Assembly (NCBI RefSeq): GCF_016185115.1
Contig: NZ_JACPOF010000017.1
Location: 186,001 to 250,000 of the forward strand
Length of the DNA: 64,000 nt
Direction of reading: 5' to 3'
Source: Polaromonas sp.
GTDB lineage: Bacteria > Pseudomonadota > Gammaproteobacteria > Burkholderiales > Burkholderiaceae_C
A program made the position numbers and the translations under genes. The notes below the pieces were generated by a model, which worked only from the letters and a program-made list of their open reading frames with translations, was not told where the DNA came from and made no database searches. Within the stretch, counting starts at the first letter, position 1. Each line of letters opens with the position of its first letter. Positions 1-64,000 of the stretch are shown one piece after another.

Positions 1-224
1 ACACCGGCATTGCGCCAGTGCACACGGGTATCCGGCCAGGTGTAGGCGGCGTTGAAGGTTGAAAGCGGGAAAACGCTCCGTATGTCTTGCGGCTCCTTTC
101 CGGGCACAAGATCAGCGCCAGCCTCCAGCAGCAGAACATGAACCCCAGGATTTTCCGAAAGACGGCTGGCCAGTACCGCGCCCGCTGCACCGGAACCCAC
201 GATCACGTAGTCATAAGAAACCAT
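1..224 (-). CDS. GMC-family FAD-dependent oxidoreductase, N-terminal part (runs off window)
   Basis: Reverse-strand reading from ATG at 224 gives [36 protein letters not shown], a Rossmann GxGxxG FAD motif typical of GMC oxidoreductases; absent from ORF track because truncated. Confidence 0.8.
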
Positions 225-291
225 ATGAATTTTTTAGAGGGGAAAAGTCAGCATTGAAAACGGGCGTGCAGATCTGCCCGGCATGCCCCGG

Positions 292-1320
292 TCAATCAAC
301 ACGGATATTCCTGGACTTGATGAGTGCCCCCAGCTTTGCCTTTTCTGCTTCGAGAAATTGCACGAATGCCTCCGGGCGCCCACCGCCGGAGATGAAGTCC
401 ATCTGGCGGAAGGTCTCCTGAAGCTGGGGGGACGCCAGCACGGCATTGACGTCAGCGCCAAGCCGGGCCTGAAGCTCAGGCGGTGTTTTGGCCGGAAGAA
501 AAAGACCAAACCAGCTGCCGGAGCGAAAGCCTTTCAGGCCTGCGGCCTCAGCCGTTGGCAACTCCGGCCAGGAAGCCAGTGGTTTTTCACTGCCGACCAT
601 GAGTGCACGGATTTTTCCGGTCTCGGCCATGCTGCGCGAGCCCGAAGACTCAAAGACCGCGTCAATGTGACCGCCCGCCATGGCTGGTATTGACGCACTG
701 CTGCCGGGATAGGGAATGCTCAAGAGTTTGAAGCCCGACATCGCTGCGAGTTCTTCTGCATTCAGATGCGGACTGGACGCAACGCCGGAAGTACCGAAAG
801 CAACGCCGTCAGCTTTTTTTCTGGCCCACTCCGCAAACTCGCGGTAATTGGTGGCTGGAATATTGCTGCGGATGTAGAGGACGCTGGGCGTACTGCCCAG
901 GTAGACAACCGGTACCAGAGCCTTGACGTCAAACGGCGCGCCGCGGCTCTGGAACTGCGTGGTGATGTAACCCAGGCTACCCAGAAGAATGGTTCGGCCG
1001 TCAACGCCGCCCTGGTCTATGGCGTAGCGAATCCCCACAACAGAGGCCGCTCCAGTCTTGTTGACAACAACCACCGGCTCGCCCCACTTCTTTGACAGTG
1101 CATCGGCAACATGACGCGCGATGGCATCCGTGAAGCCGCCCGCGGCATACGGAACAACCAGCTCAATGGGTTTGCCATGGGACAGCCCGGAAATGCCGCC
1201 TGATATGAGGATGACAAGGATGCGCGCAAGGGCACGCAGTCTGGTGCCAGCCCCGGGGAAATACTTTCCCAGAAAAACAAAACGCGATTGCAGCGCCTGA
1301 AGGCCTGACAGCTTGTTCAT
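292..1320 (-). CDS. Bug/TctC-family tripartite tricarboxylate transporter substrate-binding protein
   Basis: Protein contains PIELVVPYAAGGFTDAIARHVADALSKKWGEPVVVVNKTGAASVVG, hallmark of Bug proteins. Confidence 0.9.
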   Translation of the reverse strand: MNKLSGLQALQSRFVFLGKYFPGAGTRLRALARILVILISGGISGLSHGKPIELVVPYAAGGFTDAIARHVADALSKKWGEPVVVVNKTGAASVVGIRYAIDQGGVDGRTILLGSLGYITTQFQSRGAPFDVKALVPVVYLGSTPSVLYIRSNIPATNYREFAEWARKKADGVAFGTSGVASSPHLNAEELAAMSGFKLLSIPYPGSSASIPAMAGGHIDAVFESSGSRSMAETGKIRALMVGSEKPLASWPELPTAEAAGLKGFRSGSWFGLFLPAKTPPELQARLGADVNAVLASPQLQETFRQMDFISGGGRPEAFVQFLEAEKAKLGALIKSRNIRVD

Positions 1321-1444
1321 GATGTTGTCTCCATTTCAGCTTCGGATTCAGGTCTTGCTGCCGCTTGCGGCACTGCCTGCTTTGGGTTGGTAAATTTGTA
1401 AGGCCAGGTCGACAGAACAGGCGGAATATCCTGAGGCGTATCCA

Positions 1445-2320
1445 TCAGAGACCTGAATGCGCCTGAGCTTCGTCGACCACGGTATTGCGCAATATGCCGA
1501 TCTGGCTGATCTCGACTTCGACCGTATCACCCGGCTTCATCCAGAGCACAGGATTGCGTCGGGCGCCTATGCCCGCGGGCGTACCGGTTGCAATCACATC
1601 TCCCGGGAGAAGATGCGTAAAGCCTGACACATAGGCAACAAGCTCCGCCACTGAATGAATGAACATGGATGTGCTGGCCTGCTGGACTACTGCGCCATTC
1701 AGCCTTGTTGTCAGACGCAAGTCGGCCGGATCGGGGAGTTCATCCGCCGTGACGAGCCAGGGACCAAAAGGCCCGGTGGCCGGAAAATTTTTCCCGGCCG
1801 TAATCGACTCTTTCTGATAGTCGCGCACGCTCACATCGTTGAAACAGGTGTAGCCAGCGACAAAGGAAAGCGCATTGCCGACGGGGATGTGCCTGCCCTC
1901 ATGGCCAATCACCAGCGCCAGCTCTCCCTCGAAGTCCAGTTGCAGCGACTGCCTGGGGCGAACAATGGCTTGCCCGTGCCCCAGCAAGGTGTCCGCAAAG
2001 CGCGTAAAAAAGATGGGTGCAGCCGGCGCAGCGCTCCCCGATTCGGCAGCATGCGCCGCATAGTTGAGACCCACAGCCAGTACCTTTGACGGATCAATGA
2101 CGGGCGGCAGCAACTGGACGGTGTCAAGATCAATCGCATGCCCAGACCTGCTGACGGCGAGGGCGACCTGCTGTAGTGCCGAATCCTGCAACACCTGTCG
2201 CACGCTGCCGTAGCGACCGTCGGTAGCGGCTGTTCCATCAACAATCTGCAGGCGCCGTTGACGTTCGACAACAGCACCCCAACACTGCTTGCCCTGCAAC
2301 TCGTAGCTTGCAAGCTTCAT
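1445..2320 (-). CDS. Fumarylacetoacetate hydrolase (FAH) family protein
   Basis: KVLAVGLNYAAHAAESG..., DFEGELALVIG, GYTCFNDVSVRDYQ, GDVIATGTPAGIG motifs; likely start MKLASYELQGKQ at 2320 rather than longest ORF. Confidence 0.9.
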   Translation of the reverse strand: MKLASYELQGKQCWGAVVERQRRLQIVDGTAATDGRYGSVRQVLQDSALQQVALAVSRSGHAIDLDTVQLLPPVIDPSKVLAVGLNYAAHAAESGSAAPAAPIFFTRFADTLLGHGQAIVRPRQSLQLDFEGELALVIGHEGRHIPVGNALSFVAGYTCFNDVSVRDYQKESITAGKNFPATGPFGPWLVTADELPDPADLRLTTRLNGAVVQQASTSMFIHSVAELVAYVSGFTHLLPGDVIATGTPAGIGARRNPVLWMKPGDTVEVEISQIGILRNTVVDEAQAHSGL

Positions 2321-2375
2321 CTGGATGAACTTCGCAAACCTTGCCAGACGCCCGGTTTCTTGTGACGACGGCGGC

Positions 2376-2900
2376 TCATGGCTTGCGCAGTTCCTGAAGA
2401 ACGGGCCCCAGCGTATTGAGGCCCCAGTGTTCAAAATAGCGGCCATTTTTGACGCGCACAATGTCTATCACGTCGATAGACACCTTTCTGTTTGTCGGTG
2501 CAATGCCCATCAGAACCCCGAGATGTGTGCCCGAAATGGTTTTGCGGCTGGTGACAAGGTCGCCCTCTGCAACCTGCTCGTGTATCACTACCTTGAGGTC
2601 TGGAAAGGCGGGCCTCAGCACATTGTTAAAGGTGTTGATCATGCCGGCAGGGCCGTTGTCCATACCGGGCGGGGCGGAGTGATTTACAAAAGCCGGGTCC
2701 ATGAGCTCCTGAAAACTGTCAAGACGCCCCTGCTCAATGACCTCTTTGTTAAACCTGCTGACGACTGCCTTATTCATCTGGATGTGTTCCTGGGTGAAGG
2801 GTCGTGGACGCTGGACCTGACCCGTGCCTTGCGCATCGGCATGGGGGCATGCAGCCAGGCAAAACGACAGGACGACAAGCGACAGGTGTGGAAATGTCAT
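2376..2900 (-). CDS. SnoaL-like/NTF2-fold ester cyclase family protein with lipoprotein-type signal
   Basis: N-terminus MTFPHLSLVVLSFCLAAC (lipobox LAAC) followed by SnoaL-like domain (NKAVVSRFNKEVIEQGRLDSFQELMDPAFVNHSAPPG). Confidence 0.75.
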   Translation of the reverse strand: MTFPHLSLVVLSFCLAACPHADAQGTGQVQRPRPFTQEHIQMNKAVVSRFNKEVIEQGRLDSFQELMDPAFVNHSAPPGMDNGPAGMINTFNNVLRPAFPDLKVVIHEQVAEGDLVTSRKTISGTHLGVLMGIAPTNRKVSIDVIDIVRVKNGRYFEHWGLNTLGPVLQELRKP

Positions 2901-2959
2901 GAAGTACTTTCAGATGCGGACGTTGTTTGGGTGCAGCCCGGCAGGCATGCGGGTGAACA

Positions 2960-3970
2960 CTAGTCAACAGTAATCTGTGCATCCCTGATCACCTTTCCAA
3001 AGCGTTTCCTTTCCTCCGATACGAACGCGGCAAACGCGACTGGTGTACTGAAATATGGTTCAGCCGCCTGTTGCGCGAGTTTCTCCCTCAGATCCGCACT
3101 GGCGACTGCAAGCTTCAGGGCGTTCGACAATCTGGTGACGATGGCCTCAGGGGTGCCCGCCGGAGCAGCCAGGCCAGACCATCCCGTCACGGCTGATCCG
3201 GGGAAACCGGCCTCTTCTATCGTTGGCACGTCAGGGAGGGACAGTGCACGTTGCTTGCCGGTAACCGCAAGGGCGCGCAACCTGCCGGCCTTGATCAGTG
3301 GCAAGGCCGAAGCCATGTTCACGAACACTACAGGTGTCTGCCCGGCCATGGCATCCGTGAGCGCGGCCGCATCACCACGGTAAGACGCATGAACCATGTC
3401 GATATGCGCAACGCTCTTGAAAAGCTCTGCCGCCAGATGGGGCGTGGTCCCGTTTCCCGGCGAACCGAATACCAGTTTGCCGGGTTGTGCCTTTGCGAAC
3501 GACACCAGGTCTTTCAGGGTTTTGAACGGGGCGCCCGCGCTGACGGCCACCAGTCCCTGAAAGCTGGTGAACTGCCCGATAAAAGCGAAATCCCGCTGGG
3601 GGTCAAACGACATCCGTGAGTAAAGCCATGGATTGATGGCCAGGGCGGCCGAAGGCGCCAGCAAAAGCGTGTAGCCGTCGGGCTTGGATTTTGCAACAAG
3701 CTCGGCGCCGATATTGCTGCCGGCGCCGGGCTTGTTGTCCACGATCACCTGCTGCCCCAGCGTCTCCGCGAGTTTGCTGGCCAGCACGCGCGCCTGCACA
3801 TCGGCAGCACCACCTGCGGGGAATCCGACCACCAGCCGCACGGGACGTGAGGGGAACGATTCAGGGGCCTGGGCCATGCCGGGCACTGCATGAACAGCGG
3901 CCTGCAAAACGCAAGCGCCGATCAGGAATTTTTTCAACAGACTGAAGGCTTTGGATGCGGAATGGGTCAT
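2960..3970 (-). CDS. Bug/TctC-family solute-binding protein
   Basis: FPSRPVRLVVGFPAGGAADVQARVLASKLAETLGQQVIVDNKPGAGSNIGAELVAKSKPDGYTLL is classic Bug signature. Confidence 0.93.
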   Translation of the reverse strand: MTHSASKAFSLLKKFLIGACVLQAAVHAVPGMAQAPESFPSRPVRLVVGFPAGGAADVQARVLASKLAETLGQQVIVDNKPGAGSNIGAELVAKSKPDGYTLLLAPSAALAINPWLYSRMSFDPQRDFAFIGQFTSFQGLVAVSAGAPFKTLKDLVSFAKAQPGKLVFGSPGNGTTPHLAAELFKSVAHIDMVHASYRGDAAALTDAMAGQTPVVFVNMASALPLIKAGRLRALAVTGKQRALSLPDVPTIEEAGFPGSAVTGWSGLAAPAGTPEAIVTRLSNALKLAVASADLREKLAQQAAEPYFSTPVAFAAFVSEERKRFGKVIRDAQITVD

Positions 3971-4134
3971 GGTCAGGGTCTCCGGATTCTTGTTTTTTCA
4001 GCCGAAATTGATGCAAAAGAAGCACCAGGAAAATTGCTCAATCCCGCGAATGCCGCAAGTCTAAGTACGTAGAATCATCAAAACAAGACCGAAATTTCAA
4101 TCGCAATCCATAAATTTTCCTGAAGTAATTCAAA

Positions 4135-5037
4135 GTGTCACGCCTCAACCTCGTCAATTTTGAAACCGTATGCTGTATTGCGCGCCTGGGCAGCTTCAGC
4201 GCTGCGGCGCTGCGCCTGAATGCATCCCAACCTGCGGTGACGGCCCGGGTGCGTGAACTTGAGTCTTCGGTGGGCATCGCGTTTTTCCAGAAGAGCGGGC
4301 GGCGCATGGAGTTGACGATAGCCGGACGCGAATTTCTGCAACGTGTCGAACCGCTGGTTCAGCAGATCGAGCAGGAGGTACTCGCGCATGCCGCACCAGA
4401 TTCGTTGAATGGCGTTGTGAGAATCGGCGTTTCCCATGTCATGTTGAGCTGGTTTCCGGAAGTGATCGCCCAGCTCAAGCGCGACATGCCCGGTGTCCGG
4501 TACGAAATAGACCTGGATGCCGGGGCCAGCATGGTCCAGAAGCTGGAAGCCGGCCGCATGGACATTGCGGTGGTCGCAGGCAAGGCCCAAAGCCCCCGCA
4601 TGGCCTCAGTAAGCCTTCAGCCCGAGGAACTGCAATGGCTGATGTCTTCACGCATACCGCGCAAGCTTGCCGGCCGGAAGCGGCCAACGGCAGACCTGCT
4701 GGCAGGTTCACCAATATGGCTGGTGCCACGCAGCTCGATACTCTTTGCCGATGCAATGGCAGCATTGCGGCAACACAATGTGCAGATGCACAACCTCAAT
4801 GCCTGCGTCAACATGGCCGGCATCCTCAGCATGATCGATCACACGACAGGCATAGGCTTGACCGCAACCTCGGTAGCACAAGCGCATCTCGCAGCCGGTC
4901 TGGTTGAACCGGTCGGCGCCGATCTTCCTGCGATCAGGCTGGACGTGACCTTGATGTATCACAGGGACCAGCATCAGACCATCGTACGCAAGGTCATCGA
5001 ACGTATCGTCGAATTCGACCAGCGCAGGCCAGTTTGA
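4135..5037 (+). CDS. LysR-family transcriptional regulator
   Basis: N-terminal wHTH: LVNFETVCCIARLGSFSAAALRLNASQPAVTARVRELES; GTG start; divergent from the Bug gene. Confidence 0.92.
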   Translation: MSRLNLVNFETVCCIARLGSFSAAALRLNASQPAVTARVRELESSVGIAFFQKSGRRMELTIAGREFLQRVEPLVQQIEQEVLAHAAPDSLNGVVRIGVSHVMLSWFPEVIAQLKRDMPGVRYEIDLDAGASMVQKLEAGRMDIAVVAGKAQSPRMASVSLQPEELQWLMSSRIPRKLAGRKRPTADLLAGSPIWLVPRSSILFADAMAALRQHNVQMHNLNACVNMAGILSMIDHTTGIGLTATSVAQAHLAAGLVEPVGADLPAIRLDVTLMYHRDQHQTIVRKVIERIVEFDQRRPV

Positions 5038-5082
5038 CATCGGAGCGGGAGATTGTTGAAAAACCCGCCACGACTCCACGCT

Positions 5083-5787
5083 TTAACTCAATCCCGTGAC
5101 CGGGAGGGAAGCACCATGCACGGCCCTCGCGTCGTCAGAGGCGAGAAACCGGATGACGGATGCCAGATCATGAGGTGCTACCCAGCATGCCGGATCAGCA
5201 TCGGGCATTGCGGCGCGATTCTGTGGCGTGTCCAGAATCGTTGGCAGCACGCAATTGACATTGATATTTTTATCCCGCAGTTCCGCCGCCATCGACTCGG
5301 TAAGACGCATCACCGCGCTTTTGGAAGCGATGTAAGCACCCATCCGCGCAGCCCCTTTTTGTGCAGAGTACGCGCTGACGTTAACGATCTTGCCTCCCCC
5401 CATGCCGACCATGTGCGGCACGACAGCATGAGTGATGTTCAACAGGGTACGGACATTCATGTCAAACATGCCATTCCAGTTCGCTGCTGATGTCTCGTGC
5501 ACGGCCTCACCCATGTGAAAGCCGCCAGCAAGATTGCAGAGTACATCTACCCGTTGATACCGCTCAACAGCAGCTTCGATAACTCCTGATGCGTTTTCAG
5601 GTTCAAGCAGGTTGGCGGGCGCAAGCATGAGTTGCGCAGTTTCCATGCCAAAGGTTTCAAGCAGGGCATCCTTGTGAAGGTCAACCAGCACAACCCGGGC
5701 ATCCTGATCCATGAACAGCCTGGCAACAGCGCGGCCCAGATTGCCGGTTGCGCCTGTGATGACGACCGTCTTGTTCGCAAAACTCAT
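5083..5787 (-). CDS. SDR-family NAD(P)-dependent oxidoreductase, co-transcribed with phhA
   Basis: VVITGATGNLGRAVARLF and YxxxK (YIASKSAV) motifs; overlaps phhA by 4 nt. Confidence 0.88.
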   Translation of the reverse strand: MSFANKTVVITGATGNLGRAVARLFMDQDARVVLVDLHKDALLETFGMETAQLMLAPANLLEPENASGVIEAAVERYQRVDVLCNLAGGFHMGEAVHETSAANWNGMFDMNVRTLLNITHAVVPHMVGMGGGKIVNVSAYSAQKGAARMGAYIASKSAVMRLTESMAAELRDKNINVNCVLPTILDTPQNRAAMPDADPACWVAPHDLASVIRFLASDDARAVHGASLPVTGLS

Positions 5788-6710
5788 GTGACGACTCCCC
5801 CGATGCGACCCCGATGGTAGTCACCGGTACCGCGTGAGATGACATGATCGGTGGAAAGCACGGTGCCCGGCAAATGCTCAGGCCCTTCTTCTGCACGACG
5901 ATAGAACGGACCGAAGTCGACATGGGCAAGGTCCAGCAGCCGGTCAATATCTTCAATCACAAAATAGCTTTCCTGAAAATCATCAATGCGGTAGTGGGTG
6001 CGCATCACCCGTTCAAGATCAAAAGCAATACGATTGGGGGAAGCCGCGGACAAGGCGAATACGCTCTCGGTATAAGACGACGCGATACCGGCACCATAGA
6101 TACGCAGGCCACCGTTCTGCCTGACCAGTCCAAACTCCACCGTATACCAGTACACACGCGCCAGTTTGTCGAGCACACCCAGGTCCCGGGCACGCAGGCC
6201 ACCCATCCCGTATGCCTGGATGTAATCCGCGATGGAGGGATTCATCAGCATTGGTACATGGCCGAAGACATCGTGAAATACATCAGGCTCTTCAAGGTAG
6301 TCCAGTTGATGAGGTTCGCGTATGAAATTTCCTGCGGGAAAGCGGCGATTGGCAAGATGCTCAAAGAAGACCTCATCAGGAACAAGCCCGGGCACTGCCA
6401 CCACCTGCCAGCCGGTACGCCGTACAAGCACCTCATTGAGGCGATTGAAATCCGGAATCTCATCCGGGCCCATGGGCAGGTTTTGCATTCCCTGCACAAA
6501 TTCGTCGCAGGCGCGGCCAGGCAGCAGCTTCGTCTGACGCTCGAACAGTGTTTTCCAAACTTGGTGCTGCTCGGGCGTGTAGTTCTTCCAGCCCTGGTCT
6601 ATGGTCCAGTCGGGCCGCTCCGGTTTCGAAACGACTCCGGCTGCGCTGCCATGCTTTTCGGATAGGCCTGCAGAATCAACAGCTTCATTCATCACTGTCT
6701 CCATGATCAC
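5784..6710 (-). CDS. phhA: Phenylalanine 4-monooxygenase
   Basis: Contains EPDVFHDVFGHVPMLMNP (metal-binding His pair) and YWYTVEFGLV, hallmark of bacterial PAH. Confidence 0.96.
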   Translation of the reverse strand: MIMETVMNEAVDSAGLSEKHGSAAGVVSKPERPDWTIDQGWKNYTPEQHQVWKTLFERQTKLLPGRACDEFVQGMQNLPMGPDEIPDFNRLNEVLVRRTGWQVVAVPGLVPDEVFFEHLANRRFPAGNFIREPHQLDYLEEPDVFHDVFGHVPMLMNPSIADYIQAYGMGGLRARDLGVLDKLARVYWYTVEFGLVRQNGGLRIYGAGIASSYTESVFALSAASPNRIAFDLERVMRTHYRIDDFQESYFVIEDIDRLLDLAHVDFGPFYRRAEEGPEHLPGTVLSTDHVISRGTGDYHRGRIGGVVT

Positions 6711-7030
6711 TCTCCCCGCTCCACTGCAGACGGCTGCAGTTTTGCAAAAATGCTGTCGGCCAGCCGGGCAAGCTCAATGTCCCGCATCGACAGTCCATTG
6801 ACATCGTGAGTGGTGAGCGTGATCTCTACCCGGTTGTATATGTTTGACCACTCGGGATGATGATCCCTCTTCTCGGCAGCCAGTGCCAATTGCGTCATGA
6901 ACCCGAAGGCCTCACCGAAACCGTCGAAAACGAATTCACGCTTTATCAGGCCTCCTCGTGCCTCGTCAAACCTCCAGGCCGGCACGCTTGCCAGATGCCC
7001 GGCATCAACAGGGCTTTGCAGTCTTTCCAT
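6707..7030 (-). CDS. phhB: Pterin-4a-carbinolamine dehydratase
   Basis: RREFVFDGFGEAFGFMTQLALAAEKRDHHPEWSNIYNRVEITLTTHDVNGLSMRDIELA: (E/K)xxHHPxW and TTHDxxGLS motifs; likely start MERLQSPVDAG at 7030. Confidence 0.93.
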   Translation of the reverse strand: MERLQSPVDAGHLASVPAWRFDEARGGLIKREFVFDGFGEAFGFMTQLALAAEKRDHHPEWSNIYNRVEITLTTHDVNGLSMRDIELARLADSIFAKLQPSAVERGE

Positions 7031-7132
7031 ACTTGCCTTTCCAATCATCAGGGGGTCGCCGACACGGCACCGCACTCAGGGGAATGCTAGGCAATCAGAG
7101 AGGAGAATTACTGCGTCTTTTGATGCATTGAG

Positions 7133-7156
7133 TGCAGTTACTGCAGGAATCCTGCA
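7133..7156. promoter_or_regulatory. Overlapping TGCAG dyads upstream of phhB / xthA
   Basis: TGCAGTTACTGCAGGAATCCTGCA: two overlapping palindromes (TGCAG-TTA-CTGCA and TGCAGGA-A-TCCTGCA) in the phhB-xthA divergent spacer. Confidence 0.4.
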
Positions 7157-7395
7157 ACTCCCGGACCAATCGAAAACCCCTCAAGGCAGGATGTGTGGCT
7201 GATGCGGGGCAACTCATCGCTTCATCTCCCGGCACGGAAGCTCGAATGAGACATGCAACGTAGAATCCGGACACATCACGCCGTACCTTGTTAAAAGTAT
7301 CAGACGGCAAAGCTGGCCGGGTTTCATCGGATATCCCTCCCGGATATGGTGTAACACCTGAATTTCCTTTTTGAAATGTAATGGGATCTCCGTTC

Positions 7396-8172
7396 ATGAA
7401 GATCACGACCTGGAACGTCAATTCGCTCACTGCACGCCTGCAGCATGTACTGGACTGGCTGGCCGCCAACCCGGTGGACGTGCTCTGCCTGCAGGAGCTG
7501 AAAATGACCGACGACAAGTTTCCGCTTGATGCGCTCAAGGCGGCAGGTTACGAGGCAGTGGCGTTCGGCCAGAAGACCTATAACGGCGTCGCCGTCCTGT
7601 CGCGAACGCCTGCGCGCGATGTGGTCAAAAACATTGTGGGCTTTGAAGACGAACACTCGCGCGTGATTGCGGCAACTGTCGACAGCCCTTCAGGCCCCAT
7701 CCGTGTGATGAACGGTTATTTCGTCAACGGACAGGAGCTGGGCAGCGAAAAATTTGCCTACAAGATGCGCTGGCTGACCGGCCTGCAGGCCTATGTGCGC
7801 GCCGAGATGGCAGCCCATCCGCAATTTGTATTGCTGGGCGACTTCAACATCACGCCAGCCGACGAAGACTCCTTCGACCCCGAAGGCCTGCGCGAAACCA
7901 TACACCACAGCACAGCAGAACGTGACCAGTTTCGCCAGTTGCTGGCGCTGGGCCTCGCCGACAGCTTTCGCATGTTCGATCAGCCACCAAAAAGTTTTTC
8001 ATGGTGGGACTACCGCATGCTGGGCTACCAGAAGAACCGCGGACTGCGCATTGACCATATCCTGGTCAGTGATGCGCTCAAGCCGCTGGTCAAAGCCTGC
8101 ACCATTGACCGCGTACCCCGCAAATGGGAAAAGCCCAGCGACCATGCACCTGTGACGGTGGAACTCGCCTGA
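7396..8172 (+). CDS. xthA: Exodeoxyribonuclease III
   Basis: MKITTWNVNSLTARLQHVLDWL ... LGDFNITPADED ... RIDHILVSD ... SDHAPV. Confidence 0.94.
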   Translation: MKITTWNVNSLTARLQHVLDWLAANPVDVLCLQELKMTDDKFPLDALKAAGYEAVAFGQKTYNGVAVLSRTPARDVVKNIVGFEDEHSRVIAATVDSPSGPIRVMNGYFVNGQELGSEKFAYKMRWLTGLQAYVRAEMAAHPQFVLLGDFNITPADEDSFDPEGLRETIHHSTAERDQFRQLLALGLADSFRMFDQPPKSFSWWDYRMLGYQKNRGLRIDHILVSDALKPLVKACTIDRVPRKWEKPSDHAPVTVELA

Positions 8173-8191
8173 ATCGCCGGGACGAAGCCCT

Positions 8192-8220
8192 AAAAAAAGC
8201 GGACCTGGGTCCGCTTTTTT
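8192..8220 (+). terminator. Intrinsic (bidirectional) terminator between convergent xthA and ntrC
   Basis: AAAAAAAGCGGACC-TG-GGTCCGCTTTTTT perfect stem with flanking A/T tracts. Confidence 0.85.
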
Positions 8221-9751
8221 ATTCGAGATTTAACTCCTGGATTTTTCTGGTGATGGTGTTTCGCCCTATTCCCAGCTTCTGGGCCGCTTCAATCCGGCGG
8301 CCACGCGTATTGAGCAGCGCGGTCTGGATAAGTTTTGATTCAAAACGCCGCGTCAGCACATCCCAGACATCGCTGCGTCCCGTTGCCAGCAAAGCCTGCG
8401 CTTCAATCTCCAGTCCGGCTTCCCAGGCTTGGGCACCACCGCCGTGCTCCAGGTTTGCAGAAGTAGCGACGCCCTCCGCAGCGACACCCATCGATGCATC
8501 CGGATCGGAAGCAGCTTCTGCCCTGACCACGGGTTTTGTGGCCGTCGCGCTATCCGGCGCCAACGAACTCTTGCTGTAGTCAGGAGCAGCGCCCAGAACT
8601 TCAGGGGGCAAATCCTTGGGCTCTATCACCTGCGCCGGCGCCATCACTGTCAGCCAGTGGCAGATGTTTTCAAGCTGGCGAACGTTGCCGGGAAAAGAGA
8701 ACTGGCTCAGTTGCTGCAATGCCGCATCTGAAATGCGTTTGGGCTCTACCCCCAACTGCTTGGCGCTTTGCTGCAGGAAGTGGCGGGTCAGCATGAACAC
8801 ATCCTCGCGCCGCTCACGCAGCGCGGGCAAACGCAGGCGGATGACGTTGAGGCGGTGAAACAGATCTTCGCGGAACACGCCTTCCTTCACGCGCTGCTCC
8901 AGGTCCTGGTGCGTCGCGGCAATCACACGCGGGTTGGCCTTGATGGCGTTGTGGCCGCCAACGCGGTAGAAATGCCCGTCGCTCAGCACGCGCAGCAAAC
9001 GCGTCTGCAGGTCAAACGGCATGTCGCCGATTTCATCAAGGAACAGCGTGCCGCCTTCGGCCTGCTCGAAGCGGCCACGGCGCATGGTTTGCGCGCCTGT
9101 GAAAGCGCCGCGCTCATGGCCAAAGAGTTCGCTCTCAAGCAAATCCTTGGGGATGGCCGCCGTATTGATGGCGACAAACGGGCCGTTGGCGCGCGTTGAA
9201 TGTTTGTGCAGGGCGCGTGCGACCAGTTCCTTGCCGGAGCCGGATTCACCAGTGATCATGACGGTCACGTTGCTCTGGCTCAAGCGGCCAATGGCGCGAA
9301 AGACATCCTGCATGGCAGGCGCCTGACCCAGCATTTCCGGCGCATTGGCCATGCGCTCTTCGGCGACTTCCTCACGCTGACTCTCTTCAACTGCGCGGCG
9401 GATGAGTTCAACCGCCTTGGGCAAATCGAAAGGTTTGGGCAGGTATTCAAACGCCCCACCCTGGAAGGCAGACACGGCACTGTCGAGATCAGAGAACGCC
9501 GTCATGATGATGACGGGCAGGCCGGGGAGCTTTTCCTTGACCTTTTCAAGCAGGTCCAGGCCAGAGCCGCCCGGCATGCGGATATCGCTCACCAGGATTT
9601 GGGGGCCGTCTTCGTCGGTTGCGACCTCCAGTGCGGCAAGCACCTCGCGCGGATTGGTGAAGCTCCGCGTCGGCAGGTCTTCACGCAGCAAGGCTTTTTC
9701 CAGAACAAACCGGATTGACTGGTCATCATCAACGATCCAGATCGGTTTCAT
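8219..9751 (-). CDS. ntrC: Nitrogen regulation response regulator NtrC (sigma54 activator)
   Basis: REC domain (DDDQSIRFVLEKAL), GESGSGKELVARALH Walker A, GAFTGA motif, C-terminal Fis HTH RRIEAAQKLGIGRNTITRKIQEL; next to ntrB and glnA. Confidence 0.96.
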   Translation of the reverse strand: MKPIWIVDDDQSIRFVLEKALLREDLPTRSFTNPREVLAALEVATDEDGPQILVSDIRMPGGSGLDLLEKVKEKLPGLPVIIMTAFSDLDSAVSAFQGGAFEYLPKPFDLPKAVELIRRAVEESQREEVAEERMANAPEMLGQAPAMQDVFRAIGRLSQSNVTVMITGESGSGKELVARALHKHSTRANGPFVAINTAAIPKDLLESELFGHERGAFTGAQTMRRGRFEQAEGGTLFLDEIGDMPFDLQTRLLRVLSDGHFYRVGGHNAIKANPRVIAATHQDLEQRVKEGVFREDLFHRLNVIRLRLPALRERREDVFMLTRHFLQQSAKQLGVEPKRISDAALQQLSQFSFPGNVRQLENICHWLTVMAPAQVIEPKDLPPEVLGAAPDYSKSSLAPDSATATKPVVRAEAASDPDASMGVAAEGVATSANLEHGGGAQAWEAGLEIEAQALLATGRSDVWDVLTRRFESKLIQTALLNTRGRRIEAAQKLGIGRNTITRKIQELNLE

Positions 9752-9812
9752 GCTTTTGCAGTCCCTTCGGGTTTAACCCGTTTTATATGTCAAACAATCG
9801 GGACGGCAGCGC

Positions 9813-10901
9813 TCAAGGCAGAGGTATCAGCAGCTTGAAATCTGTTCGCCCCGGGACGCTGTCACACTCGATCAAACCGTGATGTTGCTGGACAAAAGTT
9901 TGCGCCAATGTCAGCCCCAGCCCGGAACCGCCTTCCCGCCCCGAGATCAGGGGATAGAAAATCCGGTCCTTGATGGAGTCCGGCACGCCCGGTCCATTGT
10001 CAATGACATGCAATTCCAGTGCCAAGCGATAGCGTTGCTTGCCAAAAGTTACCTGACGGGCAATTCTGGTCTTGAAACTGATCTGCGCATCGCCCTGTGA
10101 GATGCGTTCTGCAAGCGCGTGCGCGGCGTTGTGGGCAATATTCAACACTGCCTGGATGAGTTGCTCCCGGTCACCGCGAAAGTCGGGAATCGAGGTGTCA
10201 TAGTCGCGCAACACGCGCAGGCCCTTGGGGAACTCGGCCAGGATGAGCGATCGCACGCGCTCGCAAACTTCATGGATATTGACATCGCCCACCAGGTGGG
10301 GCCGGCGATGCGGCGCCAGCAGGCGGTCCACCAGTGTTTGCAGGCGGTCGGCCTCATGGATGATGACCTGGGTGTATTCGGTCAGGTCCTTGCCGATTTC
10401 CATCTGCAAGAGCTGCGCAGCGCCGCGAATGCCGCCCAGCGGGTTCTTGATTTCATGGGCCAGGTTGCGGATCAGTTCCTTGTTGGCCTGGGCCTGGTCT
10501 ATCAGGCGCTCTTCCCGGTCCTGCTTGGCCTGCTGCTCCAGCGGCAGCAATTCAACAATCGCCTCACCCGGCGTATCGGTTTGCGCCACCACCACGTGAA
10601 CCGGCATGGGCTCACGGTTCATGGGCCTGAGCCAGGCGTCATAGCGCAGGGCGGCAAATTCATTGCTGCCCGCACCTTCCAGCGCGTTCTGCAGGATATG
10701 CGGCTCGGTAAAGCAGTCGGGCAACTGCGAACCTTCAATGGTGCGGCGCGAGGTGCCAAGCGCGTCTTCAAGCGCAGCGTTGGCAAATACCACACCGCCG
10801 TCCGTGCGCACCACGGCTATCAGCGTGGCCAGCAGGTCAAACGATTGAAAGCGTGGCGGGTTCGCAGCAGGCGACAGGGCAAAAAATTTGGGGGTTTTCA
10901 A
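9813..10901 (-). CDS. glnL: Nitrogen regulation sensor kinase NtrB
   Basis: PAS region plus NLAHEIKNPLGGIRGAAQLLQ H-box and GxGxxG ATPase motifs; adjacent to ntrC. Confidence 0.95.
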   Translation of the reverse strand: MKTPKFFALSPAANPPRFQSFDLLATLIAVVRTDGGVVFANAALEDALGTSRRTIEGSQLPDCFTEPHILQNALEGAGSNEFAALRYDAWLRPMNREPMPVHVVVAQTDTPGEAIVELLPLEQQAKQDREERLIDQAQANKELIRNLAHEIKNPLGGIRGAAQLLQMEIGKDLTEYTQVIIHEADRLQTLVDRLLAPHRRPHLVGDVNIHEVCERVRSLILAEFPKGLRVLRDYDTSIPDFRGDREQLIQAVLNIAHNAAHALAERISQGDAQISFKTRIARQVTFGKQRYRLALELHVIDNGPGVPDSIKDRIFYPLISGREGGSGLGLTLAQTFVQQHHGLIECDSVPGRTDFKLLIPLP

Positions 10902-10975
10902 GCCCCCATTTTGACCGAAACCCGGGCCGGCCCAAACAGGTACTTTTGGGGAATGTTGGGGCTTTTGGGCCAGAG

Positions 10976-11491
10976 TCAGTTGCTTGAAGGAATGCGCGAA
11001 AGTTCACGCTTGAGGCCGGCGATGTCGCTCTGGTTGCGGGCAATGCTCTCCTTGAGCTCGGCCACACGGTCGAGGTAACGCTGGTAGTTTCTGCCTTCTA
11101 TGCCCTGCTTTTCGGGCTCGCCGTTGTTGAATTCTTTTTGCTGCTCGGCCAGCTTGGCCTCGGCTTTTTTGAGTTCTGACTCAAGAATGCTGCGCGAATC
11201 GCTCTCGCGCGCCTTTTGCTCGGCACTGCCCTCCGGCCGGGTGAAGCCTGGATTGGCGCCTGCGACGCGCACTGGAGCCTTGGCCACGGGAGCGTTCTGC
11301 ATGACGGTGACGTGGCCACCCTGCATGGTCTTGCATCCGCGCGTCTGGGCTTCTTTGGCATTGTTGATGTATTCAACAGGCACGCCGCCAGCACCGCCGC
11401 AACGGTAAACCTGCGCCATGGCAGGGGCTGAAACGCCGGCCAGCAAGGCCAGAGCCAGCAAACATCCGGGAAACGACAAGGCTTGGTTCAT
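10976..11491 (-). CDS. DUF4124-like exported protein with C-terminal coiled coil
   Basis: Signal peptide (MNQALSFPGCLLALALLAGVSAPAMAQ), VYRCGGAGGVPVEYINN, then charged coiled coil; likely start at 11491. Confidence 0.65.
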   Translation of the reverse strand: MNQALSFPGCLLALALLAGVSAPAMAQVYRCGGAGGVPVEYINNAKEAQTRGCKTMQGGHVTVMQNAPVAKAPVRVAGANPGFTRPEGSAEQKARESDSRSILESELKKAEAKLAEQQKEFNNGEPEKQGIEGRNYQRYLDRVAELKESIARNQSDIAGLKRELSRIPSSN

Positions 11492-11589
11492 ATATTCACC
11501 CCTTAGACCGAACATCAGGGACGGTCTGTCAGTATGCTGCAAAGCCCCAAAAACTCAAAATGCAGGGGATAACCACGCGCCGCACCATG

Positions 11590-11619
11590 AAAAAAGGACG
11601 GCCAGGGCCGTCCTTTTTT
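11590..11619 (-). terminator. Intrinsic terminator downstream of glnA
   Basis: AAAAAAGGACGGCC-AG-GGCCGTCCTTTTTT stem-loop. Confidence 0.85.
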
Positions 11620-11664
11620 AACAACACCATGTAAGCAAAGCTACATGGCGTGCCCTTGCCGGGT

Positions 11665-13083
11665 TTACAGCGAGTAATACATGTCGAACTCGGCTGGATG
11701 GGTGGCCATGCGCATGCGCGTGACTTCCTGCATCTTGAGGTCGATGTAAGCGTCGATGTACGAGTCGGTGAACACGCCACCCTTGGTCAGGAAGGCGCGG
11801 TCGGCGTCGAGGCAGTCCAGCGCCTGGTCCAGGCTGTGGCAGACGGTTGGGATCAACGCGTCTTCTTCCGGCGGCAGATGGTAGAGGTCCTTGCTGGCGG
11901 CTTCGCCAGGATGGATCTTGTTTTCAACGCCGTCCAGACCCGCCATCAGCAGGGCCGAGAAGCCGAGGTAGGGGTTCATCAGTGGATCAGGGAAGCGTGC
12001 CTCAACACGGCGGCCCTTGGGGTTTGCCACAAACGGGATACGGATCGAAGCGGAGCGGTTCTTGGCAGAGTAAGCCAGCTTGACCGGAGCCTCAAAACCA
12101 GGAACCAGGCGCTTGTAGCTGTTGGTGCCGGGGTTGGTGATGGCGTTCAGGGCGCGTGCGTGCTTGATGATGCCGCCGATGTAGTACAGGGCGAAATCAG
12201 ACAGGCCTGCATAGCCGTCGCCGGCGAACAGGTTCTTGCCGTCTTTCCAGACCGACTGGTGAACGTGCATGCCGGAACCGTTGTCGCCAACGATGGGCTT
12301 GGGCATGAAGGTGGCGGTCTTGCCGTAGGCGTGGGCCACGTTGTGGATCACGTACTTCTGCAGCTGAACCCAGTCGGCGCGCTGGATCAGCGTGCTGAAT
12401 TTGGTGCCCAGTTCCATCTGGCCGGCGTTGGCGACTTCATGGTGATGCACTTCGACAGGAATGCCGAGGGCTTCGAGCACCAGGCACATTTCGGAGCGCA
12501 TGTCCTGGAAGCTGTCAACTGGTGGCACAGGGAAATAGCCACCCTTGACAGCAGGACGGTGTCCGCTGTTGCCATGCTCGTATTCCTTGCCGGTGTTCCA
12601 GGAGGCTTCTTCAGAGCCGATCTTCACGAAGCAGCCGGACATGTCGGTTTGCCAGCGAACGCTGTCGAACACGAAAAACTCCGGCTCGGGACCGAAGTAA
12701 GCGGTGTCGCCCAGGCCGGAGGCCTTCATGTAGGCTTCGGCGCGCTTGGCCAGCGAACGCGGATCGCGCTCGTAGGCTTTGCCGTCGGCCGGATCAATGA
12801 CGTCGCAGGTCAGGATCAGCGTTGTTTCTTCAAAAAACGGATCGATATTGGCGGTATTGGGGTCGGGCATGAGTTGCATGTCCGAGGCTTCAATGCCCTT
12901 CCAGCCAGCGATGGACGAGCCATCAAATGCGTGGCCGGAAACAAATTTGTCTTCATCGAAATGGGAAACAGGCACGCTGACGTGCTGCTCCTTGCCCCGT
13001 GTGTCGGTAAAACGGAAGTCAACAAACTTGACTTCGTTTTCCTTGACCATTTTTATGACGTCTGCGACGGTCTTTGCCATCAA
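11665..13083 (-). CDS. glnA: Type I glutamine synthetase
   Basis: [50 protein letters not shown] motifs. Confidence 0.98.
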
Positions 13084-13131
13084 ATTCTCCTGTGCGGGAT
13101 GGTTGTAAAAAATCTTGTCGGAACTGCTGAA

Positions 13132-13147
13132 TGCACTTTTTGTGCCA
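13132..13147 (-). promoter_or_regulatory. Sigma54 (RpoN) promoter for glnA
   Basis: Reverse-strand TGGCAC-AAAAA-GTGCA matches TGGCAC-N5-TTGCA with exact GG/GC spacing, ~50 nt upstream of glnA ATG. Confidence 0.82.
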
Positions 13148-13264
13148 CAGCCGGTGCATTCCCGGCCATCTTGTGCGCCCCCGATTGTGCCGCCAAATTT
13201 ACCGCCATCGACCCGCAGGCCGCATGAAACAGGGATCAGGCTGCAAAATCCGGATCAAATGGAA

Positions 13265-13281
13265 TGCACTTATTTGGTGCA
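13265..13281. promoter_or_regulatory. NtrC enhancer-type site 1 upstream of glnA
   Basis: TGCACTTATTTGGTGCA, near-perfect match to TGCACC-N4/5-GGTGCA. Confidence 0.8.
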
Positions 13282-13290
13282 AATACAAAT

Positions 13291-13307
13291 GACACAAATA
13301 TGGTGCG
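13291..13307. promoter_or_regulatory. NtrC enhancer-type site 2 upstream of glnA
   Basis: GACACAAATATGGTGCG, weaker match, 26 bp from site 1. Confidence 0.6.
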
Positions 13308-13312
13308 TTTTG

Positions 13313-14221
13313 TTATCGCACCAATTCGGGGCCAATCTTGAAGTCAAATTTCCGGACGCCGGAAAGCAGCTCCGGATAGGCTGCATCGACAGATGCAGGC
13401 ATGCCTTTGACCCCCAGTTCGATGTGACGGCCATAGGTGGGATGGTCAACGCTGGGCAGGCTGAACACCTTGACGCCCGGATGCGCCGCTTCGATGTCCT
13501 GCATCAGCGGCGTCAGTGTGGCCTCCATGGAGCCAAACACGATCACGGATTTTTCGACATAGGCCTCGGTCCTGTGAAGGTGTTTGTATTTCTGGTCCAG
13601 CACTGCCTCCATCATGGGCCAGGCCATGACAGGAAAGCCGGGAAGAAAATGTACGCCCCCACGCTTCCCCACTGCGTGTGGGTCGCTGCCCCCCGAGGGG
13701 GCTGTGCTTGCTTGGGGCGGCCCGGCGCGGCGCACTTGCGGACTTTGCCCCGGATAAATTGAAAACCCGGGAATCTTGTTGTAGGGGTTGGTGATGATCT
13801 CCGCACCGACCGGGAACACACCCATGTTGAGGCGGTGGATGTTGTCATGCCGGTCCGGGTCAAACGGCACGCCCTGCTCTTTTGCGGTGTCCTTCATGCG
13901 TTCCGTGATGAGCAGCTTCGCCTCGGGGTGCAGCGCAAGCCCGACGCCCAGCGCCTTCGCGGCGCACTGGCGCGTGTGGTCATCGGGCGTGGCACCTATG
14001 CCGCCGCAGGAGAACACCACATCGCCCGACTTGCGCGCGCCCTCAAAGGCGCGGGCCAGGGTGGCCGTGATCCGATCCGGGTCGTCGCCCACATAGTCGG
14101 CAAACGACAGCTGCAGGCCGCGTGCGCCCAGCAGTTCTATGAATTTGGGCAGGTGCTTGTCAGCGCGTTTGCCGGAAAGGATTTCATCGCCAATGATGAC
14201 AATGCCAAAAGATGTGGTCAT
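13313..14221 (-). CDS. CinA-like competence/damage-inducible protein A (MoaB/Mog-fold domain)
   Basis: FGIVIIGDEILSGKRADKHLPKFIELLGARGLQLSFADYVGDD and GGIGATPDDHTRQ; contains a repeat-derived insertion. Confidence 0.88.
   Translation of the reverse strand: MTTSFGIVIIGDEILSGKRADKHLPKFIELLGARGLQLSFADYVGDDPDRITATLARAFEGARKSGDVVFSCGGIGATPDDHTRQCAAKALGVGLALHPEAKLLITERMKDTAKEQGVPFDPDRHDNIHRLNMGVFPVGAEIITNPYNKIPGFSIYPGQSPQVRRAGPPQASTAPSGGSDPHAVGKRGGVHFLPGFPVMAWPMMEAVLDQKYKHLHRTEAYVEKSVIVFGSMEATLTPLMQDIEAAHPGVKVFSLPSVDHPTYGRHIELGVKGMPASVDAAYPELLSGVRKFDFKIGPELVR
13655..13732 (-). repeat. Dispersed C/G-rich repeat family R1, copy 1, inside the cinA-like ORF
   Basis: gcccccacgcttccccactgcgtgtgggtcgctgccccccgagggggctgtgcttgcttggggcggcccggcgcggcg aligns closely with the reverse complement of 57259-57336. 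Confidence 0.85.
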
Positions 14222-14247
14222 GCGGTTTGGGAAATTGCGGAAGGGAT

Positions 14248-15174
14248 TCAGGGAGGAAGGTCAGTCTTGCCGCCCGGCATGCCAAAGCCCGGCGCAGGTC
14301 CCGGCAAGGCTTGGGGTGCGAGGTCGGTGGCAATGGATGAGACGGCCTGTTGCGCCAGCGGGTCGGGCGCGAAAGCATTGTTTTTCTGCCTGAGCTGCTC
14401 CAGCGCGGCCAGCGTGTAATGCGCGAACCAGAGCGATGAAAAGGCGAATACCAGCGTGTAGATCCAGATCGCGGCCGGCACCAGGATAGGCGCCATCGCC
14501 ACAAACATGGCGCCAGACGCCCACAGGATGCTGGGAGCTGCGCCCAGGTAGCCGCTGATGATGCCAATGCCGAGCAGCTGCACGCGGTGTTCCCTGAATA
14601 TCTGGCGACGCTCCTCGCTGCTGGCGTGGTCCACCATGGCGTCGTAAGACATCACGCGGTAAGTCAGCCAGCCCCAGATCAATGGCGGCAGTATGAGAAT
14701 CAGCGGCGGTACCAGCCAGAGCGGGATGGACAACACCAGCGCAATCAACGCCAGCAGCGTGGAGCCCAGCGACCAGAACACGCTGGCGACCATGGAGCCG
14801 CCCTTTTTGCGCTCCAGTTGCGGGAAGCGCCGCTCGGCCACCAGCGCCACCATGGACGGCGTCATGAACAGCGCGACGAACAGTAGCGAAACGATGACGA
14901 TCACCGGAATCGCCATGAACAGCAGCAGCACAGGCGCAAGCACCACACGCAGGTTGGACAGGCCCAGGCCCTCGATCCAGCGCACCATGGAACTCACGAG
15001 TTCATAACTGTCCAGGTTGTTGCGTATCGCGGCAATGGTGCTTTCCCAGAAGAAGTAACCCAGACCCAGCGACAGCGCTGCCATGATGACCAGCGGCAGC
15101 ACAGACAGCGCGATCACCCGCGGATGCAGGCAATACATGGCCGCGCGCCAGAAAGAGTCGAGGAGTTTGCCCAT
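14248..15174 (-). CDS. EI24/CysZ-like domain integral membrane protein
   Basis: Multiple hydrophobic TM segments; MGKLLDSFWRAAMYCLHPRVIALSVLPLVIMAALSLGLGYFFWE typical of EI24 domain proteins in Burkholderiales. Confidence 0.8.
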   Translation of the reverse strand: MGKLLDSFWRAAMYCLHPRVIALSVLPLVIMAALSLGLGYFFWESTIAAIRNNLDSYELVSSMVRWIEGLGLSNLRVVLAPVLLLFMAIPVIVIVSLLFVALFMTPSMVALVAERRFPQLERKKGGSMVASVFWSLGSTLLALIALVLSIPLWLVPPLILILPPLIWGWLTYRVMSYDAMVDHASSEERRQIFREHRVQLLGIGIISGYLGAAPSILWASGAMFVAMAPILVPAAIWIYTLVFAFSSLWFAHYTLAALEQLRQKNNAFAPDPLAQQAVSSIATDLAPQALPGPAPGFGMPGGKTDLPP

Positions 15175-15192
15175 AGGCAGAGGATAACGCGG

Positions 15193-16155
15193 TCAGGCTT
15201 TGCCGAACAGGCGCTTTAAACCTACCCATTGCTGCGACCAGAATCCACGGCCGTAATCGCGATTGGCTTCAACCTGGTCACGTATGCCCGTCGGGTCGTA
15301 ACGCTGCTGGAAGTTGGCTGTGCCGAACAGTACATCCCACCACGGCAGCAGTACACCGAAGTTATGGCCACCCAGAACAGTCTGTTCGTTCTTCAGGCTT
15401 TCATGCCCTATGCCAATGCTGTGATGCACGCGGTGAAAGCGCGGGCTCACCCACAGGTATTCGCCAATGCGGCCAAACGACAGACGCAGGTTGGCGTGCT
15501 GGAAACTTTCACTCAATTGCGTGAATGCGACAAGCGCCACAAACTGCCCTGGCGCCACGCCTATGAGCTGCGCGACCAGCACGACGATCACGTCATTGAT
15601 CACATCGTCTGCCAGGTGGTTGCGGTTGTCGCTCCACATGGTCATCTGCCGCTGCGCATGGTGCAGCGAATGCAGGCGCCACCACCATTCAACATGGTGC
15701 TGGCCACGGTGCGTCCAGTAGGCGACAAAGTCAAACACCACCAGGTAAATCAGAAAACTCACGATGGCGTTGTCGGTCACGCCGGGCCATATCTGGTCGA
15801 GGTGAAAGGTGCCGTAACCTGCGGCGCGCAAGATGCCAAACAACTCGTCAAACCATGGCTCTAGCGTGAAGAACAGGACGACGCGAAACACGCCGAGACG
15901 GTGGATCAGCGTGTAGAGGATGTCGGTGCGTATGGTGGCGCGGTCAGTCACCGGCTCAACTGGCCGCCAGCGCTGAAGCGGCCCGATGATGGCCAGCAAA
16001 ACGATGATTTGAATGACACCCGCCAGCAGCCACGCGGTGGCCTGGTAGCCATCTTCCAGAAAGTTGGCCATGCCCATCGAAAACAGCAGCGGCTGCGCCA
16101 CCGCATTGAACAGCCACTCCTGCACATTGCCGAAAAGATCCGTGAACCAGCCCAT
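15193..16155 (-). CDS. Sterol desaturase / fatty acid hydroxylase superfamily membrane protein
   Basis: His-box motifs: FVAYWTHRGQHHVEWWWRLHSLHHAQ and RFHRVHHS. Confidence 0.9.
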   Translation of the reverse strand: MGWFTDLFGNVQEWLFNAVAQPLLFSMGMANFLEDGYQATAWLLAGVIQIIVLLAIIGPLQRWRPVEPVTDRATIRTDILYTLIHRLGVFRVVLFFTLEPWFDELFGILRAAGYGTFHLDQIWPGVTDNAIVSFLIYLVVFDFVAYWTHRGQHHVEWWWRLHSLHHAQRQMTMWSDNRNHLADDVINDVIVVLVAQLIGVAPGQFVALVAFTQLSESFQHANLRLSFGRIGEYLWVSPRFHRVHHSIGIGHESLKNEQTVLGGHNFGVLLPWWDVLFGTANFQQRYDPTGIRDQVEANRDYGRGFWSQQWVGLKRLFGKA

Positions 16156-16160
16156 GGCTT

Positions 16161-16973
16161 CTATTTTGCAGGCGCTGTATTTGGCGCGCCCATGCGGCTG
16201 TCAATCCAGGCCTTGTACTGGGGGTGTTCGCGCAAGGTCTTGAAGCAGAAGCCGCGTGACTGCAGGCCGGTGATGAGCGGCTCAAAAACAGCGGGCGCCC
16301 AGGCGTCCTTGCGCGACCAGATACCGAGGTGCGCCAGCAGGATGTCGCCGGGTTTGATGCCCTGCAACGCTTTTTTCAGCAAGGCATCGTTGGGAAATTT
16401 ATCGCTGGGCAACTCGTCGCCCAGAAAGCCTGCAGGCGACCAGCCCACATGTTCATAGCCGCATGACTTTGCGGCAGCCAGCAGCGCAGGTGAGGTCTTG
16501 CCACCCGGCGCACGGAACAGTGGCAGCGGTTTTTTGCCGGTGATGTCCTGCAGGCGGGTACTGGATTTGGCGATCTCTTCGCAATACTGCTTTGCCGTCC
16601 AGGTGAAATCCTTGCCCTCTTGTGGGCCTGCGGAGGGCCGCATTTTGAAGCTGACTGGATTGCCAGCCACATCGCCACGCCAGTAGGTGTGGTCGAAGGT
16701 GTGCGAAGCAAATTCATGCCCCTCGGCCGCACGCGCCTTCCACCACGGCGCCCAGTCCTTGCCCAGGCTGCCGTCGCCGGTCTTCGTGCGCTCATTGGCC
16801 GCAAAAAAAGTAACCTTGACCTGGTACTTGTTCAGGAGGTCAGCCATCAGGGGCGCGACCTCCATATGGCCTGTGTCAAGCGTCAGGTAAACCGGTTTGC
16901 AAGCCGGTTGAGCCTTGGCTATACCGGCCAAAAATGCGCAGCCTGCCGCCAGCGCGAAGGTGGCGAGCCGCAT
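16161..16973 (-). CDS. Polysaccharide deacetylase family protein (exported)
   Basis: Signal peptide MRLATFALAAGCAFLAGIAKAQ, VYLTLDTGHMEVAPLMADLLNKYQVKVTFFAANERT, HEFASHTFDHTYW; start at 16973 avoids overlap with the upstream gene. Confidence 0.88.
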   Translation of the reverse strand: MRLATFALAAGCAFLAGIAKAQPACKPVYLTLDTGHMEVAPLMADLLNKYQVKVTFFAANERTKTGDGSLGKDWAPWWKARAAEGHEFASHTFDHTYWRGDVAGNPVSFKMRPSAGPQEGKDFTWTAKQYCEEIAKSSTRLQDITGKKPLPLFRAPGGKTSPALLAAAKSCGYEHVGWSPAGFLGDELPSDKFPNDALLKKALQGIKPGDILLAHLGIWSRKDAWAPAVFEPLITGLQSRGFCFKTLREHPQYKAWIDSRMGAPNTAPAK

Positions 16974-16980
16974 GGCGCTT

Positions 16981-18063
16981 CTAGCGTGGGGAGTGGTCCA
17001 GCGTCCAGACACCGTGGGGGCTCTTTCCGACATTGACCTGGCGGACGATCTTGCGCGTGGCGACATCGATGACGGTGAGCTTGCGGGCCCAGCGCGAGGT
17101 GACCATGATCTGCTTGCCGTCGCGGCTCACGTCGATACAGTCCGGGCCGCCAGGTGCAGGGTAGTTGTCAACCACTTCCAGCGTCTGCAGGTCTATCCTG
17201 CTGATGCTGTTGGCCACGCGGTTGCTCACCAGCACATGGCGCTGGTCACCAAAGGCGCGGAAGGCATGGGCGCCGGCGCCGGTCTTGATGCTCTTGTGGC
17301 GCACAGGCGTCTTGCCGCTGACGTCATAGACCTCAACTGCATCACTGCCGGTCAGGCCGACCAGCAGGAATTTGTCATCGGCCGTGCCATAAACGTCTGC
17401 GGGGATCGAGCCGGTTTTGGTACGCCACTTCACGGTTTGCGTGGCCAGGTCGAGCGCGATCAGTTCGTCACTGTCCTGCATGGTCGAATAAATCGTGGTG
17501 CTCTTGCTGTCTATCCACAAATGGCTGGGGGTCTTGCCGGTGGGCACGCGCTTGACCAGCGTGATGTCCTTGCCGTCCCACTTGTAGATGTCGATGTGGT
17601 TCAGGCGGTTGGCTGCCGTGACAAACCATTTCATGTCCGGCGAAAACCGCAGCTGGTAGGGGTCAATGATGCCGCGTATGGTGCGCTGCACTTCGGCGGT
17701 TTTGGGGTCGATAAAGGTCAGCGAATCCGACAGTGCGTTGGCGACGATGACCGATTTTTCATCCGGCGTCAGGTAGATGTGGTGAGGCTGCTTGCCGGTG
17801 GGGATGCGTTTGGTCTCGGCCCAGGTCACGGGGCTGATGACGCTGACGCTGTCGTCGAGCGAATTGAGCACAAACACGGGGTTGGTCATGGCCGCTGCGG
17901 GCTGCGCCGGTTTGGGCGCTGCAGCAGCCGATGCACTTGGTGCGGCGGCAGAGGCCGCTGGTTTGGCGGGCGTCTGGGCCAGCGCCGGAACACACAGGAT
18001 GCCAGTCAGGGCGAACGTTGAGGCCATCAGCCCAAAGGCCGGAAAACGAAGGGAAACAGTCAC
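16981..18063 (-). CDS. YVTN/NHL-type beta-propeller repeat protein (exported)
   Basis: Signal peptide plus repeats such as VFVLNSLDDSVSVISPVTWAETKRIPTGKQPHHIYLTPDEKSVIVAN. Confidence 0.85.
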   Translation of the reverse strand: MTVSLRFPAFGLMASTFALTGILCVPALAQTPAKPAASAAAPSASAAAAPKPAQPAAAMTNPVFVLNSLDDSVSVISPVTWAETKRIPTGKQPHHIYLTPDEKSVIVANALSDSLTFIDPKTAEVQRTIRGIIDPYQLRFSPDMKWFVTAANRLNHIDIYKWDGKDITLVKRVPTGKTPSHLWIDSKSTTIYSTMQDSDELIALDLATQTVKWRTKTGSIPADVYGTADDKFLLVGLTGSDAVEVYDVSGKTPVRHKSIKTGAGAHAFRAFGDQRHVLVSNRVANSISRIDLQTLEVVDNYPAPGGPDCIDVSRDGKQIMVTSRWARKLTVIDVATRKIVRQVNVGKSPHGVWTLDHSPR

Positions 18064-18172
18064 AAAACGGGCTTTCTGAGGTCTATCGTGTCAATTGGCT
18101 AGTGTACCGGGCCGGGCACGCTGGACAGGCTGAAACGCCTGTGGAAGTAAGGGCATCACTTACGATAGCGGG

Positions 18173-18946
18173 ATGAATTTACGGCTTGTTGACGATACGC
18201 AACTGGAGGTCAAACAGATTGCCGGCCCGGCCACCCTGGCGCCGCTGGTTTTTCTGCATGAAGGCTTGGGCTCTGTCAGCCTGTGGACGCAGCGCGGCCT
18301 GGACTGGCCAGCCGCCGTATGCGCGGCCACGGGCCGGGCTGGCATCGTGTATTCACGGCGCGGCTATGGGCAGTCATCGCCTGTGCCCCCGGTGCGCAAT
18401 TACCTCAAACCAGACTACATGCATGTCGAGGCGTGGAGGGTACTGCCTGCGCTGCTCGGCGACCTGGGCATCGCAAAGCCCGTGCTGCTGGGCCACTCTG
18501 ACGGCGCGACCATCGCCCTCCTGCACGCCAGCCGCTTTCCCGTGACGGCCTGCATCGCCATGGCGCCGCATGTGATCGTGGAGGACATCTCGGTCACCGC
18601 CATCGCCGGCGCCAAAACCATGTTCGAGTCGGGCGGGCTGCGCGAACCGCTGGCAAAGCACCATGCCGATGTCGACGGCGCCTTCTGGCAATGGAATGAC
18701 ATCTGGCTGTCTGGGGGTTTTCGCAGCTTCGACGTCCGCGCCGCATGTGCGGGCATCACCGCACCGCTGCTGCTGGTTCAGGGCCTGGATGACGAATACG
18801 GCACCTTGCTGCAGCTTGATGAAATCGCAAAGGCCGCGCCTCATGCACAGCAGCTCAGGCTGGCCGATTGCGGCCATTCACCACAGCGCGACCAGCCGCA
18901 ACAGGTGATAGCTGCGGTTGCCAACTTCCTTATCGATTTGCCCTAG
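18173..18946 (+). CDS. Alpha/beta-fold hydrolase
   Basis: LGHSDGATIALLHA nucleophile elbow (GHSDG), C-terminal DCGHSPQRDQP His. Confidence 0.88.
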   Translation: MNLRLVDDTQLEVKQIAGPATLAPLVFLHEGLGSVSLWTQRGLDWPAAVCAATGRAGIVYSRRGYGQSSPVPPVRNYLKPDYMHVEAWRVLPALLGDLGIAKPVLLGHSDGATIALLHASRFPVTACIAMAPHVIVEDISVTAIAGAKTMFESGGLREPLAKHHADVDGAFWQWNDIWLSGGFRSFDVRAACAGITAPLLLVQGLDDEYGTLLQLDEIAKAAPHAQQLRLADCGHSPQRDQPQQVIAAVANFLIDLP

Positions 18947-19683
18947 GCTTTTTTACCCGCAATATCCAGCAGGTCCTGCGCCGTCAGCCAGCGCCAGCCG
19001 CCAGGCTTGAGGTCCCCGGGCAGCTGCAGATCGCCAATACGCGAGCGGTGCAGGCCGGCCACTTCTTCAACCCGGTTGCCCACAGCGGCAATCATGCGTT
19101 TGACCTGGTGGTACTTGCCTTCGGTCAGCGTCAGGCTAAGGGTGTTGTCACCGGTTTTTTCGCAGGCGGCCGCCTTGACGGGTTTGGGGTCATCATCCAG
19201 CACCACGCCCGACAACAGCTTTTGCACCTGCTTGTCGTCTACCGGGTGTTTGGCGCGCACTTCGTACACCTTGGGCACATGGTGTTTGGGCGAGCTCATG
19301 CGGTGGATGAATTTGCCGTCGTCCGACAGCAGCAGCAGGCCTGTGGTGTCCTGGTCCAGCCGCCCGACCGCCTGCACACCGGCAGCCGCACCGCCGCCGC
19401 GCTGGCGAATCGGCGCGGGCAGCAGTGTGTAGATGCTGGGATAGGTGCTGGGCTTTTGCGAGCATTCATAGCCCGCAGGTTTGTGCAGCATGAGGTAGGC
19501 CTTCTCGTGGTATTCCCACGGGGTGCCCTGCACAACGAACTGGAGGCCGGTGGCTTCAAGCTCTTCGGTTGGGTCGTCTATCGTTTTGCCATCAACGGCC
19601 ACATGGCCCTGCTGAACCAGACCTGCGCAGACACGACGTGTGCCAAAGCCCTGTGAAAAGAGAATGTCCTGAAGTTGCATCAT
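18943..19683 (-). CDS. rsuA: 16S rRNA pseudouridine synthase, RsuA family
   Basis: MQLQDILFSQGFGTRRVCAGLVQQGHVAVDGK S4 domain; AVGRLDQDTTGLLLLSDDG catalytic motif; EGKYHQVKRM. Confidence 0.9.
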   Translation of the reverse strand: MMQLQDILFSQGFGTRRVCAGLVQQGHVAVDGKTIDDPTEELEATGLQFVVQGTPWEYHEKAYLMLHKPAGYECSQKPSTYPSIYTLLPAPIRQRGGGAAAGVQAVGRLDQDTTGLLLLSDDGKFIHRMSSPKHHVPKVYEVRAKHPVDDKQVQKLLSGVVLDDDPKPVKAAACEKTGDNTLSLTLTEGKYHQVKRMIAAVGNRVEEVAGLHRSRIGDLQLPGDLKPGGWRWLTAQDLLDIAGKKA

Positions 19684-19919
19684 CCTAGAAACCGCAGTTG
19701 AATGCATCGGAGGGCACCGCGCTTGGGGTGCCAGGCAAGGCGCGAGGACGCAGCGCACCCTTGTGCGCAAGGACGAGTAACACAGCATGGCGCAGCGAGC
19801 ACTGTGCCTTCGGGTGCATAGCGCTCTTGCGCACGAGTTGAACTCCATCGGCGCAGAAAAACTCAATGAACATTCGGCGCTCCAAAGGTAAACGAGCGGT
19901 CAACTGCGGTTTCTAGGAT
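19682..19919. repeat. 238 bp element with 20 bp perfect terminal inverted repeats (family R2)
   Basis: Left ATCCTAGAAACCGCAGTTGA (19682-19701), right TCAACTGCGGTTTCTAGGAT (19900-19919), exact inverted match. Confidence 0.85.
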
Positions 19920-19981
19920 CATGGCCATGCCGGTATTGTCGCCGGGCAGCTACCCCCTGCCGTGAGGGCCCACGCCGTTCA

Positions 19982-20060
19982 CTATCAATTCGATAGCTGC
20001 TCACGTGCGCATTTAAAGGGCTGGAGGCCAATTTGGCACCTGAAATTGGGCTTTTTCAGG
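19982..20060 (+). repeat. Dispersed repeat family R3, copy 1
   Basis: tatcaattcgatagctgctcacgtgcgcatttaaagggctggaggccaatttggcacctgaaa; shares core with 31738, 47951 and 48281(-). Confidence 0.7.
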
Positions 20061-20114
20061 CGTTTTGAGCGGTTTTGCCAATCCCATCACCTTCCTGAAA
20101 CCGTCTTTTTCTGA

Positions 20115-20159
20115 TTTTTTAACGTACACATTAAATTTTTAACGTCAACGTTAAAAATT
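20115..20159. promoter_or_regulatory. Tandem TTTAAYGTNNACRTTAAA palindromes (site A)
   Basis: TTTTTTAACGTACACATTAAATTTTTAACGTCAACGTTAAAAATT; second unit is a palindrome with 12 bp arms. Confidence 0.6.
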
Positions 20160-20163
20160 GGCC

Positions 20164-21009
20164 TCAACCGGCTTCCAGCGCCCGGTCAATCGCCCGCAGC
20201 CCCACCAGCGCGCCCATGGGCAAACCCACGTCCAGGCTGGACGGCACAGCCGCTTCACGCAGGTTGATGCGCACCAGCCGCCCGCCGTGCTGGTGGACAA
20301 CACGCTGGCTGAAATGCCGCACCGACGGAATCGCAGTGCCCGCACCCAGCTCTATCACCACCGGCCGGCTGACCGTGGCCAGCCATGCCTCCTGCCGCGA
20401 CTGCTGCTGTGCCGCGCGCTGCTCCAGCCAGCCCCAATCGTTGAACATGAGCACGTTGGGGCGCGCGAGGCCACCGCAGGCCGGGCAGCGCGGCAACTCG
20501 TTGAGCAACAGGCAATTGACCTCATCAACTTCAGGCACAAACGCATCGGCCGGCCAGATGCCGCCTGAAGCTACGCTGCAGTCCATGCACTGCAGGTGAT
20601 GCAGCGAACCGTGGCATTCATGGATGGTCTGTGCATCAAAACCCGCTTTCTGAAACTGGCCATCCACATTGCTGGTGAAGACGCTGTAACCCATGGCGGC
20701 GCTCTGGCCCCACTGCCTGAGCAAACCGAAACCCTCATGTGGCTCTGTCGCGCGGTAAAGCTTCAGCCGATGACCGTAAAAGCCCCAGGCCAGCGCCGGG
20801 CTGGCTTCAAAACTCTGCGGCGAGGCGATCTCGTGGAAGTCGATCTTCGCCTGCGCCAGTGCCGGGTAAGCCTGCCAGAAGCCCTCCTTGCCGCGAAAAT
20901 CAGGCAGGCCGGAATCCACGCCCATTCCCGCACCAGCCGCAACGACCAGACCATCGGCCTGGTCTATGAGTTCAGCCGCATGGGCAATCAGGGCGTCAAG
21001 ACTCGCCAT
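20164..21009 (-). CDS. SIR2-family NAD-dependent protein deacetylase
   Basis: AAGAGMGVDSGLPDFRGKEGFW, ECHGSLHHLQC, Zn CxxC pairs (CMDC, CPAC), RPNVLMFND. Confidence 0.92.
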   Translation of the reverse strand: MASLDALIAHAAELIDQADGLVVAAGAGMGVDSGLPDFRGKEGFWQAYPALAQAKIDFHEIASPQSFEASPALAWGFYGHRLKLYRATEPHEGFGLLRQWGQSAAMGYSVFTSNVDGQFQKAGFDAQTIHECHGSLHHLQCMDCSVASGGIWPADAFVPEVDEVNCLLLNELPRCPACGGLARPNVLMFNDWGWLEQRAAQQQSRQEAWLATVSRPVVIELGAGTAIPSVRHFSQRVVHQHGGRLVRINLREAAVPSSLDVGLPMGALVGLRAIDRALEAG

Positions 21010-22000
21010 CAGGCAATTGCGGTGGATTCACGCCGCTACGACTCACCATGGCCGGCACCGCATCGTTGACATACAGGGTGAACACATCGGGCCGGTTGTA
21101 GTGGCCGGCGAAGTCGTTGAGGATTTTCGACACCATGGTGTCGTTCAGATCAACGTCGGCATACACAATGCCCTCGCCGTCCAGCGGCTGGCTCAAGACC
21201 TGGCCGCTGGGGCCGATGATGGAGGCGTAGCCCACGCCCCTGAGTTTTTCCAGGGTGGCGCGGGCATCGCCTTCCAGCTGAAAATCGTCCAGCGCCGCAT
21301 CGTCCACAACGCCGGTGGCATTGATGACAAAACAGCCCATGCTGTAGGCGAGACCACGGCTGATGGCCATGATGACGTCCGAGAGCTTCACGGCTGGCGA
21401 CACAAACGCCGGCCATGAAGCGACATGCGCCACCGGGTACATGGCCATGAGGGCACTGGCGGCCAGCGGGTTGGCGTTTTCACCGCAGATCAGGCCGCTG
21501 ACCATGCCGAATGGCGCCTCATAAGCCTTAAGCGTGTCGCCCCAGCCGCCGGTGTGCACAATGCGCTCGGCCAGCGTGGGCATCAGCTTCTGGTGCTTGC
21601 CGAGAATGCTGCCATCAGGCCCGATGAACAGCTGGGTATTGAACATGGTGCCGGTGGTGCCCGCACGCTTTTCACAGAGGCCGATGACGGCGGTGACGCC
21701 CGCATCCCGGCAGGCCTCACCGAGTTTGTCGGTTTGCTCGCCGGGGATGATCACCGAGTTCTGGAACAGCTTTTGCGAAAGTCCCAGGCTGATCCTGCCG
21801 GTACCGGGCTGCACGGTGAACCACGAGGGGTGGGCCGGAATGAATCCTTCGGGAAAGCCGACCAGCGCGGCTCCGGCCCTGCCGGCTTCACGGATCAGGC
21901 CACAGGCTTTTTCAACGGTCGCATCGCGGTCCAGATGCACCGACGAGGCCTGTACCGCCGCCAGCCTGATATTTTTCAACGCATCGCCCATGCCATTCAA
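20996..22000 (-). CDS. Carbon-nitrogen hydrolase / nitrilase family
   Basis: RLAAVQASSVHLDRDATVEKACGLI, LVGFPEGFIPAHPSW, GKHQKLMPTLAERIVH, GLICGENANPLA (catalytic E/K/C). Confidence 0.93.
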   Translation of the reverse strand: MNGMGDALKNIRLAAVQASSVHLDRDATVEKACGLIREAGRAGAALVGFPEGFIPAHPSWFTVQPGTGRISLGLSQKLFQNSVIIPGEQTDKLGEACRDAGVTAVIGLCEKRAGTTGTMFNTQLFIGPDGSILGKHQKLMPTLAERIVHTGGWGDTLKAYEAPFGMVSGLICGENANPLAASALMAMYPVAHVASWPAFVSPAVKLSDVIMAISRGLAYSMGCFVINATGVVDDAALDDFQLEGDARATLEKLRGVGYASIIGPSGQVLSQPLDGEGIVYADVDLNDTMVSKILNDFAGHYNRPDVFTLYVNDAVPAMVSRSGVNPPQLPDGES

Positions 22001-22059
22001 CCCCTCATCGTTACCAGCTCAAATTGAATGGCCAATATAGATGATCGCGATGGCCGGAG

Positions 22060-23325
22060 TCATGAGCCCAGAAACTCACCTACGGGCTTGAGGTCTTCAA
22101 CACGGTCGCAGACAGCCTTGAAGATCATCAGGATGGGAATGCCCAGCAGCAGTCCCCACACACCCCAGAGCCAGCCCCAGGCCAGCAGGCCGGCGAACAC
22201 GGCCACCGGATTCATGCGGCTGGCGCGGCTGGTCAGCCACGGCGTGATGAGGTTACCGACCACGGTGTGGATAACCAGCGAGGCGCCACCCACCAGCAAG
22301 GCCATGTTGAGCGAGCCGAACTGCAGGAAACCGACCAGCGCTGATGCGCCCGCAGTGACCAGCGAACCGACATAGGGCACCAGGTTCAGCACGGCCGCCA
22401 CAATCCCCCACACGGCCGCGTTTTCCAGCCCGATGAAGGCGAGCGCCACGCCCGTGAGCACACCGACGATGGCGCTAGTCAGCAACTGCACCTGCAGGTA
22501 GCGCTGGATCTGCCCGGTGATCTCGTCGAGCGCCTCCAGGGTGATTTTTTTCGTGCTCAGGCTGGGGCCCGCCAGCCGGACCAGCTTGCGCCGGAAAGTA
22601 TCGCCGGAGACCATGAGGAAATAAGCCAGGAACACCACCGCCGTGAACTGGCCGAGCAGCGCGATAAGGCCTATGGTGCCGGACCAGAGGTAGTCCTTGA
22701 TATTGAAGCGTGTCGGTTCTATCACCACGCGCATGGCACCACGCGTGTTGGTGGCCGGCGCGCCCTGCGTCGCCTGCTCTATCTGTGTAGCCGCTTTCTG
22801 CACCGTGTCCAGCGTGCTGCCCTGGGCGGTGCGCCGGTTCTTCAGGGCATCGGTAAATTTCTGTGCCGCCGCGGGCATCGAGTCCACCAGCTTTCCTGCC
22901 TCGTCGCTCAGTGAGTAGGCCGTGGTGCCCATGGCGCCAAGAATGGCCAGCAACAACACGCCGGCACCGACGGAACGCGGCACCCCTTTGGTTTCGGCCC
23001 AGTTGACGAGGGGCGACAGCGCATAGCTGGCCAGCAGCCCGAGCATGAAGGGAATGAACACGGCCTTGGCCCAGTACAGCACATACAGACCCGCGAAGCT
23101 CGCCAGCAAGACCATGGACAGATTGCGCACGCTGACCGGCATGTGTATCTGTATGGGTTCGCGCGTCCGCGACGTGCGCGCTTCGCGCCCGGCGGCATTG
23201 TCGGGCGGACGGGAATCACCAATGAGAGGCTGCGCCGGATGACCGGCATTGATGGGCGCGAGGCCATCCTGATGGCCGGAAGTGTGCGTTGCGGTTGGCG
23301 TCTGTGGGGCGGTGTCTGTTGTCAT
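22060..23325 (-). CDS. AI-2E family transporter (PerM-like)
   Basis: Many TM segments; NMALLVGGASLVIHTVVGNLITPWLTSRASRMNPVAVFAGLLAWGWLWGVWGLLLGIPILMIFKAVCDRV. Confidence 0.9.
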   Translation of the reverse strand: MTTDTAPQTPTATHTSGHQDGLAPINAGHPAQPLIGDSRPPDNAAGREARTSRTREPIQIHMPVSVRNLSMVLLASFAGLYVLYWAKAVFIPFMLGLLASYALSPLVNWAETKGVPRSVGAGVLLLAILGAMGTTAYSLSDEAGKLVDSMPAAAQKFTDALKNRRTAQGSTLDTVQKAATQIEQATQGAPATNTRGAMRVVIEPTRFNIKDYLWSGTIGLIALLGQFTAVVFLAYFLMVSGDTFRRKLVRLAGPSLSTKKITLEALDEITGQIQRYLQVQLLTSAIVGVLTGVALAFIGLENAAVWGIVAAVLNLVPYVGSLVTAGASALVGFLQFGSLNMALLVGGASLVIHTVVGNLITPWLTSRASRMNPVAVFAGLLAWGWLWGVWGLLLGIPILMIFKAVCDRVEDLKPVGEFLGS

Positions 23326-23372
23326 CAGATTCTCTTTCTGGACGCCTGTGGACGCGAGTAGCGATGCACGTG

Positions 23373-24092
23373 TCAGGCTTCGATTGAATAGCGCAGCTTG
23401 CGTAGCGGCAAGCCGAGGTAATACTTCCTGACATATTCGAACCTGGCCGCAGCAGAAAAACTGTAGGACGGCTCCGCCGGCACATACCAGCTGTTAAGCC
23501 CTGTGCGCATGAGCAGGCGGTAATTGCTGCGCCGCATGAGGCTGTGTTTTTGCAGGTGCGTGACGTGGTCTTCAATCAGCACCAGCTTCGGTTTCCATCT
23601 TGCAAAGCTGAAACCCGACAGCGCCACCAGCTCGTGGCCCTCGATGTCAATCGACAGCAAGTCAAAGCCGGGCTGCGCACCGTGGGTTTCAAGAATATGG
23701 TCAAGTGTTTCGCATTGCACAGCAACAGTGGACCGCACCACCGCGCCCAGCGCAATGGGTTTGTCCTCCAGTGTGGAATGCGGGCCTGCACGGTTGAGCT
23801 GCAACTGTTTGCCCGCGTTTTCCGGGCTGGAGCAGGCCATCTCGACCACCGTGCCGGTGCGCGTCTTGCGCAGCAGTTCGCAGCAGTCGGGATCAGGCTC
23901 AACCAGCAGACCTGTCCAGCCGATCGCCTCAAGATGCTGCGACTGCGAATCGAGCACCGGGTCGTTCGCACCCACATCAACATAAAAGCCCTTGCGCCCG
24001 CCGAAGAAGGCCTGCACCAGCGCCTTTTCAACTGCAGGCTCGTTGCTGAATTGCTGGATGTGGCGCGCGGTGAAATCGGCTCGGCTGTTCAT
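23373..24092 (-). CDS. FkbM-family methyltransferase
   Basis: GFYVDVGANDPVLDSQSQHLEAIGWTGLLVEPDPDCCELL and LLSIDIEGHELVAL; start at 24092. Confidence 0.9.
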   Translation of the reverse strand: MNSRADFTARHIQQFSNEPAVEKALVQAFFGGRKGFYVDVGANDPVLDSQSQHLEAIGWTGLLVEPDPDCCELLRKTRTGTVVEMACSSPENAGKQLQLNRAGPHSTLEDKPIALGAVVRSTVAVQCETLDHILETHGAQPGFDLLSIDIEGHELVALSGFSFARWKPKLVLIEDHVTHLQKHSLMRRSNYRLLMRTGLNSWYVPAEPSYSFSAAARFEYVRKYYLGLPLRKLRYSIEA

Positions 24093-24202
24093 GGGGCTTG
24101 TTTTGCAGTGTTCGGGGGAAATGCTGATTATCAGCGTAGCAACATGAGTCGCTTTCGTCACCCCTACGTGATCCGGGATCGATCCCTGTTTCGCGTTGAG
24201 GT

Positions 24203-24741
24203 GTGCCCTTCACGACCAGGCCGGGTCTCGCCCCGGCGGGCGAGGCACTTTTCTTTGCTTCGCCAAAGAACAAGTACCCAAAAGAAAGGCGACCCGACGT
24301 CTGGGTCCCTTCGGGCAACCTGCGCTGCTCGACTCCGGCGGCAGTCCAAACAACTCGCCTGCGGCTCAGACAAGTTTGGCCTGACCTTCCGCCTCCGTCT
24401 GCGCTGCTCGGCCCAGCCTCCACGGGGTTGGGGATGATTGCGGGATCGGATGCGGGGAGCCCAAAGCGCGAAGCGCTTTGGGCGAGTCTTCGGACTGCGT
24501 CCCCAAAACCCTTGGAGAGGAGCCGAGAAGCGCAGGGCCAGACGGATCAGGGCTGAAACTTGTTTGAGCCGCAGGCGAGTTGTTTCAGACCCCGGCTGGA
24601 ACGAGCATCGCAGGGTGCCCCGAAGCGAAGCGTAGGGGACGACGAACAGGGTCGCCTTTTCTTTTGGTTACTTTGCTTTTGGCGAAGCAAAAGAAAAGTG
24701 ACTTGCCGCCGGGCAACCCCCGGCTTCTGCGTGAAGGGCAC
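24203..24741. repeat. ~540 bp interrupted near-palindrome (family R4)
   Basis: Ends GTGCCCTTCAC / GTGAAGGGCAC; internal arms caactcgcctgcggctcagacaagttt vs reverse complement of aaacttgtttgagccgcaggcgagttg (26/27); centre cccaaagcgcgaagcgctttggg. Confidence 0.9.
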
Positions 24742-24782
24742 AACGCTCGCCCCGTATGACAGCCGGGACCCTATCCAACTCT

Positions 24783-25523
24783 TCAGCTGGCAATCGCTTC
24801 CCGCACAGCACTGAGCTGCCGCCGCGAAACAGCCAGCAGTTCATCAATGCCATTGAGCCGCACAGCCCATCCCTCCCCCTCCTCAGGATCGAAATGCTTT
24901 TCAAGCGCACGCACCGCACGGCGCGCAATAAGGGCGTTGCGGTGTATGCGCATGAACTGCTTTGCGTATTTTTCTTCAAGCTCGCTCAGCGAACCGTCAA
25001 GGATGTAGCTGCGCGTGGCCGTGCGCACGGTGATGTATTTGAGTTCGGCCTTCAGGTACAACACCTCGGCCAACGGTACACGCTCGGTGCGGCCCCTGTC
25101 CTGGATGAGCAGGGTTTCTTCAGGCTGGTCATGCTGTGGTTCACGTGAAGGCTGCCTTGCACGTTCCACCTTCAGCAGCGCCTGCTGCAGGCGCTCCAGC
25201 CGCACCGGCTTGGTCAGGTAATCGACGGCTTCAAGCTCGAAAGCCTGCACCGCGTGCTCGGCATGCGCGGTGACAAACACCACGGCGGGCGGACGGGGCA
25301 GCGCTGCAATATTGCGGGCCAGCATGAGTCCGTCCGCGCCCGGCATGTGAATGTCCAGCAGCACGACGTCAAATGTTTCGCGCTGCAGTGCGGTCATGGC
25401 CTGAACCGCATTGGCTGCTTCGGCATGCACGTCCGCGCCCGGCTGCGTGCAATCGCCCAGCAGGGTGCGCAAGCGGGCACGTGCCAGGCTCTCATCGTCA
25501 ACGACCAGCACCCTGAGCTTCAT
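24783..25523 (-). CDS. LytTR-family response regulator (AlgR-like)
   Basis: REC DDESLARARLRTLLG ... LLDIHMPGADGL, C-terminal LytTR VLYLKAELKYITVRTATRSYILDGSLSELE...RIHRNALIAR. Confidence 0.93.
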   Translation of the reverse strand: MKLRVLVVDDESLARARLRTLLGDCTQPGADVHAEAANAVQAMTALQRETFDVVLLDIHMPGADGLMLARNIAALPRPPAVVFVTAHAEHAVQAFELEAVDYLTKPVRLERLQQALLKVERARQPSREPQHDQPEETLLIQDRGRTERVPLAEVLYLKAELKYITVRTATRSYILDGSLSELEEKYAKQFMRIHRNALIARRAVRALEKHFDPEEGEGWAVRLNGIDELLAVSRRQLSAVREAIAS

Positions 25524-26593
25524 GCCGGTATCTCCATGCGGACCTGGAAGACGCCATCCCTGAAGACGGTCTGGAAACGCGCCTGCACATCATGCAGCAG
25601 CAGCAGCCGGTCGCGCACATTGGCCAGCGCCAGGCCGTGGCCGCGCTCGCCCACACCCGAGGGCGAAGAGTTGGTGACCTTGATGACCACCGTACCGGCG
25701 CGGCGCACCGTCGATATCTTGACCTGCGCCCCGCTGGCGCTGGGCTCGACGCCGTGGCGTATGGCGTTCTCTACCAGCGGCTGCAGCAGCAGGGGCGGCA
25801 GCCGCGCTTCGCTGGCCAGGGGGTCCAGACTCCATTCGACACGCAGGCGCTCGCCAAACCGTATTTCCTCAATCGCCAGATAGCGCCGTGCCAACGTGAT
25901 CTCCTGGCCCAGGGTGACCGATTCGGCAGGGTCGGCCAGCGCGCTGCGAAACAGCTCGCTGAGGTCTTCAAGCACGGCCTCGGCCTTGAGCGGCTCGGCA
26001 CGTACCAGTGCAATGGCGCTGTTGAGGGTGTTGAACAGAAAGTGCGGGCGAATGCGTGACTGCAGTTCGGCCAGGCGGGCTGTTGTCTCTGCGGGCATGC
26101 GCGCCCGGGCACGCCAGAACAGGCCCGCCATCAATACCGCCGACATCAATGCGCCCGAGGCAGCGCTGGCCCACCACAATGCCGGCTGGAGCAGGCCCAT
26201 CCAGTACAGCAGGCCGCACCCGTAAAGCCCCGCCACGCCGCCAAGAGCGATGCCGGCCAGCCACTGACCTCGCGTGCGCAGGCGGTTGAGGTACTTTTTG
26301 AGGCCGCAGGCCACAATCAGCCACGCCAGCGTGGCCGGCAGGAAACCGCCTGTCAGTATGGCGAAGCGCAACACCCAGTCCGAAGGGCGTGCCGCGCCAA
26401 ACATCGCACCTACCGCCACCACAGCCTCGACAAACAGCACAGCACGCAGCACCACACCGACCTGGCAGGCGTCAAACATGCCGGGCCGCACAGGCGCCGC
26501 AGCGGCAGCGTCCTGCAAGCCGGACGTGAAGCTGCCCATGAGCGTGGACTCTGCAAAGTGACCGGAATGGCCTGAATCGGGCAGCAGCGGCAT
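25520..26593 (-). CDS. Sensor histidine kinase, LytS/AlgZ (His_kinase) family
   Basis: LQSRIRPHFLFNTLNSAIALVRAEP H-box and LLLQPLVENAIRHGVEP; 4-nt overlap with the response regulator. Confidence 0.93.
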   Translation of the reverse strand: MPLLPDSGHSGHFAESTLMGSFTSGLQDAAAAAPVRPGMFDACQVGVVLRAVLFVEAVVAVGAMFGAARPSDWVLRFAILTGGFLPATLAWLIVACGLKKYLNRLRTRGQWLAGIALGGVAGLYGCGLLYWMGLLQPALWWASAASGALMSAVLMAGLFWRARARMPAETTARLAELQSRIRPHFLFNTLNSAIALVRAEPLKAEAVLEDLSELFRSALADPAESVTLGQEITLARRYLAIEEIRFGERLRVEWSLDPLASEARLPPLLLQPLVENAIRHGVEPSASGAQVKISTVRRAGTVVIKVTNSSPSGVGERGHGLALANVRDRLLLLHDVQARFQTVFRDGVFQVRMEIPA

Positions 26594-26764
26594 GTGGACG
26601 GTGGGGGGGCGCGCAGCCCCAGATAAAATCAGGCCTCAAGTATTGCACTGGTCGCGGCCCCGTGGACAGGGTTTGCCCCCCGCTCACGGGTATTTCGCTG
26701 CTGATTCGTTCCTGATCTGCAATGAAATCGCTCCCGCCCTGCCCAGCGCCAAAGAAAGCCTCCC

Positions 26765-28156
<1,392 letters not shown>

Positions 28157-28162
28157 ACGAAG

Positions 28163-29596
28163 CTAGTTCTTGCGCCCTATCACCTCATGCCCGGCCTGCG
28201 CAGACAGCTTCAGGTAGGGCAGCAGGCTCAAGATGCCGATGATGCAAACGCCCACAAAGGCGATGCGGAAATCCGTCACACCCAGCGCCGCGCCGCCATG
28301 AAAGGCTTGCGCGCCAGCAAGCAGCAGCGCCGCCATGGTGATGCCCAGCGTCTGGCCCAGCGATTGTGAAATTGATGTGAGCGTTGCTGCATGCGCGCGC
28401 TCTGCATTGCTCACATCCACAAAAGCCAGCGTGTTGATGGCGGTGAACAGCATGGAGCGCACCCCACCGGCCAACACCAGCACCGCGACCGTGAACACAA
28501 AAGGTGTCTGCGGCGTGAGAAAGCCGATCACGGCAATCAGCAGCATGGCCATCATGCCGTCGACCAGCAGCACCTGTTTGAAACCAAAGCGTCTCAGCAT
28601 GGGGCTGGTGATGGACTTCATCACCAGGTTGCCCAGAAAGTAGGGCAGCATCATGGCGCCGGCAGCCGCAGCACTCAGGCCAAAACCCAATTGCAGGCCC
28701 AGCGGCAGCAGGTAGGGCGTCGCATGCAGGCAGGCCGCTGAATAAATGCCGGCCGATGCCGTTGCCAGCCTGAAGGTGTCGGCCTTCAGCGGCGCCAGGC
28801 TGATGACCGGGTGCGCGGTGCGTTTGAGGTGCCTGAAGGCGAGCGACAGAAGAATGGCGCCCACCGCAACCAGCCCCATGGCCAGCGGCCAGCGCCCTTT
28901 TTCAGACGCGGCAATCACCGTCATCTCAAGCCCGCCGAACAGCGCGGCCAGGCCTGTGGCTGTCATCGCGGCGCCCGGCCAGTCCATGGGCAGGCGATGC
29001 GCCTTGCCGTCTTTGGGAACAAATTTCATCGTCAGCCCCAGCGCGACCAGCCCCAGCGGGACATTGATCAAAAAGTTCCAGCGCCAGGATGCATAGGTGG
29101 TGATCAGCCCTCCAATGGGCGGCCCGAGCACGGGCGCCAGCAAGGCGGGCCAGACCAGCATGGAGGTGATGTTCAGCAGGTCAGACTTGGGCGCATCGCG
29201 TATGGCCAGCGTGCGGCCCACGGTGAACATCAGCCCGCCGGCTGCGCCCTGCACCACACGCGCGGCAATCAGTTGCCACAGCGCCATCGATGCGCCGCAG
29301 GCGGCAGACGACAGCATGAACAGCGCAATCGCCGCCAGGTAGACACGGCGTGCGCCGAACTTGCCGCACAGCCAGCCGGACAGCGGCATGGCGACGACCG
29401 ACGCCAGCAGATAGCCGGTGATCGTGGGGCTGAGCGCGAGCGGCTGTACGCCCATGCTGAGCGCGACCTGCGGCAAAGATGTGTTGAGAATGGAACCGTC
29501 GAGCAGCAGCAGGAAGAACACACCTGCCACGGTGAGGACAGCAGCGCGGGAACTGCTGGATTTCGGTGCAGTCGCTGCCGCTTCGGAAATGGTCAT
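28163..29596 (-). CDS. MFS transporter, DHA2/EmrB-type multidrug efflux
   Basis: 14-TM-like; LDGSILNTSLPQVALSMG, TITGYLLASVVAMPLSGWLCGKFGARRVY, GPPIGGLITTYASWRWNFLINVPLG. Confidence 0.9.
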   Translation of the reverse strand: MTISEAAATAPKSSSSRAAVLTVAGVFFLLLLDGSILNTSLPQVALSMGVQPLALSPTITGYLLASVVAMPLSGWLCGKFGARRVYLAAIALFMLSSAACGASMALWQLIAARVVQGAAGGLMFTVGRTLAIRDAPKSDLLNITSMLVWPALLAPVLGPPIGGLITTYASWRWNFLINVPLGLVALGLTMKFVPKDGKAHRLPMDWPGAAMTATGLAALFGGLEMTVIAASEKGRWPLAMGLVAVGAILLSLAFRHLKRTAHPVISLAPLKADTFRLATASAGIYSAACLHATPYLLPLGLQLGFGLSAAAAGAMMLPYFLGNLVMKSITSPMLRRFGFKQVLLVDGMMAMLLIAVIGFLTPQTPFVFTVAVLVLAGGVRSMLFTAINTLAFVDVSNAERAHAATLTSISQSLGQTLGITMAALLLAGAQAFHGGAALGVTDFRIAFVGVCIIGILSLLPYLKLSAQAGHEVIGRKN

Positions 29597-29688
29597 TCCC
29601 CAATCTTAGAGAAACTTCGATCGCCCTGCAGGGCCATCAGGCCCACCTAAGATTTGGGCGGCATACTCCGGGTATCAAAGGACTTTGA

Positions 29689-30348
29689 ATGCGTTTACTG
29701 CTGGTTGAAGACGACGCCATGATCGGGGAGACGGTTCTCAATGTGCTGCGCCGCGAGCACTATGCCGTCGACTGGGTGCGTGACGGCAGCATGGCCGACC
29801 AGGCCCTGCGTACGGCCGGGTACGACCTCGTGCTGCTGGACCTCGGCCTGCCCAAACGCGATGGGCTGGATGTGCTGCGCGCATTGCGCAGCCGCCGCAG
29901 CACCGTGCCGGTGCTGATCGCCACCGCGCGTGATGGCGTCAGCGACCGCATCGCCGGACTGGACGCCGGCGCCGATGACTATGTCGTCAAACCCTATGAC
30001 ACCGACGAACTGCTCGCCCGCATACGCGCCCTGCTGCGCCGCAGCGCAGGCCGCGCGGAGCCGGCGTTTGAACACAAGGGCGTCAGCCTGAACCCCGCCA
30101 CCCGCGAGGCATCCGTCAACGGCCAGCCGGTGTCGCTCTCGGCCCGCGAATGGGCCGTGCTGGAGCCGCTGATTGCACGGCCAGGCGCGGTGCTGTCTCG
30201 CACCCAGCTTGAAGAAAAACTCTTCAGCTGGAAAGACGATGTCAGCAGTAACGCGGTCGAGGTCTACATCCACGGCGTGCGCAAGAAGCTGGGCAATGAT
30301 TTCATCCAGACCGTGCGCGGACTGGGCTACCTGGTGCCCAGGGAATGA
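29689..30348 (+). CDS. OmpR/PhoB-family response regulator (QseB/PmrA-like)
   Basis: MRLLLVEDDAMIGETVLNVLR, DLVLLDLGLPKRDGLDVLRALR, C-terminal wHTH ending in VRGLGYLVPRE. Confidence 0.94.
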   Translation: MRLLLVEDDAMIGETVLNVLRREHYAVDWVRDGSMADQALRTAGYDLVLLDLGLPKRDGLDVLRALRSRRSTVPVLIATARDGVSDRIAGLDAGADDYVVKPYDTDELLARIRALLRRSAGRAEPAFEHKGVSLNPATREASVNGQPVSLSAREWAVLEPLIARPGAVLSRTQLEEKLFSWKDDVSSNAVEVYIHGVRKKLGNDFIQTVRGLGYLVPRE

Positions 30349-31727
30349 GCGCGACACACTCTTTAAGAGCGCGCCTGCTCTGGTTCATTCTGGTAGCAAT
30401 CCTGCTAGGCGCCGTGCTGCAGGCCATCACCGCCTACCGCGGCGCACTGCAGCAGGCAGACGCCATGTTTGACGATCACCTGCAGCAGGTGGCGCGCTCC
30501 ATGCGCAGCGGCGCGCCGCTGGGAGGCGCATTTGAAGAAGGCACCGATGGCGACGGGTTTGATCTGTATGTGCAGATCTGGGGGCCGGACGGCACGCAGC
30601 TCTTTCGCTCGTCACGCTCTGCCCTGCCGCCGCGCGCGGTGCTGGGTTTCTCGGATGTAGAAGCCAATGGCAACCGCTACCGCGTTTACTCGCTGCAAAC
30701 GCCTTTGCAGACGGTACAGATTGCCCAGGACCTGAGCGCCCGGACCGCGCGCGCGCGTGCGCTGGCCATCAGGGCTGTGCTGCCGTTTGCGCTGCTCACG
30801 CCGCTGCTCATGCTGGCCGTGTGGTGGGTCATCAGCCGCTCACTCGCGCCCATAGAGCGCGCCCGCAAACAGGTTGCGCAGCGCGCGGCCGACGACTTCT
30901 CGCCACTGCCGAATACCGATTTGCCGGACGAGGTCAGGCCGCTGGTGGACGAACTCAACCTGCTCTTCGGCCGGGTACGCGGCGCCTTCGATGCGCAGAA
31001 AAATTTTGTTGCCGATGCCGCGCATGAGCTGCGCTCGCCGCTCACGGCGCTCAAGCTGCAGGCACAGGCCCTGCGCAAACCCGACGACGACCCCGCCGCG
31101 CGCGAAGCAGGCGTTGCACGGCTGAACCAGGGCATAGACCGCGCCATCCGGCTGGTAGAGCAACTGCTGGCGCTGGCGCGTGCGGAAGCTGCAGGCACGC
31201 CGGCCAGCGGCAGCGCACACGCCGCGCTGCAGGATGTGGTGAAGCTGGCTGTGGCCGATGTACTGCCGCATGCCCAGCACCGGCAGATAGACCTTGGTGT
31301 GGCGGGCGACCTGCCTGACGCGCCCGTGAAGGTCAGCGGTCAGCTTGAAGCGCTGCGCGTGCTGCTGCGCAACCTGCTGGACAACGCCGTCAAGTACACG
31401 CCCACGGGCGGGCGGGTCGATGTGTCGCTGCAACTTGACGGCGGCCAGCCCCTGCTGCGCGTGGAAGACAGCGGCCCCGGCATCGCCGAGGAAGAACGCG
31501 AGCGCGTGTTCGACCGCTTCTACAGGGGCGCCCAGACGGTGGCTGCTGCGAACCACGGCGAAGAAGCATCTGCCGAAGCCGCGCCCGCAACAGGCAGCGG
31601 CCTGGGCCTGGCCATAGTGCAGGCGATTGCCGCGCAGCACGGCGCAACGCTGCAGTTGGGCCGCTCCGAACGCCTGGGCGGGTTGCAGGTGGATGTGCGC
31701 TTCCCGCCCAGCGCATCCCCACGCTGA
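30345..31727 (+). CDS. Sensor histidine kinase (QseC/PmrB-like)
   Basis: 2 TM, HAMP-like, FVADAAHELRSPLTALKLQAQ H-box, LLDNAVKYTP, GSGLGLAIVQAIAAQHG; 4-nt overlap with regulator. Confidence 0.94.
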   Translation: MSATHSLRARLLWFILVAILLGAVLQAITAYRGALQQADAMFDDHLQQVARSMRSGAPLGGAFEEGTDGDGFDLYVQIWGPDGTQLFRSSRSALPPRAVLGFSDVEANGNRYRVYSLQTPLQTVQIAQDLSARTARARALAIRAVLPFALLTPLLMLAVWWVISRSLAPIERARKQVAQRAADDFSPLPNTDLPDEVRPLVDELNLLFGRVRGAFDAQKNFVADAAHELRSPLTALKLQAQALRKPDDDPAAREAGVARLNQGIDRAIRLVEQLLALARAEAAGTPASGSAHAALQDVVKLAVADVLPHAQHRQIDLGVAGDLPDAPVKVSGQLEALRVLLRNLLDNAVKYTPTGGRVDVSLQLDGGQPLLRVEDSGPGIAEEERERVFDRFYRGAQTVAAANHGEEASAEAAPATGSGLGLAIVQAIAAQHGATLQLGRSERLGGLQVDVRFPPSASPR

Positions 31728-31737
31728 TACGGAAATC

Positions 31738-31810
31738 ATATTTGCTACTGATTTAATAGCTTCTCACGTGCGTATTTATTGGCCTGCAGCCTTTTTTGCC
31801 CCTAAAAGTA
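31738..31810 (+). repeat. Dispersed repeat family R3, copy 2
   Basis: atatttgctactgatttaatagcttctcacgtgcgtatttattggcctgcagcc. Confidence 0.75.
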
Positions 31811-31868
31811 GCCCCAAATCGCTATTTTTGAGCCTGCTGAGACCCGTTTGACGGCCCCAGGCTCCAAA

Positions 31869-31888
31869 ATGTAAAGTAAACTTTACAT
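31869..31888. promoter_or_regulatory. Palindromic operator upstream of XRE regulator
   Basis: ATGTAAAGT-AA-ACTTTACAT: 9 bp perfect arms, 32 nt before ATG at 31920. Confidence 0.65.
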
Positions 31889-31919
31889 CATCCAAAAACT
31901 GCACTGGAGATCGCCCCGC

Positions 31920-32123
31920 ATGAACAACCGCATCCACGAACTCCGCCTGGCCCGTGGCCTGTCGCAAGCTGCGCTGGCAGCCGAGCTCCAGGTGTCACGC
32001 CAGACCATCAACGCCATAGAAGCCGGCCGCTCCGACCCCAGCCTGGCGCTCGCCTTTGCGATTGCGCGCCTGTTCGGCACACGCATAGACAAGGTCTTCC
32101 AGGACCACGCGCCCAGCCTGTGA
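31920..32123 (+). CDS. Small XRE-family helix-turn-helix regulator
   Basis: MNNRIHELRLARGLSQAALAAELQVSRQTINAIEAGRSDPSLALAFAIARLFGTRIDKVFQD. Confidence 0.9.
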   Translation: MNNRIHELRLARGLSQAALAAELQVSRQTINAIEAGRSDPSLALAFAIARLFGTRIDKVFQDHAPSL

Positions 32124-32171
32124 GGCTGCGCAACTAGCCACACGCTGCGGCTTCAAACGGAGATGAACGGC

Positions 32172-32285
32172 CCACAGCGAAGCGAGGTCTTCGCAAGCAG
32201 GGTCCGCGGAACCGGCTTCGCCGGGCCGCAGGAGCAGCGCCCCCTCGGGGGGCAGCGCAGTACGCGAAGCGACAAGCGTGGGGGC
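32172..32285 (-). repeat. Dispersed C/G-rich repeat family R1, copy 2
   Basis: Reverse complement begins gcccccacgcttgtcgcttcgcgtactgcgctgccccccgagggggc, matching core of copies at 13655 and 57336. Confidence 0.7.
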
Positions 32286-32370
32286 CTTAAGACTTGTCTA
32301 AGACTCCATCCTCATAGTTATGGGTACCGGCAACAAGCCGTGTGCCCATCAACCTATCAAGGATGAAACC

Positions 32371-33870
32371 ATGAAATCTGCAGCCCTTAAAAACACATCA
32401 CTGGTTGCCGCCCTTCTGACTGCCGGCGCCATTGGCGGTGCCGGTGTGAGTGCATTGAACGCCCTGCACTCGCCATCCGTCGCCGCACCAGCCCCCATCG
32501 TCTCCAGTGCAACCGGCATCACCGGCGGCGCAACCCTGCCAGACTTTCCGCAAATCACCGAGCGCTACGGCCCGGCCGTGGTCAACATCAGCGTGACCGG
32601 CACCACCAGGGTGTCTGATGACGATGCATTGGCCCAGGGTGAAGACGGCGCGGGCATGGACCCCTTCCTTGAATTCTTCAAGCGCTTCCAGCAAGGCCAG
32701 GGCATGTCGCCCGGCCAGCGTCGTGGCGCACCGCAGGAGATGCCAACGCGCGGCCAGGGCTCGGGTTTTATCGTCAGCCCTGACGGCATCATCCTGACCA
32801 ACGCCCACGTGGTGAAGGGCGCAAAAGAAGTCACCGTCAAGCTGACCGACCGCCGCGAATACCGTGCCAAGGTGCTGGGCTCTGACCCCAAGACCGATGT
32901 GGCCGTGCTGCGCATTGATGCGAAGAACCTGCCAGTGGTCTCCATAGGCAAAACCTCCGACCTGCGCGTCGGCGAATGGGTGCTGGCGATCGGCTCGCCC
33001 TTCGGTTTCGAGAACACCGTCACCGCAGGCGTGGTCAGCGCCAAGGGCCGCTCACTGCCCGACGACAGCGCTGTACCCTTCATACAGACCGACGTGGCTG
33101 TGAACCCCGGCAACTCGGGCGGCCCGCTGTTCAACTCGCGTGGCGAGGTGGTCGGCATCAACTCGCAGATCTACAGCCGCAGCGGCGGTTACCAGGGTGT
33201 GTCGTTTGCCATCCCCATGGACATCGCCACCAAGATCAAGGACCAGATCGTCGCCACCGGCAAGGCCGAGCACGCGCGCCTGGGCGTGGCCGTGCAGGAA
33301 GTCAACCAGACCTTTGCCAACTCCTTCAAGCTCGACAAGCCCGAAGGCGCGCTGGTCTCGAATGTTGAAAAAGGCGGCCCCGCCGACAAGGCAGGCCTGC
33401 AGCCCGGCGACGTGATCCGCAAGGTCAACGGACAGGCCGTGATTTCTTCCGGCGATTTGCCTGCAGTCATCAGCATGGCCGCGCCCGGCGACACGGTGAA
33501 GCTGGAGATCTGGCGTCAGGGTTCGTCGAAAGAACTCTCGGCACGCCTGGCCAATGCCAACGACAAGAGCAAGGAAGTGGTCGGCAAGAACGAGGCACCC
33601 AGCCAGGGCAAGCTTGGCCTGGCGCTGCGCCCTCTGCAGCCCGATGAACGCCAGGAAGCAGGCGTGGACAGCGGCCTGGTCGTGCAGCAGGCCACCGGCC
33701 CTGCCGCGCTGGCAGGCGTGCAGTCAGGCGACGTGCTGATCTCCATCAACGGCACGGCCGTAAAGAACGTGGACCAGGTTCGCGCTGCAGTGGCCAAGTC
33801 AGACAAATCAGTCGCCCTGCTGATCCAGCGCGGCAGTGACCGGATTTTTGTGCCGGTGAACCTGGGTTGA
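32371..33870 (+). CDS. DegP/Do-type periplasmic serine endoprotease
   Basis: Signal peptide, GSGFIVSPDGIILTNAHVV, TDVAVLRID, NPGNSGGPLFN catalytic Ser, two PDZ domains; start MKSAALKNTSL at 32371. Confidence 0.94.
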   Translation: MKSAALKNTSLVAALLTAGAIGGAGVSALNALHSPSVAAPAPIVSSATGITGGATLPDFPQITERYGPAVVNISVTGTTRVSDDDALAQGEDGAGMDPFLEFFKRFQQGQGMSPGQRRGAPQEMPTRGQGSGFIVSPDGIILTNAHVVKGAKEVTVKLTDRREYRAKVLGSDPKTDVAVLRIDAKNLPVVSIGKTSDLRVGEWVLAIGSPFGFENTVTAGVVSAKGRSLPDDSAVPFIQTDVAVNPGNSGGPLFNSRGEVVGINSQIYSRSGGYQGVSFAIPMDIATKIKDQIVATGKAEHARLGVAVQEVNQTFANSFKLDKPEGALVSNVEKGGPADKAGLQPGDVIRKVNGQAVISSGDLPAVISMAAPGDTVKLEIWRQGSSKELSARLANANDKSKEVVGKNEAPSQGKLGLALRPLQPDERQEAGVDSGLVVQQATGPAALAGVQSGDVLISINGTAVKNVDQVRAAVAKSDKSVALLIQRGSDRIFVPVNLG

Positions 33871-33890
33871 AATTTTTCATCTCCATCTTG

Positions 33891-33917
33891 AAAAGCGGGC
33901 CCTGTGCCCGCTTTTTT
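33891..33917 (+). terminator. Intrinsic terminator after degP-like gene
   Basis: AAAAGCGGGC-CCTGT-GCCCGCTTTTTT. Confidence 0.85.
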
Positions 33918-33963
33918 GTTACATACAAATCAGCTACGCTTGACCCTCCAATGAGGAGGATTC

Positions 33964-36900
33964 GTGGTCAAGTTCACTACAAAAATAGCCGTCGCCATGA
34001 TGGCAACTGCAGCCATGCAGGCGCACGCATTCCAGGTCACCAGCCTTTCGCCGCAGGGAGAGGTCTCGCGCGTTCGCCAGGTGGTTGCCAAATTTGACGA
34101 CAGCGCCGTGAATTTCGGCGATCCCAAGGCTCCGGCACCACTTTCCTTAAGTTGCAGCGATGCGCAGGCCAGCAAGGGCAGCGGGCGCTGGACCAGTGAC
34201 CGCGAATGGGCGTTTGAATTCGAGAACGACCTGCCGCCCGGCGTGAGCTGCAACCTGCAGGTGCGCAACGGGATGAAGTCCGCGTCCGGAGTGACCCTCA
34301 CAGGCCCGGGCGCCTACAAATTCAACACCGGCGGCCCCTTCATCACCAGCCTCAGGCCCGGCTCCTACGAACGCATCGACGAAGAACAGTACTTTTTGCT
34401 GCGCCTCAATGGCCCTGCCACGTTGCAGAGCGTGCAGGAGAACGTCTGGTGTTCGGTGGAAGGCCTGGGTGAACGCGTTCCCGTCAAGCTCATCGCGGGC
34501 GCCGAGCGCGAAGGCCTGCTGAAATCGCAGGGCCTGGACAAGGCCGCCGCCAAAGACCCCCTGAAGTTCGTCACGCTGGCCTGCAACCGCCGGCTGACAC
34601 CGGCGGCAAAGATACAGCTGGTCTACGGCAAGGGCGTGAGCACGCCCAGCGGCGTGCCCAACTCGATTGAAAAGCGCTACAACTTCCAGGTGCGTGAGCC
34701 GTTTGCGGCCAGCTTCAACTGCGAGCGTGAAAACGCACAGGCTGCCTGCCTGCCGATTCGCCCCATGAGCCTGAACTTCAACGCACCTGTGCCGCGCAAG
34801 CTGGCAGAGGGCATACGCCTGAAGTCGGGTTCCAATACGCTAAAGCCAGTGTTCGATGCTGAAAGCGGCGACGCCGCCGATGTGGTCAGCAACATCATCT
34901 TCAAGCCACTGTTTGCCGAGCAGGCGCAGTATGTGCTGGAATTGCCGAAAGACTTCAAGGACGCATCGGGCCGCACCTTGCGCAACGCCGACAGCTTTCC
35001 GCTCAAGGTGGCTACCGGCGCCATGCCGCCGCTGGCGAAATTTGCGGCATCGCCCTTCGGCATCGTCGAGCGTTTTGCAGAACCCAATACCAAAGCCAGC
35101 GACCCGGCGCTTCTGCCAGTTACGCTGCGCAATGTTGAGGCAGCCCTGCAGGTCAAGGGCGTCACGCCGGCAGCCATCACTGCCCCTGCCGGAAAGGTCA
35201 GCGACCTCCAACCCAAAACCGACGCCGACATCATCGCGTGGTTCCGCAAGGTGCAGCGCTATGACGACTATGAGGTCGAGCGCAAACAGGCCGCGGCAGA
35301 TATCAAGGGGCCGCTGCCAAAAATACTTGATGCGAAAACAAAAGAGTATGTGCAGACGCGCATGCTGTCGCTGCTGGCAGGCCAGCCGGGTGTGAAGACG
35401 CTGGATCTGCCCAAGCCTGTGAACAACGACCCAAGGCCTTTTGAAGTGGTCGGCATACCGCTCACGCCGGGCTTTCACGTCGTTGAAATCGCATCGCAAA
35501 AACTCGGTACCTCGCTGCTCGACGAACGCCACGGCGCCAGCCGGACCATGTATGTGCGCACGTCAGCGCTGGTCACCAATCTGGGCGTGCATTTCAAGCT
35601 GGGGCGCGAAAACGCAATGGCCTGGGTTACCACACTGGACAAGGGCGCGCCCGTGGCCAACGCCGTGGTACGTGTCTCAGACTGTCAGGGCGCAGAGCTT
35701 GCGAAGGCCACCACCAATGCGCAGGGTATTGCCAACTTCACGGGCCTCTCGCCGCAGGCGCCTAAATGCGGGCGTGATGACTATCGCTCGGCTTACTTCG
35801 TCAGTGCCCGGGTAGCTGTATCTGGCGTGGAAGATATGGCTTTCACATGGAGCGACTGGCATAAAGGCATAGAAGCCTGGCGCTTCAATGTGCCGACCAG
35901 TACCGAAATGCGACCCGATGAAGTGGCCCACACGATTTTTGACCGCACGCTGCTGCGCGCCGGTGAAACCGTGTCGATGAAACACATATTGCGCACGCAA
36001 ACCAGCAAGGGCTTTGGCCTGGCCGAAGTGCAGCCGTCGACACTGGTCGTCACGCACATCGGCAGCGGGCAGAAATACACGCAACCCATCACCTGGCGCA
36101 AGACGGCGACGGGCGGCTCAAGCGCAGAGAACACCTTCGCGATTCCGCCTGCGGCCAAGCTGGGCATGTACGAAGTGACATTGCAGGGCGACCCGAAAGC
36201 GGACGAACGCAGCCGCAACTTCACCAGCGGCCAGTTCCGGGTTGAAGAGTTCAGGCTGCCTGTGCTTGAAGGCCGGGTGACGCCTGCCGAGAAAAAAGCG
36301 CTGGTCAATGTGAAGACGGTGCCGACGGATGTGCAGATCAACTACGTCGCCGGCGGCGGCGCGGTCAGCCTGCCGGTCCGGGTGTCTGCACTGGTGCGCG
36401 GCAAGGGCTTGAGCTACAGCGACTACGAAGAATTCAACTTCTCGCCACCGCGCGGCAAGCGCAGCGACAACCCCGACGCCGACGAAGAAAACACCGCCTC
36501 GCAAGACCAGCGTGTGATTGCCGACAAGCTGCCGCTGACGCTGGACCGCAACGGCGCAGGCAAGGTAACCGTCGATAACGTACCGGTGTCAAAACAGCCG
36601 CAGGAGCTGCTGCTGGAAGCCACCTACGCCGACCCCAATGGTGAAGTGCAAACCATACGCAGCGTCTCCACGCTGTGGCCGGCCAGTGTGATCGCCGGCA
36701 TCAAGACCGAGGGCTGGGTATCCGCCAGCCAGAAGATCAGGTTCCAGGCACTGGCGCTTGATTTGAGTGGCAAGGCCGCGGCCGATGTGTCCATGGAAGT
36801 CAAAGCCATTGCGCGCATCGTCACCACCAGCCGCAAACGCATGGTGGGCGGTTTTTACACCTACGACAACAAGACCGAAACAAAAGACCTCGGCAGCGTC

Positions 36901-39900
36901 TGCAGCGGCAAGAGCGATTCGCGCGGCCTGCTGCTCTGCGAAACAAAACTGGGCGAAGCCGGTGAGGTTGAACTGATCGTCACCGCAAAAGACAAGGACG
37001 GCAACACCATACAGGCGGCAAGTTCTGTTTACGTGACCAAGCAGGGCGAACTGTGGTTCGGTGGTGAAAACCATGACCGCATGGATGTGCTGCCCGAAAA
37101 GAAAAGCTACCAGCCCGGCGACACCGCGAAGTTCCAGGTGCGCATGCCTTTCCGTTTCGCGACAGCGCTGGTGGCCATTGAGCGCGAAGGCATCATCGAA
37201 ACACAGGTGGTGCAGCTCAACGGCCAGGACCCGACCATCAATCTGAAGATCAAGGACGGCTGGGGCCCGAATGTGTATGTGAGCGTGCTGGCCCTGCGTG
37301 GGCGGCTGCGCGAGGTGCCGTGGTACAGCTTTTTCACCTGGGGCTACAAGGCGCCGCGTGAATGGTGGACATCCTTCTGGTACGAGGGCCGCGAATATGT
37401 CGCGCCGACTGCGCTGGTCGATTTGAGCAAGCCGGCCTTCAGGCTTGGCCTGGCGGAAATCCGCGTCGGCACCAAAGCGCACCAGCTTGATGTGAGCGTG
37501 AAGGCCGACAAGGAAAGCTATGCCGTGCGCAGCCAGGCCAGGGTGACTATTCAAGTCAAGCTGCCAAATGGCCAGCCCGCCGCGAATGCCGAAGTGGCAC
37601 TGGCCGCCGTTGACCAGGCGCTGCTGGAGTTGATGCCCAACAGCAGCTGGAACATCCTTGACGCCATGTTGCAGCGCCGCGCCTGGGGCGTGGAAACGTC
37701 AACCGCGCAGATGGAAATCATTGGCCGCAGGCACTATGGCCGCAAGGCCGTGGCAGCAGGTGGCGGCGGCGGGCGCAGCAACACACGCGAACTGCTGGAG
37801 ACCCTGCTGCTCTGGAACCCGAAGGTGGTGCTGGACGCCAACGGCCAGGCGATTGTGAATGTGCCGCTCAATGATGCACTGACGACCTTCAAGATTGTGG
37901 CCGTCGCCGATGCGGGCACCGGCATGTTCGGCATCGGGCAGACCAGCATCAAGGCGACGCAGGATTTGCAGATCATCAGCGGCCTGCCGCCGCTGGTGCG
38001 AGAGGACGACAACTTCCGTGCTCAGCTCACCCTGCGCAACACGACCAAGGCGGCGATGAAGGTGGAAGTGACGCCGCGTGCCACGCTGCTCGACCTGAAA
38101 CCGCAAACGGTAGACATTCCGGCAGGTGAAGCACGTGAAGTCGCATGGTTGGTGACGGCACCGGCACAACTCGCCTTCACGCGGGCCGAAGCCATACTCT
38201 GGGAGATAGAGGCCAAAGACACGGTGAGCGGCGCGCGTGACGGCCTGAAGGCGCGCCAGCGCATCATCCCTGCTGTGCCATTAACGGTGCAGCAGGCCAC
38301 GCTGGTGCAGGTTGATGGCTCGTTCAACCTAGACGTCAACCCGCCTGCAGATGCGCTGCCGGGCCGGGGTGGACTGAAGATGTCGCTGCAACCAAAACTC
38401 GCCGAAGGCATGGACGGGGTGCGTGACTGGTTTGCCAACTACCCCTTCGCCTGCCTGGAACAGAAGACCAGCAAGTCAGTGGGCCTGCGTGACGGCAAGC
38501 TGTGGCAGACAGTTGTGGGGCAGATACCCAACTACCTGGACAGTGACGGCCTGGCCAGCTACTTCCCGCCGCGTGAGGGCGAAGGCTCACGCGGCAGTGA
38601 CATCCTGACCTCTTACCTGCTGGCTGCCACCCATGAAGCCGCCAGCATCAACCCGGCGTTTGCACTGCCTGACGAGGTTCGTGCGCCCATGGAACGCGGC
38701 CTCATCGGTTTTGTCGAAGGCCGCATTCAGCGCGAGTTCTGGAGCCCGCGCAAGGACCTCGACGTGCGCAAGCTCGCCGCCATCGAAGCGCTGTCGCGCT
38801 ACGGCAAGGCGCAGGGCCGCATGGTCGGCAGCATCACCATCGCGCCCAACCAGTGGCCGACAAGTGCAGTGATCGACTGGCTGAACATCCTCAAGCGCGT
38901 GGCCGATGTGCCGCAGCGCGAGCAGCGCCTGGCGGAAGCAAACCAGATCATCCGCTCGCGCCTGTCCTTCCAGGGCACCAAGCTGATCTTCAGCACCGAA
39001 AAGGACGACTACTGGTGGTGGCTGATGACCAATGGCGATGTCAACACCGCGCGCCTCATGCTGGCCGTGATGGACGACCCGGCGTGGAAAGACGACATGG
39101 GACGGCTTGCCAATGGCTTTATTGCTCGCCAGCAAAAAGGCGCATGGCACACCACGACTGCCAACCTGTGGGGCGGGCTGGCGCTGGACAAATTCTCTGC
39201 AAGGTTTGAAGCCACGCCCGTGGCCGGCGTCACCAGGGCCACACTGGCCTCGGCGGCGGCAGCTACGGCCAGTGTGGACTGGAGCAAGGTCGACCGGGTC
39301 AAAGCCACCGACTCTGCGGGCGCACCCAACCAGACTACGTTCTTCGGCGCACCAGCATCGCCCGGTAACCTGCGTAACAACAGCATGTTCCTGCCATGGG
39401 GCAAAGCGGGCAAGGACACGCTGACCGTGACGCATCAGGGCGCAGGCAAGCCGTGGCTGACGCTGCAGTCGATTGCGGCCATCCAGCTGAAAGAGCCCTT
39501 CAACGCGGGCTACCAGATCAAAAAGACCATCACCCCGGTCGAGCAGGCCGTCAAAGGGGTGTACACACGCGGCGACGTTCTGCGCATCACACTTGAAGTG
39601 AATGCCAGCGCCGACATGACCTGGGTCGCCATCACCGACCCGGTGCCCGGTGGCGCGACGATTCTCGGCAGCGGCCTGGGCCGCGATTCGCAGATCGCCA
39701 CCAGCGGCGAAAAGAAATCAGGCGCAGGCTGGCCGGCATTCGAAGAGCGCAGCTTCGAGGCCTTTCGCAGTTACTACGAGTACCTGCCCAAGGGTGTCGT
39801 GAAGATGGAGTACACCGTGCGTCTCAACAACGTCGGCGAGTTCGCCCTGCCGCCAAGCCGTGCAGAGGCGATGTATGCGCCCGAGATGTTTGGCGAGGCG

Positions 39901-39936
39901 CCGAATGCGCGGGTGAAGGTGGAGGCAGTGAAGTGA
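33964..39936 (+). CDS. Bacterial alpha-2-macroglobulin family protein (YfhM/MG2 type)
   Basis: 1990 aa; signal peptide MVKFTTKIAVAMMATAAMQAHA; MG domains; thioester CLEQ (38452-38463) in NYPFACLEQKTSK; downstream pbpC. Confidence 0.94.
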   Translation: MVKFTTKIAVAMMATAAMQAHAFQVTSLSPQGEVSRVRQVVAKFDDSAVNFGDPKAPAPLSLSCSDAQASKGSGRWTSDREWAFEFENDLPPGVSCNLQVRNGMKSASGVTLTGPGAYKFNTGGPFITSLRPGSYERIDEEQYFLLRLNGPATLQSVQENVWCSVEGLGERVPVKLIAGAEREGLLKSQGLDKAAAKDPLKFVTLACNRRLTPAAKIQLVYGKGVSTPSGVPNSIEKRYNFQVREPFAASFNCERENAQAACLPIRPMSLNFNAPVPRKLAEGIRLKSGSNTLKPVFDAESGDAADVVSNIIFKPLFAEQAQYVLELPKDFKDASGRTLRNADSFPLKVATGAMPPLAKFAASPFGIVERFAEPNTKASDPALLPVTLRNVEAALQVKGVTPAAITAPAGKVSDLQPKTDADIIAWFRKVQRYDDYEVERKQAAADIKGPLPKILDAKTKEYVQTRMLSLLAGQPGVKTLDLPKPVNNDPRPFEVVGIPLTPGFHVVEIASQKLGTSLLDERHGASRTMYVRTSALVTNLGVHFKLGRENAMAWVTTLDKGAPVANAVVRVSDCQGAELAKATTNAQGIANFTGLSPQAPKCGRDDYRSAYFVSARVAVSGVEDMAFTWSDWHKGIEAWRFNVPTSTEMRPDEVAHTIFDRTLLRAGETVSMKHILRTQTSKGFGLAEVQPSTLVVTHIGSGQKYTQPITWRKTATGGSSAENTFAIPPAAKLGMYEVTLQGDPKADERSRNFTSGQFRVEEFRLPVLEGRVTPAEKKALVNVKTVPTDVQINYVAGGGAVSLPVRVSALVRGKGLSYSDYEEFNFSPPRGKRSDNPDADEENTASQDQRVIADKLPLTLDRNGAGKVTVDNVPVSKQPQELLLEATYADPNGEVQTIRSVSTLWPASVIAGIKTEGWVSASQKIRFQALALDLSGKAAADVSMEVKAIARIVTTSRKRMVGGFYTYDNKTETKDLGSVCSGKSDSRGLLLCETKLGEAGEVELIVTAKDKDGNTIQAASSVYVTKQGELWFGGENHDRMDVLPEKKSYQPGDTAKFQVRMPFRFATALVAIEREGIIETQVVQLNGQDPTINLKIKDGWGPNVYVSVLALRGRLREVPWYSFFTWGYKAPREWWTSFWYEGREYVAPTALVDLSKPAFRLGLAEIRVGTKAHQLDVSVKADKESYAVRSQARVTIQVKLPNGQPAANAEVALAAVDQALLELMPNSSWNILDAMLQRRAWGVETSTAQMEIIGRRHYGRKAVAAGGGGGRSNTRELLETLLLWNPKVVLDANGQAIVNVPLNDALTTFKIVAVADAGTGMFGIGQTSIKATQDLQIISGLPPLVREDDNFRAQLTLRNTTKAAMKVEVTPRATLLDLKPQTVDIPAGEAREVAWLVTAPAQLAFTRAEAILWEIEAKDTVSGARDGLKARQRIIPAVPLTVQQATLVQVDGSFNLDVNPPADALPGRGGLKMSLQPKLAEGMDGVRDWFANYPFACLEQKTSKSVGLRDGKLWQTVVGQIPNYLDSDGLASYFPPREGEGSRGSDILTSYLLAATHEAASINPAFALPDEVRAPMERGLIGFVEGRIQREFWSPRKDLDVRKLAAIEALSRYGKAQGRMVGSITIAPNQWPTSAVIDWLNILKRVADVPQREQRLAEANQIIRSRLSFQGTKLIFSTEKDDYWWWLMTNGDVNTARLMLAVMDDPAWKDDMGRLANGFIARQQKGAWHTTTANLWGGLALDKFSARFEATPVAGVTRATLASAAAATASVDWSKVDRVKATDSAGAPNQTTFFGAPASPGNLRNNSMFLPWGKAGKDTLTVTHQGAGKPWLTLQSIAAIQLKEPFNAGYQIKKTITPVEQAVKGVYTRGDVLRITLEVNASADMTWVAITDPVPGGATILGSGLGRDSQIATSGEKKSGAGWPAFEERSFEAFRSYYEYLPKGVVKMEYTVRLNNVGEFALPPSRAEAMYAPEMFGEAPNARVKVEAVK

Positions 39937-39946
39937 CAAGCGATAT

Positions 39947-39972
39947 CGTTGCGGGGTCGACCCGCAATCCAT
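39947..39972. repeat. Half-unit of tgcggg..gacccgcaatccat repeat (family R5) at pbpC start
   Basis: cgttgcggggtcgacccgcaatccat, compare cattgcgggcttgacccgcaatccat at 50048. Confidence 0.55.
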
Positions 39973-39998
39973 CTGCCGGCTTTCAAATCGGTGTTGGC

Positions 39999-42209
39999 AT
40001 GACGCGCCTGATGGGCGGACTGTTGATCTCGGCTTCTGCTTTTTCTGCCTGGGCATTGCCTGCGTTCGACGAAGTCAAACGCGATTTCAAACCATCTGAC
40101 ACAGTCATCCTTGACCGCAATGGTGAAGTCATACAGCGCCTGCGCACCGATGCCACGGTGCGGCGCGGCCAGTGGGTGGCGCTGCCGGACATCTCGCCGG
40201 CGCTGCGCACGGCGCTGGTGCTCAGCGAGGACAAGCGTTTTTATGAACACAGCGGCGTGGACTGGCGTGCCGTATCTGCTGCGGCCTGGGGCAACCTGTG
40301 GAACACAAAGACACGCGGCGCATCGACCATCAGCATGCAGCTTGCAGGTCTCGTCGATGAAGACTGGCGCGCAGGCGCCCGTGGCCGAAGCCTGACGCAG
40401 AAGATAGGCCAAACGGTGTCAAGTCAGGTGCTGGAAGCGCGCTGGCGCAAGGACCAGATCCTGGAGGCTTACCTCAACCTTGTGCCGTTTCGCGGTGAGA
40501 CTGTGGGCATTGATGCGCTGAGCCGCACGCTCTTCGGCAAGGCTGCGCACGGGCTGGATGAACGGGAGGCTGCGCTGGCGGCTGCACTGGTGCGTGCGCC
40601 GAATGCAAAAGCGGCGCAGGTCACGCAGCGCGCGTGTGGGGTTCTCAAGCTCCTTCAATCTCCGGCAAAAGCGGACTGCGAAGGCCTGGACCTGTTCGCC
40701 ACTGCGGCGCTTCAGCGCAAGGCATTCGATGCGTCTGAAGGATTCGCGCCGCACTTTGCACGCCAACTGGTACGAGCTGACACGCCTGCAAAAAAAGCCG
40801 CACCGGCCAGCATCTCATCCACCCTGCGCGCCCCGCTGCAGCGCTTTGCCGTGCAAACACTGACCCAGCAACTGCGTGAACTGCGGGGCCGGCATGTGGA
40901 AGACGGCGCCATCATCGTGCTGGACAACGCCAGCGGCGAGGTGCTGGCCTGGGTGGGCTCATCGGGTGAACTCAGCGGCGCGGCAGAGGTTGACGGCGTG
41001 CTCGCGCTGCGCCAGCCCGGCTCCACGCTCAAGCCTTTTCTCTACGCCCAGGCCATTGCAGAAAAACGCATGACGGCCGCATCGCTGCTTGATGACTCCC
41101 CCACCAACATACAGACCGCGGGCGGGCTCTACATTCCGCAAAACTATGATCGCCAGTTCAAGGGCCATGTGTCTGCACGCACCGCACTGGGCGCTTCACT
41201 CAACGTGCCCGCCGTACGCACACTGGTCATGGTGTCGCCAGATGCTTTCCAGAAGCAGCTCAAACTGGCGGGTGTGCCATTGAAAGAATCTGGGGACTAC
41301 TACGGCTATAGCCTGGCACTGGGCAGCAGTGAGGTGTCGCTGCTGTCACTCGCCAATGGCTACCGTACCCTGGCCAATGCGGGCCGCTACAGCCCCGTCG
41401 CGATGGGCAGAACCGTCAAACCCGAGTTCACGCCAGCGATAGACCCGCGCGCCGCCTTCATCGTTACCGACATCATGGCCGACCCGCTGGCACGTGCCCG
41501 AACCTTCGGCACCGACAGCGTCCTGGCCACGCGTTTCTGGACCGCCGTGAAAACCGGTACCAGCAAGGACATGCGCGACAACTGGGCCATGGGGTATTCG
41601 CAGCGTTACACCGTCGGCGTCTGGGTGGGCAATTCAAGCGGTGCCCCGATGTGGGATGTCAGCGGCACCAGCGGCGCAGCGCCTGTGTGGGCTGCGGTGA
41701 TGAACTACCTGCACAAAACAGAACCCAGCCGGTCACCCGCACCGCCCCCAGGCCTGGTTCAGGCGCGCACAGGGTTTGGCAAACAACTTGAGGCGGCACG
41801 CAACGAATGGTTTATCGCCGGTACCGAGCAAAAAGTATTTGCCATGGATGCGCCAGGAGATGCCGGTTTCAAGCGTGCCAAAAACACATCTGAAGAGGCG
41901 CAGGAAGCACCTCGCATCACCGCACCGGCCTCGGGCACCATCATCGCGCTCGACCCGGACATCCCGCCCAATCGCCAGCGCCTGAGCTTCAGCGCTGAAG
42001 GCCGAAACCTGCGCTGGCTGATGGACGGCAAGGAGTTTGCACGTGGCAGCGACGCCCAGTGGCTGCCCTGGCCGGGTCGGCATGTGGTGCAACTGGCTGA
42101 TGCCCGCGGCAAGGTGCTTGACGAAATACGCCTTGAAGTGCGCGGTGCAGGCGTCAAAAACACGCCAGAACCGGCCCCGAAAGCAGCGCCCAAGCCCGCA
42201 TCAAAATAA
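39999..42209 (+). CDS. pbpC: Penicillin-binding protein 1C (transglycosylase/transpeptidase)
   Basis: ILDRNGEVIQRLRTD, SEDKRFYEHSGVDWRAV, GASTISMQLAGL, RQPGSTLKPFLYAQA, KTGTSKDMRDNWAMGYS; ORF is open from 39933, start MTRLMGG at 39999 gives a better signal sequence. Confidence 0.93.
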   Translation: MTRLMGGLLISASAFSAWALPAFDEVKRDFKPSDTVILDRNGEVIQRLRTDATVRRGQWVALPDISPALRTALVLSEDKRFYEHSGVDWRAVSAAAWGNLWNTKTRGASTISMQLAGLVDEDWRAGARGRSLTQKIGQTVSSQVLEARWRKDQILEAYLNLVPFRGETVGIDALSRTLFGKAAHGLDEREAALAAALVRAPNAKAAQVTQRACGVLKLLQSPAKADCEGLDLFATAALQRKAFDASEGFAPHFARQLVRADTPAKKAAPASISSTLRAPLQRFAVQTLTQQLRELRGRHVEDGAIIVLDNASGEVLAWVGSSGELSGAAEVDGVLALRQPGSTLKPFLYAQAIAEKRMTAASLLDDSPTNIQTAGGLYIPQNYDRQFKGHVSARTALGASLNVPAVRTLVMVSPDAFQKQLKLAGVPLKESGDYYGYSLALGSSEVSLLSLANGYRTLANAGRYSPVAMGRTVKPEFTPAIDPRAAFIVTDIMADPLARARTFGTDSVLATRFWTAVKTGTSKDMRDNWAMGYSQRYTVGVWVGNSSGAPMWDVSGTSGAAPVWAAVMNYLHKTEPSRSPAPPPGLVQARTGFGKQLEAARNEWFIAGTEQKVFAMDAPGDAGFKRAKNTSEEAQEAPRITAPASGTIIALDPDIPPNRQRLSFSAEGRNLRWLMDGKEFARGSDAQWLPWPGRHVVQLADARGKVLDEIRLEVRGAGVKNTPEPAPKAAPKPASK

Positions 42210-42287
42210 TTTCACGCGCAAAAAGCAGTATTCACACCGGGCAACGCAGCCCGCCACTAACATCTCTGGCAAACGAAGGAGACATCC

Positions 42288-43439
42288 GTGCCCGTGATCA
42301 CCAATATTTCAGACCTGCGCGAGCTGGCCAAAAAGCGCGTGCCGCGCATGTTTTATGACTATGCCGACTCGGGCTCCTGGACCGAAGGCACTTACCGGGC
42401 CAACGAGGCCGATTTCCAGAAAATCCTGCTGCGCCAGCGCGTGGCGGTGAACATGGAAAACCGCAGCACAGCCACCCTCATGGCCGGCGTGAAAACGAAA
42501 ATGCCTGTGGCCATCGCACCCATAGGCCTGATGGGCATGCAGCATGCCGATGGCGAAATCCACGCTGCACGGGCGGCCGAAAAATTCGGCATTCCCTTTA
42601 CGCTGTCGACCATGAGCATCTGCTCCATGGAAGACATCGCCGCCGCGACACAGGCGCCCTTCTGGTACCAGCTCTACATGATGCGTGACCGCAGCGCCAT
42701 GGAGGCCATGATTGCCCGGGCCCGCAAGGCCCGCTGCAGCGCACTTGTTTTGACGCTGGACCTGCAGGTCATAGGCCAGCGCCACAAGGACATCAAGAAT
42801 GGCCTCACAGCGCCACCCAAACCCACCATTGCCAACATCATCAACCTGATGACCAAGCCGCGCTGGTGCATGGGCATGGCCGGCACAAAACGCCGCAGCT
42901 TCGGCAACCTGGTCGGCCACGTGAAGGCCGTGAGCGACATGAGCTCGCTCGCAGTGTGGACCAACGAGCAATTCGACCCGCGCCTGTCATGGGCCGATGT
43001 CGCCTGGGTGCGTGAGCGCTGGGATGGCAAGCTGGTACTCAAGGGCATACAGGATGTCGAGGACGCGAAGCTGGCCGCACAAAGTGGCGCAGATGTCATT
43101 GTCGTCAGCAACCACGGCGGCCGCCAGCTGGACGGTGCGCCATCGAGTATCACCGCCCTGCCGCCCATCGTCGAAGCGGTGGGCGACCAGATCGAGGTCT
43201 GGATGGACGGCGGCATACGCTCGGGTCAGGACGTGCTCAAGGCATGGGCGCTGGGCGCGCGTGGCACCATGATTGGCCGTGCCGTGGTCTACGGGCTGGG
43301 GGCCATGGGCGAAGCGGGCGTGACCAAAGCCCTGCAGATCATTCACAAGGAACTTGACGTGACCATGGCGTTTTGCGGCCACACCGACATCCAGAAAGTA
43401 GACAGGGCGATTTTGTTGCCAGGCACTTACCCGGTCTGA
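42288..43439 (+). CDS. FMN-dependent alpha-hydroxy-acid dehydrogenase (L-lactate dehydrogenase LldD family)
   Basis: RVPRMFYDYADSGSWTEGTYRAN, GADVIVVSNHGGRQLDGAPS, WMDGGIRSGQDVLKAWALGARGTMIGR. Confidence 0.92.
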   Translation: MPVITNISDLRELAKKRVPRMFYDYADSGSWTEGTYRANEADFQKILLRQRVAVNMENRSTATLMAGVKTKMPVAIAPIGLMGMQHADGEIHAARAAEKFGIPFTLSTMSICSMEDIAAATQAPFWYQLYMMRDRSAMEAMIARARKARCSALVLTLDLQVIGQRHKDIKNGLTAPPKPTIANIINLMTKPRWCMGMAGTKRRSFGNLVGHVKAVSDMSSLAVWTNEQFDPRLSWADVAWVRERWDGKLVLKGIQDVEDAKLAAQSGADVIVVSNHGGRQLDGAPSSITALPPIVEAVGDQIEVWMDGGIRSGQDVLKAWALGARGTMIGRAVVYGLGAMGEAGVTKALQIIHKELDVTMAFCGHTDIQKVDRAILLPGTYPV

Positions 43440-43518
43440 TCGACACAGGTCGGGTAGCCAACTTCCCTATACCGGCAGGACTGCGCGCATTCATTTTCAG
43501 AAGCGGCAAAATCGGGGG

Positions 43519-44730
43519 ATGCCCCCCATTCGCCGAATCGCCCACCTCGACATGGACGCTTTTTTTGCGTCCGTCGAACTGCTGCGCTACCCCCAGCTCA
43601 AGGGGCTGGCCGTGGTCATCGGTGGCGGCAGGCGCAAGGTGGATGAAGCACTCAGCGCCGTCCCCGAGCGGCAGCCGCGCTTTATTCCCGTGGCGGACTT
43701 CCCCCTGCTCAAGGATTACGTCGGGCGCGGCGTGATCACCACGGCCACCTATGCGGCGCGGCAGTTTGGTGTGGGCTCTGCGATGGGCATGATGAAGGCG
43801 GCAAAACTCTGCCCGCAGGCCATCGTGCTGCCGGTGGATTTTGACGAGGTACGGCGTTTCTCGCGCCTCTTCAAAAGCACAATTGCAGAGATCGCACCCG
43901 TCATGCAGGACCGCGGCGTGGATGAGGTTTACATCGATTTTACGGATGTCCCGGGCGGGCAGCGCGAGGGTGGCCGTGTGCTGGCGCGTCTCATACAGAA
44001 AGCGATTTTTGAGAAGACAGGCCTCACCTGCTCGATAGGTGTTGCGCCCAACAAGCTGCTGGCCAAGATGGCCAGCGAGTTCAACAAGCCCAACGGCATT
44101 TCCATCGTTTATGAAGAAGACCTGGAAACAAAGATCTGGCCGCTCAATGTGCGCAAGATCAACGGCATAGGCCCCAAGGCGGGTGAGAAGCTGGCCAAAC
44201 TTCATATTCACACCATAGGAGAACTCGCCGCGCAGGACCCCCAGTGGCTGATAGACAACTTCGGGAAATCCAGCGGCGCATGGATGCATGAGGTCGCCTG
44301 GGGCCGCGATGACAGGCCGGTGGAAACCCACAGCGAGCCGGTGAGCATGAGCCGCGAGACCACCTTCGGGCGCGACCTGCACGCCGTGCGCGACAAGGCC
44401 GAACTGGGCGAAATATTCACATCACTGTGCGAGAAGCTGGGCGAGGATTTGCAGCGCAAGGGTTATGTCGCCAAAACCATAGGCATCAAGCTGCGTTATG
44501 ACGACTTCAGGATTGCCACCCGCGACCAGACCATCCAGGCCTACATAGCCGATGGCCAGACCATCCGCAAGATAGCCGGGCAGTGCCTCAAGCGGGTAGC
44601 GCTCGACAGAAGGCTCCGGTTGCTGGGCGTACGCGCCAGCACCCTGGCCAGGGCTGGCGACGAAGCGGTCAGCGCCGCTTCACCCCCGCAGGCGGCAGAA
44701 GCCGTGGTGGCAACAGACCAGCTCTTCTAG
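43519..44730 (+). CDS. dinB: DNA polymerase IV (Y-family)
   Basis: IAHLDMDAFFASVELLRYPQLKGLAVVIGG, DEVYIDFTD, CSIGVAPNKLLAKMASEFNKPNG. Confidence 0.95.
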   Translation: MPPIRRIAHLDMDAFFASVELLRYPQLKGLAVVIGGGRRKVDEALSAVPERQPRFIPVADFPLLKDYVGRGVITTATYAARQFGVGSAMGMMKAAKLCPQAIVLPVDFDEVRRFSRLFKSTIAEIAPVMQDRGVDEVYIDFTDVPGGQREGGRVLARLIQKAIFEKTGLTCSIGVAPNKLLAKMASEFNKPNGISIVYEEDLETKIWPLNVRKINGIGPKAGEKLAKLHIHTIGELAAQDPQWLIDNFGKSSGAWMHEVAWGRDDRPVETHSEPVSMSRETTFGRDLHAVRDKAELGEIFTSLCEKLGEDLQRKGYVAKTIGIKLRYDDFRIATRDQTIQAYIADGQTIRKIAGQCLKRVALDRRLRLLGVRASTLARAGDEAVSAASPPQAAEAVVATDQLF

Positions 44731-44738
44731 CAAATGGA

Positions 44739-45194
44739 TTATTTGAGCGTGGCGAGGTAGGCAATCAGGTCGGCCCGCTCCTGGGCACTGTCAACCTGAA
44801 AACCCATGCGCTGGCCCCTGACCAGCTCTTCGGGGTCTTCAAGCCAGACATTGAGCGTCTGCGGCGTCCAGCGCAGGCGTGACGCCGCAAGCTCATCCGA
44901 ATATTTGTAGCCCGGCAAGCTGCCTATGCGCCTGCCCATGACACCGCGGTGCGCGGGCCCAATCCTGTTGCTGTCTACCGCGTGGCAGGCCGTGCACCGG
45001 GCCTGGTAGAGCGCCGCACCGCGCTGTACATCACCAGTTGCAGGCGTCACCCATTCACGCGCCGCCGCAGGCTTTGCTACTGCCTGCGCCTGGGCAGAAC
45101 CCATGGCGCTGAGTGACAGAAGCAGGACGGCAAGCACCCTGCCAGGTCTTTGTCCCGCCAGCCACGCCGTGCTGGCTGTACACATGAAACGCAT
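44739..45194 (-). CDS. Exported class I c-type cytochrome
   Basis: Signal peptide then GAALYQARCTACHAVDSNRIGPAHRGVMGRRIG (CxxCH) and GQRMGF (Met ligand); start at 45194. Confidence 0.92.
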   Translation of the reverse strand: MRFMCTASTAWLAGQRPGRVLAVLLLSLSAMGSAQAQAVAKPAAAREWVTPATGDVQRGAALYQARCTACHAVDSNRIGPAHRGVMGRRIGSLPGYKYSDELAASRLRWTPQTLNVWLEDPEELVRGQRMGFQVDSAQERADLIAYLATLK

Positions 45195-45406
45195 AAAACT
45201 CCCTGCCTTGGCTTCAACTGTTACCGGACCTCGGAAGGGTGCCGTCATGTTCTCAATACGTGAAGTAGTTCCGTTTTGGATTCACGGACAGACAAATTAA
45301 AAGTTTTCACAAAAAGCTGAATCCAGTTGTATCAAAAGGTACGTATAGCAGTTCGAGCATGCATTCGCATTGCACGCCGCCCCACGATTCCCCTCCAAGG
45401 ACTGCC

Positions 45407-46333
45407 ATGAACAAGAATTTTGCAATCACCCTCCTGGCCGCCTCAGCGGCACTCTCCTTCACAGGTGCCCAAGCCGAAACCGGCAAGCTGCTGCTGACCG
45501 GCGGCGTCAGCAGTGTTGATGGTGCAGCCGGTGGCGGCCTGACGCCCTGGGCCGTGATCGGCAGCAATGCCACAGACGGCGAAACCGGCTTCTCGGCATT
45601 TGCCACCCGCGCTGGCACAAAGGACTATGGCCTGACTGTTCTGGGCGCAGCCATCGGCTTCAACGATAAATATGAAATCTCGATTGCCAGCCAGGACCTG
45701 GACACGCGCAGCGCGGTTGCGGCATTGGGCCTGCCCGGCCTGCACCTGAAACAGACCATCCTGGGCGCCAAGGTGCGCGTGCTGGGCGATGCCATTCTTG
45801 ACAGCGACAGCCTCATGCCGCAGGTTGCCGTGGGCGTGGAATTCAAGAACCTCGGCAGTTCCAGGTTCGACGGGACGCTTGCGGCACTGGGCGCCAAACG
45901 CAGCGGCGTCGACCTGTATGTCAGCGCCACCAAACTTTTTCTGGGCCAGAGCCTGCTGCTCAACGGAACCCTGCGTGCAACCAGGGCCAACCAGAATGGG
46001 CTGCTCGGCTACGGCGCAACACTGGGGGGCAGCGAAAACAGCTATTCCCTGCAGCCCGAGTTCTCGGTGGGTTACCTGCTGAGCAAAAACGTGGTCGTAG
46101 GCGCCGAATACCGCTTCATGCGCAACAAGCTCGAAAAAGCGGGCAACGCCGCCTTCGGTGCGGGCTCGGGCGCATTGCGCTCACAAGACTGGAAAGACAT
46201 CTACATCGCCTGGGCACCCACCAAAAATTTCTCGCTCACCCTGGCCTATGCAGACCTCGGCGTCATCGTGCCCGCCACGACCGCCAGCCGCAAGCAGGCC
46301 GGTTACTACATCTCTGCCCAGCTCGCCTTCTGA
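45407..46333 (+). CDS. DUF3034 family outer-membrane-like protein
   Basis: Signal peptide MNKNFAITLLAASAALSFTGAQA, TGKLLLTGGVSSVDGAAGGGLTPWAVIG, amphipathic beta-strands ending in aromatic-terminated YISAQLAF. Confidence 0.8.
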   Translation: MNKNFAITLLAASAALSFTGAQAETGKLLLTGGVSSVDGAAGGGLTPWAVIGSNATDGETGFSAFATRAGTKDYGLTVLGAAIGFNDKYEISIASQDLDTRSAVAALGLPGLHLKQTILGAKVRVLGDAILDSDSLMPQVAVGVEFKNLGSSRFDGTLAALGAKRSGVDLYVSATKLFLGQSLLLNGTLRATRANQNGLLGYGATLGGSENSYSLQPEFSVGYLLSKNVVVGAEYRFMRNKLEKAGNAAFGAGSGALRSQDWKDIYIAWAPTKNFSLTLAYADLGVIVPATTASRKQAGYYISAQLAF

Positions 46334-46377
46334 TCAGGCCGGCACCACACAACATCAACACATATTCAGGACTCACC

Positions 46378-46818
46378 ATGAGAAAAACACTTGTTTCCCT
46401 GGCTATCGGTGCATCGCTTTTGGTGGCGGGTACGTCTTTCGCGCAGATGGCGCAGCAAGGCGACCAGCTCTACAGGGCCTTCGGTGAAAAAGCCGGCCTC
46501 GTCGCCCTGATGGATGACTTCATGGTCCGCCTGCTGGCCGACCCACGTACCGGCCCGCACTTCAAGCCGGCGAACCAGCAGCGCGTGAAAGAGCAGCTGG
46601 TAGACCAGTTCTGCGCGCTCGGCGGTGGCCCCTGCGTCTACAAGGGTGCCGACATGAAAAGCTCGCACGCCAACCTGGACATCACGAAGTCAGACTTCCA
46701 TGCACTGGTTGAAGTGCTGCAGCAAAGCATGGATGCCAAAGGCATTCCGTTCACGAAACAAAACCAGATGCTGGCGCTGCTGGCGCCCATGAACCGCGAC
46801 ATCATCACGCCGAAATAA
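46378..46818 (+). CDS. Group 1 truncated haemoglobin with signal peptide
   Basis: MRKTLVSLAIGASLLVAGTSFAQ then LYRAFGEKAGLVALMDDFMVRLLADPRTGPHF..., KEQLVDQFCALGGGPCVYKGADMKSSHANLDIT (proximal His). Confidence 0.9.
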   Translation: MRKTLVSLAIGASLLVAGTSFAQMAQQGDQLYRAFGEKAGLVALMDDFMVRLLADPRTGPHFKPANQQRVKEQLVDQFCALGGGPCVYKGADMKSSHANLDITKSDFHALVEVLQQSMDAKGIPFTKQNQMLALLAPMNRDIITPK

Positions 46819-46830
46819 GCTGACACCATC

Positions 46831-47490
46831 ATGAAAAAAACCCTGCTCCTGACCACCCTGTACGCCGCCTGTACGCTGGCGTCTGCCGGCAACCTGGTCG
46901 TGTCTGTCATCGACAGGGACGGCAAACCAGTGCAGGACGCCATCGTGGTGGTGATACCGGCCAACAAATCGGTGTTGCCCAAAACAGCGCTGCCCGCAGA
47001 GGCCGGCATCGTGCAGGAGAAGATGCAGTTCATACCGGCGGTATCACTGGTGGGATCGGGCGCAAGGATCAGGCTTTCAAATAACGACCCCTGGAACCAC
47101 CACGTACGTTCTTCACCTGCAGGGGCAGAGCAGTTCAACTCCAGCAAAGTCGGTTTTGACATGATGATCGAAGGCAAACCGGAAGGCAAACCTGCCAAAA
47201 CAGCAGACATCACGCTCGACAAACCCGGGGTCGTGGTCGCCAACCTGCTGGGCTGCTACATCCACGGTTCCATGCGCGGCTACATCTATGTGAGCGAATC
47301 GCCGTGGGCAGCCAAAACCAGCCCCGAGGGCTTCACCACTTTCGAGAACCTGCCCGACGGGCCGGCACAGGTCAAGGTCTGGCAGGGCGAGCAGCTGATC
47401 GACCTGGCGCCCCAGCAAACCGCCATAGGCGCGACACTGGGCAAAAACGTGTTTCAACTGACGGTGGTGCCACGCAGGCGGCGCAGCTAG
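46831..47490 (+). CDS. Exported cupredoxin/plastocyanin-like protein (methylamine-utilization-like)
   Basis: Signal peptide; NNDPWNHHVRSS and GCYIHGSMRGYIYV (C-x2-H-x2-M type-1 Cu-like ligands). Confidence 0.78.
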   Translation: MKKTLLLTTLYAACTLASAGNLVVSVIDRDGKPVQDAIVVVIPANKSVLPKTALPAEAGIVQEKMQFIPAVSLVGSGARIRLSNNDPWNHHVRSSPAGAEQFNSSKVGFDMMIEGKPEGKPAKTADITLDKPGVVVANLLGCYIHGSMRGYIYVSESPWAAKTSPEGFTTFENLPDGPAQVKVWQGEQLIDLAPQQTAIGATLGKNVFQLTVVPRRRRS

Positions 47491-47635
47491 AACTGTGGTG
47501 CAAGCCACGGGCTTCCAGTGCCTGTAACACGCCCTAGACTGCACAGTCTGGAAACGTCGTTGACACACTCCGGGCTCAAGCCTAGATTGAAGCCATGCGT
47601 GAACCTGACCGGTTGGCGCATGGACCGGAGGTTTC

Positions 47636-47935
47636 ATGGCACAGGCTCACACCCCACCGCCGCGGCATTCGACCATTGCCCGGCTGCATCGCATCAAGAA
47701 ATGGCATGTCAACCACAAGGAAGACCACCCGCTGGAATACCAGATCTGGGATGTCATGCTGACCTTCTGGGTCATGGGCTGGATTGCCTGGGTACCGGCA
47801 ATGGCACTGGACGCGCCCTGGGCTTACCCGCTATGCATTGCTGGCGTCTGCCTGCCGGGCCTGTACATGCGTTTGCGGTTGCGCGCCCATGAGAGCCTGC
47901 GCCTGCGCTGCGACTGGGTTGACGAGATTCGCTGA
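47636..47935 (+). CDS. Conserved hypothetical two-TM protein
   Basis: EYQIWDVMLTFWVMGWIAWVPAMALDAPWAYPLCIAGVCLPGLYMRLRL; good local codon bias, no overlapping alternative. Confidence 0.65.
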   Translation: MAQAHTPPPRHSTIARLHRIKKWHVNHKEDHPLEYQIWDVMLTFWVMGWIAWVPAMALDAPWAYPLCIAGVCLPGLYMRLRLRAHESLRLRCDWVDEIR

Positions 47936-47950
47936 CCGGCCTGGGCTGGA

Positions 47951-48030
47951 AAATTGCTATGCTTTCAGTAGCTAGCCACGTACGTATTCATTGGCCTACA
48001 GCCTGATTTGGCACCTCAAAATGGCCTGAA
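47951..48030 (+). repeat. Dispersed repeat family R3, copy 3
   Basis: aaattgctatgctttcagtagctagccacgtacgtattcattggcctacagcctgatttggcacctcaaa. Confidence 0.8.
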
Positions 48031-48092
48031 AAGCATTTTTTTGGCCGCCAAAGCCCCACGCGAACCAACTTTCAAGGCACTTGGGCCTGTTT

Positions 48093-48150
48093 TTAATGTT
48101 TACGTTAAATTATTGCCGTATACATTAAATTTTTAATGTATACGACAAAA
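48093..48150. promoter_or_regulatory. Tandem TTTAAYGTNNACRTTAAA palindromes (site B)
   Basis: TTTTTAATGTTTACGTTAAATTATTGCCGTATACATTAAATTTTTAATGTATACGACAAAAA; contains palindrome GTATACATTAAATTTTTAATGTATAC; shares ACATTAAATTTTTAAYGT with site A. Confidence 0.6.
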
Positions 48151-48205
48151 ACTACCAAGTGGCTGTTTTAACGCCCTGCAAACATCGCCAAAACAAGCCA
48201 GAAAA

Positions 48206-48280
48206 CGCGTATTTCCGGTATCAAATTGGCATCCAGCCCAATGAATACGTACGTATGCAGCTACTGATTTAATAGCAAAA
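48206..48280 (-). repeat. Dispersed repeat family R3, copy 4 (inverted relative to copy 3)
   Basis: Reverse complement ttttgctattaaatcagtagctgcatacgtacgtattcattgggctggatgccaatttg aligns with copy 3. Confidence 0.8.
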
Positions 48281-49108
48281 TCACTGCCTCGCCGTGCGCA
48301 CATTGTGTGGCAGCGCCTGCGGGTGGCTGGTACGGAAGGGGTTGATGTCCAGCCCGCCGCGCCGCGTGTAACGCGCGTACACCGACAGCCTGAGCGGCTT
48401 GCAGCGCGTCCACACGTCCATGAAGATGCGCTCGACGCACTGCTCGTGAAACTCGTTGTGGTTGCGAAAGCTCACCAGGTATTGCAGCAGCCCTTCCTGG
48501 TTGATCTGCGGGCCTGAGTAACTGATCTGCACGCTGCCCCAGTCGGGCTGGCCGGTGACCAGGCAATTGCTTTTGAGCAGGTTGCTGGTCAGGGTTTCCT
48601 GCACCGGCGCTTCATCGAACTCGGCAAACAGCAGTTCGGGCATGGGCGTGAAGTGGCTGCACTCGACATCCAGCCGGTCCAGGTTCAGGCCGTCCATCTC
48701 GTGCACAGGCTCGCGGTCAAACAGCTCCGGGCCCAGGGTCTTGATACCGACGCCGGCGCCGACAGCAGCGTTCAGGTCTGCACGTATGCGCTCACGCACG
48801 TCGCGCGCGTCGGCAAAACGCGTGTTGTTAAAGCTGTTGAGGTAGAGCTTGAAGGATTTGCTCTCAACGATATTGGGCGACTCGCAGGGCACGGTGATGT
48901 GCGCCAGCGCCACCTGCGGCTTGCCGCGCAGGTTGAGCCAGCTCAGCTCGTACGCCGTCCACATGTCGGCACCGAAAAAAGGCGGCGCATCGGTCACGCC
49001 AATTTCTGCACGCTTGCCGGCACGCGGGATGGGAAACAGCAGCGACGCGTCGTACTGGTCGATATAGGCCGAAGTTTTGCCGAGCTGGGATTGTTCTGGG
49101 GTGTTCAT
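48281..49108 (-). CDS. queF: NADPH-dependent 7-cyano-7-deazaguanine reductase (long form)
   Basis: [53 protein letters not shown]. Confidence 0.96.
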
Positions 49109-50019
49109 ATGAATCGGGGGTTCTGCAGGGCATCTGCAGCCTTTAAGTGCGGAATCAAGGGCGCGAGGATGCGCTCAACGACGCCGGGTGGCAAATCATG
49201 CCCCATGCCGTCCACGCTGTGCAGCACCGCACCGGGAATACGCCTGGCCGTGTCTTCGCCGCCCGCAAAAGGCACCAGCGGGTCTGCCCTGCCATGAATG
49301 ACAAGTGCAGGCACGCTGATGGCCTGCAGCTCTGAAGCCCGCGTGGTGTCAGCCACGATGGCGACCATCTGGCGCACGATGCCGGGCGGGTAAAAACTGC
49401 GCGCTGCAGCCGCCGCGACTTTCTCGCGCAGTTCGGGCTGCGGCGTGGGGAAACCGGGGCTGCCTATGGTTTGCAGCAGTTTCACGGTGTGGTCTATCGC
49501 CGCATCAAGGCCCTTGCCGGGCCGCTTGAGCAGCACCCGCGTGACCGCAGGACTGGCCTCCGGCAGGCCGCGTGCGCCGCTGGTGCTCATGATGCTGGTC
49601 AGGCTTTTCAGGCGGGTGGGCGCCAGCAGGGCCAGGCGCTGCGCCATCATGCCGCCCATGCTGACGCCGACAACATGGGCCTTCTCAATTTGCAGTGCAT
49701 CCAGCACGCCCAGCGCATCGGCCGCCATGTCCTTGAGGCTGTAGCGCGGCGTGATGGTCATGCGCAACCGGAACTTCAGTCCTTCCCACAGCAGGTTGGG
49801 CATGCCGAGGTGGGCGAACTTCTGGCTAAGCCCCGCGTCGCGGTTGTCAAACCGTATAACGCGATAACCGGCATCGACCAGCGCCTGCACCATGCCCGGC
49901 GGCCAGGCAATGAGCTGCATGCCGAGCCCCATGATGAGCAGCACCACCGGGCGGCCCGAAGCGTCACCGGGGTGGGTGTCTTCAACCTCGATGTCGATGT
50001 TGTTGGCTTTGAGTTTCAT
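49105..50019 (-). CDS. Alpha/beta-fold hydrolase
   Basis: [19 protein letters not shown] (GxSxG), C-terminal [11 protein letters not shown] His. Confidence 0.9.
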
Positions 50020-50044
50020 CCGGACATTATGTATACAGCTCTCT

Positions 50045-50129
50045 CGTCATTGCGGGCTTGACCCGCAATCCATGACTTCTGCGCCGCGCCGAATACGGGG
50101 ATGGATCCCGGATCGAGTCCGGGATGACA
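50045..50129. repeat. Nested-palindrome intergenic repeat (family R5)
   Basis: cgtcattgcgggcttgacccgcaatccat ... atggatcccggatcgagtccgggatgaca: two hairpins that are also inverted copies of each other. Confidence 0.8.
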
Positions 50130-50146
50130 GCCCGGAAACTGAAGGC

Positions 50147-50980
50147 TTAAGTGAACTCCCGTTCACGCAGCCACTTGGTCGCAATCCATTTTTCACCAGC
50201 GGTCACCGGATCGCCGCCATGCAAACTCAGGCTTGAAGGGTGGGCCCGCGGGTAGCTGAAAAACACGGCGTTGCCGCGTTTGGGCAGCACATTGAACTTG
50301 ACGGACGGGAACACCGTCGCGCCGCCCTGCGCCGGCTCATTCAGATACATGATGAGTGTGGCAACCCGCTGGCCGCCGCACTCCAGTATCGCCGGGGTGC
50401 CGGGCTCGACCGGATCGAAATAATCGTAGTGAGGTTTGTACTGGTCGCCCGGGCCGTAGCAGAGCACCTGCAGGCCTTCACCGTTTTGCTGGGGCCAGCC
50501 CAGCAGCCTGGCAATGCGGGCCTCGACACGCCGCACCACTTCAGTTTCGCCACGTGCGTAAAACATGCCGTCGCTGGTGCGCGCGGGGTTCAGCTCCTCG
50601 CCGCCGGTGCGGGTGTCTACCGTCAATGATCGCGACAGCCGGGGCCGTGCTTCTTCAATCAGCGCCTCACATTCGCTGTCGCTGAGCAGGCTGGCGAACA
50701 CAACAATGTCTGGAGTGGCCGACTGGTGAATCACCTGTACCCACTTGTCCCCGGCATCGACCATGCCGCCCGTGACAGGCAGCGCCAGAGCGGGAACGGG
50801 CAATACACGAAGCGACTCCCGCAGCATCTGCACGGCACGTGTGGCTGAATCGTGATTCCAGCCGGCGTCGAGCATGGCCTGGAACAGGGCTTCTTCTGAA
50901 TGCCCGGCCAGCGCCTGTGCAGCCATCCAGTCAAGCACCTCACTTGTGAGGATTTGCTCTCTGGCGGCCTGCTTCTTCAT
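50147..50980 (-). CDS. 2OG-Fe(II) oxygenase, prolyl 4-hydroxylase family
   Basis: YKPHYDYFDP (HxD), GGATVFPSVKFNVLPKRGNAVFFSY, C-terminal HGGDPVTAGEKWIATKWLRE. Confidence 0.93.
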   Translation of the reverse strand: MKKQAAREQILTSEVLDWMAAQALAGHSEEALFQAMLDAGWNHDSATRAVQMLRESLRVLPVPALALPVTGGMVDAGDKWVQVIHQSATPDIVVFASLLSDSECEALIEEARPRLSRSLTVDTRTGGEELNPARTSDGMFYARGETEVVRRVEARIARLLGWPQQNGEGLQVLCYGPGDQYKPHYDYFDPVEPGTPAILECGGQRVATLIMYLNEPAQGGATVFPSVKFNVLPKRGNAVFFSYPRAHPSSLSLHGGDPVTAGEKWIATKWLREREFT

Positions 50981-50988
50981 GACGAGGT

Positions 50989-51765
50989 TCAGGCTGGCTG
51001 TTTGCGGCGAAACACCAAACGGTCAGGTGAAGAAGCTTTCGCATCAAAAGCGTACCCTTCGGCATCGAAACCCTGCAGTTTTTTGACCGTGCCGGCCTTG
51101 TTCTCAATCGCGTAGCGCGCCATCAGCCCGCGTGCGCGTTTGGCGCTGAAGCTGATGATTTTGTACTTGCCGGCACGCAACTCTTCGAACACGCAGCTCA
51201 CGACACGCACCTTCAGCGCCTTCAGGTCGACCGCCCTGAAATATTCTTCACTGGCAAGGTTCACGATGACAGGCGATGTGTCGGCCGCAGCGCGCTTGTT
51301 GAGGTAATCCGATATCTGTGTGCCCCAGAACTGGTAGAGGTTGCTGCCCCTGTCAGTTTTGAGCGCCGTGCCCATCTCCAGCCGGTAGGCCTGCATGCGG
51401 TCCAGCGGACGCAGCACGCCGTAAAGGCCGCTAAGAATGCAGAGATGGTCCTGCGCCCAGTCGAGTTGTTCGGCGCTGAGGGTTTTGGCGTCCAGCCCGC
51501 CATAGACATCGCCATCAAACGCCAGTGCGGCCTGTTTTGAATTTTTTGCGGTAAAGCGTGGTGACCAGGCCTGGTAGCGGCCCACGTTGAGACCTGCGAG
51601 CGTGTCCGAGAGCTTCATCAGCGTGCTGATCTGCTGTGGCGTTTTTTGCCTGAGGACCTCAATCAGTTCGGCCGACTGGCTGGCAAACAGCGCCTTGCTA
51701 TGGGTGGCCACATGCGGTGGCGTGTCGTAATCGAGGGATTTGGCAGGAGAAAGTAAAAACAGCAT
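50989..51765 (-). CDS. yaaA: Peroxide stress protein YaaA (DUF328/UPF0246)
   Basis: MLFLLSPAKSLDYDTP, RYQAWSPRF, FDGDVYGGLDA, ISFSAKRARGLMARY. Confidence 0.95.
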   Translation of the reverse strand: MLFLLSPAKSLDYDTPPHVATHSKALFASQSAELIEVLRQKTPQQISTLMKLSDTLAGLNVGRYQAWSPRFTAKNSKQAALAFDGDVYGGLDAKTLSAEQLDWAQDHLCILSGLYGVLRPLDRMQAYRLEMGTALKTDRGSNLYQFWGTQISDYLNKRAAADTSPVIVNLASEEYFRAVDLKALKVRVVSCVFEELRAGKYKIISFSAKRARGLMARYAIENKAGTVKKLQGFDAEGYAFDAKASSPDRLVFRRKQPA

Positions 51766-51992
51766 GCTGGATATCAGTATCAATATGTATTCAAAGCCTG
51801 ACTTTACGACAGCGGCCGAGGCAACCGGTCAAGACGGGCAATCTGCTGCCCTCTGTTGTCAGGCCAGGCTTGGCACGGGGCCATAATTACGTTAAAGTAA
51901 ATCAATTACGATTAGTTAAATCACAAAAGCCATCCCCCGGAGCCCCATGCAGGGGCCACCAACTGATTCAGGCTTCCCAAGGAGACCCGTCC

Positions 51993-52640
51993 ATGTCCGC
52001 CATTGTTCAAACTACACCGCCAGCGATGACCAAGGCCAGCCTTCCGCCACCCGCAGGCATACAGCAGTTGCATCACTATGCCTACCGCGCCAAAGATGCT
52101 GAAGAAACACGGCACTTTTACGAAGACATTCTTGGCCTGCCGCTGTATCACATCATCCAGAGCGACCATGTGCCCAGCACTGGTGAGTACTGCCCCTACA
52201 CGCACTTCTTTTTCCGCCTGCGGGACGGCTCCTTCATCGCTTTTTTTGACCTCGGTGACGATGTCGCCGCACTGCCGTCGCCCAACACGCCGGCCTGGGT
52301 GAACCACATCTCCTTCCGGGTCGACACGGTGGCCGACCTGCAGGCCATGAAAGCGCGGCTGGAAGCCGAAAACATCGACGTGCTGGGCGTGACCGACCAC
52401 CATGTGTTCAAGAGCATCTACTTCTTCGACCCCAACGGCATAAGGCTTGAGCTGACCGCGCAGCTGGCCACGGAAGACGAGATGGAAAAGGAAAGCCACA
52501 TCGCCCACGCCCGGCTGGCGGAATGGACGGCGCGCAAGCAGCAATGGCGCCAGGAGCGGGCAGAAGGCAAAACCGCCGCGCCGCTCAAACCACAGAAAAA
52601 TGACAGGCCTGAAGCCGGCGCAAGGGCGGCCAAAGCCTGA
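51993..52640 (+). CDS. VOC (glyoxalase/dioxygenase) family protein
   Basis: LHHYAYRAKDAEETRHFYEDILGLPLYHI, FFDPNGIRLELTAQ; start MSAIVQTTPPA at 51993. Confidence 0.88.
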   Translation: MSAIVQTTPPAMTKASLPPPAGIQQLHHYAYRAKDAEETRHFYEDILGLPLYHIIQSDHVPSTGEYCPYTHFFFRLRDGSFIAFFDLGDDVAALPSPNTPAWVNHISFRVDTVADLQAMKARLEAENIDVLGVTDHHVFKSIYFFDPNGIRLELTAQLATEDEMEKESHIAHARLAEWTARKQQWRQERAEGKTAAPLKPQKNDRPEAGARAAKA

Positions 52641-52715
52641 GGGTGAAAGCCCTGAAAAAAAGAGCCGGTTTTTGGCCTCAGCCTATTGCGGAGATTTTGA
52701 AACAGGCGCATTCTC

Positions 52716-52984
52716 TAGGGCCTGTCATCCTGTAAATCGCCTCCGCGTGGCCGCCGGAAAGGATTGCAATCTAGGCGCGAAACGAAGCCGGGGTAATCCC
52801 CGGTGAGGCTTCGCAACAACGAGTGCTGTCCTTTCCGGGTGCCACCCGCAGGGCTGGGGCTGCAAGGAATGCCCCGCGTCGTTGCAGCCCTTGACCGGGG
52901 ATTACCCCGGCCTGCGGTCTGCGCCTAGCGCTGCACCCCTTGCAGCCCCAGCGCGGAGGCGATTTACAGGATGGCAGGCCCTAG
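52716..52984. repeat. ~269 bp inverted-repeat element (family R6)
   Basis: Left agggcctgtcatcctgtaaatcgcctccgcg vs right reverse complement agggcctgccatcctgtaaatcgcctccgcg (30/31); internal gccggggtaatccccggt in both arms. Confidence 0.9.
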
Positions 52985-53035
52985 TTACGTGATTTGACGC
53001 CATCCCGCGCCGGACACGGCTTCATGGAGTCCACC

Positions 53036-54097
53036 ATGCGTGCTTCAAGTCTCTGGCTTTCTGTCGCGTTATCCATCTCCGCCCCCCTTGCCCTTCCGGT
53101 GGCTTCCCACGCAGCGACGCCCGCAACGCCCAGCGTGCAGGCCATCATGGAGGCCATGAACAAGGCCAATGCGGCTGTTGTCGGCATCCGGGTTACTGCT
53201 GTTGAAGGATCAAGATCGGCTGAAAACCTGGGCAAAAAACGCACCGGCTCCGGCGTGGTCATAGGAGCCGACGGCCTGGTGCTCACCATCGGCTACCTGA
53301 TGCTCGAAGCCGAACATATTGAAATCGTCACGCAGGACAACCGGGTATTGCCCGCCACCGCCGTCGCCTACGACATTGCCACCGGCTTTGGCCTGGTGCG
53401 CCCCCTGCTCCCGCTGCGCGGGGTGGCCCCCGTCACCCTGGGCAGCGTGCGTGACCTGAAACCCGGTGAACCGCTGATGGCCGCGACCGGCAATACCGGC
53501 GGCGCGAATGGCGACAATGGCGGCGTCAGCATGACGCAGCTCGTCAACACGCGGGCCTTCTCGGGCACCTGGGAATACCACCTCGACACAGCGATATTTA
53601 CCAGCCCGCCTGTAGCGTCCAGCCGGGGCAACCACAGCGGCGCACCGCTGTTTAACCACAGGGGCGAACTGGTTGGTGTGGGCTCACTGCTGGTGATGGA
53701 TGCAGCAGGTGAAAACCGCCGCAACCCCGGCAACATGTTTGTGCCTGTAGACCTGCTCAAGCCCATACTGGCAGAGATGCGCCAGTCAGGCAGCAGCAGC
53801 CAGAGCCGCAGGCCATGGCTGGGCCTGACCTCCAGCGACCGTGAAGGCAAGGTGCAGATCGTGCGCGTCAGCGCGGACAGCCCCGCAGAAACAGCGGGCC
53901 TGATGCCCGGCGTCATTGTGCTGGCCGTCGATGGCGACCAGGTCACCACACTTGAGGCCTTTTACAAGAAGGTGTGGGCGCGCACCGCGCCCAATGAACC
54001 CATCAAGCTGACCATCATGCAGGGCAGCGAGGTCAAGACCATCGTGCTGACGCCGCAGGACCGCATGCTGACGCTGAAAAAGCCCGCCGGCATTTGA
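53036..54097 (+). CDS. Exported S1C trypsin-like/PDZ protein (HtrA-like)
   Basis: Signal peptide, GSGVVIGADGLVLTIGYLM, SRGNHSGAPLFNHRGELVGVGSLLV, PDZ AETAGLMPGVIVLAVDGDQV. Confidence 0.85.
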   Translation: MRASSLWLSVALSISAPLALPVASHAATPATPSVQAIMEAMNKANAAVVGIRVTAVEGSRSAENLGKKRTGSGVVIGADGLVLTIGYLMLEAEHIEIVTQDNRVLPATAVAYDIATGFGLVRPLLPLRGVAPVTLGSVRDLKPGEPLMAATGNTGGANGDNGGVSMTQLVNTRAFSGTWEYHLDTAIFTSPPVASSRGNHSGAPLFNHRGELVGVGSLLVMDAAGENRRNPGNMFVPVDLLKPILAEMRQSGSSSQSRRPWLGLTSSDREGKVQIVRVSADSPAETAGLMPGVIVLAVDGDQVTTLEAFYKKVWARTAPNEPIKLTIMQGSEVKTIVLTPQDRMLTLKKPAGI

Positions 54098-54199
54098 ATT
54101 CGACGGCTGATTGGCCTGCAAACACACCACCCCGGCGGGGTATGGCCAGTCGAATAAAATCAGGGGTCCCATTTACACCTCAACGCGGCATCGCTCTCG

Positions 54200-57130
54200 A
54201 TGCCGCTTTTCATTGCGCCCATGACCGAAGCTGTCCCATCACAAGCACCCACGCCCACCAACCCCGCATCCGATGCTGTCAAGGTGGTCGTACCGACGCC
54301 GGGGCTGGACGCACTGGCCAAGTCATTTGCGCCCACCGAGATTGAACGCCATTGGGGCCCGCTCTGGGAGCAAAGCGGCCAGTACGAGCCCACACTGGAC
54401 GCCGCCAAACCCTCGTTTGCCATCCAGCTGCCGCCACCCAACGTGACCGGCACGCTGCACATGGGCCACGCCTTCAACCAGACCATCATGGATTCGCTCA
54501 CGCGCTACCACCGCATGAAGGGCGATAACACCTTGTGGGTGCCGGGCACCGACCATGCGGGCATCGCCACGCAGATCGTGGTCGAACGCAAGCTGCAGGG
54601 CGAAGGCAAATCGCGCCATGACCTGGGCCGCAAGAATTTTGTGGCGAAGGTGTGGGAGTGGAAGGAAGAATCCGGCACCACCATCACACGCCAGATGCGC
54701 CGCATGGGCGACTCGGTGTCGTGGAAGCACGAATATTTCACCATGGACCCCAAGATGTCAAAGGTCGTCACCTCGACCTTTGTGCAGCTCTATGAACAGG
54801 GCCTGATCTACCGCGGCAAGCGCCTGGTGAACTGGGACCCCATCCTGAAATCGGCTGTGTCCGACCTCGAAGTCGAAAGCGAGGAAGAAGACGGCTTCAT
54901 GTGGCATATCCGCTACCCGCTGGCCGATGGTTCGGGCTCGCTGACAGTAGCCACGACCCGGCCTGAAACCATGCTGGGCGACGTGGCCGTGATGGTGCAT
55001 CCCGAGGATGATCGCTACAAGCACCTCATCGGTCAACTGGTGTCGCTGCCGCTGTGTGATCGCACCATCCCCGTGATTGCCGATGACTATGTAGACAAGG
55101 AGTTTGGTACGGGCGTCGTGAAGGTCACGCCCGCGCACGACACGAATGACTATGCGGTCGGCCAGCGGCACCAGTTGCCCATCATCGGCGTGCTGACGCT
55201 GGATGCAACCATCAACGACAACGCACCCGAAAAATACCGCGGCATGGACCGCTTTGTGGCGCGCAAGGCTGTGGTTGCAGATCTGGAAGCACAGGGCTTT
55301 CTCGTCGAAGTCAAAAAACACAAGCTCATGGTGCCCCGTTGCGCACGTACCGGCCAGGTGATCGAACCCATGCTGACTGACCAGTGGTTTGTGGCGCTCA
55401 GCAAGGTCAGCGACAAGGACCCCACCGGCAAATCAATCGCGCAAAAAGCCATTGACGCCGTGAGCAGCGGCGACGTGAAGTTTGTGCCGGAACAATGGGT
55501 GAACACCTACAACCAGTGGATGAACAACATCCAGGACTGGTGTATCTCGCGACAGCTCTGGTGGGGCCACCAGATACCGGCCTGGTACGACGAGGACGGC
55601 AAGGTCTATGTGGCCGAGAACGAGGAAGACGCGCAAAAGCAGGCCCCTGGCAAAAAACTGGTGCGCGATGAAGACGTGCTCGACACCTGGTATTCGTCAG
55701 CACTGGTGCCCTTCTCTTCACTGGGCTGGCCTGAAAAGACAAAAGAGCTCGACCTCTTTTTGCCATCAAGCGTGCTGGTCACGGGTTACGACATCATCTT
55801 TTTCTGGGTCGCCCGCATGATCATGATGACGACACACTTCACAGGCCAGGTGCCTTTCAGACACGTGTACATCCACGGGCTTGTGAAAGACGCGCAGGGC
55901 AAGAAGATGAGCAAGTCCGAAGGCAATGTGCTGGACCCCGTCGACCTGATTGATGGCATCGAACTGGCGCCCCTGCTCGAGAAGCGTTCGCAAGGCCTGC
56001 GCAAACCCGAGACGGCGCCCCAGGTTCGCAAGAACACCGAGAAGGAATTCCCTGCCGGCATTCCCGGCTATGGCGCTGACGCATTGCGTTTTACCTTTGC
56101 ATCATTGGCCAGCCTGGGCCGCAGCATCAACTTCGACAGCAAGCGCTGCGAGGGCTATCGCAACTTCTGCAACAAGCTCTGGAATGCCACGCGTTTTGTG
56201 TTGATGAACTGCGAAGGCCAGGATTGCGGCCTTGCCGAACACACCAAAGAACAATGCCAGCCTGGCGGTGAGTTCCACAACTACATGAGCTTCTCGCAGG
56301 CCGACCGATGGATCTCGTCAACCATGCAGCGCGTCGAAGCCGACGTCGCGAAAGGCTTTGCCGAGTACCGCCTCGACAACGTGGCCGGCAGCATTTACCA
56401 GTTTGTCTGGGACGAGTTCTGTGACTGGTACCTGGAAATTGCCAAGGTGCAGATACAGACCGGCAATGACTCGCAAAAACGCGCCACGCGCCGCACTTTG
56501 ATACGCGCCCTTGAGGGCATTCTTCGCCTGGCGCACCCCGTCATTCCCTTCATCACTGAAGAGCTGTGGCAGAAGGTTGCACCTGTCGCCGGAATGAAAA
56601 AAGGCGACTACATCGGCAACATGGCCTACCCGAAAAGCCAGCCCGAGAAGATCGACGAAAAAGCCGAAGCGCATGTCGCCAAACTGAAGACGCTGGTGGA
56701 CGCCTGCCGCAACCTGCGAGGCGAAATGAATGTGTCACCCGCCACGCGCCTGCCGCTGTTTGTGCTGGGCGATACGGACTTCATGAGCTCGGTCGCGCCC
56801 GTGCTGAAGTCACTTGCCAAACTCAGCGAAGTCAAGGTGTTTGGTGACGAAGCCAGCTGGGTCGCAGCAGCACAATCGGCACCCGTCGCCATCGTCGGCG
56901 AAGCCCGGCTCTGCCTCTACATGGAAGTCGATGTGGCTGCAGAAAAAATCCGCCTGCAAAAAGAAGAAGCCCGCCTGACCGGCCAGATCACCAGTTCCGA
57001 AACCAAGCTGGCCAACGAAGCCTTCGTCAACAAGGTGCCGCCGGCCGTGCTCGAACAGGAACGCAAGCGTCTGGCCGACAACAATGCCGCGCTGGAGAAG
57101 ATCCGCGAACAGCTGGTGCGATTGAAGTAG
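54200..57130 (+). CDS. valS: Valine--tRNA ligase
   Basis: [16 protein letters not shown] (HIGH-type), [12 protein letters not shown] (KMSKS), C-terminal coiled coil; start may be at 54200 or 54221. Confidence 0.97.
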
Positions 57131-57145
57131 GCCTCCGCACAACAG

Positions 57146-57173
57146 AAAAAGCCCCGCTGGCCGGGGCTTTTTT
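57146..57173 (+). terminator. Intrinsic terminator after valS
   Basis: AAAAAGCCCCG-CTGG-CCGGGGCTTTTTT. Confidence 0.88.
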
Positions 57174-57258
57174 GATGCTGGAAACGGAGAGCCTTCGCAA
57201 ACAGGGCCTGCAAGGCCTCGGGATCTACACGCAGTGAGCGAACGTGGAGGCGATCGGC

Positions 57259-57336
57259 CGCCGCGCAGGGCCGCCCCAAGCAAGGCCAGCCCCCTTGGGG
57301 GGCAGAGAGCTACACGCAGTGAGCGAACGTGGGGGC
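57259..57336 (+). repeat. Dispersed C/G-rich repeat family R1, copy 3
   Basis: Reverse complement gcccccacgttcgctcactgcgtgtagctctctgccccccaagggggctggccttgcttggggcggccctgcgcggcg. Confidence 0.85.
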
Positions 57337-57341
57337 TATAT

Positions 57342-58364
57342 TTACCGGTTATCGAATTCCGGCTCTACCCACTGTGAGCCAGAACCAGAATCTGCCGAGG
57401 TCCCGGTCAGGTCCATCGGTGCGCTGAGCGACGAGTCGCTGGCGGGCTTTTCGGACGTCACAGCCTCATGCATGCGATGCGCCACATACCAGCTCGACCG
57501 CAGGCGCGCCTCCCGCGTGTGCGAGCCCAGGCGAGGCGTGACAAACAGGTTCTTCAGCCCGTGCAGCGGCGAGGTCTCGGCCAGAAACCGGGGTTCTGCG
57601 CCGTCAATCACACAGGCTTCTATGCGGCCATCCGTCAGCGCCGCAGCCAGGGCCGCCTCATTGAAAAGTTCACTGCGGCTGATGCCCACCCAGAGCTGGT
57701 TCTTCTTGCAGGCCGCCAGCAGCTTGTCGTTGACAAAACCCTTGAAGCGGCTGGCGTAAAGCATCTGGACCGAGACTGCATCGGCCTGGCTAATGAGTTC
57801 AGGCAGCGTGACAGGCTTGATGCGAAGACGCTCCCAGATGGGCGCCGTGTGATGCACGGCAGGGTCGTAACCGATCAGGCGCACGCCCAGGCCGTTCAAC
57901 ATGCCCGCAAGCGTATGCGCAGTGGGTGCGAGGCCGAGGATACCCACAGTGCTGCCACTGAGTTCACGACCCATCTGCGCAGAAGGATGGCGGCGCCCCA
58001 TGAGCGCAGACACGACACCGCGGCGGTAGAGAATCAGCAGGCAGCTGAGCAGGTATTCGGCATTCGAACGGACATTGGCGCTGCTGGCATGAATGACCTT
58101 AATGTCGCGTTCCTTGCAGGCTTCGAGGTCGGTGTTGTCCGTGCCCACATGCAGGCGGCCAACGGCCTTGAGTTTGGGCAGGAAATCGAGGAACTCGCGC
58201 GTCACGACGGTCTGGCGCGGGAAGATGATGCCCCGGGTCTTGTAGGCGGCCTGACGCAATGAAACAAGGTCGTCGGCGAATTCGGGGCGGTACTCGAGGC
58301 TGTGCCTGGCTTCAAGCCAGGCCATGGCCTCTGGTACGAGTGCGTCTAGAAGTAAGATGTCCAC
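57342..58364 (-). CDS. D-isomer-specific 2-hydroxyacid dehydrogenase family (SerA/PGDH-like)
   Basis: AVGRLHVGTDNTDLEACKERDIKVIHASSANVRSNAEYLL, STVGILGLAPTAHTLAGMLNGLGVRLIGYDP. Confidence 0.9.
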   Translation of the reverse strand: MDILLLDALVPEAMAWLEARHSLEYRPEFADDLVSLRQAAYKTRGIIFPRQTVVTREFLDFLPKLKAVGRLHVGTDNTDLEACKERDIKVIHASSANVRSNAEYLLSCLLILYRRGVVSALMGRRHPSAQMGRELSGSTVGILGLAPTAHTLAGMLNGLGVRLIGYDPAVHHTAPIWERLRIKPVTLPELISQADAVSVQMLYASRFKGFVNDKLLAACKKNQLWVGISRSELFNEAALAAALTDGRIEACVIDGAEPRFLAETSPLHGLKNLFVTPRLGSHTREARLRSSWYVAHRMHEAVTSEKPASDSSLSAPMDLTGTSADSGSGSQWVEPEFDNR

Positions 58365-58490
58365 CCTGCTGTCCTTGGTTCGCTGTTTTTTCGTTTTGTG
58401 GGCGTTTGTGTCGCTCTAAATTGCGGAATTGTCCGACGCGCCGGCCGCACCGGCCGCCGCAAACTCAATGTTTTCCCCTGATCTAACCCG

Positions 58491-59381
58491 ATGCCCAAAA
58501 TCACGAATTTGAACAAAGCCGTTTTTCCGGTTGCCGGCCTTGGCACCCGCTTCCTGCCGGCCACCAAAGCCCAACCCAAAGAAATGCTGCCGGTGGTAGA
58601 CAAACCACTGATTCAATACGCTGTGGAAGAGGCCTATGCGGCAGGCATCCGTCACATGATTTTTGTAACAGGACGCAATAAGCGTGCCATTGAGGATCAT
58701 TTCGATACAGCCTATGAGCTTGAAAACGAACTTGAAGTCGCCCAGAAGCTGGAACTGCTCAAGCTCGTCAAATCCGTGCAGCCCCAGGACATGGATTGCT
58801 CGTATGTCCGTCAGCCGCGATCCCTTGGCCTGGGCCATGCGGTGCTTTGCGCCGAGCACCTTGTCGGCAATGAGCCTTTTGCAGTTTTGCTGGCTGATGA
58901 CCTGATGGTCGGCCCACAGGATGGCCAGCCGGTTCTGGCACAGATGAGCGCCCAGTTTGACAGGCTCAAACAATCCATTCTTGCGGTTCAGGAAGTCCCT
59001 GCGGAACATACCCGCCGTTACGGCATCGTGGCCGGCGAGGAGATGAAAGACGGCCTGATGAAGGTCAACGCCATGGTCGAGAAACCAGCGCCCGAAGCTG
59101 CACCTTCGCGCATGGGTGTGGCGGGCCGCTACATCCTCACACCGGCAGTTTTCAGACATATCCGCAACCAGCCGACAGGCGTGGGCGGGGAAATCCAGCT
59201 GACCGATGGCATTGCGAGCCTCATGAAGGAAGAAGCGGTGTATGCCTTCCAGTACAAGGGCAAGCGCTATGACTGCGGCAGCAAGTCGGGCTTTCTGGAA
59301 GCGACGGTAGAGCTGGCCCTGCAGCACCCCGAAGTGGGTGAGAACTTCAGGGCCTACCTGAAAGAGCTCAAACTCGGCTGA
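58491..59381 (+). CDS. galU: UTP--glucose-1-phosphate uridylyltransferase
   Basis: [40 protein letters not shown]. Confidence 0.97.
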
Positions 59382-59452
59382 CCGGCAACGCAGGCAGCGC
59401 TTTTAGAGGCATTTAACGCCTCTTGAGAGTATTTATCGATACTTATCAAGCT

Positions 59453-59680
59453 TTAACGGCGTTTGAGGACGTGAATAAAATCGCCGCCAGACGTACTTTG
59501 CTCCATCAGCTCGTTGCCCGTCTGCTTTGCAAAAGCCAGAAAATCCCGGGTAGAGCCCGAGTCTGTAGACACCACACGCAGCAGTTCGCCGCTTTGCATG
59601 TCGGCCAGTGCTTTTTTGGCTTTCAGTATGGGCAGCGGACAGTTGAGGCCGCGGGTGTCGAGTTCTTTGTCAATGTTCAT
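59453..59680 (-). CDS. TusA-family sulfurtransferase
   Basis: KELDTRGLNCPLPILKAKKALADMQSGELLRVVSTD (CPxP). Confidence 0.93.
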   Translation of the reverse strand: MNIDKELDTRGLNCPLPILKAKKALADMQSGELLRVVSTDSGSTRDFLAFAKQTGNELMEQSTSGGDFIHVLKRR

Positions 59681-59723
59681 CTTGGTCCTTGGGTTGCCCT
59701 CATTTTAAAAGGTGCTGGTGGCC

Positions 59724-60254
59724 TCAGTCGCGACGGGGCCATTCCACAAACTCGGGGTTATGGCCTTTTGACTTCAGCCAGTCGGCCAGGGCATAGCCCG
59801 TTCCGGCGGGCCAGCATTTGACCTTGTCAAAGTCATACAGCTTGTAGTCGACCAGTTCGGCAGACAGGGCCACCTCGCCCTCGCAGACGGCATGGTAGGC
59901 AATGATGATCTGGTTCATTCGCTGGAAGTCGTAAACACCAATGAGGTCCAGCGACAGGGTGCGCAGGCTGGTCTCCTCCTGGATCTCGCGCTTGATGCCG
60001 CCCTCCGGCGTCTCGCCGGCCTCCATGAAGCCTGTGATCAGGGCGTAAGCCTTGTGGCTCCAGGCGGCATTGCGCGCCAGCAAAATCCGGCCCTCATATT
60101 CAATGACGGCCGCCAGCACGGGGGTGGGGTTGTTCCAGTGGGTATAGCCGCAGGCCGGGCAGCGCAGGCGGGCCTTTTCGCCGCCGTCTTCCATCTGGGT
60201 GACCATCTCCAGCGCCGTCGCGCAACTGGGGCAGAACCTGAATTCATGGGTCAT
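59724..60254 (-). CDS. NUDIX hydrolase with N-terminal Zn ribbon (NudC-like)
   Basis: FCPSCATALE...LRCPACGYTHWNNPTPV and GFMEAGETPEGGIKREIQEET Nudix box. Confidence 0.92.
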   Translation of the reverse strand: MTHEFRFCPSCATALEMVTQMEDGGEKARLRCPACGYTHWNNPTPVLAAVIEYEGRILLARNAAWSHKAYALITGFMEAGETPEGGIKREIQEETSLRTLSLDLIGVYDFQRMNQIIIAYHAVCEGEVALSAELVDYKLYDFDKVKCWPAGTGYALADWLKSKGHNPEFVEWPRRD

Positions 60255-61153
60255 GCGGGGAACACCCCTGTCGACAGGTATCGATCACCGCGGTCGCACA
60301 CCACAAACACGATCACGGCATTGGTCACGGTTTTGGCGATTTCCTGGGCCACCCAGCAGGCGCCCGCTGCTGAAATACCCGCAAAAATGCCCTCTTCGCG
60401 CGCCATGCGCCTGACCATGTCTTCGGCGTCAAGCTGGCTGACGGACACCTGCCGGTCCACCGTGCTGGCGTCATAAATTTTCGGCATGTAGGCTTCCGGC
60501 CACTTGCGGATACCGGGAATACGCGAACCCTCGGCGGGCTGGGCGCCAATGATCTGGATGGCCGGATTTTTCTCTTTCAGGTAACGCGAAACACCGGTAA
60601 TCGTGCCGGTTGTGCCCATGGCACTGACAAAATGTGTCACTTTGCCTGACGTATCTGTCCATATTTCAGGCCCGGTAGTTTCATAGTGAACTCTGGGGTT
60701 GTCCTGGTTGGCGAACTGGTCCAGCACCCTGCCCTGACCTTCTTTTTCCATTTTTTCGGCCAGATCGCGGGCGTGCTCCATGCCGCCGCTTTTGGGCGTC
60801 AGGATCAGTTCAGCGCCAAAAGCCTTCATGGTCTGGGCACGTTCAATCGACAGGTCCTCCGGCATGATGAGCACCATGCGGTAGCCCCTGATGGCCGCCG
60901 CCATGGCCAGCGCAATGCCGGTATTGCCCGAGGTGGCTTCGATCAGCGTGTCGCCGGGCTTGATGTCGCCGCGCTCTTCTGCGCGCCTGATCATTGAAAG
61001 CGCAGGCCGGTCTTTCACCGACCCGGCGGGGTTGTTGCCTTCAAGCTTTCCGAGGATGACGTTGCCGCGTTTTTTATTCTCGGCAGCCCCTATGCGCTGC
61101 AGCGCCGCCAGGGGCGTTTTGCCAATGGCGTCTTCGATGGTTGGGTATTTCAT
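60251..61153 (-). CDS. cysM: Cysteine synthase B
   Basis: LGKLEGNNPAGSVKDRPALSMI, EATSGNTGIALAMAAAIRGYRM; start MKYPTIEDAIGKTPL at 61153. Confidence 0.95.
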   Translation of the reverse strand: MKYPTIEDAIGKTPLAALQRIGAAENKKRGNVILGKLEGNNPAGSVKDRPALSMIRRAEERGDIKPGDTLIEATSGNTGIALAMAAAIRGYRMVLIMPEDLSIERAQTMKAFGAELILTPKSGGMEHARDLAEKMEKEGQGRVLDQFANQDNPRVHYETTGPEIWTDTSGKVTHFVSAMGTTGTITGVSRYLKEKNPAIQIIGAQPAEGSRIPGIRKWPEAYMPKIYDASTVDRQVSVSQLDAEDMVRRMAREEGIFAGISAAGACWVAQEIAKTVTNAVIVFVVCDRGDRYLSTGVFPA

Positions 61154-61194
61154 AGACCCACACTGTGCCATAATTCGAGGCTTCGCTCATTCCA

Positions 61195-61279
61195 GCCCGG
61201 GTGGTGAAATTGGTAGACGCAGGGGACTCAAAATCCCCCGCCGCAAGGCGTGCCGGTTCGATTCCGGCCCCGGGCACCA
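61195..61279 (+). tRNA. tRNA-Leu (anticodon CAA)
   Basis: GCCCGGG...TGGTAGACGC...GGGGACTCAAAATCCCC...CGGTTCGATTCCG...CCCGGGCACCA; long variable arm, encoded CCA. Confidence 0.95.
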
Positions 61280-61345
61280 GGACTCAATACGACATGAGCC
61301 TGAGTAGCGCAGCACATTCCCATTAATACATCCAGCCGCCCTCAC

Positions 61346-62557
61346 TTGACACAAACGCTGTCTCCGGCGCGCATCAACACCACCGTCACACTGATGGCCT
61401 GCGCGGCCTTCTTCAGTGGCGCCGCCCTGCGCATCTGCGACTCACTGCTGCCGCGGCTGGCGCTTGACTTCAACCACACACCGGGCGCGGCGGGCCAGGT
61501 CATCATCAGTTTTTCAATCGCCTACGGCCTGATGCAACTGGTGTTCGGCCCGCTCGGCGACCGTTACGGCAAGGCGCGCCTGATCTGGATATCACTGGCC
61601 GGTTGCGCTTTGGCGGCACTGGCCTCAGCCCTCGCCGGCAGGTTTGAAATCCTGGTCTGGACACGTGTCGCCTGGGGCATGAGCGCTGCCGGCGTGATGC
61701 CGCTGGCCATGGCCTGGATAGGCGACAACGTGCCCTATGAACAGCGGCAGGCCACCCTGGCGCGGTTTATCACCGGGAGTCTGTCCGGCATGATGGCCGG
61801 GCAACTGGCCGGTGGTCTTTTTGCCGATTCATCGCTGGGATGGAAAGGTGCTTTCCTGAGCCTCTCGCTGGGTTTTGCCATCACTGCATTCCTGCTCTGG
61901 TACTGGCTGCGCACAGCGCCCGCACACAAGGCGCCTGCGGGCGGGTTGAATGTGGCCGGCCAGTTGCGTGCAGTCGTGACAGCGCCCTGGGCACGTGTGG
62001 TGCTGGCTGCGGTGCTGGCAGAGGGCATCTTCCTGCTTGGCCCGATCAGCTATTTGCCCTCATACCTGCATAACCGGCATGGTCTGAGCCTGTCTTTCGC
62101 GTCGGCGCTGATTGCGCTTTATGCGGTGGGTGGACTGATATACGCGCTGACCGCCAAAAGGATTGTTCAGAAATATGGCGAGCGCCGCATGGTGCTGGCG
62201 GGCGGGGTGTTGATGGGCACGGGCTTCCTGGGTCTGCTGCTGTCACTCGTGCCGTGGCTGGCCGGCCCGCTGGCGCTGCTGACGGGTTTCGGCACTTACC
62301 TGTTCCACAACACGCTGCAGACCCATGCCACACAAATGGTGCCGGCGTTTCGGGGCACGGCCGTGGCGCTGTTTGCATTTGGATTGTTTGGCGGGCAGGC
62401 GATTGGCGTGCTAATTGCCGGCTACACCTATGACCACCTGGGCTATACCTTCATGTTGCTGGTGCCGGCCATCGCCCTGCCACTGACCGGCTGGGCTTTC
62501 GCCCGCGCCTTGCGCCTGCGTATCGCGACGGAAACCGCCGCAGTCACCGCGAAATAA
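61346..62557 (+). CDS. MFS transporter (12 TM)
   Basis: QVIISFSIAYGLMQLVFGPLGDRYGKARLIWISLAGCALAAL. Confidence 0.9.
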   Translation: MTQTLSPARINTTVTLMACAAFFSGAALRICDSLLPRLALDFNHTPGAAGQVIISFSIAYGLMQLVFGPLGDRYGKARLIWISLAGCALAALASALAGRFEILVWTRVAWGMSAAGVMPLAMAWIGDNVPYEQRQATLARFITGSLSGMMAGQLAGGLFADSSLGWKGAFLSLSLGFAITAFLLWYWLRTAPAHKAPAGGLNVAGQLRAVVTAPWARVVLAAVLAEGIFLLGPISYLPSYLHNRHGLSLSFASALIALYAVGGLIYALTAKRIVQKYGERRMVLAGGVLMGTGFLGLLLSLVPWLAGPLALLTGFGTYLFHNTLQTHATQMVPAFRGTAVALFAFGLFGGQAIGVLIAGYTYDHLGYTFMLLVPAIALPLTGWAFARALRLRIATETAAVTAK

Positions 62558-63253
62558 TCAGGCTGCGGCGGCCACGTTCTCCCTGGCCGGCACAAGCCTG
62601 CGGGCAACGTCGTCGACAGACAGTACATCGCCGAACACCAGCATCCAGTTGTTCAGCGCCCAGATGTGCTCGTCGGGCGTGAAGGCAGACAGCGCATCCT
62701 CGACCATGACCACGCGGTAGTTCTGCATCATCGCGTCGCGGCCTGTGGAGTCGCAGCAGACATTGGTGGCCGTGCCGCCTATCAGCACGGTTTCAATGCC
62801 CAGTTTTCGCAGCAGCTGGTTCAGCTCGGATGAGCCCTGCACCATCGCGCTGTAGCAAAGCTTGACCACGTGCTCATCACCGGGTTGCACATCGAGCTCG
62901 CTGTGCAGGGCGTAGCCCCTTGCGGCGGGGTCAAGGCTCTCCATGCGCTTTTGCTTGCGCTCCGGCGTATAGGTCTCGCTGTAATGCAGCGAAAGGTGCA
63001 CGTCCGAGTTCACCGAGGTGGTCTGTATCCATACCACCTTGCCGCCCGCCTCGCGTACGGCTGCCGCAAGCCGGTTGATGGCGGGAATGGTCGCAGCCGC
63101 AGAGGGCACAGCAGCGGGAAAACCGGGCAGCACAAAGTGGTTCTGCATGTCGACCACCACGAATGCGAGTTTGCCTGCATCAAAACTGTCGTACGGGTGA
63201 AGACTGCCTTGCCGGCTGGTGACGCGGTCAACAATCCACTGGGGAAATTCCAT
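62558..63253 (-). CDS. Isochorismatase-family cysteine hydrolase
   Basis: AFVVVDMQNHFVLPG (catalytic D), GTATNVCCDSTGRDAMM (catalytic C), start at 63253. Confidence 0.92.
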   Translation of the reverse strand: MEFPQWIVDRVTSRQGSLHPYDSFDAGKLAFVVVDMQNHFVLPGFPAAVPSAAATIPAINRLAAAVREAGGKVVWIQTTSVNSDVHLSLHYSETYTPERKQKRMESLDPAARGYALHSELDVQPGDEHVVKLCYSAMVQGSSELNQLLRKLGIETVLIGGTATNVCCDSTGRDAMMQNYRVVMVEDALSAFTPDEHIWALNNWMLVFGDVLSVDDVARRLVPARENVAAAA

Positions 63254-63290
63254 GTTCAAACTCCTGAAATTAAAAAGAAAATTATTGGGT

Positions 63291-63716
63291 TCATCCGCCC
63301 TGGTTGACCACGCCAACCTTTTGCAGCCCCGCCCTGTTGGCCATCACCAGGAAGGCCGCAACAAAAGAATAGGGGGTGTCGAAAGACGGCTTCAAGTGAA
63401 TCTCTGGTTGCACAGGCTGCGCCCTTGCAGCTGCCATGCGCGCCTGCACGGCCTGCATATCGGCAAGCGTTTCGCCGTTCCATTGAAGAAAACCGGCAGC
63501 ATTCATCTGCACCTCGACCACCTCGGGCATAGTGCCGGCCTGCATGGACGGCATGTCGAGATTGACAGAGTGCAGCTGCACGGGAATAGTGATGATGAGC
63601 ATGACCAGCAGCACCAGCATCACGTCGATGAGCGGTGTGGTGTTCATCTCTACCATGGGTCCGGCCTCGGGGTCATCGCCGCTGCTTCTGGACAGGTGTT
63701 GTGTGTAGAGCTTCAT
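63291..63716 (-). CDS. ExbD/TolR-family biopolymer transport protein
   Basis: MVEMNTTPLIDVMLVLLVMLIITIPVQLHSVNLDMP. Confidence 0.93.
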   Translation of the reverse strand: MKLYTQHLSRSSGDDPEAGPMVEMNTTPLIDVMLVLLVMLIITIPVQLHSVNLDMPSMQAGTMPEVVEVQMNAAGFLQWNGETLADMQAVQARMAAARAQPVQPEIHLKPSFDTPYSFVAAFLVMANRAGLQKVGVVNQGG

Positions 63717-64000
63717 CGGTTTTGCGCCGGCTCGGTCACCAGGCTGACATGTGCGAAGCCGTGGCCCTGCGCCGTGTCTATCACCTGGCCGATGTAGGCA
63801 TAGGGTGAGTTGGCGTCGGCGCGTATGTGGATCTCAGGTTGCGGCTTCAGGGCGGCGATGTCACCGATCAATGACGAGAGCGCCTGGATGTCTGGCGCGA
63901 AGCTGTCGTTGAAATACAGGTTGCCGACCCTGTCTACCGTGACCACCACATAGTCACCGCTGGTGTCGCGCCACTGCGCTGATTCGACCGGCAGGTTGAC
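63713..64000 (-). CDS. Second ExbD/TolR-family protein, C-terminal part (runs off window)
   Basis: VNLPVESAQWRDTSGDYVVVTVDRVGNLYFNDSFAPDIQALSSLIGDIAALKPQPEIHIRADANSPYAYIGQVIDTAQGHGFAHVSLVTEP; frame continues past the window edge. Confidence 0.85.
   Translation of the reverse strand, partial: VNLPVESAQWRDTSGDYVVVTVDRVGNLYFNDSFAPDIQALSSLIGDIAALKPQPEIHIRADANSPYAYIGQVIDTAQGHGFAHVSLVTEPAQNR

Follow-up and report, generated by a model that had tools for sequence, protein, structure and literature searches.

A three-gene operon of Polaromonas sp. that encodes a DUF3034 protein, a truncated haemoglobin (trHb) and a cupredoxin is most likely, judging from its sequence context, an envelope oxidative-stress operon. 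On balance, we favour the reading that this operon and the divergent cytochrome gene next to it specify an exported haem-copper set, which would be governed by an extracytoplasmic function (ECF) sigma factor and its RskA-type anti-sigma factor and would serve under oxidative stress at the envelope. Computation established the identity and order of the genes, the conservation of the ligands, the predicted barrel and cupredoxin folds and a shared promoter motif. The window, i.e., the whole 64-kb stretch of DNA that was analysed, corresponds to positions 186001-250000 of contig C20 in genome G000; its host belongs to a genus of soil and freshwater bacteria.

A published description of this cluster was not found in the literature searched, which is weak evidence of absence as subscription papers were mostly outside the search, and DUF3034 was named there in two papers only, once in each. 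The assignments below would provide a first testable role for DUF3034, for an exported clade annotated as 'group 1 truncated hemoglobin', and for a copper protein that goes by the name 'methylamine utilization protein'.

The locus and its four putatively exported proteins

The following features were located in the window:

44739-45194, minus strand (open reading frame to 45248): putatively exported c-type cytochrome (CTACH; class I, c550-like), Pfam Cytochrom_C E 1.3e-9
45256-45284, minus strand: predicted ECF promoter of the cytochrome gene, TGAATCC-N17-CGTAT, with the start codon at 45194, 62 nt downstream
45318-45346, plus strand: predicted ECF promoter of the DUF3034-trHb-cupredoxin operon, TGAATCC-N17-CGTAT
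45407-46333 (likely), plus strand: DUF3034 protein with a signal peptide, a predicted outer-membrane beta-barrel and a C-terminal Phe, PF11231 E 6.5e-90
46378-46818, plus strand: putatively exported group 1-like trHb, PF01152 E 4e-13, best PDB match Mycobacterium tuberculosis HbN
46831-47490, plus strand: putatively exported cupredoxin-domain protein with a C-terminal beta domain, recognized by family profile and AlphaFold model

All four open reading frames reported in the preliminary description (44739-47490) were found in place, and each protein carries the hydrophobic N-terminal leader that had been claimed for it. The leaders were judged by eye, and those of the three plus-strand families also by a simple hydropathy rule; the lipoprotein calls of this rule over-count, and only lipoprotein leaders checked by eye are cited here. 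The view that four consecutive genes make up the module holds for the three plus-strand genes, which are separated by 44 bp (DUF3034 to trHb) and 12 bp (trHb to copper gene) and form the operon, but not for the cytochrome gene, which is divergent and is probably a co-regulated neighbour. The start of the cytochrome gene is likely at 45194, since the predicted promoter ends at 45256. The next best match to this cytochrome within its own genome reached an E value of only 8e-4.

The match of the DUF3034 protein to PF11231 spans the full length of the profile. Its AlphaFold2 model (pLDDT 84.6) is beta-rich with long antiparallel strands and resembles, in Foldseek searches, FapF, OmpG, KdgM and a COG4313 channel, and a C-terminal Phe or Tyr is present in 67 of 73 homologues. 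These data bear out the earlier proposal of an outer-membrane location and lead us to predict an outer-membrane beta-barrel; PF11231 is thereby given a predicted fold and, through the promoters described below, a setting of regulation.

The trHb scored 49.9 bits against PF01152 (gathering cut-off of 21), covering positions 2-119 of the 121 in the profile. It shares with M. tuberculosis HbN and other group I trHbs the fold family, the proximal His F8 and the GGP pre-F region, whereas it differs from HbN in being putatively exported, in having two invariant cysteines (C-x6-C), in lacking Tyr-B10 and Gln-E11, and in belonging to a clade tied to DUF3034. His97 (F8; 46666-46668), Cys79 (46612-46614) and Cys86 (46633-46635) are conserved in all 80 family members aligned, whereas in cytosolic relatives position 86 is occupied by Glu or some other residue. 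This conservation, along with the predicted export, suggests a Cys79-Cys86 disulfide. A c-type or covalent haem role of these cysteines was rejected, as they are spaced as C-x6-C instead of CxxCH. The distal residues of the window protein are Met-B10, Val-E7 and Leu-E11. Across the 80 trHbs, B10 is Met, Val, Leu or Ile, rarely His, Ala or Ser, and never Tyr; E11 is Leu, Ile or Phe and never Gln; and E7 is Val, Leu, Ile or Phe, with a single Tyr. The distal pocket is thus aliphatic, unlike that of HbN.

Export of the trHb to the periplasm, as initially suggested, is likely in view of the leaders found in nearly all members of the family; clear lipoprotein leaders in several distant homologues (e.g., LLVAC|A, GLTAC|A and GLSGC|V) give independent support. 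The only other PF01152 gene of the genome, on contig C14, matches this profile more strongly and has no leader, which indicates that the exported trHb is an extra and not the housekeeping copy. In a phylogenetic tree, the DUF3034-linked trHbs form a single clade (support of 99/89) separate from cytosolic relatives. Leader-bearing trHbs devoid of C-x6-C were also noted (L178 5980-6537, L180 4345-4833 and L181 6001-6459), and exported trHbs thus occur beyond the DUF3034-linked clade.

The copper protein had no Pfam match over the cut-off, and a phmmer search of the PDB with its single sequence gave no match; only the family profile succeeded, retrieving Cu-nitrite reductase (4e-10) and amicyanin (1.5e-6). 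In agreement, Foldseek matched its AlphaFold2 model (pLDDT 90) to amicyanin (probability of 1.00) and plastocyanin. The C-x2-H-x2-M residues noticed previously belong to a genuine type-1 site, formed by His90, Cys142, His145 and Met148, and all four ligands, including the fourth ligand His90, are invariant in 46 of 46 sequences. The copper protein shares its fold and type-1 ligands with amicyanin, plastocyanin and the Cu-nitrite reductase cupredoxin domain, and its C-x2-H-x2-M motif with its upstream His has amicyanin-type spacing. Unlike these proteins, it has additional N- and C-terminal beta segments and a larger loop, and there are no mau genes among its recurrent neighbours. The latter are trHb, DUF3034, receptor and ECF/RskA genes; methylamine dehydrogenase genes are absent among them, and 'methylamine utilization protein', as RefSeq labels it, appears to be no more than a name.

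Conservation of the gene order

Among 84 DUF3034 loci, sampled from the genus to the class level, DUF3034 is adjoined by a trHb gene in 76 and by the copper gene in 59. The order DUF3034-trHb-cupredoxin is identical in 34 loci retrieved by trHb similarity, wherever the contig reaches, with the distant L051 as the exception. Of 274 genomes sampled across the class, 15 had DUF3034, 13 a high-scoring trHb and 10 the two together; the corresponding Fisher test (p about 1e-12) overstates independence because the loci are related by descent. The conservation of the three genes is far beyond chance. RefSeq plasmids provide further examples, namely, a Caballeronia plasmid with the order DUF3034-trHb-'methylamine utilization protein'-EAL, and a plasmid of the alphaproteobacterium Novosphingobium with the same four kinds of genes. 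The conserved neighbourhood anticipated in the preliminary description is thus real, and since the order is kept in relatives, the idea of a module stands. An orthologue-like cytochrome c gene lies within 6 kb of DUF3034 in 26 of the 84 loci.

A predicted ECF regulon and its probable link to envelope oxidative stress

The preliminary description had missed the promoters. Alignment of the upstream regions of Polaromonas loci revealed the motif TGAATCC-N16/17-CGTAT, which predicts the divergent pair of ECF-type promoters between the cytochrome and DUF3034 genes listed above; the motif pair is also present in other Polaromonas loci. A scan of the operon for sigma-70 promoters gave nothing useful. 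Counting exact matches throughout the genome (spacer of 16-17, CGTA), with the reversed pattern as a control, we obtained 9 sites against 0 in the Polaromonas genome under study (4.8 Mb), and 11 against 0 and 9 against 0 in two congeneric genomes. There were no sites in a member of the family that lacks DUF3034 (G224).

In all three Polaromonas genomes the motif is found upstream of DUF3034, an ECF/RskA gene pair, MsrP (474 bits, compared to an NCBIfam equivalog cut-off of 207), an esterase lipoprotein and a DUF3455 lipoprotein, at a distance of 295 bp from the latter in G000. It precedes the cytochrome gene and a glutathione peroxidase-amine oxidase-DUF1365 operon in two genomes each, and the gene of a fasciclin protein in one. 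In the genome under study, this operon (L272 324-3603, on contig C3) encodes an exported glutathione peroxidase, a flavin amine oxidase and a DUF1365 protein, the ECF motif precedes both its first gene and DUF1365, and we take it to resemble photo-oxidative stress operons. Two further sites, on contigs C7 (spacer of 14) and C31 (no close downstream gene), have no sensible target and are probably due to chance.

The putative regulators are encoded as follows:

C20:350174-351687 (L262 7154-8688): ECF sigma factor and RskA-type anti-sigma factor, with the motif beginning 45 bp before the sigma gene

This pair is not adjacent to the operon but is located on the same contig at a distance of approximately 120 kb. 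The anti-sigma factors of this family are RskA_C (PF10099) proteins; the copy of this genome matched the family profile with an E value of 2e-96, and its match to the NCBIfam anti-sigma model was below the cut-off. As the motif precedes the sigma gene itself in the three Polaromonas genomes, the pair is predicted to be autoregulated and to be the master of the TGAATCC/CGTAT regulon, and the presence of the motif at this position suggests that the sigma factor controls the other promoters as well.

In other Comamonadaceae, genes for ECF, RskA, ferritin-like, cytochrome and DUF4331 proteins adjoin the cluster, and several of them carry the motif; in G338, for example, sites adjoin the ferritin-like, DUF4331 and ECF genes predicted in the cluster. 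A family-profile search of the 64-kb window found no ECF, RskA, ferritin-like, DUF4331 or GGDEF-EAL genes. Loci that carry the motif tend to be those that hold ECF/RskA genes (Fisher p of 1e-7, and of 9e-7 outside Polaromonas, with related loci not being independent). Of the 84 DUF3034 loci, 35 have the motif conserved before DUF3034 and 49 lack it, and ECF control is therefore a trait of certain lineages and not general to the module.

Envelope oxidative stress is the best-supported context because repair and peroxidase genes are among those predicted to be co-regulated; the stress signal is deduced from the target genes alone. Stress regulons of the ECF/RskA (SigK-type) and RpoE-ChrR classes offer a comparison. 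The predicted Polaromonas regulon is like these in combining an ECF sigma factor and an RskA_C anti-sigma factor with fasciclin, glutathione peroxidase, DUF1365/amine oxidase, cytochrome c and MsrP as predicted targets, and differs from the RpoE-ChrR singlet-oxygen system in that the anti-sigma factor is RskA_C and not the cupin ChrR. To our knowledge, DUF3034-trHb-cupredoxin is not a target of SigK-type or RpoE-ChrR regulons. For Polaromonas, this predicts a compact regulon against oxidative stress at the envelope, in which a haemoglobin is joined to MsrP and an exported peroxidase.

In the mechanism that we propose, oxidative stress at the envelope would free the ECF sigma factor from its RskA-type anti-sigma factor, upon which it would read the TGAATCC/CGTAT promoters, and the haem-copper set would be made alongside MsrP, the exported glutathione peroxidase and the esterase lipoprotein. 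DUF3034 would act as an outer-membrane channel, and the periplasmic trHb, stapled by the Cys79-Cys86 disulfide, would bind a small ligand or peroxide in its aliphatic pocket and exchange electrons with the copper protein and cytochrome c. A haem/copper electron relay is plausible, but both the exchange of electrons among the three proteins and the substrate on which they would act are conjecture.

Receptor pairing and alternative roles

The copper protein is paired with dCache_3 receptors in other lineages, which had previously been overlooked. In a survey of 43 loci (40 selected by the cupredoxin and three from plasmid hits), a GGDEF-EAL gene lies immediately 3' of the copper gene in 26, and within 5 kb in 34. 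The receptors scanned are transmembrane proteins with a constant dCache_3-HAMP N-terminus and differing outputs, namely, GGDEF-EAL, a class III cyclase (L236 and L237) or a Ser/Thr kinase (L056 and L261). In these four loci, a MauL-like cupredoxin gene is directly upstream of the receptor gene, as it is of a gene for a HAMP-containing methyl-accepting chemotaxis protein without a dCache_3 match in L131. The order is DUF3034-trHb-copper gene-receptor in Caballeronia and copper gene-receptor-DUF3034-trHb in certain others.

The main rival to an envelope oxidative-stress operon is a sensory role, in which the cupredoxin, with the trHb, would partner a dCache_3-HAMP membrane receptor and report a ligand or the redox state to it, making up a periplasmic gas/redox sensor that feeds c-di-GMP or other outputs, and in which Polaromonas would have rewired the input parts to the ECF system. 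For the locus studied here we regard this as possible but rather unlikely. Apart from the receptor pairing, it agrees with the wider distribution of the cupredoxin as compared to trHb and DUF3034 (57 of 399 genomes at >100 bits) and with the aliphatic haem pocket, which is typical of NO/CO-selective sensors. However, there is no dCache_3-HAMP receptor beside the operon of the window, and the only dCache_3 match in this genome is weak and partial; moreover, adjacency of the copper and receptor genes is no proof of contact. The receptor often directly follows the copper gene where the motif is absent, and an adjacent GGDEF-EAL gene almost never occurs together with the motif (1 of 35), which suggests that the genes may be used differently, and the sensory reading may be valid, in other lineages.

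A broader version of this reading, which we put forward tentatively, is that the disulfide-stapled trHb and the cupredoxin, fed via the DUF3034 barrel, would form a periplasmic haem-copper front end whose readout of gases or redox conditions is passed to exchangeable outputs: through dCache_3 receptors to c-di-GMP, cyclic nucleotides, kinases or chemotaxis in most lineages, and to the ECF/RskA switch in Polaromonas and relatives. In the GGDEF-EAL lineages only, the placement of a haem protein beside a c-di-GMP enzyme recalls NO sensing by H-NOX and NosP; the likeness would be one of function, as the haem and copper proteins are putatively exported, the receptor is a transmembrane dCache_3 protein, and the systems are not homologous. 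A recurring copper-protein/receptor pair with its output domain swapped across bacteria would place a blue copper protein in a signalling role, which is seldom seen. In L234, L245, L247 and L254, the copper gene is followed by the gene of an unannotated leader-bearing protein of 400-420 amino acids, which had no Pfam match in the two cases scanned (L234 and L245) and is perhaps another outer-membrane partner in place of the receptor.

The NO/O2 detoxification system envisaged in the preliminary description, in which cytochrome c and the copper protein would re-reduce an exported trHb that acts on NO as a dioxygenase or carries O2, is improbable. It draws on the homology of the trHb to HbN and on two plausible periplasmic electron donors, one encoded in the adjoining gene and one divergently, but the Tyr-B10/Gln-E11 pair that stabilises O2 in HbN, taken here as the test for an HbN-type NO dioxygenase, is missing in 80 of 80 trHbs. 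No nitrogen-oxide genes were found among those predicted to be co-regulated, which are oxidative-repair genes and point to oxidative damage at the envelope, and the claim thus found no specific support. Least probable is metal or haem acquisition or storage, with DUF3034 importing a haem or copper complex and the two soluble proteins as carriers: an outer-membrane channel with haem- and copper-binding partners and a ferritin-like gene in 9 of 84 related loci are compatible with it, but the recurrent neighbours include no TonB-dependent receptor or haem uptake genes, and the predicted regulation follows the ECF stress regulon and not Fur or Cu control.

Downstream of the operon, the window contains two TACGTACGTA-like palindromic stretches (47978-48260) in an A+T-rich gap before a QueF-like gene on the minus strand (48281-49108).
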